Source of the DNA: Faecalibacterium sp. I3-3-89
Lineage (GTDB): Bacteria > Bacillota > Clostridia > Oscillospirales > Ruminococcaceae
Length of the DNA: 64,000 nt
Assembly (NCBI RefSeq): GCF_023347275.1
Contig: NZ_CP094468.1
Coordinates: 868,001-932,000, forward strand
Direction: 5' to 3'
Shown: positions 1 to 64,000 of the stretch, one piece after another
Layout of the letters: each line of letters starts with the position of its first letter
Position numbering within the stretch: position 1 is the stretch's first letter
Translations under genes and position numbers: made by a program
The notes under the pieces: generated by a model
Database searches by the model: none
Seen by the model: only the letters and a program-made list of their open reading frames with translations
Told to the model about the DNA's origin: nothing

Positions 1-1
1 G

Positions 2-1006
2 CGCAGCCAGTTTCAGAGCGGCACCCACACGCTGGCGGTGGCCCTCTTCGGCCTGCTGCGGGCGGGCGATACCCTGCTGGCCGCCACGGGCCGTCCCTAC
101 GACACGCTGGAAGGCGTCATCGGTCTGGACGGCAAGGGCAAGGGCACCGGCACCCTGATGGACTACGGCATCCGGTACGACGAAGCGCCGCTGAAGGCGG
201 ACTTCACCCCGGACTATGAGCTGATCGCCCAGAAGGCCCCGGGCGCGAAGGTGTGCCACATCCAGCGCAGCCGCGGCTATCTGCAGCGCAACGCCTTCGA
301 CCTCGACACCATCCGCAGGGTCGCCGACACCGCCCGCGCCGCAAACCCCGACATCATCGTTTTTGTGGACAACTGCTACGGTGAGTTCACCCAGAAAGAG
401 GAACCCTGTCAGGCCGGTGCCGACCTCGTGGTGGGCAGCCTCATCAAGAACCCCGGCGGCGGCATCGCCCCCACCGGCGGCTACATCGCAGGCCGGAAAG
501 ACCTCGTGGAGCTGTGCGCCTACCGTCTGAACGCCCCCGGCCTCGGCAAAGAGCTGGGCTGCACCCTCGAGACGCCCCGCGATATGTATCTGGGCTTCTA
601 CTACGCCCCCGGCGTGGTCTGCGAGGCCATCAAGACGGCCATCTATGCCCAGTGTCTGCTGGAGCTGGTGGGCAAAAAGCCCATCCCCCGCTACTGCGAG
701 GCCCACAACGACATCGTCACCTGCTTTGACGCCGGTACGGCAGACGCCCTCATCGGCTTCTGCCGGGGCGTGCAGGCCGCAAGCCCCGTGGACAGCTATG
801 CCGCTCCGGAACCCTCTCCCGAGCCGGGCTACACCGACGAGGTCATCATGGCCAGCGGCAGCTTCACGCAGGGCAGCACCATCGAGCTTTCCTGCGACGG
901 CCCCCTGCGTGAGCCGTACACCTGCTATCTGCAGGGCGGCCTGAACTTCGCCGCCAGCCGCGCAGGCGTCCTGCTGGCGGTGCAGAATGCGTATTTCAAG
1001 GATTGA
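2..1006 (+). CDS. Methionine gamma-lyase / aluminium-resistance-like PLP protein (5' truncated)
   Basis: The reading frame is open from base 2, so the gene starts before the window and about 334 codons are present. The segment SGTHTLAVALFGLLRAGD near the start and GSLIKNPGGGIAPTGGYIAG (near bases 436-493) match the PF06838 family of fold-type I PLP enzymes; the Lys of SLIKNPGGG is the expected Schiff-base residue. Family members are annotated as methionine gamma-lyase-like or aluminium resistance proteins, but their physiological reaction is poorly defined. The protein looks cytosolic with no signal. It is followed by a long perfect inverted repeat that probably ends transcription. Substrate is inferred only from family. 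Confidence 0.85.
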   Translation, partial: RSQFQSGTHTLAVALFGLLRAGDTLLAATGRPYDTLEGVIGLDGKGKGTGTLMDYGIRYDEAPLKADFTPDYELIAQKAPGAKVCHIQRSRGYLQRNAFDLDTIRRVADTARAANPDIIVFVDNCYGEFTQKEEPCQAGADLVVGSLIKNPGGGIAPTGGYIAGRKDLVELCAYRLNAPGLGKELGCTLETPRDMYLGFYYAPGVVCEAIKTAIYAQCLLELVGKKPIPRYCEAHNDIVTCFDAGTADALIGFCRGVQAASPVDSYAAPEPSPEPGYTDEVIMASGSFTQGSTIELSCDGPLREPYTCYLQGGLNFAASRAGVLLAVQNAYFKD

Positions 1007-1062
1007 GTGTAGAAGAAGCTGCTGCAAGATAAAAATGCGATAGCGGTCTACACAAAGAAATA

Positions 1063-1122
1063 GCACAAGACCCGGAACCTCTCTGAGCCACTCTGGCCCT
1101 GAAAAGGTTCCGGGTCTTGTGC
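1063..1122. terminator. 18-bp perfect inverted repeat, probable bidirectional terminator
   Basis: Bases 1063-1080 pair exactly with 1105-1122 around a 24-nt loop. It lies between two convergent genes. There is no strong T-run, so termination is inferred from position and stem strength. A second 10-bp inverted repeat (1129-1138 with 1161-1170) follows at once. Confidence 0.55.
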
Positions 1123-1200
1123 ATTATAGCAATTCAACTTTTTAATGCAACAGCAACAGCGTTGAATTGCATATCGCAAATATGCTGTTTGAATGTTGCA

Positions 1201-2997
1201 CTAATTTCTTGTCTTGCGATAAAAGCGCAAACTGCTATACTCTTCGATATTCAGAAGCGGCAGCCTCAGCGTGAAGATGCTGCCCCTGCCGACTTCGCTT
1301 TGCAGGGTGATCTCGCCGTGATGGAGGCGGGCCAGCTCCTGCGCGATGGTCAGGCCGAGGCCGGTGGAGTCGTGCTTTTTGTCGGCAGAGGTGTGGAAAT
1401 ACCGGTCGAAGACGGCCCCCTGATCTTCCGGTGCGATGCCGCAACCGGTGTCCTGCACGCTGACGCAGGCCGTCCCGCCCTCGGCGCGGCAGACCACATG
1501 GATGCTGCCCCCGGCGGGGGTGTAGTGGATGGCGTTGGTCACGAGGTTCTGGAGGATCTGCTGCAGCCGCACGCTGTCGCCCCAGACGGGCAGGAGAACG
1601 TCGGCGCTGAGGCAGAGCGCAACACCCTTTTGGTCGGCCTCGCTCTGACAGGCCGCGCAGACGGCGGCGGCTTCTTCGTTGAGCGCAGCGCGGTCCTCGT
1701 TGAGCAGGAGCTGCTTCTGCTCGAGCTTGGCCGCAAGGAAGAGGTCTTCCGTCAGCCGCCGCAGGAACTCGACGCGCTGGCGCAGGGCGGGCAGAAGGGC
1801 AGGCAGGGCCTCGGGGGCAGATTCCAGCGTTTCCAGCCCGTTGCTGACTGCAAACAGGGGGCTGCGCAGGTCGTGGAAGATATTGAGCATCATGCTCTTG
1901 CGGGCATCGGTCTCGGCGGTCAGCTCCTTCGTCCGCTCGGCCACCCGGGCGTCCAGCTCCCGGGCCAGCTGCTCGGTGCGGTCGAAGAGGAGGGCGAACC
2001 GGCGGCAGACGAAGACCATGCAGCCGATGGCAAAGGGCAGGTCGTAGAGGCGGGAACAGCGCAGCAGGTAGAAGGGGACGGACTCCACGAAGAAGGGGCT
2101 GTCCAGACCGGGCAGCAGCGCCCAGATCCGGAAACCGGTGGTGACGGCGCAGGGCAGGAGCATCAGTCCGGCCCCCTCATAGCCTGCCTTCACAGCGGCC
2201 ATCAGGAGATAGAGGCAGAAGAACATACCTGTCGCCAGTATCCCGAACCGCAGTGGGGAATAGTCGTTCATGCCCAGCAGGAAGAAAACGGCACAGCCCG
2301 CGATGAGCCCGAGAAGCCCCCGCCCGGAGCGGGGCAGCTCCATGCCCAGCAACCCCGCAGCCAGCAGCGCCGAGGCCAGCACCGTGAAGGCGAAGAAAGA
2401 GCGGAGAACGAGTTGAAGCGGGCCGCTCCGGATGGCCGGGAAGAAAAAGACCATCAGCGCCCACGCGCTCATGATGACAAGGTAGAGCAGAAAATACCCC
2501 AGCTCCGGCTGGTGCTTATAGTGGTAGAGGGCCAGCACCACCACCCCCATCGTCACAAAAGCCGTCAGGGTGATGAGCTGGGTCAGGGTGCGGGAACGGA
2601 AGGCCCGGTCGGCGAAGGCCGAGGACATCAGCCATGTCTGGGGGCTGCGGCGGCAGGCGAATACCAGCTCCACCGTTTCGCCGGGTGTAACATCCAGCGC
2701 GTACAGCTCGCCCGAGCGGGCAAGATCGGTCAGCCGTTCGACCTCCAGCGGCGCTGCCGTATTGGTGACGCAGAGGGTGAGAGACGAGAGATCCTCCCCG
2801 GCGGTGAAGGTGAAATGCCACTGGCCGGGAGCCTCCTGCCGCCAGCCATCCGGCGCGATGCCCTTGGCGGCCTGCTGGGCCGTAAGGACGCCGCCGCTGG
2901 GCAGCTGCTGGAACTGTGCATTGCCCCAGATGCCGGCCAGCACGATGAAAGCCGTCAGCAGGGCGGAAAAAATGAGAATGGGCCATTTTTGCTTCAT
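1201..2997 (-). CDS. Membrane sensor histidine kinase (7TM sensor type)
   Basis: 598 residues. An N-terminal membrane anchor (residues 5-23) is followed by an extracytoplasmic domain (about 30-135) and roughly seven hydrophobic segments (about 137-335), the layout of 7TMR-DISM sensors. A short coiled coil leads to the HisKA box NIFHDLRSPL with phospho-acceptor His375, then the N box around Asn488, G1 DTGCGI at 516-521 and G2 GLGLT at 546-550. All catalytic elements are intact. It is transcribed divergently from the response regulator at 3084, only 86 bp away, so the two are very likely partners. The signal sensed is unknown; the extracellular domain suggests a small ligand. Confidence 0.9.
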   Translation of the reverse strand: MKQKWPILIFSALLTAFIVLAGIWGNAQFQQLPSGGVLTAQQAAKGIAPDGWRQEAPGQWHFTFTAGEDLSSLTLCVTNTAAPLEVERLTDLARSGELYALDVTPGETVELVFACRRSPQTWLMSSAFADRAFRSRTLTQLITLTAFVTMGVVVLALYHYKHQPELGYFLLYLVIMSAWALMVFFFPAIRSGPLQLVLRSFFAFTVLASALLAAGLLGMELPRSGRGLLGLIAGCAVFFLLGMNDYSPLRFGILATGMFFCLYLLMAAVKAGYEGAGLMLLPCAVTTGFRIWALLPGLDSPFFVESVPFYLLRCSRLYDLPFAIGCMVFVCRRFALLFDRTEQLARELDARVAERTKELTAETDARKSMMLNIFHDLRSPLFAVSNGLETLESAPEALPALLPALRQRVEFLRRLTEDLFLAAKLEQKQLLLNEDRAALNEEAAAVCAACQSEADQKGVALCLSADVLLPVWGDSVRLQQILQNLVTNAIHYTPAGGSIHVVCRAEGGTACVSVQDTGCGIAPEDQGAVFDRYFHTSADKKHDSTGLGLTIAQELARLHHGEITLQSEVGRGSIFTLRLPLLNIEEYSSLRFYRKTRN

Positions 2998-3012
2998 GGC
3001 GATGCCTCCCCT

Positions 3013-3046
3013 TGTGGATGTAAGAAAAATAAGGTATACTATAGTA
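3013..3046. promoter_or_regulatory. Overlapping divergent promoters on a 14-bp palindrome
   Basis: On the plus strand TTGTGG (3013-3018) and TATACT (about 3036-3041) are separated by 17 bp and point at the response regulator. The -10 lies in the palindrome TATACTATAGTATA, so a TATACT also reads on the minus strand toward the kinase. Its -35 is poor. One RNA polymerase binding position could exclude the other. Confidence 0.55.
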
Positions 3047-3083
3047 TATCAAATCGTGCGAAAAAAGGGGAGGGCTGACAGGG

Positions 3084-3782
3084 ATGATCCGCGTATTGTT
3101 GGTGGAAGATGACCCCGTGATCCGCGACACCACCTGCTATTTTTTAAAGAGCCAGCAGAATTTCGAGGTGGTCTGTGCGGAGACGGGCGGCGACGCGCTG
3201 AGCCATGCGCGGGAGAGGTTCGATGTCATCCTGATGGACATCCTTCTCCCGGACACCAACGGAGTAGACCTCTGCCAGCGCCTGCGAAGCTGGCACCACT
3301 GCCCCATCATCTTCACCTCCTGTCTGGACGACACTGACACCATCGTCCGTGCACTGGAAATGGGCGGCGATGACTTTCTGGCCAAGCCCTATAACAACAA
3401 GATCCTTCTGGCCCGCATTATGGCCAACATTCGCCGGGTCCAGATGGACGGCGCAGAACCCAGCGTCAACGGCTACCACTGCACGGCCTTCACACTGGAC
3501 GCCAACAGCCACAGCGTAGAGAAGGACGGCCGCAGCGTCCATCTGGCTGATATGGAATACCGCATCCTGACCCTCTTTGTCCGCTACCCGAACACCTTTT
3601 TTACGGCCAATGAGCTTTACCAGAAGATCTGGGGCAAGGACAGCCTCGGCGATGTACGGACAGTGCAGGTCCATATCCATAACCTCCGCAGCAAGATCGA
3701 GCCGGACCCCGCGAAGCCCGTCTACTTAAAAAATGTCTGGGGAAAGGGATACGTCTTCCAGCCGGAGGGGGAGAGGGCTTAA
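3084..3782 (+). CDS. OmpR/PhoB-family response regulator
   Basis: 232 residues. The receiver domain (1-120) has the acidic pair Glu8-Asp9-Asp10, the phospho-acceptor Asp52 in MDILLP and a conserved Lys in AKPY. A winged-helix Trans_reg_C domain follows (about 130-228), with the typical VRTVQVHIHNLRSKI recognition helix and a C-terminal KGYVF hairpin. The start at ATG 3084 follows the purine-rich ggggagg sequence. It is the likely partner of the kinase at 1201-2997. Two identical-arm palindromes downstream, in front of the flavoprotein gene at 4055, are candidate binding sites. Confidence 0.92.
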   Translation: MIRVLLVEDDPVIRDTTCYFLKSQQNFEVVCAETGGDALSHARERFDVILMDILLPDTNGVDLCQRLRSWHHCPIIFTSCLDDTDTIVRALEMGGDDFLAKPYNNKILLARIMANIRRVQMDGAEPSVNGYHCTAFTLDANSHSVEKDGRSVHLADMEYRILTLFVRYPNTFFTANELYQKIWGKDSLGDVRTVQVHIHNLRSKIEPDPAKPVYLKNVWGKGYVFQPEGERA

Positions 3783-4054
3783 GAATCGTTTAAATGAGAG
3801 CGCCGACTTTTTAAGGAAACTTAAACAGTCGGCGCTCTTTTTGTGATTTGTTAAGCAAATAATTAACGAAAACGGCCTTTGGGACGAAAATCAGACCGAA
3901 CGGCAGCGGAGAAGTTTAAGGATTCTTAAAAGACAGACCCCTGCATTTGTGTTAAATTATTGTCGAACGATGTGGGCGCAGCGCGAGAAGGTCTGCCGCC
4001 GCACGGAGCTATGAGCAAGAATAAAGAAGAACGAGAAGAAAGGGTCTACGCAAA
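3783..4054 (+). promoter_or_regulatory. Regulatory region upstream of the secreted flavoprotein gene
   Basis: Besides the terminator this gap holds a second copy of the same palindrome, TTTAAG-GATT-CTTAAA, at 3915-3930. It abuts a poor -35 (AAGACA, 3930-3935) placed 17 bp before TAAATT (3953-3958). A weak -35 with an upstream palindrome is the usual layout of an activator-dependent promoter. A purine-rich GAAAGG lies ahead of the ATG at 4055. Confidence 0.45.
3797..3843 (+). terminator. Rho-independent terminator after the response regulator
   Basis: A 12-bp stem, 3797-3808 with 3827-3838, is followed by a run of T. The loop itself contains the palindrome TTTAAG-GAAA-CTTAAA (3810-3825), which extends the hairpin. 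Confidence 0.85.
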
Positions 4055-6073
4055 ATGAATAAGATCTCCCGCAAAGGTTTTCTGAAGATCGCTGCCGCGG
4101 CCGCCATGTCCGGTGTGACTGCCGGTGCACTGGCTGCCTGCAACACCGCCAGCTCCTCCACCGCAGCTTCCTCCGGCGCAGCCGGTACCTACATCCCCGG
4201 CACCTATGAGGGCACTGCCGAGGGCATCTCTTCCACCGTCAAGGTCACGATGACCTTCTCTGACAGCGCTGTGACCGATGTTGTGGTCGATACCTCCGGC
4301 GAGACTGCTTCCTACGGCGCTGCCGCTGCCGACGAGCTGCGCGAGCAGCTGATGGCCGCCGGCTCTGCCGAGATCGACGGCGTCTCCGGCTCCACCATCA
4401 CCTCCGACGCTGTCATGAAGGCCGCCAAGAGCTGCTACGCACAGGCCAAGGGCGAGGCTGCTGTGACCTCCGTCCAGCTGCCCACCGGCGATGAGACCGA
4501 CTGGCTGGGCAAGGAGCCTGACATCGACGAGGCTGCCATCACTGAGACCGTGGACACCGACATCCTCATCGTCGGCGCGGGCAACGGCGGCATGGGCGCA
4601 GCTGCCTACGCAGCCGCCAACGGTCTGAACTTCCGCGTCATCGAGCAGAACGGCAATGTGCAGGATACCCGCCACTGGGTCGGCGCGGTGGACGGCTTCG
4701 GCGCACAGGCACAGGGCATCAAGATGGACCGCGCAAAGCTCCTGAGCGAGGTGTCCCGCTACGCTTCCGGCAAGTGCGACCAGCGCGTCGTCAAGACCTG
4801 GATCAACGAGTCCGGCGAGATGATCGAGTTCATCCGCTCCATCATGGAGGACAAGTACGGCGTCAAGATGATCTACACCTACGGCGATGAGGCAAGATGG
4901 CCCGCCGAGAACGCCGAGCACAACACCGACTATATGTACCCGGAGATCGAGTACACCTACGACCGCAGCTCCGGCGCAGCCCGCAACGAGCTGCTGCTGG
5001 ACTACATCCGCGAGCTGGGCTATGATGTGGACTTCAAGACTTCTCTGGCAAAGCTGGAGAAGGACGAGACCGGCCGCATCACCGGCGTCATCGCCCAGAG
5101 CACCGAGGACGACCACTTCATCCGCTACAACGCCAACAAGGGCGTCCTGCTGGCCTGCGGCGGCTTCCCCGGCAACCCCTACATGATGGAGCAGCTGGAC
5201 CCGCTGGGCACCTCCGTCACCACCGCCTGCTCCTACTCTCCGGCCGATAAGGGCTACGGCATCCGTGCTGCGGTCTGGGCCGGCGCAAACTTCGACAAGG
5301 AAGCAGCTCCCATGCTGTTCGACCGCGGCATCGTGGCTCCCGGCGTGGACGGCGGCTATGTGGCAAGCGATTCTGCCTTCGGCGGCAAGGCCTTCCCCGG
5401 CCCCATCCGCCAGTACAACCCCGGCACCCAGCCCTTCCTGAAGGTCAACCGCAACGGTGAGCGCTTCGCCAACGAGAGCAGCCCCTACAACGACATCGTC
5501 TATGCTGCTGCCCACCAGCCGGGCCGCGTCTACGCACAGATCTGCGACGCCAATATTCTGGAGGACGCAAAGCGCTTCCACACCATCGGCTGCTCTGCCC
5601 AGACCCGTGCCGGCGGCGAGAAGTATTTCCAGGGCAAGGTCGATGAGGCGGTCGCAGCCGGCACTCTGTTCGTCTGCGACACCATCGAGGAGCTGGCCGA
5701 CAAGCTGGGCTTCACCGGTGAGGCAAAAGACACCTTCCTCGCTACCGTTGACCGCTACAATGAGCTGTACGACAAGCAGGAGGATGAGGACTTCGGCAAG
5801 CCCGCTTACCGCCTGAGCGCCATCCGCACCGCCCCCTACTACGGCTGCTGGCTGGGTGCCTCCCTGCTGTGCACCGAGCAGGGCATCGCCATCAACGATA
5901 AGGGTCAGGCTCTCGACAACGACAACAAGCCCATGCCCGGCCTGTACGTCACCGGCGATATGTCCGGTTCCTTCTTCGCCAACAACTACCCCTGCCTGAT
6001 GGCAGGCGTGGCAATGGGCCGCACCCTGACCTTTGCCATCAAGGCCATCAAACAGATGGGCGGTCTGGAATAA
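4055..6073 (+). CDS. Secreted FMN-binding / FAD-dependent fumarate-reductase-like flavoprotein
   Basis: 672 residues. The N terminus has a Tat-like SRKGFLK motif, a hydrophobic stretch and a lipobox LAAC (Cys29), so it should be an exported lipoprotein. An FMN-binding domain (about 50-130) carries DGVSGST, where Thr114 is the expected site for covalent FMN attachment by ApbE; an ApbE gene lies at 51542-52642. The FAD_binding_2 domain begins with VGAGNGGMG (173-181). The usual fumarate reductase C-terminal glycine motif is replaced by GSFFANNYPCLMAG, so the substrate may not be fumarate. Urocanate or other enoate reductases are alternatives. A role in anaerobic respiration or extracellular flavin electron transfer is inferred. 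Confidence 0.88.
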   Translation: MNKISRKGFLKIAAAAAMSGVTAGALAACNTASSSTAASSGAAGTYIPGTYEGTAEGISSTVKVTMTFSDSAVTDVVVDTSGETASYGAAAADELREQLMAAGSAEIDGVSGSTITSDAVMKAAKSCYAQAKGEAAVTSVQLPTGDETDWLGKEPDIDEAAITETVDTDILIVGAGNGGMGAAAYAAANGLNFRVIEQNGNVQDTRHWVGAVDGFGAQAQGIKMDRAKLLSEVSRYASGKCDQRVVKTWINESGEMIEFIRSIMEDKYGVKMIYTYGDEARWPAENAEHNTDYMYPEIEYTYDRSSGAARNELLLDYIRELGYDVDFKTSLAKLEKDETGRITGVIAQSTEDDHFIRYNANKGVLLACGGFPGNPYMMEQLDPLGTSVTTACSYSPADKGYGIRAAVWAGANFDKEAAPMLFDRGIVAPGVDGGYVASDSAFGGKAFPGPIRQYNPGTQPFLKVNRNGERFANESSPYNDIVYAAAHQPGRVYAQICDANILEDAKRFHTIGCSAQTRAGGEKYFQGKVDEAVAAGTLFVCDTIEELADKLGFTGEAKDTFLATVDRYNELYDKQEDEDFGKPAYRLSAIRTAPYYGCWLGASLLCTEQGIAINDKGQALDNDNKPMPGLYVTGDMSGSFFANNYPCLMAGVAMGRTLTFAIKAIKQMGGLE

Positions 6074-6111
6074 GTCGTCCCTCCGTGCTGCCTGAGCACA
6101 GGATAAAATGA

Positions 6112-6149
6112 AAAGACACCGCAGAAGCGCAAACTTCTGCGGTGTCTTT
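6112..6149. terminator. Terminator between flavoprotein gene and mgsA
   Basis: A perfect 16-bp stem (6112-6127 with 6134-6149) with a 6-nt loop; the arms start with A and end with T, so it can serve both converging genes. Confidence 0.85.
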
Positions 6150-6212
6150 CGTTATTCGAAACCCTCTATACACAAAAAAACACCAGATGGGTCGATGTCT
6201 CAAAAAACAGCC

Positions 6213-6650
6213 TCAGCACACGGCCCGGTGGACGGGCAGAGGCTCCGTGATGTCGGGGTGGATGCCCTCACGATAATCGAGGTCGCCCTGATCGAGGCCG
6301 CGCAGCAGAACCTCGGCCGTGGCGATGTTGGTGGAGATGGGCACGCTGTGCATATCGCACAGCCGCAGCAGATTCTGCTCGTTGCTGCTGCCGGTCTCCT
6401 GCTTGAGGGGGTCGCGGAAGAAGAGCACAAGGTCTACTTCGTCACAGGCCACCCGGGCCGCGATCTGCTGGATGCCGCCCAGCTTCCCGGAGAGGTAGCA
6501 GTGCACGGGCAGACCGGTGGCCTGCGCCAGCATCCGACCGGTGGTACCGGTGGCAATGACCGTGTTGCGGGATAAGATTCCACTGTAGGCGGTACAGAAC
6601 TGAAGTGCAAGTTCTTTGCGGGAGTCATGTGCGAGTATAGCAATCGTCAT
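6213..6650 (-). CDS. mgsA: Methylglyoxal synthase
   Basis: About 145 residues, the usual MgsA length, counted from ATG 6650. That ATG has a GGAGAG ribosome binding site 8 bp upstream; the open frame runs further upstream but without start signals. It converts dihydroxyacetone phosphate to methylglyoxal and phosphate, an overflow bypass of lower glycolysis. Recognisable elements are the N-terminal LAHDSRK with the substrate-binding His, the phosphate loop TGTTGRML, SGKLGGIQQIAARV, and VDLVLFFRDPL with the catalytic Asp. It stands alone, with a TATACT-like -10 at 6672-6677. Confidence 0.93.
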   Translation of the reverse strand: MTIAILAHDSRKELALQFCTAYSGILSRNTVIATGTTGRMLAQATGLPVHCYLSGKLGGIQQIAARVACDEVDLVLFFRDPLKQETGSSNEQNLLRLCDMHSVPISTNIATAEVLLRGLDQGDLDYREGIHPDITEPLPVHRAVC

Positions 6651-7083
6651 AACGCTCTCTCCTTCATTCCAAGTATAGTGTTGTGGGTGGGCGGATATGC
6701 TCGGAAAAGTGTCCCCGGATAGAAAACGACTTAAAAAACTGAAGCCTCGTGGAGAACAACTCTCAACAAACAGACCAAACAAGTAAGATGGTGTTGAATT
6801 ATACCTTCATCTTAAATTTAACCCGCTCAAAGCTCGGATGTCAAGAGGTTTGTTGTGATTTTTGCGAGACAAAATGGGGAAAGTATGACTATAGCTTTGT
6901 GGAGAATGGCGAAAATTTGGATACAAGAATTTATTTTCCGATGAATTTGTAAAAATTTTTTCAGCCGAAAGTGTATCCTGCAGAAAAACAGTCCATTCGA
7001 ATGAAACAAAAGTACAGGCCGAGGCGTCTGGCCCCGGCCTGTCGTGAAAAATGAAGAAAATTTTTATCGCAGCGGCGGTCTTG
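6651..7083. other. Gene-free AT-rich gap between mgsA and proA
   Basis: Apart from the mgsA promoter side and the proline operon terminator, I see no gene here. The longest plus-strand frame (GTG 6749 to 6952) has no ribosome binding site and no recognisable protein pattern. Base composition is clearly more AT-rich than the flanking genes. Confidence 0.5.
7014..7042 (-). terminator. Terminator of the proline operon
   Basis: An 8-bp GC-rich stem (7014-7021 with 7035-7042) is followed on the minus strand by ACTTTTGTTTC. It lies just downstream of proA. Confidence 0.65.
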
Positions 7084-7091
7084 TCAAAAGA

Positions 7092-8354
7092 TCACCGGAC
7101 CTGACCGTCGCCGCGGATGATGTACTTGTAGCTGCACAGCTCGCCGAGGCCCATGGGGCCGCGGGCGTGGAGCTTCTGGGTGGAGATGCCCATCTCGCAG
7201 CCGAGGCCGAACTCGCCGCCGTCGGTGAAGCGGGTGGAGCAGTTGACGTAGACGGCAGCGCTGTCCACGGCAGCCGTAAAGAGGGCCGCGTGGGCGTCGG
7301 TCCGGGTCAGGATGGCTTCGCTGTGGCCGGTGGAGTGGGCCGCGATGTGGGCGACGGCCTCCTCCACGCTGTCCACGACCTTCACCGCGAGGATGTAGTC
7401 GAGGAACTCGGTGTCGAAGTCCTTCGGCCCGGCGGGTGTGCCCGGGATGAGGGCGGCGGCGCGCGGGTCCAGTCGCAGCTCCACCGGGTGCAGGCCCTTG
7501 GCGGTGCGGTCCGGGCCGAGGCGCTGGGCCAGCTTCGGCAGGAACCCGGCCGCGATGGCGCTGTGGACGAGGCAGACCTCCTCGGCATTGCAGACGCTGG
7601 GGCGGCTGGCCTTTGCGTTCTCGATGATGTCCAGCGCCTTGTTCTGGTCGGCGGTGTCGTCCACGAAGATGTGGCAGATGCCGGTGCCGGTCTGGATGCA
7701 GGGGACCTTTGCGTTCTCGACGCAGGCCCGGATGAGTCCGGCCCCGCCCCGGGGGATGAGCAGGTCCACATACCCCACAGCGGTCATGAGGGTGTTGGCC
7801 GAGGCGTGGGTGGTGTCCTCGATGAGGCAGACCGCCGTTTCGGGCAGGCCGTTGGCCCGCAGGCCCTGCCGCAGGGCGGCCACGATGGCGTTGGCCGAGC
7901 GCCACGCCTCCTTGCCGCAGCGGAGGATGCAGGCGTTGCCGCTCTTGATGGCGAGTGCGGCGGCGTCGCTGGTGACGTTGGGACGGCTCTCGTAGATGAT
8001 GGCGATGACGCCCATCGGCACGGCGGTCTTTTCGATGAGGAGGCCGTTGGGCCGCTGGATGCGGCTCAGCACCCGGCCCACCGGGTCGGGCAGGGCGGCG
8101 ACGTCCCGGATACCCTTGGCCATCGCCGCGACGCGCTGGGGCGTCAGAGCGAGGCGATCCAGCATGACGTCGCTGATCTTCCCCTTGGCAGCAGCCATAT
8201 CCTCAGCGTTGGCGGCGAGGATGGCGTCCAGATGCTCCGGTGTGCCGAGGGCGTCGGCCATCCCGCAGAGGGCGGCGTTCCGGGTGGTGCCGTCCGAGAG
8301 GGCGACGGCGGTCTTGGCCGCGCGGGCGGCCTCAAGGATCTCCTGTGTGGTCAT
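7092..8354 (-). CDS. proA: Glutamate-5-semialdehyde dehydrogenase (gamma-glutamyl phosphate reductase)
   Basis: About 420 residues, full length for ProA. It reduces glutamyl-5-phosphate with NADPH, the second step of proline synthesis. The catalytic Cys sits in [10 protein letters not shown] (near residue 255), and [22 protein letters not shown] is the typical nucleotide-binding region. A frame start at ATG 8360 overlaps the proB stop (ATGA), but its AGGAGG is only one base away. The in-frame ATG at 8354 has correct spacing, so I use it. It is the last gene of proC-proB-proA, and translation is probably coupled to proB. Confidence 0.95.
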
Positions 8355-8356
8355 GG

Positions 8357-9136
8357 TCATGCCTCCTGTCTGTGGGCCGCAAAGCGGGTGCCGACGGCAC
8401 GGCCCTCGGCGATGTCATAGAGCAGCTCGGGATGGGCGCCGTTGGCGATGACCATGTCGGCCCCGCTGGACGTCACCATCCGGGCGGCGCGGAGCTTGGT
8501 GGACATACCGCCGGTGCCCAGCGCCGACCCGGCCCCATCGGCCAGAGCCATCACCTCAGGGGTGATCTCTTTTACCAGCGGGATGAGCCTTGCATCCGGG
8601 TGGGTGTGGGGGTTGGCGGTGTAGAGGCCGTCGATGTCGCTCAGCAGCACCAGAAGGTCGGCTTTGATGCAGCAGGTGACGATGGCGGCGAGGGTGTCGT
8701 TGTCGCCGATGGAGGTGATCTCATCGGTGGCCACGGTGTCGTTCTCATTGATGATGGGCAGTGCGCCCAGCTCCAGCAGCCGGGTGAGGGTGTTCTGGAT
8801 GTTCTCCCGGCGGCTGGCGTGCTCGACGTCCACGCCGGTGAGCAGGATCTGGGCCACCGTATGGTCATAGGCGCTGAAGAGCCGGTCGTAAACATACATC
8901 AGCTCGCACTGGCCCACGGCGGCGCAGGCCTGCTTGGAGGACATATCGGTGGGGCGGGCGGGCAGCGACAGCTTGCCCACGCCCATGCCGATGGCACCCG
9001 ACGACACGAGGATGACCTCATGCCCGGCGTTCTTCAGGTCGCTGAGGACCTTTACCAGTTCCTCGGTGTGGCGGATGTTCAGCCGCCCGGTGGCGTGGGC
9101 CAGCGTAGAGGTGCCCACTTTGACGACGATGCGCAT
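8357..9136 (-). CDS. proB: Glutamate 5-kinase (short form, no PUA domain)
   Basis: 259 residues; phosphorylates glutamate with ATP, the committed and proline-inhibited step. The N terminus [11 protein letters not shown] is the amino-acid-kinase phosphate loop; [24 protein letters not shown] and LLSDIDGLY are further family motifs. The C-terminal PUA domain of the roughly 367-residue E. coli enzyme is absent, as in other short bacterial forms. The gene lies between proC (4-bp gap) and proA (overlap), so it belongs to the same transcript. Confidence 0.95.
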
Positions 9137-9140
9137 AGAT

Positions 9141-9947
9141 TCAGCCCTTTCCCATCTCTTTTGTCTTATTGTAGGCGGCGAGGACGGCGTCCATCACAGC
9201 GCCCCGCATCCCCTTTTCTTCCAGCACCCGGACGCCTTGGATGGTGCTGCCGCCGGGGCTGCACACGGCGTCCTTGAGTGCGCCGGGGTGCTGGCCGCTC
9301 TCGAGCACCAGCTTTGCGCTGCCCAGCACCATCTGGGCGGCATACTCCTGCGCTTTGGCCCGGGGCAGGCCGCAGGCCACGCCGCCGTCGGCCAGCGCCT
9401 CGATGAACTGGTACACCCAAGCCGGGCCGCAGCCGGACACGCAGCTGGCCGCGTCGATGAGGGCCTCCGGCACGGCGTCCAGCCGCCCGGCGGGGGCCAT
9501 CAGGCGGAGGAAGTCGGCCTCCTCCTCGGCGGTGACGCCGGAGGTGCAGTACTGGATCATGCCTGCCCCCACAGAGGCCGGGGTGTTGGGCATGATGCGG
9601 ATGACCGGGTAGTCCCCGCCGGCCATCTCCTGAATGCGGCCAATGGACAGGCCTGCCGCCATGCTGTACAGCACGAAGCGGCCCGGCCGCTCGGCCAGCG
9701 TGAAGCGGAGAGGGGCAAGAAGCTCCTCCATCATCTGAGGCTTGACGGCCAAGAAGATAAGATCGCAGCGGCCTGCGACTTCGTCGTTGCTGGTGGTATT
9801 GCAGCCCAGCTCTGCGGCCAGCGCCTCCGCCTTGGCGGGGGTGCGGTTGGCCAGCCAGACGCTCTGGGGGTCGGTTGCCTTGCAGACGGCCCGGGCGATG
9901 GCCCCGCCCATGTTGCCGCAGCCTAAAAATCCGATGGTCTTTCTCAT
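9141..9947 (-). CDS. proC: Pyrroline-5-carboxylate reductase
   Basis: 268 residues, normal family length. It catalyses the last step of proline synthesis, NAD(P)H-dependent reduction of pyrroline-5-carboxylate. The N-terminal Rossmann motif GFLGCGNMGGAIA, the central VIRIMPNTPASVGAGM and the C-terminal SPGGSTIQGVRVLEE are diagnostic. The start ATG 9947 follows AGGAAGGG. It is the first gene of the proC-proB-proA operon, so the whole short proline pathway is made from one message. Confidence 0.95.
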   Translation of the reverse strand: MRKTIGFLGCGNMGGAIARAVCKATDPQSVWLANRTPAKAEALAAELGCNTTSNDEVAGRCDLIFLAVKPQMMEELLAPLRFTLAERPGRFVLYSMAAGLSIGRIQEMAGGDYPVIRIMPNTPASVGAGMIQYCTSGVTAEEEADFLRLMAPAGRLDAVPEALIDAASCVSGCGPAWVYQFIEALADGGVACGLPRAKAQEYAAQMVLGSAKLVLESGQHPGALKDAVCSPGGSTIQGVRVLEEKGMRGAVMDAVLAAYNKTKEMGKG

Positions 9948-9970
9948 ACTTACCCTTCCTTTCTGCTTTC

Positions 9971-9999
9971 CATTTAAGCACAGCCGGGCAGAAAATCAA
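9971..9999 (-). promoter_or_regulatory. Probable proC operon promoter
   Basis: Minus-strand TTGATT (9994-9999) and TAAATG (9971-9976) are spaced by 17 bp and lie 24 bp before the proC start. Confidence 0.5.
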
Positions 10000-10106
10000 G
10001 TATTTTGTCTCTGCTGCGGGGGAAAAGAGGCAGCCTTTGCCGGAAATAAAGAGGAAACACCCGGCGGTGGGACACAAAAAGTTCATGAAAATGTTGGAAA
10101 AGATGC

Positions 10107-10136
10107 TTGCACTGTCCCGACGGTCTGCGGTATCAT
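10107..10136 (+). promoter_or_regulatory. Probable promoter of the TetR-family gene
   Basis: TTGCAC (10107-10112) and TATCAT (10131-10136) with an 18-bp spacer, about 100 bp ahead of the regulator gene. Confidence 0.45.
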
Positions 10137-10237
10137 AAAGATATGACCGATGAAAGTTGGAAAACTCTGCGCGCGGCAGAGGGACAGGCAGAGAGCCTTG
10201 GGGCAAGAGGCTCTGGCCGGAAAGGATGGGCATTCTT

Positions 10238-10813
10238 GTGGCACAGACGACAAAACGGGCACTGGAAGCATCGCTGAAAAAGCTGCTCCTCCGCAAGCCC
10301 CTGAATAAGATCACGATCAGCGACATCACCGAGGACTGCGGCGTCAACCGCATGACATTTTATTATCATTTCAAGGACATCTATGACCTTGTGGACTGGA
10401 TCCTGATGGAGGATGCCGCCGAGGCGCTGGAGGGACTTCAGGATTTCGAGACGTGGAGCGGGGCGCTCCGGGAGATGCTGGAAAAGGTGCAGGCTAATCG
10501 GGTGCTGGTGCTGAACGTCTACCGCTCGGTCAGCCGCGAACAAGTGGAGCAGTACCTTTGTAAGATGCTGGACCCGCTGCTGCGGATATTCGTGGAGCGG
10601 CTGAACATCCCGGTAAAAGAGGAAGACAAGCAGTTCATCATCGACTTTTACAAGTACGGCTTCGTGGGGCTGGCGCTGGAATGGATCCGCCGCGACATGA
10701 AGGCCGACCCGGCCATCATGGCCGAGCGCCTGAACACCATCATGCAGGGCGACCTGAAGCGGGCCTTGCAGCGCTTCCGCACGGATGGAAAAGCATCAAT
10801 CGAGACAGACTGA
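10238..10813 (+). CDS. TetR/AcrR-family transcriptional regulator (DhaS-like)
   Basis: 191 residues from GTG 10238. The N-terminal helix-turn-helix (about 20-45) reads KITISDITEDCGVNRMTFYYHFKDIYDLV, very close to the DhaS-like subgroup of TetR proteins. The C-terminal half fits the ligand-binding domain of that subgroup. An ATG at 10226 is in frame, but its GGAAAGG touches the start codon; GTG 10238 has a spacing of 12 and matches the family N terminus better. Its target is unknown. The following radical SAM gene has its own leader after a strong terminator. Confidence 0.85.
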   Translation: MAQTTKRALEASLKKLLLRKPLNKITISDITEDCGVNRMTFYYHFKDIYDLVDWILMEDAAEALEGLQDFETWSGALREMLEKVQANRVLVLNVYRSVSREQVEQYLCKMLDPLLRIFVERLNIPVKEEDKQFIIDFYKYGFVGLALEWIRRDMKADPAIMAERLNTIMQGDLKRALQRFRTDGKASIETD

Positions 10814-10825
10814 TAAAAAATTGAG

Positions 10826-10870
10826 CAACAAAAGCAGGGTGATGGAAAAACTATCACCCTGCTTTTGTTG
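10826..10870. terminator. Terminator after the TetR-family gene
   Basis: A 17-bp perfect stem (10826-10842 with 10854-10870) with the arms starting in AACAAAA and ending in TTTTGTTG. Confidence 0.85.
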
Positions 10871-10949
10871 TTTATAGAACCTTTGCGGAGAAAATGTTAA
10901 AGTATTGTCAAAGAAAACCGGCAAAGAACCGGCTAAGGAGGCTGACATT

Positions 10950-12377
10950 ATGAGTACCGCATTGGATTCTCTGAGCCACAAGGTGCAGCGTGCTGCTGTC
11001 GGGACGATGGTGGATGTCGCACTGGCCCATGTCAACAAGGACCGTCAGAAGGCGATCGCCGAGATGGTGGACGTGGCAAAGCAGTTTTACGGCGATTCGT
11101 TCAGCGAGGAGACCTACGAGCACGCCCGCGCCGTGCTGGCTGACCCGGACAGCAAGTGGTCGAAGCTCATCAACTGTGTGCTCAGCCAGACAGACCCCAA
11201 TGTGGCCCGCACCACGGCCCTCAACCTCGGCTATGAGGCATTCTTCCGGGGCACCAAGACCATCCGGGAGAACCGGGTCAAGTACCGCTGCAACATCCCG
11301 TGGCTCATCCTCTTCGACCCCACTTCGGCCTGCAATATGCACTGTGTGGGCTGCTGGGCGGGCGAGTACGGCCACAAGAACAACCTCAGCTTTGAGGATA
11401 TGGACAAGATCGTCACCGAAGGCAAGGCGCTGGGCGTCTACCTCTATATGCTCACCGGCGGCGAGCCGCTGGTGCGGAAGGCGGACATCCTTCGTCTGGC
11501 GGAGAAGCACAACGATGTGCAGTTCGCCATCTACACCAACTCCACCCTCATCGACGAGCCGTTCTGTGAGCAGGTGGTAAAGCTGGGCAACATCGCCTTC
11601 ATGCTCTCCATCGAGGGCACGCCTTCCACCAACGATGCCCGGCGGGGCGAGGGGCACTATGCCGCTGTCATGCACGCGATGGACCTGCTGAAGGCCCACG
11701 GCATCCTCTTCGGGACGTCCATCTGCTATACGAGGGACAACCTTGAGGCCGTCACCAGCGACCACTTCATGCGGATGCTCTGCGATAAGGGCGCGCATTT
11801 CGGCTTCTACTTCCATTACATGCCGGTAGGCAACGAGGCTGCGCCCGAACTGATGCCCACCCCGGCCCAGCGCAAGTATATGCTGGAGCGCATCCGGTAT
11901 CTCCGCTCGGAGAAGAGCGACATCCCGTTCTACCCGATGGACTTCCAGAACGACGGCGAGTTCGTGGGCGGCTGCATCGCAGGTGGACGCAACTACTTCC
12001 ACATCAACTCGGCGGGCGACGCCGAACCCTGCGTCTTTATCCACTACTCGAACGCCAACATCCACGACAGCAGCATCCTCGACATCCTCCGCAGCCCCCT
12101 CTTCATGTCCTATCACAATGGGCAGCCTTTCAATAAAAACCACCTGCGGCCCTGTCCGATGCTGGAAAATCCCGAGCTGCTGCGGAAGATGGTCCACGAC
12201 ACCGGTGCCCACAGCACGGATCTGCAGTCCCCCGAGACCGTAGACCACCTCTGCGACAAGTGTGCGGCCTATGCGGCAGACTGGCAGCCTGTGGCCGACG
12301 AGATCTGGTCTCACGTCACGCTCCGGGAGAGCCGGTACGAGAACTACAAGGACTGGAGACCCACCACCGCGAAATGA
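10950..12377 (+). CDS. Radical SAM protein with C-terminal cysteine cluster
   Basis: 475 residues from ATG 10950, which follows TAAGGAGG. An N-terminal segment of about 110 residues without a known motif precedes the radical SAM core: CNMHCVGC (CxxxCxxC) binds the 4Fe-4S cluster, and MLTGGEPL is the SAM-binding GGE motif. C-terminal cysteines (GGCIAGG, AEPCVF, CPML, CDKCAAY) suggest an auxiliary SPASM-like cluster. Such proteins modify peptides or small molecules; no precursor peptide is visible next door. Function is unknown. A conserved Clostridia family of this length is likely but unchecked. Confidence 0.85.
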   Translation: MSTALDSLSHKVQRAAVGTMVDVALAHVNKDRQKAIAEMVDVAKQFYGDSFSEETYEHARAVLADPDSKWSKLINCVLSQTDPNVARTTALNLGYEAFFRGTKTIRENRVKYRCNIPWLILFDPTSACNMHCVGCWAGEYGHKNNLSFEDMDKIVTEGKALGVYLYMLTGGEPLVRKADILRLAEKHNDVQFAIYTNSTLIDEPFCEQVVKLGNIAFMLSIEGTPSTNDARRGEGHYAAVMHAMDLLKAHGILFGTSICYTRDNLEAVTSDHFMRMLCDKGAHFGFYFHYMPVGNEAAPELMPTPAQRKYMLERIRYLRSEKSDIPFYPMDFQNDGEFVGGCIAGGRNYFHINSAGDAEPCVFIHYSNANIHDSSILDILRSPLFMSYHNGQPFNKNHLRPCPMLENPELLRKMVHDTGAHSTDLQSPETVDHLCDKCAAYAADWQPVADEIWSHVTLRESRYENYKDWRPTTAK

Positions 12378-12415
12378 CTTTATCGGTCTTTCCACTGGAA
12401 TAAAAATGCGCAGAA

Positions 12416-12461
12416 AAGCCCCCATCTTCACCGGCTGAGGCAGCCGGGAGGATGGGGGCTT
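12416..12461. terminator. Bidirectional terminator
   Basis: An 11-bp outer stem (12416-12426 with 12451-12461) contains an inner 7-bp stem. It lies between convergent genes and has A-rich and T-rich flanks. Confidence 0.8.
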
Positions 12462-12468
12462 GTTCTTG

Positions 12469-13746
12469 TTATTCTTCGCCGGAGTCGATGACGATCTCGG
12501 TCCCGCTCTCTGCTTCGGCAGGGGCGGGAGCCGGGTCATCCGGGTCGCCGAACTCTTCATGGTAGGTTTCTACCTGCCCGAGCTGGCCGTTGCGGCGGAG
12601 GCCATGGAACACCAGCTTCTTGATGATGTCGTAGATGACGGCAAACAGCGGCACACCTACGATCATGCCCACGAAGCCCCACAGCCCGCCAAACAGCAGG
12701 ATGGAGAAGAGCACCCAGAAGCTGGAAAGTCCGGTGGTGTTGCCCAAGATCTTCGGGCCGATGACGTTGCCGTCCAGCTGCTGGAGCACCAGAACGAAGA
12801 GCACGAACCAGAGGGCCTTGATGGGACTCTGGATGAGGATGAGCAGGGTGGCGGGGACCGCACCGATGAAGGGGCCGAAGAAGGGGATGACGTTGGTGAC
12901 GCCGATGATGACGGATACCAGCAGAGCGCTGGGGAACTTGAAGACGATGCAGGCAAAGTAGCAGAGCACGCCAATGATGGCAGAGTCCAGAATCTTGCCG
13001 TTGATGAAGCCGCCGAACATCCGGTCTGCGTAAAGGACTTCTTCCTGAATGAGCTGCGCCCAGCGGGGCTTGAAGATGCTGTAAAGGATCATCTTGGCCT
13101 GCTTGACAAGTTTTTTGCGGCTGGCCAGCAGGTAGACCGCGACGATAAGGCCGATGAGCAGGTTCTTGAACCACATCACCACGTTTATGACGCCCACGCC
13201 CACGCTGCTCAGGATGCCCTGCAGGTTTTGGAGGGAGGGCAGCAGGGTGGTGCGCAGAGAGGCCAGATTGCTCGTGATGGCATCGTAAGCGTCGTTAAAG
13301 TAGCCCATCAGGGTCGCATTGTCCAGAAAGACGTCCTGCGTGTTGACCCACCGCATGAAGCGGGCGATGCTGGTCTGGGCCGTGTAGTAGAGGGAGGTGA
13401 CGCTGGAGATGACCTGCGGCACCACCATCATCACCAGCGCGTAGACCACCAGAATGCCGAAGAGCAGGGTGGCAGCGATGGCCAGCATATTGGCCAGACC
13501 GTGCATCTTCTGGGGGAAGATGCGGTGCAGAAAGTTCTCGATGGTGTTGCACACCGGCTTGAGCAGGTAGGCGATGACCGCACCATAGATGAAGGGCATC
13601 AGGATGCCGGTCATGGTGGAGACGGCGTCGCCGAAGCCGTCGAAGCGGTAGATGAAGAAGAAAAAGAGGATGCTCAGGCTTATCGCACCAAAGCCCGCCA
13701 ACATTCCGTAGATGTAGGGCTTGATGTGCGGTTTTTTGTCCATCAT
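12469..13746 (-). CDS. AI-2E family transporter (permease)
   Basis: About 425 residues. It shows the AI-2E/TqsA/PerM plan of about eight membrane segments: two N-terminal helices, a long amphipathic central region (about 120-215), then a four-helix block with VTNVIPFFGPFIGAVPA and QQLDGNVIGPKILG, the family signature. The acidic tail (PAPAEAESG and beyond) is cytoplasmic. A start at ATG 13746 has GGAG 6 bp upstream; the first ATG at 13758 does not. It follows but after about 50 bp with a small hairpin (13760-13777), so it may be partly cotranscribed. Substrate unknown; homologues export AI-2, ions or metabolites. Confidence 0.88.
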   Translation of the reverse strand: MMDKKPHIKPYIYGMLAGFGAISLSILFFFFIYRFDGFGDAVSTMTGILMPFIYGAVIAYLLKPVCNTIENFLHRIFPQKMHGLANMLAIAATLLFGILVVYALVMMVVPQVISSVTSLYYTAQTSIARFMRWVNTQDVFLDNATLMGYFNDAYDAITSNLASLRTTLLPSLQNLQGILSSVGVGVINVVMWFKNLLIGLIVAVYLLASRKKLVKQAKMILYSIFKPRWAQLIQEEVLYADRMFGGFINGKILDSAIIGVLCYFACIVFKFPSALLVSVIIGVTNVIPFFGPFIGAVPATLLILIQSPIKALWFVLFVLVLQQLDGNVIGPKILGNTTGLSSFWVLFSILLFGGLWGFVGMIVGVPLFAVIYDIIKKLVFHGLRRNGQLGQVETYHEEFGDPDDPAPAPAEAESGTEIVIDSGEE

Positions 13747-13794
13747 GTGAGACTCCATTCCTGCCGCAGACGGCAGGAGCCGATACGGCGATGT

Positions 13795-15141
13795 TTAGAT
13801 TTTGTTGCTGCGGCGCCAGATGTGCATCTTCTCGGCCTCTTTGATGAGCTGCTCACGGAAGTCGGGGTGTGCCACGTTGATGAGGGCCTCAGCCTTCTCC
13901 CAAGTGGTCAGGCCCTTGAGGTTGACGCAGCCGTACTCGGTGCAGAGATAATGCAGGTTGGCGCGGGTGTCGGTGATGATGCTGCCATTTTCCAGCGTGG
14001 GACGGATGCGGCTCTCCAGCTGGCCGGTCTTTTTATTAAAGAAGGTGGAGGACAGGCAGATGAAGCTCTTGCCGCCCTTGGAGAGGTAGGCACCCAGCAC
14101 GAAGTCCAGCTGGCCGCCTGCACCGGAGATGTGCTTGATACCGGCGCTCTCCGCGTTCACCTGACCAAACAGGTCGATGTCCACCGCATTGTTGATGGAG
14201 ATGAAGTTGTCCAGTGCGGAGATGCTGCGGATGTCGTTGGTGTAATCGACGGGGGCGGACATACACTCGGGATTGTTGTTGAGGTAGTCGTACATCTTCT
14301 GGGTGCCGGCACCGAAGGCGTAGACCTGACGGCCCTTGTCCAGCTGCTTGTGTGCGCCGGTGATCTTGCCGGCCTTAGCGATGTCCACAAAGGCATCGAC
14401 GTACATCTCCGTGTGGACGCCGAGGTCCTTCAGGTCGCTCTGGGCGATGAGGCTGCCGATGGCGTTGGGCATACCGCCGATGCCCAGCTGCAGGCAGGCA
14501 CCATTGGGGATCTGGGGCACGACGAGATTTGCGACCTTCAGATCGACCTCAGAAGCGGGGCCGGCAGCGGCCATCTGGCCAATGGGCGGGTTGCTGCCCT
14601 CCACGATGCCGGTGACCCGGGAGACGTGGACGCAGTTCTCCATGCCGCCGAGGCAGCGGGGCATATTGGTGTTGACTTCGACGACGATCTTCTTGGCCTT
14701 CTCGCAGACAGCGCCCAGATGAGAAGCGCTGGGGCCGAAGTTGAAGTAGCCGTGCTCGTCCATCGGCGTCACCTGAAAGACGGCGACATCCAGCGGGTCG
14801 GGGCTTTCGCGGTAATAGCGGGGAAGCTCAGAATACCGGATGGGGGAGTAGAACGAAAAGCCCTGTGCGATGGCCTTGCGCTCGATGCCGCCCATATGCC
14901 AGCTGTTCCAGGTCATGTGGGCAGCAGGATCGTCGATCTGGAAGATCTCGGGCACCCACATCAGGATGCCGCCGCGGAAGTTGACATTCTCCAGCTCCGG
15001 CAGGCGCTTTGCAAGGGCGGCGTCCACGGCCACAGGGGTGTTGACACACCAGCCGTAGTCCACCCAGTCGCCGCTCTTGACCAGCGCGGCAGCCTGCTCG
15101 GCGGTCATCTTTTTCTGCGCGTACATTTCCTTAAAATCCAT
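13795..15141 (-). CDS. but: Butyryl-CoA:acetate CoA-transferase
   Basis: 448 residues. It exchanges CoA between butyryl-CoA and acetate, releasing butyrate, the final step of butyrate fermentation. The sequence shows [15 protein letters not shown] and the catalytic Glu245 in [11 protein letters not shown], as in the 4-hydroxybutyrate/butyryl CoA-transferase family. The start ATG 15141 has AGGAGAGG upstream; the longer open frame has no start signals. The gene lies back-to-back with coaD and the butyrate cluster at 16254-22763. Its promoter overlaps a Rex-like operator. Distinguishing it from 4-hydroxybutyrate CoA-transferase rests on this context. Confidence 0.93.
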
Positions 15142-15658
15142 TATAAACCATCCTCTCCTATAATAACATAAAAGAATTGTAAATTTACCATTTACATTCC
15201 TGCGGAACAAAGATCTTTGCCGGAAATTTACCGTTCGTTTCCAGTTTTGACACCGGCTTATCACATCCCGGCGGTATCCTTGGAAACAGCAGGACGGATG
15301 CCTCCGGCAGAGGCAGACTTGCTCAACTTAGTTATAACATTAACAAAGAGCAGAATCAAGCCCCCTTTCGCAAAAAATAGCCCTACGGACAAGGTGACTA
15401 AAAATCTTAGCAATTTGTGGGGATAATTTGGTACGACAAAAACAAATTTTTTTGAAAAAAGACTTGATAAAATTTTGACAATATGGTTTACTTAATGTGT
15501 ACCAAGACAAAGCGCCCCAGTGTGACGTTAATTGACTAAAAATTAACGATGTTGCGAGGGGCGTATGCCTCGATACTTGAAGCGGGAACTGAAAAGTGCT
15601 ATCATGGCAACACCAAATTGCGCTTTTCCAAAGCGCGGCGATAAAGGAGACCATACCG
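15142..15658. other. Divergent intergenic region but/coaD
   Basis: It holds the but promoter described separately, an 8-bp inverted repeat (15526-15533 with 15541-15548), and a coaD promoter TTGAAG (15577-15582) - 17 bp - TATCAT (15600-15605). A second weak minus-strand promoter-like pair lies closer to but. No ORF or RNA gene is recognised. Confidence 0.5.
15329..15359 (-). promoter_or_regulatory. but promoter overlapped by a Rex-like operator
   Basis: On the minus strand TTGATT (15354-15359), a 17-bp spacer and TATAAC (15331-15336) form a good promoter. Bases 15329-15346 match the Rex consensus TTGTTAA-N4-TTAACAA at 12 of 14 positions, with one half perfect. The site covers the -10, where a bound NADH-responsive repressor would block initiation. 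The leader would be about 180 nt. Confidence 0.6.
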
Positions 15659-16162
15659 ATGGCAACAGCAGTTTACCCCGGGTCCTTCGACCCGGTCACG
15701 AGAGGACATCTCGACATCATCAAGCGGGCAGCAAAGATCAACGACCACCTCATTGTGGCAGTGCTCATCAACAGCGCGAAGAACCCTCTGTTCACCGTAG
15801 AGGAGCGGGTGGCGCTGCTGCAGGAGTGCTGCAAGGACATCCCGAATGTGACGGTGGAGAGCTTTGACGGCCTGACCGTGGAGTTCGCCAAGAAGCGCCA
15901 CGCCTCGGTGATGGTGCGGGGCCTGCGGGCCGTGACGGATTTCGAAAACGAGATCCAGCTGGCGCAGACCAACCACGCACTGATGCCCGGCATCGAGACC
16001 ATGTTCCTCGCCACCAGCATCAAGTGGAGCTACCTTTCCTCCACCATCGTCAAGGAGGCTGCCCGCTACGGCAGCAACATCTCCAAGTTCGTGACGCCCA
16101 ACGTAGAAGCGGCCATCCACGCGAAAGTGGAGCAACTTCAGGCAGAAGGAAAGACCATCTGA
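15659..16162 (+). CDS. coaD: Pantetheine-phosphate adenylyltransferase
   Basis: 167 residues, the usual length. It transfers AMP from ATP to 4'-phosphopantetheine, the penultimate step of coenzyme A synthesis. YPGSFDPVTRGHLDII carries the nucleotidyltransferase (T/H)xGH motif (Thr14-His17), and SIKWSYLSSTIVKE is the second ATP-binding motif. The start ATG 15659 has AAAGGAG upstream. It sits between but and the butyrate cluster, whose enzymes all use CoA esters. A small hairpin (16180-16197) follows. Confidence 0.95.
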   Translation: MATAVYPGSFDPVTRGHLDIIKRAAKINDHLIVAVLINSAKNPLFTVEERVALLQECCKDIPNVTVESFDGLTVEFAKKRHASVMVRGLRAVTDFENEIQLAQTNHALMPGIETMFLATSIKWSYLSSTIVKEAARYGSNISKFVTPNVEAAIHAKVEQLQAEGKTI

Positions 16163-16208
16163 TCCCTTTTATCATGCAGAAAGGCTCTCGGGCCTTTTGA
16201 TAGATCGT

Positions 16209-16227
16209 TTTACGAAAACCCCGTAAA
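16209..16227 (+). promoter_or_regulatory. Inverted repeat TTTACG-N7-CGTAAA before thl
   Basis: Perfect 6-bp arms (16209-16214 and 16222-16227), 27 bp ahead of the thl start. It is a possible operator; I could not place a convincing promoter around it. Confidence 0.35.
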
Positions 16228-16253
16228 TATACACATTTCAGGAGGCTATTAAC

Positions 16254-17471
16254 ATGAAAAAAATTGTTATCGCATCTGCCTGCCGTACCGCTATTGGTAA
16301 GTTTGGCGGCACTCTGGCAAACGTCCCTGCTGCTGAGCTTGGCTCCATCGTCATCAAGGAAGCTCTGAACCGTGCAAACGTGAAGCCTGAGCAGGTCGAT
16401 CATGTTTACATGGGCTGCGTCATTCAGGCTGGTCTGGGCCAGAACGTCGCCCGTCAGGCTTCCCTGAAGGCTGGCCTGCCCATCGAGACCCCCGCCGTCA
16501 CCGTCAACGTGGTCTGCGGCTCTGGTCTGAACTGCGTCAACATGGCTGCTCAGATGATCGAGGCTGGCGATGCTGACATCGTGGTCGCAGGCGGCATGGA
16601 GAACATGGATATGGCTCCCTTCGCCCTGCAGAAGGCCCGCTACGGCTACCGCATGGGTTCTCCCATGGGCAAGAGCGAGCTGGTCGATACCATGGTCAAC
16701 GATGCACTGTGGGATGCCTGCGGCTTCAACAAGCACATGGGCATGACCGCTGAGAATGTCTGCAGCAACGAGACCTATCAGAAGAAGTACGGCTACAGCC
16801 CCATCACCCGTGAGCAGCTGGATGAGTTCTCCTACAACAGCCAGATCAAGGCTGACAAGGCCATCAAGGACGGCGCATTCAAGGACGAGATCGTTCCTGT
16901 CGTCATCAAGGGCAAGAAGGGCGACACCGTGTTCGATACCGATGAAGGCCCCCGTCTGACCCCGGTCGAGAAGCTGGGCACCCTGAAGCCCGCCTTCACC
17001 AAGGACGGCATCGTGACCGCTGGCAACTCTTCTGCTATCAACGATGGCGCTGCTGCTCTGGTCGTCATGAGCGAGGAGAAGGCTAAGGAGCTGGGCATCA
17101 AGCCTCTGGCTACTTGGGTCGCAGGTGCTCTGGCAGGCGTCGAGCCTGAGGTCATGGGTCTCGGCCCCATCGCTGCCACCAAGAAGGTCATGGCAAAGAC
17201 CGGCCTGACCGTTGATGATATGGATCTGATCGAGGCCAACGAGGCATTCGCAGCTCAGTCCATCGCAGTCGGCGAGGCTCTGGGCTTCGACAAGGACAAG
17301 CTGAACGTCAACGGCGGCGCCATCGCTCTGGGCCACCCGGTCGGCGCTTCCGGCGCTCGTATCCTCGTCACCCTGCTGTATGCTATGAAGCATCGTGGTG
17401 CAAAGAAGGGTCTGGCTACCCTGTGCATCGGCGGCGGCATGGGCTGCGCAACCATCGTCGAGATGGACTAA
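16254..17471 (+). CDS. thl: Acetyl-CoA acetyltransferase (thiolase)
   Basis: 405 residues. It condenses two acetyl-CoA to acetoacetyl-CoA, the entry to the butyrate pathway. The nucleophile Cys88 (VVCGSGLN), His361 ([10 protein letters not shown]) and Cys391 (CIGGGMG) form the thiolase active site. ATG 16254 follows AGGAGG. It is the first gene of thl-crt-hbd-bcd-etfB-etfA. Codons ending in T (GCT, GGT) are commoner than in neighbouring genes, consistent with very high expression. A long hairpin separates it from crt. Confidence 0.97.
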
Positions 17472-17507
17472 GTTCCCTTTGAAGGGTCACTCCGGATATT
17501 GATACCG

Positions 17508-17550
17508 CCCGGACAAGGGGCAGGACCGGAGACCTGTCCCCCTGTCCGGG
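17508..17550 (+). other. Intercistronic hairpin thl/crt
   Basis: A GC-rich imperfect stem of about 17 bp (17508-17524 with 17533-17550), with no T-run after it. More likely an mRNA-stabilising or partial-termination element than a full terminator. Confidence 0.45.
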
Positions 17551-17592
17551 GGCTGATTTGAGTAAGATATAACCTGATTGGAGGTTTTCACA

Positions 17593-18378
17593 ATGGCATT
17601 TGTAAAAACCGAGGTGCAGGGCGCTGTCGAGATCATCACCATCGACCGCCCGAAGGCACTGAACGCCCTGAACCCCGAGGTTCTGGCTGACCTGAAGGCT
17701 GCTTTCGAGGCAGTCGATCAGGAGACCATCCGCTGCATCGTCCTGACCGGCGAAGGCGACAAGAGCTTCGTGGCAGGCGCTGACATCGGCTCCATGAGCA
17801 CCATGACCAAGGCTGAGGGCGAGGCTTTCGGCAAGCTGGGCAATGATGTGTTCCTGATGATCGAGAGCTTCCCCATCCCCGTCATCGCAGCCGTCAACGG
17901 CTTCGCACTGGGCGGCGGCAATGAGCTGGCTATGAGCTGCGACATCCGCATCTGCTCCGACAACGCTGTGTTCGGTCAGCCGGAAGTCGGTCTGGGCATC
18001 ACCCCGGGCTTCGGCGGCACCCAGCGTCTGGCCCGTCTGGTGGGCATGGGCATGGCAAAGCAGCTGGTCTACTCTGCACTGAACATCAAGGCAGACGAGG
18101 CATACCGCATCGGTCTGGTCAACGCAGTGTATCCGCAGGCTGAGCTGATGGAGAATGTCCTGAAGCTGGCAGGCAAGATCGCCAAGAACGCCCCCATCGC
18201 GGTGCGCAACTGCAAGAAGGCCATCAATGACGGCATCAGCCTCCCCATCGAGAAGGCTGTCGAAGTCGAAGAGAAGCTCTTCGGCGACTGCTTCGAGACC
18301 CACGACCAGAAGGAAGGCATGGCCTGCTTCCTGAGCCGTGAGAAACCGAAGCCCAAGGCTGTGTTCACCAACAACTAA
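17593..18378 (+). CDS. crt: 3-hydroxybutyryl-CoA dehydratase (crotonase)
   Basis: 261 residues from ATG 17593, preceded by TTGGAGG. It dehydrates 3-hydroxybutyryl-CoA to crotonyl-CoA. The oxyanion-hole segment AGADIGSM (61-68) and GGGNEL with Glu111, plus Glu131 in PEVGLG, are the crotonase catalytic elements. The last 19 codons and stop are repeated almost exactly 213 bp downstream (18534-18592), in the same frame, as if an insertion had duplicated the gene tail. The gene itself is intact. Confidence 0.96.
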   Translation: MAFVKTEVQGAVEIITIDRPKALNALNPEVLADLKAAFEAVDQETIRCIVLTGEGDKSFVAGADIGSMSTMTKAEGEAFGKLGNDVFLMIESFPIPVIAAVNGFALGGGNELAMSCDIRICSDNAVFGQPEVGLGITPGFGGTQRLARLVGMGMAKQLVYSALNIKADEAYRIGLVNAVYPQAELMENVLKLAGKIAKNAPIAVRNCKKAINDGISLPIEKAVEVEEKLFGDCFETHDQKEGMACFLSREKPKPKAVFTNN

Positions 18379-18592
18379 AGGGTAAGCGACAGCCTCGGGC
18401 AGGCCATGCCGTCAAGAAGGGGCCCCCGCGAAAGCTTGCGCAGCAAGATTTTGTGGGGAGAAGGAGGTACTACGGAACAGAGTGAGCAACAGCAGCAATG
18501 CTGCTGCGAACGAAGTGGAGTCAGTACCGACGCGGCCTGCTTCCTGAGCCGTGAGAAACCGAAGCCCAAGGCTGTGTTCACGAACAACTAAA
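18321..18592 (+). repeat. 59-bp direct repeat of the crt 3' end around a 154-bp insert
   Basis: Copy one is 18321-18379 and copy two 18534-18592, differing by a single base. The spacer 18380-18533 contains the partly palindromic stretch around GGTACT...AGTACC (about 18467-18528) and a CAGCAGCAATGCTGCTG hairpin. Confidence 0.85.
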
Positions 18593-18599
18593 ACCAACC

Positions 18600-18642
18600 A
18601 CCTCTGCAAAGCCTCCCCGGAAAGGGGAGGCGGCGGAGAGGA
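18600..18642. repeat. Short hairpin repeat related to the AACCTCTC element
   Basis: CCACCTCTGC, an 8-bp stem GCCTCCCC/GGGGAGGC and CGGCGGAGAGG resemble the right half of the dispersed element at 54392-54525 and 62462-62581. It lies just before hbd. Confidence 0.5.
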
Positions 18643-18673
18643 TAAACATTACATAATAAAGGAGAGATTTCCC

Positions 18674-19546
18674 ATGAAGATCGGTGTTATCGGCGCTGGC
18701 ACTATGGGCCAGGGCATTGCAAAGGCATTTGCTCAGGTCGAGGGCAACACTGTTGCACTCTGCGACATCAAGCAGGAGTGGGCTGAGAATGGTCTGGCAA
18801 AGATCAAGAAGGGCTACGACAAGCTGGTGGCTAAGGGCAAGATGACGCAGGAGAAGGTCGACGCTATCGTCGCCGCCATCACCCCGGGCCTGAAGGAAGA
18901 CCTGTGCGCTGACTGCGACCTCATCGTTGAGGCTGCTTTCGAGGATATGAAGGTCAAGCAGACCACTTTCGGCGAGCTGGATAAGATCTGCAAGCCCGAG
19001 TGCATCTTTGCTTCCAACACCTCTTCTCTGTCCATCACCGAGATCGGCAAGGGCCTGTCCCGTCCCATGATCGGTATGCACTTCTTCAACCCCGCTGATC
19101 GCATGAAGCTCATCGAGGTCATCGCTGGCTGCAACACTCCTGCTGAGACCGTCGAGAAGATCAAGGAGATCTCCGTCGCCATCGGCAAGAACCCCGTGCA
19201 GGTCAACGAGGCTGCCGGCTTCGTCGTCAACCGCATCCTGATCCCGATGATCAATGAGGCTGCCTTCATCAAGATGGAGGGCGTCTCCAACATCGCCGGC
19301 ATCGACACCGCCATGAAGCTGGGTGCTAACCACCCGATGGGCCCCCTGGAGCTGGGCGACTTCATTGGTCTGGACATCTGCCTCGCCATCATGGACGTCC
19401 TGTACAAGGAGACCGGCGACAGCAAGTATCGTGCCTGCCCGCTGATCCGCAAGATGGTCCGCGGCGGCAATCTGGGCTGCAAGAGCGGCAAGGGCTTCTA
19501 CGTTTACAACGCAGACCGCACCAAGACCCCGGTGGACGAGCTGTAA
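18674..19546 (+). CDS. hbd: 3-hydroxybutyryl-CoA dehydrogenase
   Basis: 290 residues from ATG 18674, with AAAGGAGAG upstream. It reduces acetoacetyl-CoA to 3-hydroxybutyryl-CoA with NAD(P)H. The N-terminal Rossmann motif GVIGAGTMGQGIA, SNTSSLSI, the catalytic His in GMHFFNPADRMKLIEVI, and the C-terminal dimerisation domain with GPLELGDFIGLD are all typical. Third gene of the butyrate cluster. A wobble-paired hairpin (19561-19589) separates it from bcd. Confidence 0.97.
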   Translation: MKIGVIGAGTMGQGIAKAFAQVEGNTVALCDIKQEWAENGLAKIKKGYDKLVAKGKMTQEKVDAIVAAITPGLKEDLCADCDLIVEAAFEDMKVKQTTFGELDKICKPECIFASNTSSLSITEIGKGLSRPMIGMHFFNPADRMKLIEVIAGCNTPAETVEKIKEISVAIGKNPVQVNEAAGFVVNRILIPMINEAAFIKMEGVSNIAGIDTAMKLGANHPMGPLELGDFIGLDICLAIMDVLYKETGDSKYRACPLIRKMVRGGNLGCKSGKGFYVYNADRTKTPVDEL

Positions 19547-19560
19547 TTTAGTTTGAAATT

Positions 19561-19589
19561 TCTCTCGGTCGCCCTCAAAAAGCGGCCGG
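19561..19589 (+). other. Intercistronic hairpin hbd/bcd
   Basis: A 10-bp stem with two G-U pairs (19561-19570 with 19580-19589) and an A-rich loop. It may tune the ratio of Hbd to Bcd-Etf. Confidence 0.35.
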
Positions 19590-19665
19590 GAGGAATTTGT
19601 TTGCACAGGACAAGCGTGCAGCTGCCCTGTGCTGAAAGAAAAACATCCGTTAGGAGGATATAGCG

Positions 19666-20835
19666 ATGGATTTTACTCTGTCCAAGCAGCAGCAGATGGT
19701 GCAGAAGATGTACCGCGAGTTTGCTGAAAACGAAGTTAAGCCTCTGGCAAAGAAAGTTGATGCCGAAGAGTATTTCCCCAAGGAGACCGTCGAGAAGATG
19801 GGCAAGCTGGGCATGATGGGCATTTACTTCCCCACTTCCGTTGGCGGCGCAGGCGGCGATGTCCTGTCTTACGTCATGGCAGTTGAGGAGCTGAGCAAGG
19901 TCTGCGGCACTACCGGTGTTATCGTTTCCGCACACACCAGCCTGTGCGCAGCCCCCATCTACGAGAACGGCACCCCCGAGCAGAAGGCGAAGTACCTGCC
20001 CAAGCTGTGCAGCGGCGAGTGGCTGGGCGCTTTCGGCCTGACCGAGCCGGGCGCTGGCACCGACGCTCAGGGCCAGCAGACCATCGCAAAGGAAGATGGC
20101 GATTACTGGGTGCTGAACGGCTCCAAGATCTTCATCACCAATGCCGGTTTTGCTGATGTCTTCATCGTCATCGCTGTCACCGACGTCGTGCCCGACAAGA
20201 AGGGCCGTCCCACCAAGCTGTGCTCCGCCTTCATCGTGGAGCGCACCGACCCGGGCTTCTCCGTCGGCAAGGCTGAGGACAAGATGGGCATCCGTGGTTC
20301 TTCCACCTGCGAGCTGATCTTTGAGGACTGCCGCATCCCGAAGGACCGTATGCTGGGCATCCGTGGCAAGGGCTTCCAGCTGGCTATGGCCACTCTGGAC
20401 GGCGGCCGTATCGGCATCGCCTCTCAGGCTCTGGGCATCGCCGAGGGCGCTCTGCAGGAGACTGTCGCTTACGTCAAGGAGCGCAAGCAGTTTGGCCGCA
20501 GCATTTCCGCTTTCCAGAACACCCAGTTCGAGCTGGCTGAGATGAAGGCCCGCATCGAGGCTGCAAAGTATCTGGTCTACGCTGCCGCTCTGAAGAAGCA
20601 GGAAGCAATGAACGGCGCAAAGGTCCGCTACAGCGTCGAGGCTGCTGAGGCTAAGCTGATCGCAGCCCGCACCGCCAGCGATGTCACCCGCCGCTGCCTG
20701 CAGCTGTTCGGTGGCTACGGCTACACCCGTGATTACCCCATCGAGCGCATGATGCGCGATGCCAAGATCACTGAGATCTACGAGGGCACCAGCGAAGTGC
20801 AGATGATGGTCATTTCCGGCGCGCTGCTGAAGTAA
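19666..20835 (+). CDS. bcd: Butyryl-CoA dehydrogenase (acyl-CoA dehydrogenase)
   Basis: 389 residues with the three acyl-CoA dehydrogenase domains in order: an all-alpha N terminus, a middle beta domain (GAFGLTEPGAGTDA, ending in GIRGSSTCEL) and a C-terminal helical domain. The catalytic base is Glu373 in IYEGTSEVQMM. ATG 19666 follows TTAGGAGG. With EtfAB it should form the flavin-bifurcating complex that reduces crotonyl-CoA with NADH while reducing ferredoxin; that coupling is known for the family and inferred here. Confidence 0.96.
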   Translation: MDFTLSKQQQMVQKMYREFAENEVKPLAKKVDAEEYFPKETVEKMGKLGMMGIYFPTSVGGAGGDVLSYVMAVEELSKVCGTTGVIVSAHTSLCAAPIYENGTPEQKAKYLPKLCSGEWLGAFGLTEPGAGTDAQGQQTIAKEDGDYWVLNGSKIFITNAGFADVFIVIAVTDVVPDKKGRPTKLCSAFIVERTDPGFSVGKAEDKMGIRGSSTCELIFEDCRIPKDRMLGIRGKGFQLAMATLDGGRIGIASQALGIAEGALQETVAYVKERKQFGRSISAFQNTQFELAEMKARIEAAKYLVYAAALKKQEAMNGAKVRYSVEAAEAKLIAARTASDVTRRCLQLFGGYGYTRDYPIERMMRDAKITEIYEGTSEVQMMVISGALLK

Positions 20836-20852
20836 GGGAGGCAAGATTTACA

Positions 20853-21647
20853 ATGAAAGCAATCGTTTGTGTAAAGCAGGTTCCTGATACCTCCGGTAAG
20901 GTGGCCGTCAAGGCGGACGGTACTCTGGACCGTGCCTCTATGGCAACCATTACCAACCCCGATGACCTGAACGCTCTGGAGGCCGCCCTGAAGCTGAAGG
21001 ACGAGACCGGCTGTGAAGTCGTCGTCGTCACCATGGGTCCCCCGCCGGCCGAGGGTATGCTGCGTGAGCTGCTGGCCCGCGGCGCTGACAAGGCTGTTCT
21101 GGTGTCCGGCCGCGAGTTCGGCGGTTCTGATACCTTCGCAACCAGCCAGATCCTCGCTGCTGCGGTCAACAAGATCGGTGTCGGCCCCGAGGACGTCGTG
21201 TTCTGCGGCCGTCAGGCAATCGATGGCGATACCGCACAGGTCGGCCCTCAGATCGCTGAGAAGCTGCACCTGCCTCAGGTGACCTATGTTGCAGACATCC
21301 AGAAGGATGGCAACACCCTCACCGTCAAGCGTATGCTGGAAGACGGCTACATGATGGTCAAGGTGCAGACTCCCTGCCTGCTGACCTGCATCAAGGAGCT
21401 GAACCAGCCCCGCTATATGAGCGTCAACGGCATCTTCACCTGCTACGACAAGCCGATGGAAGTGTTCGATTACAATGCACTGAAGGACGATCCGCTGATC
21501 GAGGTCGATACCATCGGTCTGAAGGGTTCTCCGACGAACGTCTTCAAGTCCTTCACTCCTCCGCAGAAGGGCGCAGGCACTATGCTGACTGGCGACGATA
21601 CCGCTGCACAGCTGGCTGGTATCCTGGCCAAGAAGCACCTGATCTGA
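20853..21647 (+). CDS. etfB: Electron transfer flavoprotein beta subunit
   Basis: 264 residues. It starts with MKAIVCVKQVPDT and contains LEAALKLKDETG, VVTMGPPPAE and VFCGRQAIDGDTAQVGPQIAE, the ETF-beta signatures. Partner of EtfA (21669) and Bcd (19666), bound in a bifurcating dehydrogenase complex in butyrate producers. Gap to bcd is 17 bp with GGGAGG as ribosome binding site, so the three genes are cotranscribed. Confidence 0.96.
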   Translation: MKAIVCVKQVPDTSGKVAVKADGTLDRASMATITNPDDLNALEAALKLKDETGCEVVVVTMGPPPAEGMLRELLARGADKAVLVSGREFGGSDTFATSQILAAAVNKIGVGPEDVVFCGRQAIDGDTAQVGPQIAEKLHLPQVTYVADIQKDGNTLTVKRMLEDGYMMVKVQTPCLLTCIKELNQPRYMSVNGIFTCYDKPMEVFDYNALKDDPLIEVDTIGLKGSPTNVFKSFTPPQKGAGTMLTGDDTAAQLAGILAKKHLI

Positions 21648-21668
21648 TGAAAGGAGCATAGGATTACA

Positions 21669-22763
21669 ATGGCTGATTTTAACGAATACAAGGGCGTCTG
21701 GGTCTTCTGCGAGCAGCGCCAGGGCGCACTGATGTCCACTGATTTTGAGCTGGTCAGCGAGGCCCGCAAGCTGGCTGACGAGCTGGGCTGCGAAGTCACC
21801 GGCCTGCTGCTGGGCGACAACGTGGAAGGCATCGCAAAGGAGCTGGGCGGCTATGGCGCTGATAAGGTCCTGGTCTGCGAAAGCCCCCTGCTGAAGGATT
21901 ACACCACTGACGCATACGCTAAGGTCGTCTGCGACATGGTCAACGAGTATAAGCCTGAGGTCCTGCTGATCGGTGCTACCAACATCGGCCGTGACCTTGG
22001 CCCCCGCTGCGCAGCTCGTCTGCACACCGGCCTGACCGCTGATGCGACCCATCTGGACATCGACACTGCAAAGTATGTCGAGTTCCTGAAGGAAAGCTCC
22101 ACCATCGACCTGTCCAAGCAGAAGTTCGATTATGAGGATCGCAACCTGAAGATGACCCGTCCCGCATTCGGCGGCCATCTGATGGCTACCATTATCTGCC
22201 CCCGCTTCCGTCCCCAGATGTCCACTGTCCGTCCCGGCGTCATGAAGAAGGCTCCCTTCGATCAGGCCAAGGCAGATGCCTGCCAGATCGTGAAGCCCGC
22301 ATTCAGCCTGACTGCTGACGATGTGAAGACCGAGGTCCTGAGCGTTGAGAAGGCAGCTGAGAAGCTGGTCGATCTCATCGGCGCAGACGTCATCGTCTCT
22401 GTGGGCCGTGGCATCAGCAAGGACGTCAACAAGGGCATTGAGCTGGCTGAGCAGCTGGCTGCAGCTCTGGGCGGCGGCGTTGTCGGCGCATCCCGTGCCG
22501 TCACCGACGCAGGCTGGATGACCGCTGACCATCAGGTGGGTCAGACCGGTAAGACCGTCCACCCCAAGATCTATGTGGCTCTTGGCATCTCCGGCGCGAT
22601 CCAGCACACCGCAGGTATGCAGGATTCCGAGTGCATCATCGCCGTCAACAAGAACGAGTCCGCCCCCATCTTCGGCGTGGCTGACTACGGCATCGTTGGC
22701 GACCTGTTCAAGGTCGTTCCCGAACTCATCAAGCAGATCGAGGCAGCAAAGGCTGCTCAGTGA
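21669..22763 (+). CDS. etfA: Electron transfer flavoprotein alpha subunit
   Basis: 364 residues. The N-terminal domain resembles EtfB; the C-terminal FAD domain has VSVGRGI, GASRAVTDAGWM and GQTGKTVHPKIYVALGISGA, followed by HTAGMQDSE and IAVNKNESAPIF. These bind the alpha-FAD that passes electrons to Bcd. It is the last gene of the cluster and is followed by a strong terminator. Confidence 0.96.
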   Translation: MADFNEYKGVWVFCEQRQGALMSTDFELVSEARKLADELGCEVTGLLLGDNVEGIAKELGGYGADKVLVCESPLLKDYTTDAYAKVVCDMVNEYKPEVLLIGATNIGRDLGPRCAARLHTGLTADATHLDIDTAKYVEFLKESSTIDLSKQKFDYEDRNLKMTRPAFGGHLMATIICPRFRPQMSTVRPGVMKKAPFDQAKADACQIVKPAFSLTADDVKTEVLSVEKAAEKLVDLIGADVIVSVGRGISKDVNKGIELAEQLAAALGGGVVGASRAVTDAGWMTADHQVGQTGKTVHPKIYVALGISGAIQHTAGMQDSECIIAVNKNESAPIFGVADYGIVGDLFKVVPELIKQIEAAKAAQ

Positions 22764-22784
22764 TCGGCTGAGAAATAGGTTTCT

Positions 22785-22817
22785 GGAGGGCAGCTCGAAA
22801 GGGCTGCCCTCCTTTTT
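22785..22817 (+). terminator. Terminator of the butyrate operon
   Basis: A 10-bp GC-rich stem (22785-22794 with 22803-22812) followed by five T. Confidence 0.92.
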
Positions 22818-22858
22818 GTGTTACAGCCAGAAAATAATAAAAATTCTAAAATTTACCA

Positions 22859-22887
22859 TTGACAGAGCTAAGGGAGTATGGTATATT
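22859..22887 (+). promoter_or_regulatory. Promoter upstream of the riboswitch
   Basis: TTGACA (22859-22864), a 17-bp spacer ending TATGG, and TATATT (22882-22887): a near-consensus promoter with the Gram-positive TRTG element. Confidence 0.8.
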
Positions 22888-22973
22888 ATTGCCAGAGAGA
22901 TGAAGGCGCGTGAGCGCTGGAAAATCAGTTAAATCTGATCGACTCAAAAAAGAGTTTGCGAATAGAATATTTA

Positions 22974-23040
22974 GCAAAATAGTTGAAAAGCTATGACGCA
23001 AAGCTAAAGGGCCTGTAAAATGGTAGCCAGTTGCATTTTG
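22974..23040 (+). ncRNA. Probable cyclic di-GMP-I (GEMM-I) riboswitch aptamer
   Basis: A closing stem CAAAAT/ATTTTG (22975-22980 with 23035-23040) encloses a hairpin with a GAAA tetraloop (22979-22994), the conserved GACGCAAAGC (22995-23004), GGGCC and TGGTAGCCAGTTGC. This order matches the GEMM-I consensus. No gene follows before the rRNA operon. Confidence 0.7.
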
Positions 23041-23088
23041 AGGAATTGCCTTTACTTTGTCTATGAGTATTGTGGTTCCTCTTTTTTT
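23040..23088 (+). terminator. Expression-platform terminator after the riboswitch
   Basis: GAGGAATT pairs with GGTTCCTC (23074-23081), then seven T. The left arm begins right after the closing stem of the aptamer. Confidence 0.7.
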
Positions 23089-23128
23089 AGTCGCCGGAAC
23101 AGATTTGAGTGATGATGTCTTTCGAAAG

Positions 23129-23172
23129 TCCCCCGATAGACGAGCAGGAAACGTCTCTTGGGGGATTTTTTT
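23129..23172 (+). terminator. Second terminator before the rRNA promoters
   Basis: TCCCCC (23129-23134) pairs with GGGGGA (23160-23165), an inner AGACG pairs with CGTCT, and seven T follow. It isolates the rRNA operon from upstream transcription. Confidence 0.8.
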
Positions 23173-23299
23173 ATGCCCTTTTGCGTCCTGCGGCTGCGAT
23201 ACCTATATAAAGATGGTATGGTTTTGCGTCTGAAAATACAAGGAGATGAAGCCGATTTCAGTCAGCGCGAAAAAACTTGAAAAAAGAAGCAAAAAAGTG

Positions 23300-23328
23300 T
23301 TGACATCCGGGCGGTGATGTGGTATTAT
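23300..23328 (+). promoter_or_regulatory. rRNA promoter P1
   Basis: Consensus TTGACA (23300-23305), a 17-bp spacer ending TGTGG, and TATTAT (23323-23328). Confidence 0.85.
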
Positions 23329-23488
23329 ACTTGAGCGCCAAGCGCTGAGACAAAAGAATGACTTCCGAGTCTCAGCTAGAAGTAAAGCGAAAAGAACCAA
23401 TAGACGCGAGAAAGTCCGGCAGGAATGCGAGAGGCTTTCGAGATGCTCCAAGTTCGGTAAGAAACGAAAAACTTCGAAAAAATAAAGC

Positions 23489-23517
23489 TTGACAAAAAAC
23501 CGCTTCTGTGGTAAAAT
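23489..23517 (+). promoter_or_regulatory. rRNA promoter P2
   Basis: Consensus TTGACA (23489-23494), a 17-bp spacer ending TGTGG, and TAAAAT (23512-23517). Tandem promoters with matching spacers are typical of rRNA operons. Confidence 0.85.
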
Positions 23518-23713
23518 AATCAAGTCGTCAGCCGCTTGGCTGAGGCGCTACAGGACCTTGAAAATTGAACAATATCGAAAAACTTGTAACGGAACCTATT
23601 TTCGTGTTGGAAAAACACGTTAAACAATTCCAAACAAAGTAATTCACACAGGACGCAAGCGATTGCGTGCTGAGCGAAGAGAGATTTAACACTTTTTAAG
23701 TGATAAATATCAT

Positions 23714-28331
<4,618 letters not shown>

Positions 28332-28455
28332 AATTCGCTTGAGACTCTTAGAGTCAACGAAAAAATGTAAGCAGTGATTATTCAGTTTTGAAGGCACGTC
28401 CTTCTAGAAATACTAGACAAAGTAAGTCAGAAATGATATACTTAGCTAGTCATAT

Positions 28456-28573
28456 GGTCGGTGACGATGACGGTGAGGTTCCACCTGTTCCCATTCCGAA
28501 CACAGCAGTTAAGCTCACTCGTGCCCAAGATAGTTAGCTGGAAACGGCTTGTGAAAATAGGTAGTCGCCGACT
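28456..28573 (+). rRNA. rrf: 5S ribosomal RNA
   Basis: About 118 nt with CCATTCCGAACACAGCAGTTAAG and terminal stem GTCGGTGAC/GTCGCCGAC. It completes a 16S-23S-5S operon. Confidence 0.95.
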
Positions 28574-28581
28574 TGAATATG

Positions 28582-28614
28582 CCGCTCTGAGGGTTCTCAG
28601 GGCGGTTTTCTTTT
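28582..28614 (+). terminator. rRNA operon terminator
   Basis: A 10-bp stem (28582-28591 with 28596-28605, one wobble) followed by TTTTCTTTT. Confidence 0.9.
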
Positions 28615-28881
28615 ACTCAGAAAAGAAGGTGGCTAGTGCGCCATGCGGTGCGCGGCGCGACAGACCTCGTCTGCTATTATATCGAAAAAGGCTGATCCCA
28701 TGCTGCGGCTGGATAGAGCGAAGGAATTTACAGAAAATTCATTCAATAACCGGCTAAAATTCACGGTCGGGTTTGACGGGATGCCGCTTTTGGTGTATCA
28801 TATATCTGTATGTGAATATTCGTTTTGAGGCTGAAAAAAGCCCGGACGTTTGCTATTTTAAAGAATCATGAGGTGTGACCA
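28615..28881 (+). other. Gap between rRNA operon and secA
   Basis: No gene is supported. A 61-codon frame (28643-28828) has no ribosome binding site. A possible extended -10 promoter for secA, TGC-TATTTT (28854-28859), lies close to its start. Confidence 0.4.
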
Positions 28882-31719
<2,838 letters not shown>

Positions 31720-31735
31720 ATAAGACCATAGCAAG

Positions 31736-31763
31736 AAAGCTCTCCCTCGGGAGAGCTTTTTCT
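31736..31763 (+). terminator. secA terminator
   Basis: Stem 31737-31746 with 31749-31758, tight loop, then TTTT. The amidohydrolase ribosome binding site starts only 15 bp later, so some read-through may feed that gene. Confidence 0.8.
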
Positions 31764-31784
31764 GAATCAAAAACAAAGGAGCGG

Positions 31785-33011
31785 ATGAGTATGAATATCA
31801 CACCGGAAGAGCTTCTGAAGGAGTCCCGCACGCTGGAACCGCAGCTGCAACAGTGGCGGCGGACGCTCCATCGTCACCCGGAGGTGGGCTTCGACCTGAC
31901 CCAGACAAAGGCGCTGGTCAAGACGGCACTGACGGAGATGGGCTATGAGCCGAAGGACTGCGGCAGGGCCGGAGTTCTCGCGCTGGCGGGCGGAAAGAAG
32001 CCCGGCAGGACCATCCTGCTGCGTGCCGATATGGACGCGCTGCCCATCCCCGAGGAGTCGGGCGAGGAGTTTTGCTCGGAAGTGCCCGGCAAGATGCACG
32101 GCTGCGGCCACGATATGCACACGGCCATGCTGCTGGGTGCGGCAAAGCTGCTCAAGGCCCACGAGGACGAGCTGGAAGGTACGGTCAAGCTGGAATTCCA
32201 GCCCGCCGAGGAAATCTTCCAAGGTTCGCCGGATATGCTGGCCAACGGCCTGCTGGAGGACCCCCATGTGGACGCAGCGGTCATGTTCCACGTGCTGGCC
32301 GGGATGCCGCTGCCGACGGGCACGGTGCTGGTGCCGGGCGGCGGTATCACCATGGCCAGCTGTGAGCAGTACCACATCGTGGTCAGGGGCAAGGGCGGCC
32401 ACGGCTCGACGCCGGAAAACTGCATCGACCCCATTACAGCTGCAGCCCACATCCACATCGCGTTGCAGGAGATCAACAGCCGCGAGCTGAAGCCCGGCGA
32501 CGTCGGGGTGCTGACCACCGGCCGCTTCGAGGCGGGTGCAGCCTCCAATGTCATCCCGGATGTGGCCCAGATGTGGGGCACCATCCGCACCACCGACCCG
32601 GAAAACAAGGTGGGCGAACAGATCCGCACCCGGATGACCGAGATCGCGCAGGGTGTGGCGGCGGCATTCCGCTGCACGGCGGAGGTGTCCTTCGCCGACT
32701 TCTGCCCCTGCATGGTGGTGGACAAGGCCCTCGCCGGAAACGCGATGGCCTATATGACCGAGCTGCTGGGCCGGGGCGCAATGGATATGACCGCCCTCAC
32801 CGGCGGCAAGCCCGGCGGCGGCAGCGAGGACTTTGCCTTCGTGAGCCACGAGGTGCCTACGGTGAGTATGTTCATCGCCGCAGGCAGCCCGGAACAGGGG
32901 TACTGCTACGGCCAGCATCACCCCAAGGTGAAGTTCGATGACAGCATCCTCTACGAAGGCTCTGCGGCCTTTTGCTGGTTCGCTCTGCGCTGGCTGAAGG
33001 ATAAGTCCTGA
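31785..33011 (+). CDS. M20-family metallo-amidohydrolase
   Basis: 408 residues from ATG 31785, with AAAGGAG upstream. The M20D signature is clear: LLRADMDALPI, GKMHGCGHDMHTAMLLGAA with metal-binding Cys and His, EFQPAEE, a central dimerisation domain with GKGGHGSTPEN, and C-terminal GGGSEDFAF and GQHHPKVKFD. Members remove acyl groups from amino acids (hippurate, N-acetyl-diaminopimelate, indole-3-acetyl-amino acids). The exact substrate cannot be told from sequence. It probably shares transcription with secA only by read-through. Confidence 0.92.
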   Translation: MSMNITPEELLKESRTLEPQLQQWRRTLHRHPEVGFDLTQTKALVKTALTEMGYEPKDCGRAGVLALAGGKKPGRTILLRADMDALPIPEESGEEFCSEVPGKMHGCGHDMHTAMLLGAAKLLKAHEDELEGTVKLEFQPAEEIFQGSPDMLANGLLEDPHVDAAVMFHVLAGMPLPTGTVLVPGGGITMASCEQYHIVVRGKGGHGSTPENCIDPITAAAHIHIALQEINSRELKPGDVGVLTTGRFEAGAASNVIPDVAQMWGTIRTTDPENKVGEQIRTRMTEIAQGVAAAFRCTAEVSFADFCPCMVVDKALAGNAMAYMTELLGRGAMDMTALTGGKPGGGSEDFAFVSHEVPTVSMFIAAGSPEQGYCYGQHHPKVKFDDSILYEGSAAFCWFALRWLKDKS

Positions 33012-33018
33012 TACGAAG

Positions 33019-33058
33019 AGAAAGCCCTCTCAGCGCCGCTGAGAGGGCTTTCTTTGTT
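33019..33058. terminator. Terminator after the amidohydrolase
   Basis: A 16-bp perfect stem (33019-33034 with 33038-33053) and TTTGTTT. It also ends any minus-strand transcript coming from 33164. Confidence 0.9.
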
Positions 33059-33325
33059 TCAATCGTTCTTTACGGCGATGAGCACGCGGATCTTTTTGCC
33101 CGCTGCGCAGCCGAGATCATCGTAGTGTATGATTCCTTTCCTGTGCTGCTTTGGTATCAGTATAGCAGATTTTTTCTGCTTTGGGGACAGCTTATCACAT
33201 ACTTCTTGGGATTTGGGGGATAAAATCCTAAGGAATTCTTAAGAATAAGGCGGATCCCCCTCTTGCGGAGCAGGGTAGAAACGTGTATCCTTATAAAAGA
33301 ACGATCAGGAAGTGAGGGTATCCCT
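33059..33325. other. Intergenic region with a plus-strand promoter and a minus-strand mini-unit
   Basis: Plus strand: TTGCGG (33263-33268) - 17 bp - TATCCT (33286-33291) toward the dehydrogenase. Minus strand: TATACT (33159-33164), AGGAAAGGA (33134-33142), then a frame of 23 codons ending at 33059 with no standard start codon. A GGGGGAT/ATCCCCC inverted repeat spans 33215-33260. Confidence 0.4.
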
Positions 33326-34333
33326 ATGCATAAAAAAGTTTTGGTCTGTCTGCCCCTGAACGACGCCCACCGCGCCGCGCTGGAGGCCTCCGTGCCGGAG
33401 TTTGAATTCCGCTTCAATGCGCTGGACGATGTCCACGCCGAGGACGTGCTCTGGGCCGATGTGGTGCTGGGCAACGCCCCGGTGTCGATGATCTCTCAGA
33501 ACAAGCACATGGAGTGGTTCCAGTCCAACTCCGCCGGCCCGGACCCCTACCTGAAGCCCGGCGTCCTGCCCGAGGACTGCGTAGTGACCAACGCCACCGG
33601 CGCATATGGTCTGGCCATCAGCGAGTGGATGCTGGCCATGTGGCTTGGCATCCAGAAGGATATGTTCCTCTACCGCGACCGCCAGAACCAGCGCAGGTGG
33701 GACCCCATCGACCGCCCTGTGAGGGGCATCACCGGGGCGCGGGTGCTCTGCGTCGGCATGGGCGACATCGGCTCCAACTTCGCCCGCCGCGCTCATATGC
33801 TGGGCGCTGAGGTGGTGGGCGTCCGCCGCACCGTCCACCCCGACACCCCCTGCCCGGACTACTGCCTGCGGGTGGTGGCCCAGAGCCAGCTGGATGAGGA
33901 GCTGCCCGAAGCCGACCTTATCGCCATGAGCCTGCCCGGCACCGAGGAGACCTACCATATGTTCGACGCTGGGCGCTTTGCCCGCTGCAAGGATGGGGCC
34001 ATCCTCCTCAACGTGGGCCGCGGCACCACCGTGGACAGCGACGCCCTTGTGGACGCCCTGCGCAGCGACAAGATCTTCGGCGCGGGCCTCGACGTCACCG
34101 ACCCCGAGCCGCTGCCCGCCGACCACCCGCTGTGGGGCGAGCCGGGGGCCATCATCACCCCCCACAACTCCGGCAAGTTCAGCCTGCCCAAGACGCTGGA
34201 CAACATCGTGGACATCTTCGTCCACAACCTCAAGCGCTACGCCGAGGGCCTGCCGCTGGACAATCAGGTCAGCCGCACCACCCGCTATGCCGCCGACCAG
34301 AACGGCGGCCACCGCCTGCTGAGCACCCTGTAA
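33326..34333 (+). CDS. D-isomer-specific 2-hydroxyacid dehydrogenase
   Basis: 335 residues from ATG 33326 (GTGAGGG upstream). It has the two-domain fold of the family: NAD-binding motif GMGDIGSNFARRA (near 155), substrate Arg in LNVGRGTTVD, the Glu region DVTDPEPLPADHPLW and the catalytic His in IITPHNSG. It oxidises or reduces a 2-hydroxyacid with NAD(P)H; the substrate (glyoxylate, hydroxypyruvate or another) cannot be named. Monocistronic, between strong terminators. Confidence 0.92.
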   Translation: MHKKVLVCLPLNDAHRAALEASVPEFEFRFNALDDVHAEDVLWADVVLGNAPVSMISQNKHMEWFQSNSAGPDPYLKPGVLPEDCVVTNATGAYGLAISEWMLAMWLGIQKDMFLYRDRQNQRRWDPIDRPVRGITGARVLCVGMGDIGSNFARRAHMLGAEVVGVRRTVHPDTPCPDYCLRVVAQSQLDEELPEADLIAMSLPGTEETYHMFDAGRFARCKDGAILLNVGRGTTVDSDALVDALRSDKIFGAGLDVTDPEPLPADHPLWGEPGAIITPHNSGKFSLPKTLDNIVDIFVHNLKRYAEGLPLDNQVSRTTRYAADQNGGHRLLSTL

Positions 34334-34350
34334 AACGCGATAACGATGAA

Positions 34351-34386
34351 AACGCCATCTGCGCCGAGACGCAGATGGCGTTTTTG
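34351..34386. terminator. Bidirectional terminator
   Basis: A 13-bp perfect stem (34351-34363 with 34370-34382) followed by TTTTTG, between convergent genes. Confidence 0.9.
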
Positions 34387-35757
34387 TTACTTCACGCGGA
34401 TGACCGGCGGCGGGAAGCTGTCCAGCGCCGTCCAGTCGGGCTTGTAGATGCGGAGGAAGAGGTGGAACTTCTCGTCCGAGACGGGGAGCCAGTTGGTGGT
34501 ATCCTCCGGCGCATCCTTGGAGAGGGTGACGTCGATGGAACCGTCCGGGTTCCGGTGGAGGCCGGAGCGGTCGTTCACGCAGTAGCGGCTGATGGGGTTA
34601 TCGATGAGGAAGTTGTCCTCGCCGTAGGCCGTCACCGACCAGAATCCGGTGCCCACCGTGGGCGGCAGGGCGTCGAAGTGGAGGGTATAGGTCTTTTTGC
34701 CGGTGAGGTCGGCCCCGGTGCTGTCGGTGGAGGTGCGCGGGTAGATGGCGACGTCGGTGGTGTTGGCCCCAAGGCCCATCAGGGCCACCATGGTGCGGTA
34801 GTCGTAGGCCGTGCCGAAATCGCCGATGGGGTCGCCGTAGTAGGTCCACTGGCCCATCTGCCGGGCATAGCGTGCGGCCTGCGCCCGGAGGCTGCTCTTG
34901 AGCTGAAGGAGCATCCGCTTCCAGCGCAGCCCGCCGAGGGGGCCGAGGACGGAGGCGTCGAACCGCTCGCCCGGGCCGACGGAGAGGGCCGCGAGGCTGC
35001 GGAGAAGGGGCGCGTCCGCCTCGGCGGGCGGGTCGGTCTCCATCAGCCGGTTGGCGGTGTCGAAAAACTCCTGCGGCGTCATGGCGAGGACTTTTTCCAC
35101 CGGGACGAAATCGTTTTCCGGGGAATAACTGCCCTCCGGCGCGGCGTCCGGCCCGGCGGGGTAGGCCGAGAGGGGCATCAGCTGCATCCGGCTCTGGAGC
35201 GCCGCCACGTTCGGCAGGTCGTCCGGCCCCGAGAGCATGATGCGGGCGATGGTCCAGACCGTCCGGGTGGGGACGTCGATGCGCCGGACGCCCTCGGGCA
35301 GGGTGCCCTCCCAGCCGGAATAGGCGATGGCGTAGGCCCCGGGCGCTTCCAGCACGGCGGCGGTGTTCGTCCATGCGTCCAGCACCTGCACGTTAAAGAA
35401 GCGGTCGGTCTCCGGCACGACGTAAATTTGCGGCTCGGCGCTGACGTCCAGCCATGCCTGCGTGTAGATGGTGTCCACATTGGGGCTGACGACGGTGCGG
35501 CTGGAAGCGTCCAGCAGCTTCCGGGCGTGGATGAACTGGTTGACGGGGGCGCGGTTGGCGGAGGGGGTCTTCGCGTTGGTGGAGACGGTCTTGGTGGCGT
35601 CCACGAGCACCAGCGGGAAGGCGTAGAGGTACGCTTCTTCCAGCAGGGTCTGGATCTCAGAAGCCGCATCGGCTTTCTGGGTCGGCAGAAGGGTGACGCC
35701 GCAGGCGGCGGCAGCGGCGGAAGAGAGCCTGAGAAAATCGCGTCGGGTCATTTTCAT
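34387..35757 (-). CDS. Tat-exported DUF1254/DUF1214 protein
   Basis: 456 residues. The N terminus TRRDFLRLSSAAAAACG is a canonical twin-arginine signal, with cleavage probably near residue 30. The mature protein matches the DUF1254 plus DUF1214 architecture (PVNQFIHARKLLDASSRTVVSPNVDTIY, then a C-terminal domain with FWSVTAYGEDNFLIDNP). The family is secreted or periplasmic with no established reaction. It is the second gene of an operon with the Tat protein at 35782 (24-bp gap, AAAGGAGG before its start). Confidence 0.82.
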   Translation of the reverse strand: MKMTRRDFLRLSSAAAAACGVTLLPTQKADAASEIQTLLEEAYLYAFPLVLVDATKTVSTNAKTPSANRAPVNQFIHARKLLDASSRTVVSPNVDTIYTQAWLDVSAEPQIYVVPETDRFFNVQVLDAWTNTAAVLEAPGAYAIAYSGWEGTLPEGVRRIDVPTRTVWTIARIMLSGPDDLPNVAALQSRMQLMPLSAYPAGPDAAPEGSYSPENDFVPVEKVLAMTPQEFFDTANRLMETDPPAEADAPLLRSLAALSVGPGERFDASVLGPLGGLRWKRMLLQLKSSLRAQAARYARQMGQWTYYGDPIGDFGTAYDYRTMVALMGLGANTTDVAIYPRTSTDSTGADLTGKKTYTLHFDALPPTVGTGFWSVTAYGEDNFLIDNPISRYCVNDRSGLHRNPDGSIDVTLSKDAPEDTTNWLPVSDEKFHLFLRIYKPDWTALDSFPPPVIRVK

Positions 35758-35781
35758 GGCAGGAGCCTCCTTTTTGCAGAT

Positions 35782-37821
35782 TCAGCGGGCCAGAACGATG
35801 GAAAGGGTGACTTCCTTGGCGTCGGAGGAGAGGTCGAAGCTGCCGCCGTCCTGTGCGGGGACGCAGACGGTGTAGACCTTCTTCGCGCTGAAGCGGGCCG
35901 GGGCGTCGTCAAAGCGCCAGCCGGACACCTCGTGGTAGAGGCTGTCCGTGCCGAGGGCGAAGAGTTTGTAGTCGGCGGGGTTCCCGGTCAGGCCGTTGAT
36001 GCGGAAGGCAACGGTGGTCTGGGGATGGAGATTGTCGAGGGTGACGGTGTGCAGCCAGCTTGCGGGGGTGCCTGTGCCGCCTGCGGCATGGAAAGCGTCG
36101 GCAGAAAGCACCCGGCGGGAGGTCTTGTCCAGATCGACCTTCCGGTAGGGCATCTCGGGCAGGAAGACGAAGCGGTCCTGCAGACGGAGCAGCTCCTTGT
36201 AGCCGGTGGGGCAGTAGAGCTTGTTGCCGTCCCGGCCTGCATACATACCGATGGCCATGTTGTTGTAGCCGTAGAGGGAGGCAACGTCCACCGTGAGGAC
36301 GGTCTTGCCGGTGTCGAAGTCCAGCACGATGTACTGCCACATACCGCTGTCCACATCCTGCACGAAGCCGTAGATGTAGCCGGTGGCGGTGGAGAGCTTC
36401 ATCATGGAGGTGTCGCTGAGGTCGTCGCGGCACCAGATGCTCTTCATGGCCCAGCCGTCGGCGGTGCGGACGGTGTCCACACGCTCGACACCGGGCATGA
36501 TCATGCAGTTGCCCTTGAGCAGCCAGTTCCGGTCATAGATGTTCTCGTAGCTCTGGATGGAGGAATCGCTGTCGGGCTTTGCGAGGTTGGGGCTGCCCGC
36601 GCCGAACCAGTTGCAGACGATGGTGCTGACTCTGCCGTCGCCGTGGTCGTAGACGATGGCCGAGTTTTCGACGGAGACCGGCATATTGTCGGGCAGCTCG
36701 TCGATGACGGGATGGCTGGCCACGACCTCGCCGGTGCGGATGTCCACGGCCATGAGGCTGACGACCTCGAGGTTGTCGGTAAAAAAGACCAGCTCCCTGC
36801 TCAGAGAGGGCGAGCAACCGCCGCCCCACGCCAGACCGCCGCCGGTAGTGGCTGCGCCCTCGCGGCTGTCCTTTGCGCCCACGCTGTCGTAGGGGGTGCG
36901 CCAGACGACCTCTACGCCGCCGTTTGCCCGCAGCAGGTAGCAGGCGAGGTTCGTGAGGATGACTGCGCCCTCCCGGCAGGAGGCGATGCCGTTTTCAGCA
37001 CCCTCGCCGGGGGCGGGGGCGTAGACGTGCACCTCGCGGCTGAGGTCGGCGGTGCCGCCTGCAAGGATGGTGTCGATGGCTGCGCGGGAGATATAGCCCA
37101 TCGCACCCTGCTGGCCGCGGCTGGGGTAGATGCGGAAGCCGCCGGTGACGAACCAGAGGTTGCCGTCGTAGTCAAAGACGATGGAGAGCAGATTCTGCTC
37201 AAGGCTGCGGCCCAGCACCCGCTCGGCAGCCTCCTTGATGTTGATGTCCAGCACCTTCTGGAAAACGGGCAGCGGCGTGCCGCTCTCGTCCGTGGCCCGC
37301 AGCATCAGGACGTGGTTGTGGCTGGTGGGGCAGACGATGAGGTTGCGCCCGTCCACGAAGGAATAGGAGCTTTGGATGAGGTAGCCGCCGCCGTCATGCT
37401 TTGCGGGGGAGAAAAAGCCGATGGTCCGTACCTCCTCTGCGTCGAGGTCGCGGATGGCCAGACCGCCGAGGAAGGGGCTGATGGGGTTGTCGAAGTTGTC
37501 GAAGAAGATGGCGGGGGAGGCATTGGGGTTCGTCTTTTCCATCGCCACATTGACCTCGGGGCAGATGCCTACGGGGAGGACAGCGTCGGTGGAGTCGGTG
37601 TTGTAGCAGTCGTGGTGGATGTTCGACTCGCTGCTGCCCATAAAGGGGTTCGCATCCACGCCCTTTGCCGTCAGGGGCTTCAAAGGCAGGGCGGTGTCTT
37701 CGCTGTGGAAAAGGCCGGCCAACAGGCTGTCGGACTTGGCCGCGCTGGCGGTGGGGGCCAGCGGACAGGACAGCAGAGCGAGAGCGGAAGCGCTGAGGAA
37801 GCTGCGTCGGGTGATTTTCAT
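35782..37821 (-). CDS. Tat-exported protein of unknown function, probable beta-propeller
   Basis: 679 residues. TRRSFLSASALALLSC is a twin-arginine signal peptide. Repeated short segments of the type DYDGNLWFVTGG, GGCSPSLSRELVFFTDN, DIRTGEVVASHPV and DFDTGKTVLTVDVASLYG look like propeller blades of the PQQ/WD type, but I cannot assign a Pfam family. The mature protein should be folded in the cytoplasm before export, which often means a bound cofactor. It starts an operon with the DUF1254 protein; AAAGGAGG precedes ATG 37821. Confidence 0.65.
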   Translation of the reverse strand: MKITRRSFLSASALALLSCPLAPTASAAKSDSLLAGLFHSEDTALPLKPLTAKGVDANPFMGSSESNIHHDCYNTDSTDAVLPVGICPEVNVAMEKTNPNASPAIFFDNFDNPISPFLGGLAIRDLDAEEVRTIGFFSPAKHDGGGYLIQSSYSFVDGRNLIVCPTSHNHVLMLRATDESGTPLPVFQKVLDINIKEAAERVLGRSLEQNLLSIVFDYDGNLWFVTGGFRIYPSRGQQGAMGYISRAAIDTILAGGTADLSREVHVYAPAPGEGAENGIASCREGAVILTNLACYLLRANGGVEVVWRTPYDSVGAKDSREGAATTGGGLAWGGGCSPSLSRELVFFTDNLEVVSLMAVDIRTGEVVASHPVIDELPDNMPVSVENSAIVYDHGDGRVSTIVCNWFGAGSPNLAKPDSDSSIQSYENIYDRNWLLKGNCMIMPGVERVDTVRTADGWAMKSIWCRDDLSDTSMMKLSTATGYIYGFVQDVDSGMWQYIVLDFDTGKTVLTVDVASLYGYNNMAIGMYAGRDGNKLYCPTGYKELLRLQDRFVFLPEMPYRKVDLDKTSRRVLSADAFHAAGGTGTPASWLHTVTLDNLHPQTTVAFRINGLTGNPADYKLFALGTDSLYHEVSGWRFDDAPARFSAKKVYTVCVPAQDGGSFDLSSDAKEVTLSIVLAR

Positions 37822-37850
37822 GGTGGAGTCCTCCTTTAATTAGCTGTGTC

Positions 37851-38090
37851 AACCTCTCCGTCATTGCTTCGCAATGCCACTGCTCGGGTTGCGGCACCCA
37901 GCATCCGCAGCGCTTTGCTTGCGTCTTGCTGGCCGCGGCCCCAACAGCGACTCCCTGTTTCCGCCACTGGCGGCGGTCGTCGTTGTTGCTCCTAACGAGG
38001 GGAAGCTTTGGCATTTCGTAAAGCTTTATCTCTTCGCCAGAGGCTCCCCTCGGTAGGGGAGCTGTCGAGCGAATGCGAGACTGAGAGGTT
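37851..38090 (-). repeat. AACCTCTC dispersed element, long copy (240 bp)
   Basis: Terminal inverted repeats AACCTCTC/GAGAGGTT bound the element. Its right part, read on the minus strand, repeats the GCTCCCCTACCGAGGGGAGC hairpin and CCTCTGGCGAAGAG seen at 54392 and 62462. Its left part carries about 105 extra bases. It fills the gap between the Tat operon and the sensor kinase, and its end overlaps the kinase stop. Confidence 0.75.
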
Positions 38091-39405
38091 AAAGATTCAA
38101 TAAAATATTCACTCGGAACAGGCCGTTTTCGGTCTCGACGGTCATGGAGCCGCCGTATTTGGCTGCGGTGGTCTGGATGGAGACGAGGCCGATGCCCATG
38201 CCGTCGTGCTTGGTGGAGTGGAGCGCGCCTTTCTGGCGCTTGAGTACGCCGTCGTACCGGTTTTCGACCAGCAGGCCCAGCATGGCGGGGCTGAGCATCC
38301 GGGCCATCACCTTCACCTGCCGCTGCTCGGGCGGGAGCTTCTGGCTGGCATGGAATGCATTTTCCAGCAGGTTGCCCAGCATCATGCAGAGGTCGGCTTC
38401 CGGAACGGGCAGCTGGCGGGGCAGTTCCAGCCGCCATTCCACCGGCACGCCGAGCTGGCGGGCCTCATGGTCGTAGTGCCCGGCCAGCGCATCCACGGCG
38501 GGGTTGGCGCAGAGGGTGGGGCGCTCCTCACTCAGCTCGGATTCGTACTGGCAGAGGTAGCTTTTCAGCTCCTCCAGCTGGCCGGCTTCGGTCAGGCCGG
38601 CGATGACGTGAAGGTGCTGGCGGAAATCGTGGCGCAGATGGCGCGTCTGCTCCATATAGGCCCGAAGCTCGGTGTAGCGGCGGGACTCCACAGCCAGAAG
38701 CTGGTTTTCCCGGTCCAGCTGGGCGCTGCGGGTGTACTCCCGGGCCACCTGATACATCTCATACAGCAGCAGGAAGATGCCCAGCAGCGAGATGGAGACG
38801 GCCAGCACGGAGATGATCATCAGCCGGTTGATGAGGATGACGCCCGGGTCCAGCGGCATACAGAACATGAGGAAGGCCGCGTAGATGGCGGGCAGCGGCC
38901 ACGCCGACTGCCAGAAGGCTTCGCCTCGATACTCCCGCAGCAGCCAGCGGCTCCACTGGACCGCGGTGAACCAGAAGAGGATGCAGAGCACCGCCGACAG
39001 CCCCAGCTTGAGCAGGGCAGTGGAGACAAGGCAGACCGGCGCGTCGTTGTCCACCTCGGCCCGGGCATTGAGCACGATGGAGAGCAGATTGCAGACGGCG
39101 ATCATGACGGCAGAGAGGGAGAAGAGAAAGGCTGTCTGCCCGGTCGAGACTGCCGACTCCACCCGCCAGAGCAGCAGCCAGAATGCCGTCAGGAAGATGG
39201 GCAGGAGCATCATATTGCTGTTCAGCTCAAGGACAGTGCAGAAAGCCGCCGCCGCAAGATTGATGACGGTGACGAGGAAGGCGGTCAGCAGGGCAGTGCG
39301 GCGGGGCGATTTCAGATGCTCCCACAGCGGGGCGAGGCAGAGGAACGCCCCCGGGTAGAGGATGGAGAGGTCCAGAAAATAGCGTCCGAATAAAGTGATG
39401 TCCAA
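38089..39405 (-). CDS. AgrC-like sensor histidine kinase (GHKL type)
   Basis: About 438 residues. Six to seven membrane segments fill residues 10-225, then a coiled coil (226-255), the histidine box LRHDFRQHL with His259, and a GHKL ATPase domain with NLLENAFHAS and GMGIGLVSI. TTG 39405 has GAGAGGAGG at good spacing; an in-frame TTG at 39429 overlaps the regulator stop but lacks one. It is cotranscribed with the LytTR regulator at 39426 and should phosphorylate it. The ligand may be a peptide, as in agr systems, but no precursor gene is seen. Confidence 0.88.
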   Translation of the reverse strand: MDITLFGRYFLDLSILYPGAFLCLAPLWEHLKSPRRTALLTAFLVTVINLAAAAFCTVLELNSNMMLLPIFLTAFWLLLWRVESAVSTGQTAFLFSLSAVMIAVCNLLSIVLNARAEVDNDAPVCLVSTALLKLGLSAVLCILFWFTAVQWSRWLLREYRGEAFWQSAWPLPAIYAAFLMFCMPLDPGVILINRLMIISVLAVSISLLGIFLLLYEMYQVAREYTRSAQLDRENQLLAVESRRYTELRAYMEQTRHLRHDFRQHLHVIAGLTEAGQLEELKSYLCQYESELSEERPTLCANPAVDALAGHYDHEARQLGVPVEWRLELPRQLPVPEADLCMMLGNLLENAFHASQKLPPEQRQVKVMARMLSPAMLGLLVENRYDGVLKRQKGALHSTKHDGMGIGLVSIQTTAAKYGGSMTVETENGLFRVNILLNL

Positions 39406-39425
39406 GGCAGGGCCTCCTCTCGTCG

Positions 39426-40151
39426 TCAAAGCTCCCGCCGCATATGGCGGAACTGGTATTGTGTGAACTGGGCGAACAGGGTGTTTTTATCTTTCAGGCG
39501 CACCGGCAGGTGGGTGCCGTCCAGCATCTCGAAAGCGTCGCCGTCCAGCCGCAGCACCTTGTCCATGTTCAGGATGACGCCCCGGTTGCAGACGAGGAAA
39601 TTTTCCTGCGCCCGCAGCAGCTGCTCCACCTGTGCGAAGGTGGAGACGGCCCGGCACTCGCCGTCATCGGTGACGACCCGGACATAGTGGTTCTGGGACA
39701 TGGCGTACTGGATCTTCCGCAGTGGCAGCTGCACGGTCTGCCGTGCGATGCGGACGTCCAGCTCCGGCTCGGCCCGGAAGAGCACCCGCCGCAGCTCATC
39801 GGCCAGCTGAAAGAGCTTCTCTTCCCGGTAGGGCTTGAGCAGATAATCGAAGGGGTGGACGGGAAATGCATCCCACACATACTCCGGCGATGAGGTCACA
39901 AAGACCAGCGGCAGGTCCGGGTCGGTGCGGCGCAGGGTGCGGGCTGTGTCGATGCCGTTGGTTCCCTCCATGCAGATGTCCAGAAAAACGGCCTGATAGG
40001 CCCGGGAGGGAAACGCCTGCAAAAAGGCGTCGCCGCTCTCGAAGTGGTCACAGACCAGAATGTATCCATTGCCGAACGCCAGCCGGAGCAGACCTTCCAG
40101 CCGCTGGGCGTCGGGCAGGCGGTCTTCTACGACCGCGAATCGAAGCTCCAT
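39426..40151 (-). CDS. LytTR-family response regulator (AgrA-like)
   Basis: 241 residues. A receiver domain (1-125) with phospho-acceptor Asp58 in VFLDICMEG is followed by a LytTR DNA-binding domain (about 135-235: YVRVVTDDGECRAVSTF, FLVCNRGVILNMDKV). It is the first gene of the pair with the GHKL kinase. Upstream, two 10-bp direct repeats spaced 21 bp apart sit just behind the promoter, the pattern expected for LytTR activators, so it probably controls itself. The adjacent Tat-exported proteins are candidate targets. Confidence 0.92.
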   Translation of the reverse strand: MELRFAVVEDRLPDAQRLEGLLRLAFGNGYILVCDHFESGDAFLQAFPSRAYQAVFLDICMEGTNGIDTARTLRRTDPDLPLVFVTSSPEYVWDAFPVHPFDYLLKPYREEKLFQLADELRRVLFRAEPELDVRIARQTVQLPLRKIQYAMSQNHYVRVVTDDGECRAVSTFAQVEQLLRAQENFLVCNRGVILNMDKVLRLDGDAFEMLDGTHLPVRLKDKNTLFAQFTQYQFRHMRREL

Positions 40152-40177
40152 CCTCTCATATGCCTCCTTACGCTCCT

Positions 40178-40243
40178 ATTATAACACACCCGCGCAGCCT
40201 TGAGGACAGTCATTCACGCAGGAAATGACCCCTTTCACGCAGG
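40178..40243 (-). promoter_or_regulatory. Promoter with tandem LytTR-type direct repeats
   Basis: Minus-strand TATAAT (40178-40183) with no recognisable -35. Upstream, CCTGCGTGAA occurs twice, at 40213-40222 and 40234-40243, exactly two helix turns apart. Confidence 0.6.
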
Positions 40244-40255
40244 TTTGGCAGCAAA

Positions 40256-40286
40256 AAAGAGAGACCGGGCGGGCCGGTCTCTCTTT
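40256..40286 (-). terminator. Terminator of the LysR gene
   Basis: A 13-bp perfect stem (40256-40268 with 40274-40286), followed on the minus strand by a T-run. Confidence 0.88.
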
Positions 40287-40303
40287 GAAAGAGGATATGG
40301 GAT

Positions 40304-41161
40304 TCAGTGCCTGCTCATGGCGCAGACCATCCGGATGAACTCCCGCACCTGCGGCAGCTCACTTTCGCGCTTGCGGTAGAGCAGATAAGTAGAACGGGTA
40401 AGAGGGGTGCCGTCGGCGAAGAAGAGCGGCTCCGAGATGCCGTCGAAGTAGTTCAGGCAGATGGACGGCACGATGCTCCAGCCAAGACCGGCATTGACCA
40501 TGGCCACGCAGGTGGACAGCCCATCCACATTCAGCTGGGCGTCCGGCTCCATCTTGTGCTCCATCAGCCAGCGGGCTTTCATGCTCATGTGCTCGGGGTC
40601 AGAGTCCCGGCCGATGTAGCGCAGCTCGCGCAGGGGCACGCTGGCATTCTCCCGGCTGCGGATGAGGCAGACCGGCTCCCGCTCTAACAGGATCTTGCCC
40701 TCGTCCCAGTCGTATTCACCCCGCACGATGGCGAGGTGGACGCTGCTGTCCTGCAGCGTCCGGAGACAGTCACGGCTGTGGTTGGTGGAGACTCTGAGGG
40801 TGACGTCCGGGCACTGAGCCGTGTAGGCCGCCAGAACCTGCGGCAGACGGTATTTGGAGTAGTCGATGGAGACCTCAATGCGCAGGGTGCCGCAGATGGT
40901 GTCCTTGCGCATCTGCAGCTGCTCCCGCAGGGTGTTGAGCTCCCGGGCGGTGCGCTGGATGACCTCCCGTGCGGCCTCCCCGGCGGGGGTCAGGGTGACG
41001 CCCTGTTTGCTGCGCAGGAAAAGCGCTGCCCCCAGATCTGCCTCCATGTTCTGGAGCCGCTTGCTCAGGGTGGGCTGGGAGAGGTAGAGCTTTTCTGCGG
41101 TGCGGGTCAGGTTGCCGGTGTCGGCCAGCGTCAGGAAGATCAGCAGGTCTTTTTCGTCCAT
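40304..41161 (-). CDS. LysR-family transcriptional regulator
   Basis: 285 residues from ATG 41161. The N-terminal winged helix (1-60) reads LADTGNLTRTAEKLYLSQPTLSKRLQNMEADLG, the standard LysR helix-turn-helix; the rest is the two-lobed effector-binding domain. It follows the iron alcohol dehydrogenase on the same strand after about 80 bp and may be cotranscribed or control that gene. The effector is unknown. Confidence 0.92.
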   Translation of the reverse strand: MDEKDLLIFLTLADTGNLTRTAEKLYLSQPTLSKRLQNMEADLGAALFLRSKQGVTLTPAGEAAREVIQRTARELNTLREQLQMRKDTICGTLRIEVSIDYSKYRLPQVLAAYTAQCPDVTLRVSTNHSRDCLRTLQDSSVHLAIVRGEYDWDEGKILLEREPVCLIRSRENASVPLRELRYIGRDSDPEHMSMKARWLMEHKMEPDAQLNVDGLSTCVAMVNAGLGWSIVPSICLNYFDGISEPLFFADGTPLTRSTYLLYRKRESELPQVREFIRMVCAMSRH

Positions 41162-41240
41162 GGGATGTCCCCGTCCTTTTCGTGGTATTTCTTTCAGTAT
41201 ACCGTTTTGCGGACGGAAGCGCAAGGCGGCAGAGCGGCGA

Positions 41241-42428
41241 TCATCTATTGGCGGCGTGGTAGATGGCGATGATGTCGTCGAGGCCCAGCTTTTTGGCCGA
41301 GCCGAGGGCAGTGCCGGAGGCCTCGAGGCAGCGGCGGGCCATCTCGTTGATCTGTGCGTCGGTGGGGGCGATGCCCAGCTCGTGGAAGGAGGCGGGCATC
41401 CCGATGCTGTGGTAAAAGTCTACCATCGCGTCAATGCCCAGCAGGGCCACCTCTTCGTCGGTGCCGTCTGCCGTCACCCCCATGACATTCCGGGCAAAGC
41501 GGACGAAGCGGGGCAGGCAGTCCTTATAAACATACCGTGCCCAGCTGGGCCAGAGGGCGGCGAGGCCCGCGCCGTGGGTCACGTCGAACATACCGCCCAT
41601 CTCGTGCTCCATTTTGTGGGACATGAAATCGCCGCTGGCGATGCCGCAGCCGGTGAGGCCGTTGTGAGAGAGGCTGCCCGCCCACATCACCTCGGCCTGG
41701 GCCTCATCGTTGGCGGGGTCGGTGTGGAGGATGCGGGCGTTCTTCATCACCGTGCGCAGCAGGCCCTCGGCCAGCGCGTCGGTCAGCTCCATGTTGCCGC
41801 CGTTGGTGAAGTAGCGCTCCATCGTGTGCATCATGATGTCGGCGCAGCCGGATTCAGTCTGGTAGTCGGGCAGGGTCTTGGTCAGCTCGGGGTCCATGAT
41901 GGCGAACTTGGGGCGGCTGAGGTCGTCGTTGTAGGCCCGTTTCTGGTGGGTATCCTCGCGGGTGATGACACTGCTGTTGGAGGTCTCGCTGCCCGCCGCC
42001 GCGATGGTGAGGATGCTGGCCACAGGCAGGCACTTCTGGGCCTTGCGGGTGTGCTCGTACAGCTCCCAGACATCCTTGTCCAGCTCAGCGAGACCGTAGG
42101 CGATGGCCTTGGCGGTGTCGATGACGCTGCCGCCGCCCACTGCCAGAAGAAAGTCGATGCCATTCTCCCGGCCGATGCGGATGCCTTCGTAGACCTTGTC
42201 GAGATGGGGATTCGGCACGACACCGCCCAGCGTCCAGCTGGACAGGCCGGCCTCCGCCAGCGACTTCTCGGCCCGGTCGAGCACGCCGGAACGGATGGCA
42301 CTCTTGCCGCCGTAGACCACGAGGACGCGGGTGCCGCCGTATTCGCGCACCAGCGCGCCCACGCGCTGTTCGGTGCCCTTGCCGAAGATGACCCGGGTGG
42401 GGGAGTAGAATTCGAAATTGCTTGCCAT
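41241..42428 (-). CDS. Iron-containing alcohol dehydrogenase (butanol dehydrogenase-like)
   Basis: 395 residues from ATG 42428, with AAAGGAGG upstream. It resembles the YqhD/BDH branch of group III alcohol dehydrogenases: NAD(P) loop VGGGSVIDTAKAIA, metal-binding residues in the DIMMHTMER, SHKMEHEMGG and DVTHGAGLA segments. It reduces aldehydes such as butyraldehyde with NAD(P)H. Transcription arrives through a long leader containing two terminators and several tiny ORFs, so expression is probably conditional. The next gene is the LysR regulator. Confidence 0.92.
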   Translation of the reverse strand: MASNFEFYSPTRVIFGKGTEQRVGALVREYGGTRVLVVYGGKSAIRSGVLDRAEKSLAEAGLSSWTLGGVVPNPHLDKVYEGIRIGRENGIDFLLAVGGGSVIDTAKAIAYGLAELDKDVWELYEHTRKAQKCLPVASILTIAAAGSETSNSSVITREDTHQKRAYNDDLSRPKFAIMDPELTKTLPDYQTESGCADIMMHTMERYFTNGGNMELTDALAEGLLRTVMKNARILHTDPANDEAQAEVMWAGSLSHNGLTGCGIASGDFMSHKMEHEMGGMFDVTHGAGLAALWPSWARYVYKDCLPRFVRFARNVMGVTADGTDEEVALLGIDAMVDFYHSIGMPASFHELGIAPTDAQINEMARRCLEASGTALGSAKKLGLDDIIAIYHAANR

Positions 42429-42466
42429 TGGCAGACGACCTCCTTTTTGGTTGGAACAAAATAAAA

Positions 42467-42495
42467 CCTGCACTCTCCCGGCGGGAGGATGCAGG
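42467..42495 (-). terminator. Leader terminator proximal to the alcohol dehydrogenase
   Basis: CCTGCA (42467-42472) pairs with TGCAGG (42490-42495), with an inner near-complementary stem; T-rich sequence follows on the minus strand. It lies between a promoter and its gene, as an attenuator would. Confidence 0.7.
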
Positions 42496-42526
42496 CTTCA
42501 TTGGAAAACATCAGACAAAAAAACCT

Positions 42527-42563
42527 GCCGACACGAGGCGGTTGCAAGCCCTCTGTCGGCAGG
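42527..42563 (-). terminator. Leader terminator distal to the alcohol dehydrogenase
   Basis: A perfect 10-bp stem (42534-42543 with 42554-42563) followed by seven T on the minus strand. A near-ideal intrinsic terminator inside the leader. Confidence 0.85.
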
Positions 42564-43157
42564 ATGCTTACTTCTTCGGAGTCATAGCCTCTTGACCTCG
42601 ATTTCCTCATTTTTCGGTCTGTACCGGACGTTTCATGGAAGCTTCTCCTTTGAAACGATGAAGAACGATCAGCAGGGGAATGAATTTCTTAGTACATTGG
42701 AATGACCCTTTTCTTAACTGTTGGAGTGCGGGATACGAATCACAGAGATGAATTTCATATTACCACATTCTTTCGAGTTAGATTTGCGAAGGGAGCGTCA
42801 TTACTAGTACATTGGAGTTTCTCCTTTGGAGTTATTCAAATACGATGCTCCGTACAAAAGCTTTCTTCATTTCGAATCACCTTCGGCGGATCTATTTGAA
42901 CGCGAGGGATCTATTTCACAGACTGTACTGTTATCCGCTTTATTGAATGCTCAAGACCGGCTCTTGTTGTTGTGTTTTTATACGGGGGAAACATCCCGTT
43001 TGTGGTGAGCCTCTGTTTTGCTTCTCAGCGAACCCCGACAGTCTGTGCACACTGTGCGGGTTCCATATCAACCATCGGTCTTCGCTCCTTTCTTCTTAAA
43101 GTCAGCGGGGTGAGTTCTCATTTGAACTTCTGCTGTACTTCTCTGGTTTCTGGCTTT
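42564..43157 (-). other. AT-rich leader carrying a series of very short ORFs
   Basis: Minus-strand short frames with Shine-Dalgarno sequences: 43025-43075 (16 codons, AAAGGAG, spacing 9), 42832-42870 (12 codons, GAAGGTG), 42804-42812 (ATG-TAC-stop, AAAGGAG, spacing 8), 42714-42758 (14 codons, weak site), 42689-42697 (ATG-TAC-stop, AAAAGGG, spacing 8) and 42607-42636 (9 codons, AAAGGAG, spacing 8). AAATAGATCC is also repeated. No protein family is recognised. Confidence 0.5.
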
Positions 43158-43186
43158 ATTATACACGCACGAGCCTGTTTTGTCTA
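43158..43186 (-). promoter_or_regulatory. Promoter of the alcohol dehydrogenase leader
   Basis: Minus-strand TAGACA (43181-43186), 17-bp spacer, consensus TATAAT (43158-43163), about 730 bp ahead of the alcohol dehydrogenase. Confidence 0.75.
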
Positions 43187-43398
43187 TTCGCAGAGTGCAC
43201 AATGAATTGGACATACTTTTTCAAGAAACGACCAAAAAACTGTGAGAGTCATACAAATATCAGGACGAAAGATTTTCCCTGCGCCAAAACCGTCTGTGGC
43301 TCCGGGCAGGGGAGGCGGTGCAGTAACGAATCTGCCCGAAAATTTTGGGTCGTTCGTGGAAGGATTTGCGCAAAACGGGAGAAAACGGCGAAAAACGC

Positions 43399-43427
43399 TT
43401 ACGCGGAGCGGGAGTTTGTGCTATCAT
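43399..43427 (+). promoter_or_regulatory. Promoter of the DUF2798 gene
   Basis: TTACGC (43399-43404), 17-bp spacer, TATCAT (43422-43427). An ATG at 43436 lies almost at the expected start of transcription. Confidence 0.55.
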
Positions 43428-43452
43428 AGCGGGCAATGAATGGTAGTCGTGC

Positions 43453-43491
43453 AAAGACAGACGAAGGTTCCGCCCTCGTCTGTCTTTTTTT
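43453..43491 (+). terminator. Leader terminator before the DUF2798 gene
   Basis: A 12-bp perfect stem (43453-43464 with 43476-43487), then a T-run, between the promoter and the gene. It would release an RNA of about 55 nt or act as an attenuator. Confidence 0.8.
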
Positions 43492-43550
43492 GTGCGGCGA
43501 AAGTTCCAGAAGACATTTTACCCACAACCAAAAATGAGGAGAAAACAAAA

Positions 43551-44006
43551 ATGCCCAAGACCCTGCTTGAAAAAATCGTCTTTACTCTCGTGATGGCCGC
43601 GATCATGGTCTACGGAATGATCGTCTACAATGTCGCCCTCGCCACCGGCGGTGTGACCAACGCCACCTTCGGCATGGCGCTGCATGAAATGCCCATCATG
43701 GTGCCGGTGGCCTTCGTGCTGGAGTTTTTTGTAGTGGAAAAGCTGGCCACCGCACTGGCCTTCACCTTTATGCGCCCTTCGGATCGCCCCCAGTTCATCA
43801 CCTATGCTATCTCCCTGATGATCGTCTGCATCATGTGCCCCATCATGAGCCTTGTGGCGACCGTGCTGTTCAAGGAGCCCAGCTTTGGGACGTGGGTGCA
43901 TACCTTCGGCTGCAACTTCCCGATGGCCCTGTGCTGGCAGATGTTCTACTGCGGCCCGCTGGCCCGCTTTCTCTTCCGGCTCATCTTCCGCCGCGGGAAA
44001 CAGTGA
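43551..44006 (+). CDS. DUF2798-family membrane protein
   Basis: 151 residues from ATG 43551 (GAGGAG upstream). Four hydrophobic segments (about 7-30, 46-66, 82-106, 112-135) and the repeated family pattern MALHEMPIMVPVAFVLEFFVVEK / HTFGCNFPMALCWQMFYCGPLARF indicate two DUF2798 repeats. An integral membrane protein of unknown function. It stands alone behind a leader with a strong terminator. Confidence 0.8.
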   Translation: MPKTLLEKIVFTLVMAAIMVYGMIVYNVALATGGVTNATFGMALHEMPIMVPVAFVLEFFVVEKLATALAFTFMRPSDRPQFITYAISLMIVCIMCPIMSLVATVLFKEPSFGTWVHTFGCNFPMALCWQMFYCGPLARFLFRLIFRRGKQ

Positions 44007-44498
44007 GCCTATTATAAACAGGTAATATTATATAAGTTTCCGGTTAACAAAATTTCAGGTATCAAGCGCTTGACAACTATATGAATTTTATATACCCGAT
44101 ATACATGGAGTGTATATTTCTGCCGAGAGTGTTTCATATTACCTCAAAAAATGAAACGAATCGCTAAAAAATGGCTAAGAAATTGGTTGAAATGGACAGT
44201 TTGAGAGCGAAATATTGTGCAAGATGTACGACAGTTTCGGCACAAGCGTGAAATAAGATATAACAAAAAGTAGAATATCGACCGAAGGGCTTATCAAATC
44301 GGCCCAATCGTGCTATGATACCAGACGCAAAAGGATGCGCTGAGCGCGGAAAGAGGGTGTGTTTCCATGAAAAACGGACGCACCTTCTTTGATTTTCGGC
44401 GCGGTCTCTTTGACTAGAGAAACGAAAGGAGATAGAGTGAAAACGAACCACACCCTTACGCTTCAAGATAAGACTCTGCTCAGAAAGGAGGCAAAGCG
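44007..44498 (+). promoter_or_regulatory. ATP synthase operon leader region
   Basis: The AT-rich first half has a perfect inverted repeat ATATACA/TGTATAT (44099-44117) and a GTTTCAT/ATGAAAC hairpin. The operon promoter is TTATCA (44291-44296) - 17 bp - TATGAT (44314-44319). The leader then forms a terminator-like hairpin (44350-44359 with 44381-44390, followed by T-rich sequence) that encloses a 16-codon ORF starting at about 44366. Confidence 0.55.
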
Positions 44499-44502
44499 AT
44501 GA
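44437..44502 (+). CDS. Possible 21-residue leader peptide coupled to atpB
   Basis: GTG 44437 follows AAAGGAGATAGA at proper spacing. The frame is 21 codons, rich in Lys, Thr and Leu, and its TGA overlaps the atpB ATG (ATGA, 44499-44502). It lies where atpI is found in many operons but is far too short and polar to be AtpI. Translational coupling to atpB is the likely role; the peptide itself may be irrelevant. Confidence 0.4.
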   Translation: MKTNHTLTLQDKTLLRKEAKR

Positions 44503-45182
44503 ACGCATTGACTGCGGCCCTGAAAGAAGAGCTGAACGTGGAGATGGTCTCCATCGGCGGCTTGCAGGTGCCGGAATCCGTGGTGGTGAGCTGGGGCATC
44601 ATGCTCTTTCTGGTGATCGTCTCCATCCTGCTCACCCGGAACCTCAAGGTGGATCACATCTCCAAGCGACAGGCTGTCCTTGAGATGGTAGTCACCACCA
44701 TCGACGGCTTCTTCATGGGCCTGCTGGGCGAGCAGGGAAGGCGGTATGTGCCCTACCTCATGACGGTGGCTCTCTACATCGCCTGCGCAAACCTCATCGG
44801 CGTGTTCGGCATCAAGCCCCCCACGAAGGATCTGAATGTCACCGCTGCGCTGGCACTCATGAGCATCTGCCTCATCGAGTATTCCGGCGTCCGTGCCCGG
44901 GGCGGCAAAGGCTTCCTGAAAAGCCTCACCGCTCCTACCCCCATCATGACCCCCATGAACATCCTCGAGATCGCCATCCGCCCCACCAGCCTGTGTATGC
45001 GACTGTTCGGCAATGTGCTGGGCGCTTTCGTCATCATGGAGCTGATCAAGCTGGTGGTCCCGGTGTTCGTGCCGGCCATCTTCAGCCTCTACTTTGATTT
45101 GTTCGACGGTCTCATCCAAACCTATGTTTTCGTCTTCCTCACCTCGCTGTTCATGAAAGAGAGCATCGGAGGAGAAGAGTGA
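44499..45182 (+). CDS. atpB: F0F1 ATP synthase subunit a
   Basis: 227 residues, five to six membrane helices. The essential Arg lies in [22 protein letters not shown], the conserved helix facing the c-ring. AGAAAGGAGG precedes ATG 44499. It forms the ion half-channels of F0. The operon order is a-c-b-(delta/alpha)-gamma-beta-epsilon. Confidence 0.96.
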
Positions 45183-45249
45183 CCCACTCCAAAAGCCTCT
45201 CCCAAGGGGAGAGCCAAAGAAGAATATTGATTATAAAGGAGAAATAATT

Positions 45250-45474
45250 ATGAACGGACTCGTAGCTCTGGGCGCTGGCATCGCAGCGCTGACTGGTATC
45301 GGCGGCGGCATCGGCATCGGCATCGCCACCGGCAAGGCAACGGAGGCCATCAGCCGCCAGCCGGAGGCTTCCGGCAAGATCCAGACCAACCTCCTGCTGG
45401 GCGCAGCTCTGGCCGAAGGTACTGCCATCTTCGGCTTCGTCGTTGCTCTGCTTATCATCCTGTTCCTGGGTTGA
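45250..45474 (+). CDS. atpE: F0F1 ATP synthase subunit c
   Basis: 74 residues in two helices joined by the polar loop RQPEA. The first helix has the glycine repeat [14 protein letters not shown]; the ion-binding carboxylate is Glu56 in LAEGTAIFG. Residues that mark sodium-type rings (Gln in helix 1 and Ser after the Glu) are Ile and Gly here, so proton coupling is expected. A 7-bp hairpin (45197-45213) and a strong AAAGGAG precede it, fitting the need for many copies. Confidence 0.96.
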
Positions 45475-45491
45475 TCACGGAGGCATGACGA

Positions 45492-45983
45492 ATGCTGACT
45501 CTGAATCTGAACCTTCTGTATACAGTCGTCAACATTCTGGTTCTGTTTTTGCTGCTGCGCAAGTTCCTGTACAAGCCTGTCATGAACATCATCGCGCAGC
45601 GCCAGAAGCAGGTGGATGACGCCCTGAACGCCGCCGAGACCTCCAAGCAGGAGGCCGCAGCGACCCTGAACGACGCGCAGGCTAAGCTGCGCAATGTGGA
45701 CGCCGAGGCAGCAGCCCGCCGCACGGCCTACGAACAGCAGGCCGAAAAGGACAAGCAGCAGCTGCTGGCTGATGCCCAGAAGCAGGCCGACGCCATTCTG
45801 GCCGAGGGCAAGGCCGCCGCTGAGGCCGAGCGCCAGCACAAGCTGCGTCAGGCCGACGCCCAGACCACCGCACTGGCCCGCGCCATGTGCGAGAAGCTGC
45901 TGGCCCGCAGCCTGAACGAGCAGGACGACGCACGCCTGCTGGACGACCTGTTGGAGAAAGCGGGGGCTGAAAATGGCAAGTGA
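45492..45983 (+). CDS. atpF: F0F1 ATP synthase subunit b
   Basis: 163 residues: one N-terminal membrane helix (about 5-22) and a long charged, Ala/Gln/Lys-rich coiled coil, the peripheral stalk. GGAGG precedes ATG 45492. The 3' end overlaps the next gene by 11 bp, leaving no space for a separate delta subunit gene. Confidence 0.95.
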   Translation: MLTLNLNLLYTVVNILVLFLLLRKFLYKPVMNIIAQRQKQVDDALNAAETSKQEAAATLNDAQAKLRNVDAEAAARRTAYEQQAEKDKQQLLADAQKQADAILAEGKAAAEAERQHKLRQADAQTTALARAMCEKLLARSLNEQDDARLLDDLLEKAGAENGK

Positions 45984-47713
45984 ATTCAGCAAGGAGTTCT
46001 TTGAGGCCAACCGCATCGTCAAAGCGGACCTCCGTGCCGCCCGCACCCCCCGCGAGGAGGATCTGGACCGGATCAAGAAAGAGGTCTGCAAGCTGTACGA
46101 CGCCACCGAGGTCATCCTGAATGTCACGGTGGACGACAGCCTCCTCTCCGGCTATGTGCTCCAGATCGGCGACCGCGTCTTTGACAACTCCGGCCGTCAC
46201 GCCATCGACCAGATGATGGCCGACAAGCCCTCTCTGGCCACCCTCAAGACCCGCATCGAGGACTACAAGCCCGCTGCCACCAGCGAGGAGGGCGGCGTGG
46301 TCGTCTCCTCTGCCGACGGCATCGTGGAAGTAGAAGGAATGGACCGCGCTGTCTACGGCGAGATCGTCACCTTTGAGAACGGTGCAAAGGGCATGGTGGA
46401 GAGCGTCGAGCCGGGCCGTCTGGGCATCATGCTCTTTGACGGCGCGGAGAGCGTCGGCGTCGGCACCATGGTCACCCGCAGCGGCAAGCGCGCGGGCATC
46501 CCGGTGGGCGAGGGCTTCCTTGGCCGTGTCATCGACCCTCTGGGCGAACCCATCGACGGCAAAGGCCCTGTCGAGGCTGTGGGCTACAACCCCATCGAGA
46601 AGCAGGCCCCCGGCATCCTCGAGCGCCAGAGCGTGGACACCCCGCTCCATACCGGCATCCTCGCCATCGACTCCATGTTCCCCATCGGCCGCGGCCAGCG
46701 TGAGCTGATCATCGGCGACCGCCAGACCGGCAAGACCTCCATCGCCACCGATGCCATCCTGAACCAGAAGGACACCGGCGTGCTCTGCATCTATGTCGCC
46801 ATCGGCCAGAAGGCTTCCTCCATCGCCCGCGTGGCCGAGGACCTGAAAAAGCATGGTGCCATGAGCTACACCACCATCGTGGCGGCGACCGCCTCCGACA
46901 GCGCCCCGCTGCAGTACATCGCCCCCTATGCGGGCACGGCGCTGGCCGAGTACTTCATGGCGCAGGGCAAGAGCGTCCTCATCGTCTACGACGACCTTTC
47001 CAAGCATGCGGTGGCCTACCGTGCCATCTCGCTGCTGCTCCGCCGCTCTCCGGGCCGTGAGGCCTACCCCGGCGACGTCTTCTATCTGCACTCCCGTCTG
47101 CTGGAGCGCTCCTGCCGGATGAGCGACGCGCTGGGCGGCGGCTCCATCACCGCTCTGCCTATCGTGGAGACGCAGGCCGGCGACGTGTCCGCCTACATCC
47201 CCACCAACGTCATCTCCATCACCGACGGACAGATCTTCCTTGAGAGCGCCCTCTTCAACGCCGGCAACCGCCCGGCCGTCAATGTGGGCCTGTCCGTCTC
47301 CCGTGTGGGCGGCGCAGCCCAGACCAAGGCCATGAAGAAGGCCAACGCCAACCTGCGCATCGAGCTGGCCCAGTACAAGGATATGGAGTCCTTCGCTCAG
47401 TTCAGCTCGGATCTGGACGCCGAGACCCGCCATCAGCTGGAACACGGCAAGGCCCTGACCGAGATGCTCAAGCAGCCGCTCTATCAGCCCAAGACCGACG
47501 CCGAGCAGGTGGTCATCCTCGTGCTGGCCTCCCACGGGATGCTGGACGATGTGCCCCTCGCGGAACAGCGGGCACGCACCGCCGCCTTTGTGCGTCAGTT
47601 CCATGCAGACGTGTCCGGCACGATGGACGCCATCACGGCCACCGGCAAGCTCACCCCCGAGCAGACCGACACCATCCTGAACGCATGGAAGGCCTACGAG
47701 GGAGGCGAGAGTC

Positions 47714-47727
<14 letters not shown>
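45973..47727 (+). CDS. atpA: ATP synthase delta(C-terminal domain)-alpha fusion protein
   Basis: 584 residues, about 80 more than a normal alpha. Residues about 1-85 match the C-terminal domain of subunit delta: ATEVILNVTVDDSLLSGYVLQIGDRVFD is the delta/OSCP signature. Alpha proper begins near LATLKTRIEDYKP, with Walker A GDRQTGKTS at 248-256 and the Arg finger SVSRVGG near 444. There is no stop or ribosome binding site between the parts; Met81-82 lack a Shine-Dalgarno. The delta N-terminal domain is absent from the operon. GAAAGCGGG lies upstream, inside atpF. Function as catalytic-head alpha subunit is certain; the role of the delta part is inferred. Confidence 0.93.
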
Positions 47728-50024
<2,297 letters not shown>

Positions 50025-50025
<1 letters not shown>

Positions 50026-50432
50026 TGAACAGCTTCATCCTCAACATCACGGCCTCCAGCGGTGAGTTCTATCAGGGCAGCTGCGAGAGCATGGTGCTGC
50101 CCGTGAAGGACGGCGTCTACGGTGTGCAGGCCGGTCACAGCCCGGTGCTGGTGGCCATCCACATGGGAATGCTCAAGTTCACCGTGGACGGCGAGACCCG
50201 GGAAATTCTGGTCGGTGACGGCATCGCCGAGGTGACGCCCACCTTCGTGCTTTTGCTGGTGGACAGCGCCGAGCGGCCCGAGGACATCGACAAGAACCGC
50301 GCCGAGGCCGCCCGCATCCGCGCCGAAGAGCGCTTGCAGCACAAGCAGAGTATGCACGAGTACTATCAGACAAAGATCGCCCTCGACCGTGCCATGCAGC
50401 GGCTGCAGACCGCATCCAAATACAAGCGTTAA
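50025..50432 (+). CDS. atpC: F0F1 ATP synthase subunit epsilon
   Basis: 135 residues: an N-terminal beta sandwich (1-85, with GVQAGHSPVLVAIHMG) and a C-terminal two-helix region. Epsilon joins gamma to the c-ring and can inhibit ATP hydrolysis. Last gene of the operon, coupled to atpD by TGATG and followed by a terminator. Confidence 0.95.
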
Positions 50433-50479
50433 GACTCCTTTCGAACATAAGCGATATTTCTCCAATTTCTCCAAAGCAG

Positions 50480-50520
50480 AGGGCCTGCCTGTCCATTTTA
50501 CGGATGGGTGGGTCCTTTTG
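50480..50520 (+). terminator. ATP synthase operon terminator
   Basis: A 15-bp stem with several G-U pairs (50480-50494 with 50502-50516), then TTTT. Confidence 0.7.
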
Positions 50521-50670
50521 CGTTTCCTTTGACAGAGAAGGGGGAAAGTGATATGATTCTGGTATCCCCAAAGGAAAGACGGCCCGCATGGGAAATGCGG
50601 AGCCGCCGGAGTCCATGGCAGACGGATATGGCAGACAGCAGAGAGCCGTACAGGCAGAAAGGGCGCAGTT

Positions 50671-51447
50671 ATGACGCTTATGACAGTCCCCGCAGCAAGC
50701 ATCGCAGGCATGGTATTTTCCCTTGTCGTCTCCTTCGCACTTCCCATAGGCCTTTTCATCTACGCAAAGAAGAAGCTGGGCGCGAAGGCGGCACCGTTCT
50801 TTATCGGGTGCGGCGTTTTCTTCGTGATGGTGGTGATGCTGGAAGCTGCCATCCATCGCATCGTGTTCCAGCTGGCCGGAGAAGCGCTGACCGGAAGCGT
50901 GATCCTATACGCAGTCTATGGCGGCCTGATGGCAGCACTTTTTGAAGAGACTGGCCGTTACATCGCCATGAGGTTTCTGGTGAAGCCGATGGACTTTCCG
51001 AATGCCTTTATGTATGGTGCCGGACACGGCGGCGTGGAGGCAATGCTTCTGTGCGGCGTGGCATCCATCAGCAACATCGCAAGTGCCGTGATGATAAACT
51101 CCGGCACCATGTCTGCACAGCTGGCGTCTCTTGACGCAAAGAAGGCGGCAGACACGGCAGCGGCTCTTTCGGCGCTGTGGACGACACCGAGCCTGACGTT
51201 TTTTGCAGGCGGCGTAGAGCGGCTTTTGGCGGTGGTGCTCCATGTGAGCCTTTCGATTCTGGTGTTCCAGTCCATCCGCAAAAAGTCCCGGAAAGACCTG
51301 CTCAATGCGTATCTGTTCCACTTCGTCATCGATTCGCTGGCCGTTCTGCTCAGTGCAGTGGCATCTGTCTGGGTGGTGGAGCTTGTCGTTGCACTCGTGA
51401 CCGGCGGGGCTGTCCTGATGGCAAAGTATGCCTGTATGGAAGAGTGA
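50671..51447 (+). CDS. YhfC-family intramembrane protease-like protein
   Basis: 258 residues with about eight hydrophobic segments. The family motifs are FEETGRY (near 91), YGAGHGGVEA (near 115) and HFVIDS (near 223): conserved Glu and His residues set in membrane helices, as in CPBP/YhfC putative metalloproteases. Substrate and partner are unknown. AAAGGGCG precedes ATG 50671. It is alone between terminators. Confidence 0.82.
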   Translation: MTLMTVPAASIAGMVFSLVVSFALPIGLFIYAKKKLGAKAAPFFIGCGVFFVMVVMLEAAIHRIVFQLAGEALTGSVILYAVYGGLMAALFEETGRYIAMRFLVKPMDFPNAFMYGAGHGGVEAMLLCGVASISNIASAVMINSGTMSAQLASLDAKKAADTAAALSALWTTPSLTFFAGGVERLLAVVLHVSLSILVFQSIRKKSRKDLLNAYLFHFVIDSLAVLLSAVASVWVVELVVALVTGGAVLMAKYACMEE

Positions 51448-51483
51448 ACGCACGGAAATATTCTTGATATATAAGTATATAAA

Positions 51484-51530
51484 AGTCCCCTCTTCGTCAT
51501 TGGAGCAAGAACCGTGACGAAGAGGGGACT
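51484..51530. terminator. Bidirectional terminator
   Basis: A 16-bp stem (51484-51499 with 51515-51530) between convergent genes; T-rich sequence follows on the minus strand. Confidence 0.88.
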
Positions 51531-51541
51531 TTCGATTTCTG

Positions 51542-52642
51542 TTACTTTTTCTCGTGGTCAGACCAGCCGCTGGAGCTTATAATATCGCCGTCCGGCGTGC
51601 ACCAAAGGGCCTCCACGCCGTCGAGGGACTCGACGAGCTTCTGACCATCCTCAAGGGACATACAGAACAGGCCGGTGGTGAGGCAGTCGGCCGCGCCGGA
51701 GTCGGGGGAGAGGACGCTGACGCTGTCGAAGTAGCGGGCGGGCCAGAGGGTGTCCGGGTCGATGAGATGGTGGTAGCGCACGCCGTCTACGACGTAGTAC
51801 CGCTGGTAGTTGCCGCTGGTGACGAGGGCCATGTCGCTCATGTTGACACCGGAGACGTAGGAGGAGCTGGCGGTGTAGACCTCGGAGGAGTTCCACGGGT
51901 TTTCCACGCCGCCCGACCACTGGGAGCCGTCGGGTTTTGTGCCGATGGCGCGGAGGTTGCCGCCCACGCTGATGAGGGCGCTGGTCAGGCCCCGGGCCTC
52001 AGCAGCCTGCGCCACCATCTCGACGGCATAACCCTTGCCCACGCTGCCCACGTCGAGGGACATGGCGGGGTCGGAGAGGTAGACCGTCTTGGCCTCCTCG
52101 TCGATGACGAGGTCAGAAATATCACAGTGCTGTGCGGCGGCATCCAGCGCTTCCTGCGAGGGCAGCTGGTTGTCCGCCTCGCTTTCGGTGGCCTCAGCGG
52201 CCTCGCGGCAGTCGTGCCAGATGCGGAGGACGCTGCCCATGGCGATGTTCAGCTTGCCGCCGGTGGTGTCGTACATCTGCCGGGCCAGCTCCAGCATCCC
52301 GAGGATCTTATCGTCCACCTGAACCGGGGCAGTGCCCGCGTTGTCGTTGATGGTCTTGACGTTCACCACACCGTCGTAGTCGTTGTAGATGTCGTAGAGA
52401 CGGTGGTATTCCAGCAGGTCGGCGTGGAGGGCGTCCATCTGGCGGTTGAACTCCTCCTCGCTGTCGCAGTAGGCGATGACCTGCGTTACGGTGTCAAAAG
52501 CGTCGTAAAAGATGGTGCTGTACCGCTGGGCATCCGCGCTCACGCCGGAGGCCGCAGGCTTTTGAGATGAGCCGCAGGCAGCAAGGAGGCTCAGGCAGAG
52601 CGTCCCGGCCAGCAGGGTAGAAACAAAGCGCTTGATGCTCAT
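51542..52642 (-). CDS. apbE: FAD:protein FMN transferase ApbE (lipoprotein)
   Basis: 366 residues. A lipoprotein signal ends in LLAAC (Cys23), so it acts on the outer face of the membrane. It uses FAD to attach FMN to Thr/Ser of exported flavoproteins. Motifs: TGGKLNIAMGSVLRIW, the metal-binding DVGSVGKGYAVE, ISVGGNLRAIG, and ALVTSGNYQRYY with HHLIDPDTLWPA. Its probable substrate in this window is the flavoprotein at 4055-6073, which has the DGVSGST acceptor. The start overlaps the upstream DUF3783-like gene (ATGA). Confidence 0.95.
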   Translation of the reverse strand: MSIKRFVSTLLAGTLCLSLLAACGSSQKPAASGVSADAQRYSTIFYDAFDTVTQVIAYCDSEEEFNRQMDALHADLLEYHRLYDIYNDYDGVVNVKTINDNAGTAPVQVDDKILGMLELARQMYDTTGGKLNIAMGSVLRIWHDCREAAEATESEADNQLPSQEALDAAAQHCDISDLVIDEEAKTVYLSDPAMSLDVGSVGKGYAVEMVAQAAEARGLTSALISVGGNLRAIGTKPDGSQWSGGVENPWNSSEVYTASSSYVSGVNMSDMALVTSGNYQRYYVVDGVRYHHLIDPDTLWPARYFDSVSVLSPDSGAADCLTTGLFCMSLEDGQKLVESLDGVEALWCTPDGDIISSSGWSDHEKK

Positions 52643-53058
52643 GCCTGCTCCTTTGCCGCAGCCGTGAAGGCGGCGTGCTCCTCAGACAGGTGAGCCAGCA
52701 GGTCGCCGAAGACCCAGTTCTTGTTGGAGGGGGTGATGACGGCCTTGAGGGGAATGTTCACCTGCGCCTGCTTCATGAGGTCCAGCAGGGTGTCGAGGTC
52801 TTTTTCCCGGAAGTTTGCCAGCACCAGCGCAGGAGGATAGGCACCCGGTTCCAGCACGAGGGTGCGGGAGGTCTTGACCTCCACCTCGCCCAGCAGCTGG
52901 GCGACGGTCTTGCCTGCGTCGGCGGGGGAGACGGACAGCAGCTTCATGCCGAAGGCGGGGGCCATCCCCTCAAGGATGCCCCGGTCGGCGGCGGACAGGT
53001 TCCAGCCCAGCGCCAGCGGGACGCCGGCATTCTGGTTGCGTGCGATATGTGCTTTCAT
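52639..53058 (-). CDS. DUF3783-like small protein
   Basis: 139 residues from ATG 53058 (AAGAGG upstream). No signal peptide or membrane segment. The C-terminal part (LVLANFREKDLDTLLDLMKQAQVNIPLKAVITPSNKNWVFGDLLAHLSEEH) fits the DUF3783 pattern, of unknown function. It overlaps apbE by four bases and shares its promoter, which suggests a role linked to flavin transfer or redox, but that is inference only. Confidence 0.7.
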   Translation of the reverse strand: MKAHIARNQNAGVPLALGWNLSAADRGILEGMAPAFGMKLLSVSPADAGKTVAQLLGEVEVKTSRTLVLEPGAYPPALVLANFREKDLDTLLDLMKQAQVNIPLKAVITPSNKNWVFGDLLAHLSEEHAAFTAAAKEQA

Positions 53059-53093
53059 TGCATCGTACCTCTTTTTCAAAGGATAAATCAAAA

Positions 53094-53107
53094 TACACTA
53101 TAGTATA
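53094..53107 (-). promoter_or_regulatory. Promoter of the DUF3783-apbE operon
   Basis: TATGG-TATACT on the minus strand (-10 at 53102-53107), with a poor -35 (TTTTCT). The core GGTATACTATAGT is identical to the kinase/regulator divergent promoter at 3033-3045. Confidence 0.5.
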
Positions 53108-53142
53108 CCATAAAGAACGGAAAAAGAAAACGCGGCCCAAAG

Positions 53143-53166
53143 AAAAAACGCCCTCCGAAGAGGGCG
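53143..53166 (-). terminator. Terminator of the DAHP synthase gene
   Basis: A 7-bp GC stem (53149-53155 with 53160-53166), loop CGAA, then six T on the minus strand. Confidence 0.88.
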
Positions 53167-53179
53167 CACGGTGCAAAAC

Positions 53180-54193
53180 TCAGTTCATCTTCTTGCCGAA
53201 GAACTCCACCTCTTTGCCGATGAAGTCCATCAGCTCGTCGAACTGGTCGGGGGTCAGGCTCTGGGCACCGTCGCACTTGGCCTTGGCGGGGTCGTTGTGG
53301 ACCTCGATCATCAGGCCGTCGGCACCGGCGGCGACGGCGGCCTTTGCCAGCTGAGGCACCATCCATGCGTGGCCGCAGGCGTGGCTGGGGTCCACGATGA
53401 CGGGCAGGTGGGTCATCTTGTGAAGCATGACCACACCGGCGAGGTCGAGGGTGTTCCGCATACTGGTCTCGAAGGTGCGGATGCCGCGCTCGCAGAGGAT
53501 GACGTTCTCGTTGCCCTCGGCCATGATGTACTCGGCGCTCATGACGAACTCCTCCAGCGTGTTGGCAAGGCCGCGCTTGAGCAGGACGGGCTTCTTCTGA
53601 CGGCCCACGGCCTTGAGCAGCTCGAAGTTCTGCATATTGCGGGCGCCGACCTGAATGAGGTCCACATTCTCAAAGAGGGGCAGATGCTCGGTGTTCATGA
53701 TCTCGGTGACGATGGGAGAGCCGGTGGCACGGCGGGCCAGCTTGAGCAGGTCGAGGCCCTCGCTGCGCATCCCTTGGAAAGAATAAGGGGAGGTGCGGGG
53801 CTTGAATGCGCCGCCGCGCAGCAGGGAGGCACCGGCGGCCTTGACGCGCTGGGCGCAGTAGGTGATCTGGGCCTCGCTCTCAATGCTGCACGGGCCTGCG
53901 ATGACGGCAAAACTGCCGCCGCCGATCTTCACGCCCTCCACATCAATGACGCTGTCGTCCGGATGGAATTTGCGGTTGGCTTTCTTGTACGGCTCCGAGA
54001 CGCGGCGGCAGGTCTCGACCACCGGATTTGCCAGCACCCAGCTCTCGGCGATGGCCTTGGTGTCGCCGATGAGTCCGAGGATGTGGGTGTCGCTGCCCTT
54101 GGAGTCATTGATCTGCAGGCCCATGCCTTCCAGCTCGCGGCAGAATTCGTGGACCTTGGCTTCGGGGGCGTCCTGTTTGAGTACGATGATCAT
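53180..54193 (-). CDS. aroF: 3-deoxy-7-phosphoheptulonate synthase (DAHP synthase, type I beta)
   Basis: 337 residues from ATG 54193 (AAAGGAGAA upstream). An N-terminal ferredoxin-like domain (1-70, [17 protein letters not shown]...) is followed by the catalytic barrel with [35 protein letters not shown] and PSHACGHAW. It condenses phosphoenolpyruvate and erythrose-4-phosphate, the first step of aromatic amino acid synthesis. The N-terminal domain is the usual site of feedback inhibition. Upstream lie three palindromic operator-like sites. Confidence 0.95.
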
Positions 54194-54254
54194 GGCGGGT
54201 TCTCCTTTTCCTATTTCCGTACGGCAGGGGAGAGGAAGCCGCCTTGCCGCAGAT

Positions 54255-54332
54255 GTTTCAGTATCATGAACTTCACTATCGTGAAGTGACGGGGCATGGA
54301 CATAGCATATCACTTCAGTTTCATGAAGTCAA
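54255..54332 (-). promoter_or_regulatory. DAHP synthase promoter with three 18-bp operator-like palindromes
   Basis: Promoter: TTGACT (54327-54332) - 17 bp - TATGCT (54304-54309). Palindromes of the form ACTTCA-N6-TGAAGT: 54312-54329 and 54270-54287 (exact), and a weaker one at 54255-54272. The first covers the spacer and -35; the first and second are 42 bp apart. Confidence 0.65.
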
Positions 54333-54391
54333 GAGCTTTCTCAAAAGTTTTTGAATTTTGGGAGAGAAAGTGGTAGAATAAATCTGGACTC

Positions 54392-54525
54392 AACCTCTCA
54401 GTCTCGCTTCGCTCGACAGCTCCCCTACCGAGGGGAGCCTCTGGCGAAGAGGAGAAGTTTTCCGCTATGCCAAGGCCTCCCCTCGATAGGGGAGGTGGCA
54501 CGCCGTAAGGCGTGACGGAGAGGTT
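54392..54525. repeat. AACCTCTC dispersed element (134 bp)
   Basis: Terminal inverted repeats AACCTCTC/GAGAGGTT enclose two hairpins, GCTCCCCTACCGAGGGGAGC and GCCTCCCCTCGATAGGGGAGGT, joined by CTCTGGCGAAGAG. It lies between DAHP synthase and ybaK. Confidence 0.8.
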
Positions 54526-54549
54526 AATACAACAATAGAGGTCTTACAT

Positions 54550-55032
54550 ATGGGCAAAGAAGCAAAAACGAACGCCATGCGCATCTTGGAGCGGGCCAAG
54601 GTGGCCTACACCGCGCATGAATATCCCCACGAAGAGGGCGTGGCGGTGGACGGCGTGAGCGTCGCCGCCAGCATGGGCGAGGACCCCGCCTGCGTCTACA
54701 AGACGCTGGTGACGCAGGGGGCCAGCAGGAACTACTTTGTTTTCGTCATCCCGGTGGCAGCGGAGCTTGACCTGAAGGCCGCCGCCCGCAGCGTGGGTGA
54801 AAAGAGCGTGGCGATGATCCACGTTGCCGACATCAACAAAGTCACCGGCTATGTCCGGGGCGGCTGCAGCCCGGTGGGCATGAAGAAGCAATACACCACC
54901 GTTTTCGACGAGAGCGTGCTGAGCCAGCCGAAGGTCTACGTCTCCGGCGGGCGCATCGGCACGCAGGTGTGCTGCGCCGCTGCCGACCTCATCAAGGCTG
55001 CACGGGCAACGACCGCGAAGATCATCTTCTGA
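54550..55032 (+). CDS. ybaK: YbaK/EbsC-type aminoacyl-tRNA deacylase
   Basis: 160 residues, the normal size. It removes amino acids wrongly attached to tRNA(Pro), mainly Cys. Motifs: CVYKTLVTQG with the catalytic Lys, KSVAMIHVADINKVTGYVRGGCSPVGMKK, and VSGGRIGTQVCCAAADLI. The ribosome binding site before ATG 54550 is weak (GAGGT). It follows the dispersed element directly and ends in a hairpin at 55058-55080. Confidence 0.92.
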   Translation: MGKEAKTNAMRILERAKVAYTAHEYPHEEGVAVDGVSVAASMGEDPACVYKTLVTQGASRNYFVFVIPVAAELDLKAAARSVGEKSVAMIHVADINKVTGYVRGGCSPVGMKKQYTTVFDESVLSQPKVYVSGGRIGTQVCCAAADLIKAARATTAKIIF

Positions 55033-55057
55033 AAAGCCTCGCAGGCGCGTTGCGTCA

Positions 55058-55080
55058 GCTCTCCCGGAGGGAGAGCCTTT
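55058..55080 (+). terminator. Terminator of ybaK
   Basis: An 8-bp perfect stem (55058-55065 with 55069-55076), then TTT. Confidence 0.65.
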
Positions 55081-55211
55081 AAAAGAATATTTATTATAGA
55101 AAGTTTCTCCAAGAAGTCGTACTTAAAAAGAAAAACGATGTCGAAACTGCACAAAATTTTAGAAAGTTTTTTGACAGCAGAGAACACAAGGGAAAATTTG
55201 CCCGAACGCTC

Positions 55212-55240
55212 TTTGCAAAGGCGTTTTTTTGCCGTATACT
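55212..55240 (+). promoter_or_regulatory. Purine operon promoter
   Basis: TTTGCA (55212-55217) - 17 bp - TATACT (55235-55240), or TTGCAA with 16 bp. CCGAAC, the core of the Firmicutes PurBox, lies just upstream (55202-55207), but only one copy is seen. Confidence 0.55.
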
Positions 55241-55330
55241 GTATCTAGACGGCGGACGGAAGGGCAGGCAAACTCTTTTTTCAGCCGGAAAGAACAGCGT
55301 GGACAACGAGGTTTGCGGAGGAGGAGCAGA

Positions 55331-55432
55331 ATGTGGAATGAGCTGCTGAGTACCAAGTGCCGTCTCGGCGCGGGGATGCATCAGGGCCTTCGTGTAACCT
55401 GCTGCGAGTCTATGCTGTCGCAGATGAAATAA
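55331..55432 (+). CDS. Small ORF (33 residues) in the pur leader
   Basis: ATG 55331 follows the ideal GGAGGAGGAG. The frame encodes 33 residues with four Met and three Cys and no hydrophobic helix; I recognise no family. It ends 1-4 bases into a terminator hairpin that separates it from purE. As no other promoter is visible before purE, it is likely a leader peptide or a small independent protein. Confidence 0.5.
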   Translation: MWNELLSTKCRLGAGMHQGLRVTCCESMLSQMK

Positions 55433-55470
55433 AAGGCCGTGGTGTAGGTGCATCACAGCCTTTTTTGTTT
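55431..55470 (+). terminator. Terminator or attenuator before purE
   Basis: AAGGC/GCCTT and GTGGTG/CATCAC stems with one mismatch, followed by TTTTTTGTTTTTG. It lies between the pur promoter and purE. Confidence 0.75.
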
Positions 55471-55509
55471 TTGTGTCGTGGGATTTTGAGAAAGAGAGGT
55501 TGGATACAG

Positions 55510-56010
55510 ATGATTCGTAAAGTGGCAGTCATCATGGGTTCGGATAGTGATTGGCCGGTGGTCAAGGGGGCCTGCGCCCAGCTCAAGGCGCTGGACATCC
55601 CCTTTGAGGCCCACATCCTGTCGGCCCACCGCACCCCCGCCGAGGCGGCGGACTTCGCAAAAAAGGCAAAGGCAGACGGCTTCGGCGTCATCCTCTGCGC
55701 GGCGGGCATGGCAGCACATCTGGCTGGTGCTTTCGCCGCCAACACCACCCTGCCGGTCATCGGCATCCCGATGAAGGGCGGCGCGATGGACGGTCTGGAT
55801 GCACTGCTGGCCACCGTCCAGATGCCCAGCGGCATCCCGGTGGCTACGGTGGCCCTGAACGGCGCAAAGAACGCCGCATGGCTGGCTGCTGAGATCTTGG
55901 CCCTCGGCGACGAGGCGCTGGCCGACCGGCTGGAGGCTGAGCGCACCGCGATGGCGCAGCAGATCGCCGCAAAGGAAGAAAAACTGCAGAAAGAGATCGA
56001 GGAACTGTAA
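55510..56010 (+). CDS. purE: N5-carboxyaminoimidazole ribonucleotide mutase
   Basis: 166 residues from ATG 55510. It moves a carboxyl group to make CAIR in purine synthesis. GSDSDWPVVKGA, SAHRTPAEAADFAKKA with the catalytic His, and GMAAHLAGAFAANTTLPVIGIP are class I/II PurE motifs. No purK is visible in the window, so whether it is the class I mutase or the class II carboxylase type is left open. The stop overlaps the purF start (TAATG). Confidence 0.94.
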   Translation: MIRKVAVIMGSDSDWPVVKGACAQLKALDIPFEAHILSAHRTPAEAADFAKKAKADGFGVILCAAGMAAHLAGAFAANTTLPVIGIPMKGGAMDGLDALLATVQMPSGIPVATVALNGAKNAAWLAAEILALGDEALADRLEAERTAMAQQIAAKEEKLQKEIEEL

Positions 56011-57488
56011 TGTCTGATTTTGCATACCCGCTTCACGAAGAGTGCGGCGTTTTCGGCATCTATGACCGTGCAGGCACGGAGGATGTGGCGGCTGCCGCCT
56101 ACTCGGCCCTGTACGCTCTGCAGCACCGTGGGCAGGAGAGCTGCGGCATCGCCGTGAACGATGACGGCGTCATCAACGGCCACCGGGACCTCGGCCTTGT
56201 CAATGAGGTGCTCACCCCGGCGGTGCTGGCTTCGCTGGCAAAGCCCACGGCCCATATGGCCACCGGCCATGTCCGCTACGCCACCGCCGGCAGCCGCGTC
56301 CGGGCCAACGCCCAGCCCATGATCGTCCGGCATGGCCGGGGCACCATGGCCCTCTGCCACAACGGCAACCTGACGAACGCTCTGGAGCTTCGCCGCCAGC
56401 TGGAAAACGAGGGCGCTATCTTCCACGGCTCCTCCGATACCGAGGTCATCTGCTACCTCGTCACCCGCAACCGCCTGCGGATGGGAAGCATCGAGATCGC
56501 CATCAGCAAGACGATGGATGTCCTCGAGGGCGCCTACAGCCTCGTGGTCATGTCGGCCACCAAGCTCATCGCGGCCCGCGACCCCCGGGGCTACCGGCCT
56601 CTGTGCATCGGCACCCTGCCCGGCGGCGGCTATGCCTTCGCCAGCGAGAGCTGTGCGCTGGACGCCGTCGGTGCGACGCTGCTGCGGGATGTGGAGCCGG
56701 GCGAGATCGTCATCGCCGACACCAAGACCGGTGAGCTGCGCTCCATCAAAGACCACTGCGGCCGTCCCGACCGCCAGATGTGCGTCTTCGAGTTCATCTA
56801 CTTTGCCCGCCCTGACAGCATCATTGAGGGCAGCTCGGTGCATGAGGCCCGCAAGCAGGCAGGCCGCTTCCTCGCACAGGAACACCCCGTAGAGGCCGAT
56901 GTGGTCATCGGTGTGCCGGACTCCGGCCTCGATGCGGCCCTCGGCTACTCGCAGGAGAGCGGCATCCCCTACGGCATCGGCTTCATCAAGAATAAATACA
57001 TCGGCCGCACCTTCATTCAGGGCAGCCAGAAGCAGCGCGAGAACAGCGTCCGCATCAAGCTGAACGTCGTGTCCAGCACCGTCAAGGGCAAGCGGGTAGT
57101 GCTGGTGGATGACTCCATCGTGCGCGGCACCACCTCCGCCCGCATCATCAAGCTGCTGCGGGACGCCGGAGCGAAGGAAGTCCACTTCCGTGTTTCCGCG
57201 CCCCCCTTCAAATATCCCTGCTATTTCGGCACCGATATCCCCGACCAGAAGCTGCTGGTCGCCACCGGCCGCACGGTGGACGAGATCAACGAGATCATCG
57301 GGGCCGACACGCTGGGCTACCTTTCGACGGAGCACGTCGTCCGGCTGGCCCAGAACGCGAACGGCGGCTTCTGCACTGCCTGCTTCACCGGCCAGTACGC
57401 CGTGAAGCCGGAAGAGGTGCTTTCCACCGATATTCATGAACGCCACCTGAATGACCGTCCCAAGGACGAGAAAAAGTTAGGAGAGTAA
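56010..57488 (+). CDS. purF: Amidophosphoribosyltransferase
   Basis: 492 residues. It makes phosphoribosylamine from PRPP and glutamine, the first committed purine step. An 11-residue propeptide precedes the nucleophile Cys12 (HEECGVFGIYD). The phosphoribosyl domain shows VVLVDDSIVRGTTS. Cys258, Cys404, Cys455 and Cys458 correspond to the 4Fe-4S ligands of the Bacillus-type enzyme, so it should be oxygen-labile and proteolytically matured. Confidence 0.96.
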   Translation: MSDFAYPLHEECGVFGIYDRAGTEDVAAAAYSALYALQHRGQESCGIAVNDDGVINGHRDLGLVNEVLTPAVLASLAKPTAHMATGHVRYATAGSRVRANAQPMIVRHGRGTMALCHNGNLTNALELRRQLENEGAIFHGSSDTEVICYLVTRNRLRMGSIEIAISKTMDVLEGAYSLVVMSATKLIAARDPRGYRPLCIGTLPGGGYAFASESCALDAVGATLLRDVEPGEIVIADTKTGELRSIKDHCGRPDRQMCVFEFIYFARPDSIIEGSSVHEARKQAGRFLAQEHPVEADVVIGVPDSGLDAALGYSQESGIPYGIGFIKNKYIGRTFIQGSQKQRENSVRIKLNVVSSTVKGKRVVLVDDSIVRGTTSARIIKLLRDAGAKEVHFRVSAPPFKYPCYFGTDIPDQKLLVATGRTVDEINEIIGADTLGYLSTEHVVRLAQNANGGFCTACFTGQYAVKPEEVLSTDIHERHLNDRPKDEKKLGE

Positions 57489-57490
57489 CA

Positions 57491-58537
57491 ATGGAAAAGA
57501 GCTATTCGGAAAGCTATGCAGCCGCAGGTGTGGACATCACCGCAGGCTACCGTTCGGTCGAACTCATGAAGCAGTATGTGGCCCGCACCATGAACGAGCA
57601 CTGCATCGGCGGGCTGGGCGGCTTCGGCGGCCTGTTCGAGCTGGACTGCACCGGCTATCAGCACCCCGTCCTCATCTCGGGCACCGACGGCGTGGGCACC
57701 AAGCTGAAGATCGCCATGATCCTGGACAAGCATGACACCATCGGCATCGACTGCGTGGCCATGTGCGTCAACGATGTCATCTGCGCCGGTGCGAAGCCGC
57801 TGGTCTTCCTCGACTACATCGCCTGCGGCCGGAACATCCCCGAGAAGATCGCCGAGATCGTCAAGGGCGTGGCCGAGGGCTGCGTGCAGGCCGACTGTTC
57901 TCTGGTGGGCGGCGAGACCGCAGAGCACCCGGGCATGATGCCGGAGGAGGAGTACGATCTGGCCGGCTTCACCGTGGGCGTCGTGGACAAGGAAAAGATC
58001 CTGAGCAACGAGACCATGAAGCCCGGCGACGTCATCATCGCCCTGCCCTCCACCGGCGTCCACTCCAACGGATTCTCGCTGGTGCGCAAGATTTTCGACA
58101 TCGACGGCGACCCCGCCGTTCTCAAGACTACCCCCGCAGAGCTGGGCGGCAAGACCCTCGGCGAGGCCCTGCTGGCCCCCACTAAGATCTACGTTAAGCC
58201 GGTGCTGAAGGTGCTGGAAGAGGTGGATGTCAAGGGCATCTCCCACATTACCGGCGGCGGCTTCTACGAGAACATCCCCCGCAGCCTGAAGAAGGGCTGC
58301 TGCGCCCGCATTAAGAAGGAGGATGTCCGCACTCCGGCCCTCTTCCAGCTGATGCAGAAGACCGGCAATATCTCCGAGCATGATATGTTCAACACCTTCA
58401 ACATGGGCGTCGGCATGGTGCTGACCGTCCCCGCCGAGCAGGCCGACAAGGCACTGGACATCCTCCACGCCAACGGTGAGCCGGAGGCCTATCGTCTGGG
58501 CGTCATCGCAGAAGGTGAGGGTGTCGAGCTGTGCTGA
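57491..58537 (+). CDS. purM: Phosphoribosylformylglycinamidine cyclo-ligase (AIR synthase)
   Basis: 348 residues. ATP-dependent ring closure of FGAM to AIR. DGVGTKLKIA, CVAMCVNDVICAGAKPLVFLDYIACG, LVGGETAEHPGMM and HITGGGFYENIPR are PurM signatures. AGGAGAG precedes ATG 57491, 2 bp after purF. Its end overlaps the purN start. Confidence 0.96.
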   Translation: MEKSYSESYAAAGVDITAGYRSVELMKQYVARTMNEHCIGGLGGFGGLFELDCTGYQHPVLISGTDGVGTKLKIAMILDKHDTIGIDCVAMCVNDVICAGAKPLVFLDYIACGRNIPEKIAEIVKGVAEGCVQADCSLVGGETAEHPGMMPEEEYDLAGFTVGVVDKEKILSNETMKPGDVIIALPSTGVHSNGFSLVRKIFDIDGDPAVLKTTPAELGGKTLGEALLAPTKIYVKPVLKVLEEVDVKGISHITGGGFYENIPRSLKKGCCARIKKEDVRTPALFQLMQKTGNISEHDMFNTFNMGVGMVLTVPAEQADKALDILHANGEPEAYRLGVIAEGEGVELC

Positions 58538-59124
58538 ACATCGCTGTGTTAGTGTCCGGCGGCGGCACCAATTTGCAGGCCCTGCTGGACAGTGAGGCCC
58601 GGGGCGAGAACCCGAACGGCAAGATCACACTGGTGGTGGCATCCAAGCCCGGCGTCTACGCGCTGGAGCGCGCAGCCAAGGCAGGCGTCGAGGGCGTGGT
58701 CGTCCGCCGGAAGGACTACGCCACCAGCGAGGCGTTCGACGCCGCCCTGCTGAAGACGCTGAAGGAACACGACATCGACCTCGTGGTGCTGGCGGGCTTC
58801 CTCTCGGTGCTCGGTCCCAGCGTCATCGAGGCCTATCCCCGCCGTATCCTGAACATCCACCCCGCCCTCATCCCGTCCTTCTGCGGGCCGGGTATGTACG
58901 GCCTGCGCCCCCACGAGGCCGCGCTGGCCCGGGGCTGCAAGGTGACGGGCGCCACCGTCCACTTCGTCAATGAAGAGTGCGATGGCGGGCCGATCCTGTT
59001 ACAAAAGGCCGTGGACATCCTGCCCGGCGACACCCCCGAGGTGCTGCAGAAGCGGGTGATGGAGCAGGCCGAGTGGAAGCTGCTGCCGCAGGCGGTGGCG
59101 ATGGTCTGCAGCGGAGAGGTTTAA
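58531..59124 (+). CDS. purN: Phosphoribosylglycinamide formyltransferase
   Basis: 197 residues starting at GTG 58531, inside the end of purM. It transfers a formyl group from 10-formyl-tetrahydrofolate to GAR. VSGGGTNLQALLD binds phosphate; the catalytic Asn and His are in ILNIHPALIPSF, and the Asp in ECDGGPILLQ. Normal length. Cotranscribed with the rest of the pur genes. Confidence 0.95.
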   Translation: MLNIAVLVSGGGTNLQALLDSEARGENPNGKITLVVASKPGVYALERAAKAGVEGVVVRRKDYATSEAFDAALLKTLKEHDIDLVVLAGFLSVLGPSVIEAYPRRILNIHPALIPSFCGPGMYGLRPHEAALARGCKVTGATVHFVNEECDGGPILLQKAVDILPGDTPEVLQKRVMEQAEWKLLPQAVAMVCSGEV

Positions 59125-59140
59125 CGATAGGAGAAAGACA

Positions 59141-59941
59141 ATGGAAAAAATCGACCTGAACGAATATCTGGCCTCCAACGAGTACCCCGGCCGCGGCATC
59201 GCGGTGGCAAAAGCACCGGATGGCCGTCAGATGTTCATTGGCTATTTCATCATGGGCCGCAGCGAGAACAGCCGCAACCGGGTATTCGACCCGGTGCCCG
59301 AGCGGGGCGGCATCTGCACGATGGCGGCAGACCCGGCCAAGCTGGAGGACCCCAGCCTCATCATCTATAACCCCGTGCTGACCCTCGGCAAGACCCACAT
59401 CGTCACCAACGGCGACCAGACCGACACCATCTTTGACGAGATGAGCCGGGGCCGCAGCTTTGCCGACGCCCTGCGCACCCGCACCTTCGAGCCGGACGAG
59501 CCGAACTACACCCCCCGCATCTCCGCTGTGGTGTACGCTGACGGCAGCTATCAGATGAGCATCCTGAAGTCTGCTGACGGCAACGGCGAGAGCGTGCAGC
59601 GCTATTTCTTCGACTACCCGCAGCCCGTGGCCGGGGAGGGTCACTTCATCAGCACCTATAAGCACAACGGCAGCCCCATCCCCAGCTTTGAGGGCGAGCC
59701 GCTCCGTTTCGCCTGCCCCCGCACCATCGGCGATTTCGCCCATGGCCTGTGGCAGAACCTGAACCCCGACAACAAGGTCAGCCTCTTCGCCCGGGTCATC
59801 GACCTCGAGACCGGCGAGAGCGGCGACATGATCTTCAACAAATACGACGCTGTGTGCAGCGACCTCGACGATCCCGAGGAGCCGGAGCTGCTGCCCGAGG
59901 AGCTGGAGCTGCTGAAGAAGCTCGACGCCGAGGAAGAATAA
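59141..59941 (+). CDS. purO: IMP cyclohydrolase, PurO-type
   Basis: 266 residues of the PF07826 family (YPGRGIAVAKAPDG at the start, then YFIMGRSENSRNRVF and TNGDQTDTI). This family closes the ring of FAICAR to IMP and is best known from archaea. Here it stands next to a PurH that lacks its own cyclohydrolase domain, so it must supply the last step. The acidic tail after about 240 has no catalytic role. AGGAGAAAG precedes ATG 59141. Confidence 0.9.
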   Translation: MEKIDLNEYLASNEYPGRGIAVAKAPDGRQMFIGYFIMGRSENSRNRVFDPVPERGGICTMAADPAKLEDPSLIIYNPVLTLGKTHIVTNGDQTDTIFDEMSRGRSFADALRTRTFEPDEPNYTPRISAVVYADGSYQMSILKSADGNGESVQRYFFDYPQPVAGEGHFISTYKHNGSPIPSFEGEPLRFACPRTIGDFAHGLWQNLNPDNKVSLFARVIDLETGESGDMIFNKYDAVCSDLDDPEEPELLPEELELLKKLDAEEE

Positions 59942-59967
59942 CACGAGATACAAGGAGGATGCACCAA

Positions 59968-61149
59968 ATGAATGAACTTGCGCTGAAGTACGGCTGCAAC
60001 CCCAACCAGAAGCCCAGCCGCATTTATATGGAGGACGGCTCTGACCTGCCCGTCACCGTCCTGAACGGCAAGCCGGGCTACATCAATTTTCTGGATGCCC
60101 TCAACTCCATCCAGCTGGTCAAGGAGCTGAAAGAGGCCTGCGGCCTGCCTGCCGCCGCCTCCTTCAAGCACGTCTCCCCGGCGGGCGCGGCCCTCGGCCT
60201 GCCCCTGAGCGAGGTGGAGCGGAAGATGTACCACATCGCCCCGGACATGGAGCTTTCGCCGCTGGCCTGCGCCTATGCCCGCGCCCGCGGCGCAGATCGG
60301 ATGTCCTCCTTCGGCGACTGGATCGCCCTCTCCGACGTCTGCGATGTGCCCACGGCAAAGCTCATCCAGCACGAGGTGTCTGACGGCATCATCGCCCCGG
60401 GCTATGAGCCGGAGGCCCTGACCATCCTCGCCGGGAAGAAGAAGGGAAACTACAACGTGGTCGCCATCGACCCTGCCTATAAGCCCGCCTCCGTGGAGCA
60501 CAAGCAGGTCTACGGCATCACCTTCGAGCAGGGCCGCAACGAGCTGGTCATCAACGCCGACACCATGCTGAACAACTGGGTCACGGAGAACAAGACCGTG
60601 ACCGAGGAGCAGAAGCGCGACCTCATCATCGCCCTCATCACCCTGAAATATACCCAGTCCAACAGCGTCTGCTACACCGCAGGCGGCCAGACCATCGGCG
60701 TGGGCGCAGGCCAGCAGAGCCGCATCCACTGCACCCGTCTGGCGGGCCAGAAGGCCGACAACTGGCAGCTGCGCCATATGCCGAAGGTGCTGGACCTGCC
60801 CTTCCGTGACGATGTGGCAAAGCCCAACCGTGACAACGCCATCGATGTCTACATCGGCGACACCCCCGAGGACGTCATCGGCGACGATGTCTGGGCCGAG
60901 ACCTTCACCCGTCAGCCTGAGCCGCTGACCGTTGAGGAAAAGAAGGAGTATTTGAGCCATGTCACCGGCGTCTGCCTCGGCTCGGATGCGTTCTTCCCCT
61001 TCGGCGACAACATCGAACGGGCACGCCGTTCCGGCGTCACCGCCATCGTCCAGCCCGGCGGCTCCATCCGTGACCAGCAGGTCATCGACACCTGCAATAA
61101 GTACGGCATTGCGATGGCCTTCTGCGGCATCCGGCTGTTCCATCACTAA
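59968..61149 (+). CDS. purH: AICAR transformylase (PurH C-terminal domain only)
   Basis: 393 residues from ATG 59968 (AAGGAGG, spacing 9; an ATG at 59959 is too close). It matches only the transformylase part of bifunctional PurH (normally about 510 residues): SFKHVSPAGAALG holds the Lys-His catalytic pair, with KYTQSNSVCYTAGGQTIGVGAGQQSR and GSDAFFPFGDNIERA. It formylates AICAR with 10-formyl-tetrahydrofolate. The missing IMP cyclohydrolase domain is replaced by the adjacent PurO. Confidence 0.93.
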   Translation: MNELALKYGCNPNQKPSRIYMEDGSDLPVTVLNGKPGYINFLDALNSIQLVKELKEACGLPAAASFKHVSPAGAALGLPLSEVERKMYHIAPDMELSPLACAYARARGADRMSSFGDWIALSDVCDVPTAKLIQHEVSDGIIAPGYEPEALTILAGKKKGNYNVVAIDPAYKPASVEHKQVYGITFEQGRNELVINADTMLNNWVTENKTVTEEQKRDLIIALITLKYTQSNSVCYTAGGQTIGVGAGQQSRIHCTRLAGQKADNWQLRHMPKVLDLPFRDDVAKPNRDNAIDVYIGDTPEDVIGDDVWAETFTRQPEPLTVEEKKEYLSHVTGVCLGSDAFFPFGDNIERARRSGVTAIVQPGGSIRDQQVIDTCNKYGIAMAFCGIRLFHH

Positions 61150-61161
61150 GGGGGCATAAAA

Positions 61162-62461
<1,300 letters not shown>

Positions 62462-62463
<2 letters not shown>

Positions 62464-62581
62464 CCTCTCAGTCTGCTTCGCAGACAGCTCCCCTATCGAG
62501 GGGAGCCTCTGGCGAAGAGGAAAACTTCTCCGATATGCCAAGGCCTCCTCTCGGTAGGGGAGGCGGCGCGGCGGAGAGGTT
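62462..62581. repeat. AACCTCTC dispersed element (120 bp) between purD and purL
   Basis: AACCTCTC (62462-62469) and GAGAGGTT (62574-62581) bound the same two hairpins as the copy at 54392, with the CTCTGGCGAAGAGGA linker. It overlaps the purD stop codon and ends 40 bp before purL. Confidence 0.8.
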
Positions 62582-62621
62582 CTGCCCGGACGGAAAAATC
62601 GATACAGGAGGGAAATACCCA

Positions 62622-64000
62622 ATGGTATATCGTATCTATGTTGAAAAGAAACCCGGCTTCGACGGCGAGGCCCAGAGCCTGCGCAACGAGCTGGTCTCGC
62701 TGCTGGGCATCAAGGAGCTGAGCGGCCTGCGGCTGCTCAACCGCTACGACGTGGAGGGCATCGACGAGGCATTGTTCGAGCAGTGCGTGCCCACTGTGTT
62801 CAGCGAGCCGCCGGTGGACAATACCTATGCGGAGCTGCCCGCTGCGGACGGCTGCGTGTCCTTTGCCGTGGAGTACCTGCCCGGCCAGTTCGACCAGCGC
62901 GCCGACTCTGCCGCCGAGTGCATCCAGCTCATCAGTCAGGGCGAGCGCCCGCTGGTGCGCTCTGCCCGCGTCTACCTGCTGGAGGGCACCCTGACCGACG
63001 AGCAGCTGGCCGAGATCAAGAAATACGTCATCAACCCCGTGGAGGCCCGCGAGGCTTCGCTGGACACCAAGGCTACCCTGAAGATGGAGTATCCCGTCCC
63101 CACCGAGGTGGCCGTTCTGGACGGCTTCAACGAGCTGGACGAGGAGGGCCTGAAGAAGTTCATCGATGAGAAGGGCCTTGCGATGGACCTCGGCGACATC
63201 AAGTTCTGTCAGAAGTATTTCCGCTCGGAGAAGCGCGACCCGACCATTACTGAGATCAAGATGATCGACACTTACTGGTCCGATCACTGCCGCCATACCA
63301 CCTTCGGCACCATTCTGGACGACGTCCAGATCGACGATGCCGTGGTGCAGAAGGCATTTGACCGCTACATGGCCATGCGCGCCGACCTTGGCCGCGAGAA
63401 CAAGCCCCGCTGCATGATGGACCTTGCCACCATCGGTGCCAAGGAGCTGAAAAAGCAGGGTGTCCTGAAGAACCTCGATGAGTCTGAGGAGATCAACGCC
63501 TGCACCGTCAAGATCAAGTGTGATGTCAACGGCAAGGACGAGGACTGGCTCTTCCTCTTCAAGAATGAGACCCACAACCATCCCACCGAGATCGAGCCGT
63601 TCGGCGGTGCGGCTACCTGCATCGGCGGTGCCATCCGTGATCCCCTGTCCGGCCGCAGCTACGTCTATCAGGCCATGCGCGTCACCGGCGCAGGCGACCC
63701 CCTCAAGCCCGTCAGCGAGACCCTGCCCGGCAAGCTGCCTCAGCGCAAGCTGGTGACGACCGCTGCCGCCGGTTATTCCTCCTACGGCAACCAGATCGGC
63801 CTCGCCACCGGTCAGGTGGATGAGATCTATCACCCCGGCTATGTGGCAAAGCGTATGGAAATCGGCGCTGTCGTGGGCGCGACTCCCGCTTCCCACGTCC
63901 GCCGCGAGTGCCCCGCCCCCGGCGACGTCATCGTCCTGCTGGGCGGCCGCACCGGCCGTGACGGCATCGGCGGCGCTACCGGCTCCTCCAAGGCCCACAA
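62622..64000 (+). CDS. purL: Phosphoribosylformylglycinamidine synthase, large form (3' truncated)
   Basis: ATG 62622 follows CAGGAGGG. The 459 codons present are open to the window end. An N-terminal PurS-like domain (1-150), the linker domain with TYWSDHCRHTTF, and the first catalytic part with FKNETHNHPTEIEPFGGAATCIGGAIRD are clear. They match the single-chain PurL type of about 1200-1300 residues that also carries a glutaminase domain. It makes FGAM from FGAR, glutamine and ATP. The remainder lies outside the window. Confidence 0.95.
   Translation, partial: MVYRIYVEKKPGFDGEAQSLRNELVSLLGIKELSGLRLLNRYDVEGIDEALFEQCVPTVFSEPPVDNTYAELPAADGCVSFAVEYLPGQFDQRADSAAECIQLISQGERPLVRSARVYLLEGTLTDEQLAEIKKYVINPVEAREASLDTKATLKMEYPVPTEVAVLDGFNELDEEGLKKFIDEKGLAMDLGDIKFCQKYFRSEKRDPTITEIKMIDTYWSDHCRHTTFGTILDDVQIDDAVVQKAFDRYMAMRADLGRENKPRCMMDLATIGAKELKKQGVLKNLDESEEINACTVKIKCDVNGKDEDWLFLFKNETHNHPTEIEPFGGAATCIGGAIRDPLSGRSYVYQAMRVTGAGDPLKPVSETLPGKLPQRKLVTTAAAGYSSYGNQIGLATGQVDEIYHPGYVAKRMEIGAVVGATPASHVRRECPAPGDVIVLLGGRTGRDGIGGATGSSKAH

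What the first reader, a model, noticed from the sequence alone, without database searches (positions are those of the whole stretch)
45973..47727. ATP synthase alpha subunit fused to the C-terminal domain of subunit delta; no separate delta gene
The N-terminal ~85 residues carry the delta/OSCP C-terminal signature (VILNVTVDDSLLSGYVLQIGDRV), continuing without stop or internal ribosome binding site into a complete alpha. atpF and this gene overlap by 11 bp, so atpH is missing as a gene and its N-terminal domain is missing altogether. In known enzymes there is one delta per three alpha, delta's N-terminal domain holds the alpha N termini and its C-terminal domain holds subunit b. Here either all three alpha subunits carry a delta domain or a second, shorter alpha is made. 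The peripheral stalk connection must therefore differ from the textbook form.
Basis: partly seen in the sequence, partly recalled or inferred. Interest (0 to 1): 0.82.

Follow-up and report, generated by a model that had tools for sequence, protein, structure and literature searches.

The report
Delta-alpha fusion ATP synthase, probably multi-stalk
A gut bacterium makes an ATP synthase whose alpha subunit carries the stalk-binding half of the delta subunit, the same design that engineers recently used to give the enzyme up to three stalks instead of one, so it may be a natural low-geared enzyme able to make ATP from a weak proton gradient.

Summary
The fusion is real: 45973-47727 encodes the C-terminal domain (CTD) of subunit delta joined to a complete alpha, and no atpH lies in this operon. 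"No delta gene" is wrong genome-wide: a second complete, Na+-type atp operon has a full-length delta. That delta is not the general answer, since 21 related genomes have only the fused gene and no detectable delta N-terminal domain (NTD). The kind is known: Ueno et al. [quoted passage not shown] The window protein aligns almost end to end with their solved chain (9jc1). New here: such fusions occur in at least 54 of 394 sampled genomes of the window's order, more than one origin is supported, full-length delta-alpha fusions exist, and a separate clade has a triple fusion b'-deltaCTD-alpha beside a separate b, which would tie a stalk strand to every alpha. Most likely mechanism: all three alphas carry a deltaCTD and F1 takes up to three b2-a stalks, raising H+/ATP. 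Architecture is shown; stalk number is inferred and untested.

The parts
44499..45182 (+). atpB, subunit a (227 aa)
   Evidence: PF00119 146.7 bits; NF004486 297 bits over its cut-off 272
45250..45474 (+). atpE, subunit c (74 aa); I and E-G-T at the positions that are E and E-T-T in the second operon's c, i.e. probably H+-type
   Evidence: PF00137 66.3 bits; aligned positions; the Na+ motif itself is recalled
45492..45983 (+). atpF, subunit b (163 aa)
   Evidence: PF00430 68.4 bits
45973..47727 (+). deltaCTD-alpha fusion gene (584 aa), overlapping atpF by 11 nt
46015..46221 (+). aa 15-83: delta C-terminal domain (b-a-b-b-b-a in the model)
   Evidence: PF00213 aa 2-81; AlphaFold2; Foldseek
46222..46290 (+). 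aa 84-106: junction plus alpha N-terminal helix (aa 88-97); S73-E106 is 34 residues here against 42 in 74 of 80 relatives
46291..47694 (+). aa 107-574: complete alpha (beta barrel, nucleotide-binding domain, C-terminal domain)
   Evidence: PF02874, PF00006, PF00306, TIGR00962
47714..48595 (+). atpG, subunit gamma
   Evidence: PF00231 290.1 bits
48613..50025 (+). atpD, subunit beta (start placed at the ATG of MIQGTII; the search used 48610, one codon earlier)
   Evidence: TIGR01039 782.2 bits
50025..50432 (+). atpC, subunit epsilon
   Evidence: PF02823 and PF00401

Best explanation
The operon encodes an F1Fo-ATP synthase of the deltaDeltaN-alpha type. Shown: deltaCTD and alpha are one polypeptide and the delta NTD is absent from the operon. 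Inferred: all three alpha subunits carry a deltaCTD; the NTD, which normally sits on the threefold axis and limits F1 to one stalk, is gone, so three equivalent docking sites remain, each able to bind a b2 dimer with its own subunit a. The enzyme then has more than one peripheral stalk and a subunit, up to three. H+ per turn becomes c-ring size times the number of a subunits, so H+/ATP is up to two or three times the ordinary value, and ATP can be made (or H+ pumped reversibly) at low proton-motive force, which suits an anaerobic fermenter. The same genome keeps a conventional Na+-type F-ATPase with an intact delta as a second gear.
For: The window protein aligns with the engineered PS3 deltaDeltaN-alpha chain 9jc1_I over 16-542 on 4-541 in one stretch, 572.7 bits. 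That construct gave one to three stalks by cryo-EM, about 2.2x a and 1.8x b, and H+/ATP 5.8 against 3.0 (PMC12229609). No delta NTD at E 1e-3 in 21 of 30 genomes searched, while the separate and full-length fused deltas known there were found. The delta part is under purifying selection: dN/dS 0.21 (window vs L174), median 0.19 in 46 close pairs. Natural precedent for more than one stalk: the PDB entries of Chloroflexus aurantiacus ATP synthase hold 18 alpha and 12 delta chains in 6 entries and 36 a and 72 b chains in 18 entries. In a separate clade of the same order b' itself is fused to deltaCTD-alpha.
Against: No stoichiometry, structure or activity is known for any of these natural enzymes. 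The window has the shortest junction of 80 compared (34 vs mostly 42 residues), so the PS3 geometry may not carry over. AlphaFold confidence at the junction is low (55-65). In PS3, cryo-EM particles with three stalks were rare and ATP-driven pumping was lower than wild type. The genome has a separate delta.
Confidence: 0.65

Rival explanations
1. One-stalk enzyme with spare domains: all three alphas carry a deltaCTD, but one b2-a unit binds one (or two) of them and the rest cap the head. The fusion only replaces delta's anchoring.
For: The operon has single a and b genes in the usual order, and nothing in it shows extra a or b being made. In PS3 the average was about two stalks, with three rare in cryo-EM.
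Against: In PS3 the same architecture took up extra stalks without other changes. The triple-fusion relatives carry one b' per alpha.
Confidence: 0.2
2. The full delta of the second, Na+-type operon joins the window's enzyme and restores an ordinary single stalk.
For: A full delta exists in the genome; G361, L092's and L105's genomes also have a second alpha.
Against: 21 genomes with truncated fusions have no detectable delta NTD. One of them, the An121 record (G125, same as G466 of the window's genus), has the fused alpha as its only alpha.
Confidence: 0.06
3. A mixed enzyme: some alphas lack the delta domain because of an internal translation start or cleavage.
For: Junction ATGs have SD-like tetramers more often than other internal ATGs (49 of 83 vs 179 of 1089). 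Cleavage cannot be tested here.
Against: Resampling synonymous codons gives 45.1 of 83; the commonest junction Met (54 of 80) lies inside the alpha N-terminal helix; in the window neither junction ATG has an SD-like tetramer.
Confidence: 0.06
4. A decaying or silent second operon.
For: The window's alpha sits on a long branch (0.83 and 0.93) and a second operon exists.
Against: All subunits are recognised; dN/dS against L174 is 0.21 for the delta part and 0.10 for alpha; in 17 of 20 related genomes the fused alpha is the only one.
Confidence: 0.03

Closest known systems
Engineered deltaDeltaN-alpha FoF1 of Bacillus PS3 (Ueno et al. 2025, PMC12229609; PDB 9jc1) and the natural fusion it notes in Acidaminococcus fermentans
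   Same: delta NTD absent, deltaCTD fused in front of a complete alpha, no separate delta in the operon; window protein aligns almost end to end with 9jc1_I
   Different: Natural, in Faecalibacterium; junction 11 residues shorter than the engineered linker in the alignment; a second, Na+-type F-ATPase in the same genome. The A. fermentans sequence was not compared.
Chloroflexus aurantiacus ATP synthase (PDB 9itj series)
   Same: Natural F-type enzyme whose entries hold 3 alpha with 2 delta, and 2 a with 4 b
   Different: delta is a separate 157-aa chain, not fused to alpha; its paper was not found in the library
Mycobacterial b-delta fusion
   Same: delta fused to another stator subunit
   Different: There delta is joined to b; here to alpha (model NF009961 scores 20.7 of 328 on the window's b)
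N-ATPase (Na+-transporting or 'alternate' F1F0)
   Same: An F-type enzyme without a separate delta gene, often beside a standard ATP synthase
   Different: N-ATPases lack delta and have a longer b (PMC5706428 passage), with beta-epsilon first (PMC5709465 passages); the 'alternate' models score below cut-off here

Membership tests
deltaDeltaN-alpha fused FoF1 (Ueno et al.) | delta NTD absent from the enzyme's operon | tested here: met
   PF00213 covers model positions 89-168 only; no delta frame between b and alpha
deltaDeltaN-alpha fused FoF1 (Ueno et al.) | deltaCTD fused to the N-terminus of a complete alpha | tested here: met
deltaDeltaN-alpha fused FoF1 (Ueno et al.) | no other delta NTD available in the cell | tested here: not met
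   Full delta in the second operon of this genome; met in 21 related genomes as far as the profile reaches. Not part of the engineered definition, but it matters for the window.
deltaDeltaN-alpha fused FoF1 (Ueno et al.) | up to three b2 and a per F1, raised H+/ATP | not testable with these tools
   needs native complex, cryo-EM and H+/ATP measurement
Canonical bacterial F1Fo (one delta with NTD and CTD) | separate two-domain delta encoded between b and alpha | tested here: not met
   for this operon; met for the second operon
N-ATPase | scores over the curated 'alternate F1F0' models | tested here: not met
   TIGR03324 571.9 of 750.5, TIGR03305 592.5 of 752, TIGR03321 62.7 of 224.7
N-ATPase | operon begins beta-epsilon, then a-c-b-alpha-gamma | tested here: not met
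   order here a-c-b-[fusion]-gamma-beta-epsilon
Mycobacterial b-delta fusion | delta fused to b | tested here: not met
   b is 163 aa with PF00430 only

The most novel reading that the evidence does not exclude
Multi-stalk F-type ATP synthases are a regular natural design in the window's order rather than a laboratory construct or a lone oddity. Faecalibacterium runs a low-geared multi-stalk H+ enzyme beside a one-stalk Na+ enzyme. In a separate clade of the same order stalk subunit b', deltaCTD and alpha are one polypeptide (735-757 aa where the start could be placed) next to a separate b, so every alpha is covalently anchored to the membrane and a three-stalk enzyme with three b/b' pairs is written into the gene.
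Probability: 0.55. Interest if true: 0.9.

Novelty: new member of a known kind. Interest (0 to 1): 0.74.

Why it matters
Known F-type ATP synthases were taken to have one peripheral stalk and one proton channel (subunit a) each. Ueno et al. showed by engineering that removing the delta NTD lifts this limit and wrote that natural multi-stalk enzymes await verification. The window and its relatives supply many candidates, including records labelled Flintibacter muris DSM 110149, Pseudoflavonifractor sp. 60, Acutalibacter sp. 1XD8-33 and Faecalibacterium sp. An121, in whose genomes the fused alpha is the only F-type alpha found. That makes the one-channel rule, and with it the assumed energy budget of common gut fermenters, directly testable. 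In the b'-deltaCTD-alpha relatives the stalk number would be readable from the gene.

Tried and rejected
A second, shorter alpha from an internal start: junction ATGs have more SD-like tetramers than other internal ATGs (49 of 83 vs 179 of 1089), which looked like support, but synonymous-codon resampling gives 45.1 (other ATGs: 179 seen, 178.7 expected).

One origin for all fusions: rejected (p 1.7e-10), as is one clade of the three full-length fusions (p 2.1e-51). One clade for all 28 truncated fusions was NOT rejected (p 0.42). With more rows the truncated label needs 5 changes, 4 of them forced by starred branches. Changes can be fusions or fissions.

A stand-alone delta NTD in sole-fusion genomes: none at E 1e-3. 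One hit at E 0.06 lies in an 809-aa frame of G127; two weak hits (E 2.7e-4 in G103, through five stops, and 0.0012 in G110) were not followed. Five rows of that profile come from genomes it was then run on, so only G035, G123 (two), G128, G133 and the separate deltas of G054 and G110 are independent controls.

A first dN/dS run over 1778 pairs (median 0.34 for the delta part, some above 1) was dropped as saturated; 46 close pairs replaced it. PF00213 missed one truncated fusion (G059, L112), so counts by that model are low.

Full report
WHAT IS THERE. The window is 868001-932000 of a 2.82 Mb single-contig genome. An operon on the + strand reads a - c - b - [fusion] - gamma - beta - epsilon, each recognised by Pfam over its cut-off. 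The fusion gene (45973-47727, 584 aa) begins inside the end of atpF with an 11 nt overlap. PF00213 covers aa 2-81 against the C-terminal half of its model (89-168 of 172), and alpha models cover aa 89-574. AlphaFold2 gives a helix (2-13), then strand-helix-strand-strand-strand-helix (15-83), then a helix at 88-97 where alpha's own N-terminal helix belongs. Confidence is high for aa 11-70 (87-94 per block) and low at the junction (55-65); much of the catalytic domain is poorly modelled from this narrow alignment. Foldseek: 49 of the 50 rows shown are chains of F-type ATP synthase entries, three of them chains of the engineered fusion 9jc1; row 49 is a thioredoxin.

SECOND OPERON. The same genome has a complete atpI-B-E-F-H-A-G-D-C operon at about 2446410-2453573 (-), with a 179-aa delta and an alpha of 506 aa from its ATG. 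Its c subunit has E and E-T-T at the aligned positions where the window's has I and E-G-T; the reading of these as Na+ and H+ types rests on recalled motifs. So one genome encodes a probably Na+-type F-ATPase with an ordinary delta and a probably H+-type F-ATPase with the fusion. 'No atpH' holds for the operon, not for the genome.

ORGANISM. Two genomes of the window's own genus give alpha matches at exactly the same contig numbers and coordinates as named records: G421 = the record of L105 (Faecalibacterium sp. An122) and G466 = the record of L080 (Faecalibacterium sp. An121). The window is therefore placed in that genus by inference; the species is unknown.

DISTRIBUTION. Of 119 genomes of the family, 80 have an alpha by PF00306. 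At least 13 genomes carry a delta-alpha fusion, and these 13 were read. Five (G019, G061, G066, G075, G084) have it as their only alpha and only delta match. A scan of named species genomes with an alignment of five truncated fusions gave 267 stretches and 224 relatives, of which 80 were kept as L032-L111. Titles include Flintibacter, Pseudoflavonifractor, Colidextribacter, Lawsonibacter, Oscillibacter, Acutalibacter, Anaeromassilibacillus, Pygmaiobacter and Faecalibacterium. In these 80 loci no separate delta frame was recognised, and a b frame was recognised before the fusion in 76 (not in L057, L062, L067, L078; two of these begin at the fusion). L032, L063 and L103 are the same contigs as L019, L018 and L025. 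In 394 genomes of the order at least 54 have a match from model position 15 or lower to 132 or higher in one stop-free frame of 579-706 aa (my count from the listing, which is cut, so a lower bound; it includes the window, full-length fusions and one tandem).

IS THE NTD GONE? I chose 20 of the 80 loci by hand (isolates first, plus some MAGs) and searched their genomes. 17 have exactly one PF00213 and one PF00306 match, both in the fused gene; the exceptions are those of L066, L092 and L105. A profile of 14 delta NTDs was searched in 30 genomes: these 20, the window's and nine of the family. It found the separate and full-length fused deltas known there. It found nothing at E 1e-3 in the 17 nor in G061, G066, G075 and G084 (21 of 30); one hit at E 0.06 in G127 lies in an 809-aa frame. 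An NTD too diverged for this profile cannot be excluded.

DO ALL ALPHAS CARRY IT? In those genomes there is no other F-type alpha by PF00306. 80 complete truncated fusions were compared (ten of 90 rows left out: full-length, partial, or with N; L018 and L063 are one gene, so 79 distinct). 73 of 80 real starts have SD-like tetramers. Junction ATGs have more than other internal ATGs (49 of 83 vs 179 of 1089), but synonymous-codon resampling predicts 45.1, so no internal start is indicated. The junction S73-E106 is 42 aa in 74 of 80 and 34 in the window; the same short junction can be read in L174 of the same genus. Mean column conservation is 0.67 for the delta domain, 0.41 for the linker and 0.72 for the alpha N-terminal helix. 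dN/dS is 0.21 (delta part) and 0.10 (alpha) for window against L174; medians are 0.19 and 0.12 in 46 close pairs.

MECHANISM. Ueno et al. 2025 (PMC12229609; outline, passages, Introduction and Discussion read) argue that the delta NTD occupies the threefold axis and so limits F1 to one stalk. Deleting it and fusing deltaCTD to alpha of PS3 gave one to three stalks with canonical b2-deltaCTD contacts, 2.2-fold a and 1.8-fold b, H+/ATP 5.8 against 3.0, and an equilibrium pmf of 68 against 133 mV. Three-stalk particles were rare in cryo-EM and pumping was lower than wild type. They name A. fermentans and two UniProt entries as natural fusions without the NTD and predict multi-stalk enzymes there. 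The window protein aligns with their chain 9jc1_I over 16-542 on 4-541, 11 residues shorter at the linker. A second precedent is Chloroflexus aurantiacus ATP synthase: 18 alpha and 12 delta chains in 6 PDB entries, 36 a and 72 b chains in 18; no paper on it was found. I therefore read the window's enzyme as a natural multi-stalk F1Fo. Shown: architecture, conservation, no detectable NTD in sole-fusion genomes. Inferred: three loaded alphas, stalk number, H+/ATP, physiological role.

EVOLUTION. In a 54-row alpha tree 27 of 28 truncated fusions group together with the window at the base on a long branch (89/97, not starred). Truncated fusion L021 and full-length fusions L014/L015 and L016 group with unfused alphas. 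One clade of all fusions is rejected (p 1.7e-10); one clade of all truncated fusions is not (p 0.42). In a 60-row tree window and L174 fall in a clade (95/92) with most other truncated fusions and two full-length fusions, L170 and L171; the order inside is unresolved, but the group fits fusion first, NTD loss later. Roots were not inferred. In 82 of 86 truncated-fusion loci where a c subunit was found, none has Q or E at the position that is E or Q in six of seven unfused-operon loci; 77 have M with E-T-A.

A NEW RELATIVE. Sixteen genomes (nine genera, four families) have stop-free frames of 736-784 aa. Ten were read (L163-L168, L172, L173, L177, L188): a b-type membrane helix and coiled coil, then deltaCTD, then alpha. 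Nine wider loci all show a - c - b - [b'-deltaCTD-alpha] - gamma - beta, epsilon recognised in five. Pfam finds PF00213 (within model 96-172), PF02874, PF00006 and PF00306 over cut-off and PF00430 in all five fused proteins tested, PF00430 over its cut-off in four (26.2 of 28 in the fifth), and PF00430 over cut-off in all four separate b proteins tested. In 13 of 16 genomes this is the only alpha; 4 of these 13 are under 90% complete. The nine rows in the tree form one clade (100/100). A protein search found 972 relatives; 118 of the 120 listed are 724-789 aa. If not cleaved, this protein ties one b' to each alpha and so calls for three stalks.

LITERATURE. Full-text searches bearing on the fusion turned up only Ueno et al. 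as describing a delta-alpha fusion, judged from listings and the passages read. [quoted passage not shown] the passages seen mention no delta-alpha fusion. No search found the b'-delta-alpha fusion, though none named it exactly; the library lacks most subscription journals and all preprints, so this is no proof of novelty.

VERDICT. The kind has been known since 2025 by design and by one noted natural case. The window is a new member, in Faecalibacterium by inference, of a widespread natural group whose stalk number is now worth measuring.

Noticed in passing
L163-L168, L172, L173, L177, L180-L188 (genomes of the same order): Triple fusion b'-deltaCTD-alpha (735-757 aa where the start could be placed) beside a separate b gene, in 16 sampled genomes by frame length, ten of them read; it would covalently tie one stalk strand to each alpha.
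   Followed up: partly
L162 (G233), 681-aa frame: Two delta C-terminal domains in tandem before alpha in one open frame; it is that genome's only PF00306 match.
   Followed up: partly
L014, L015, L016, L169, L170, L171: Full-length or nearly full-length delta fused to alpha, NTD kept, in several lineages; how three NTDs would fit on one F1 is unexplained.
   Followed up: partly
L028:4984-5448 and L030:4456-4944: Unfused delta proteins of 155 and 163 aa with a shortened N-terminal domain.
   Followed up: no
G068:C6:71660-72148 and 72501-72704 (L029): A delta-like frame followed by a separate 103-aa frame that matches only the delta C-terminal domain, both before alpha.
   Followed up: no
the window's genus: G000, G081, G361, G421, G466: Within one genus, G000, G361 and G421 have a fused and an unfused alpha, G466 only a fused one, G081 only an unfused one; the fused genes are of two distinct types (window-like and L080/L105-like).
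   Followed up: partly
window 43440-44006: Small frame upstream of atpB with a sub-threshold match to DUF2798 (21.6 bits, cut-off 23.5); no atpI was noticed in the window operon.
   Followed up: no
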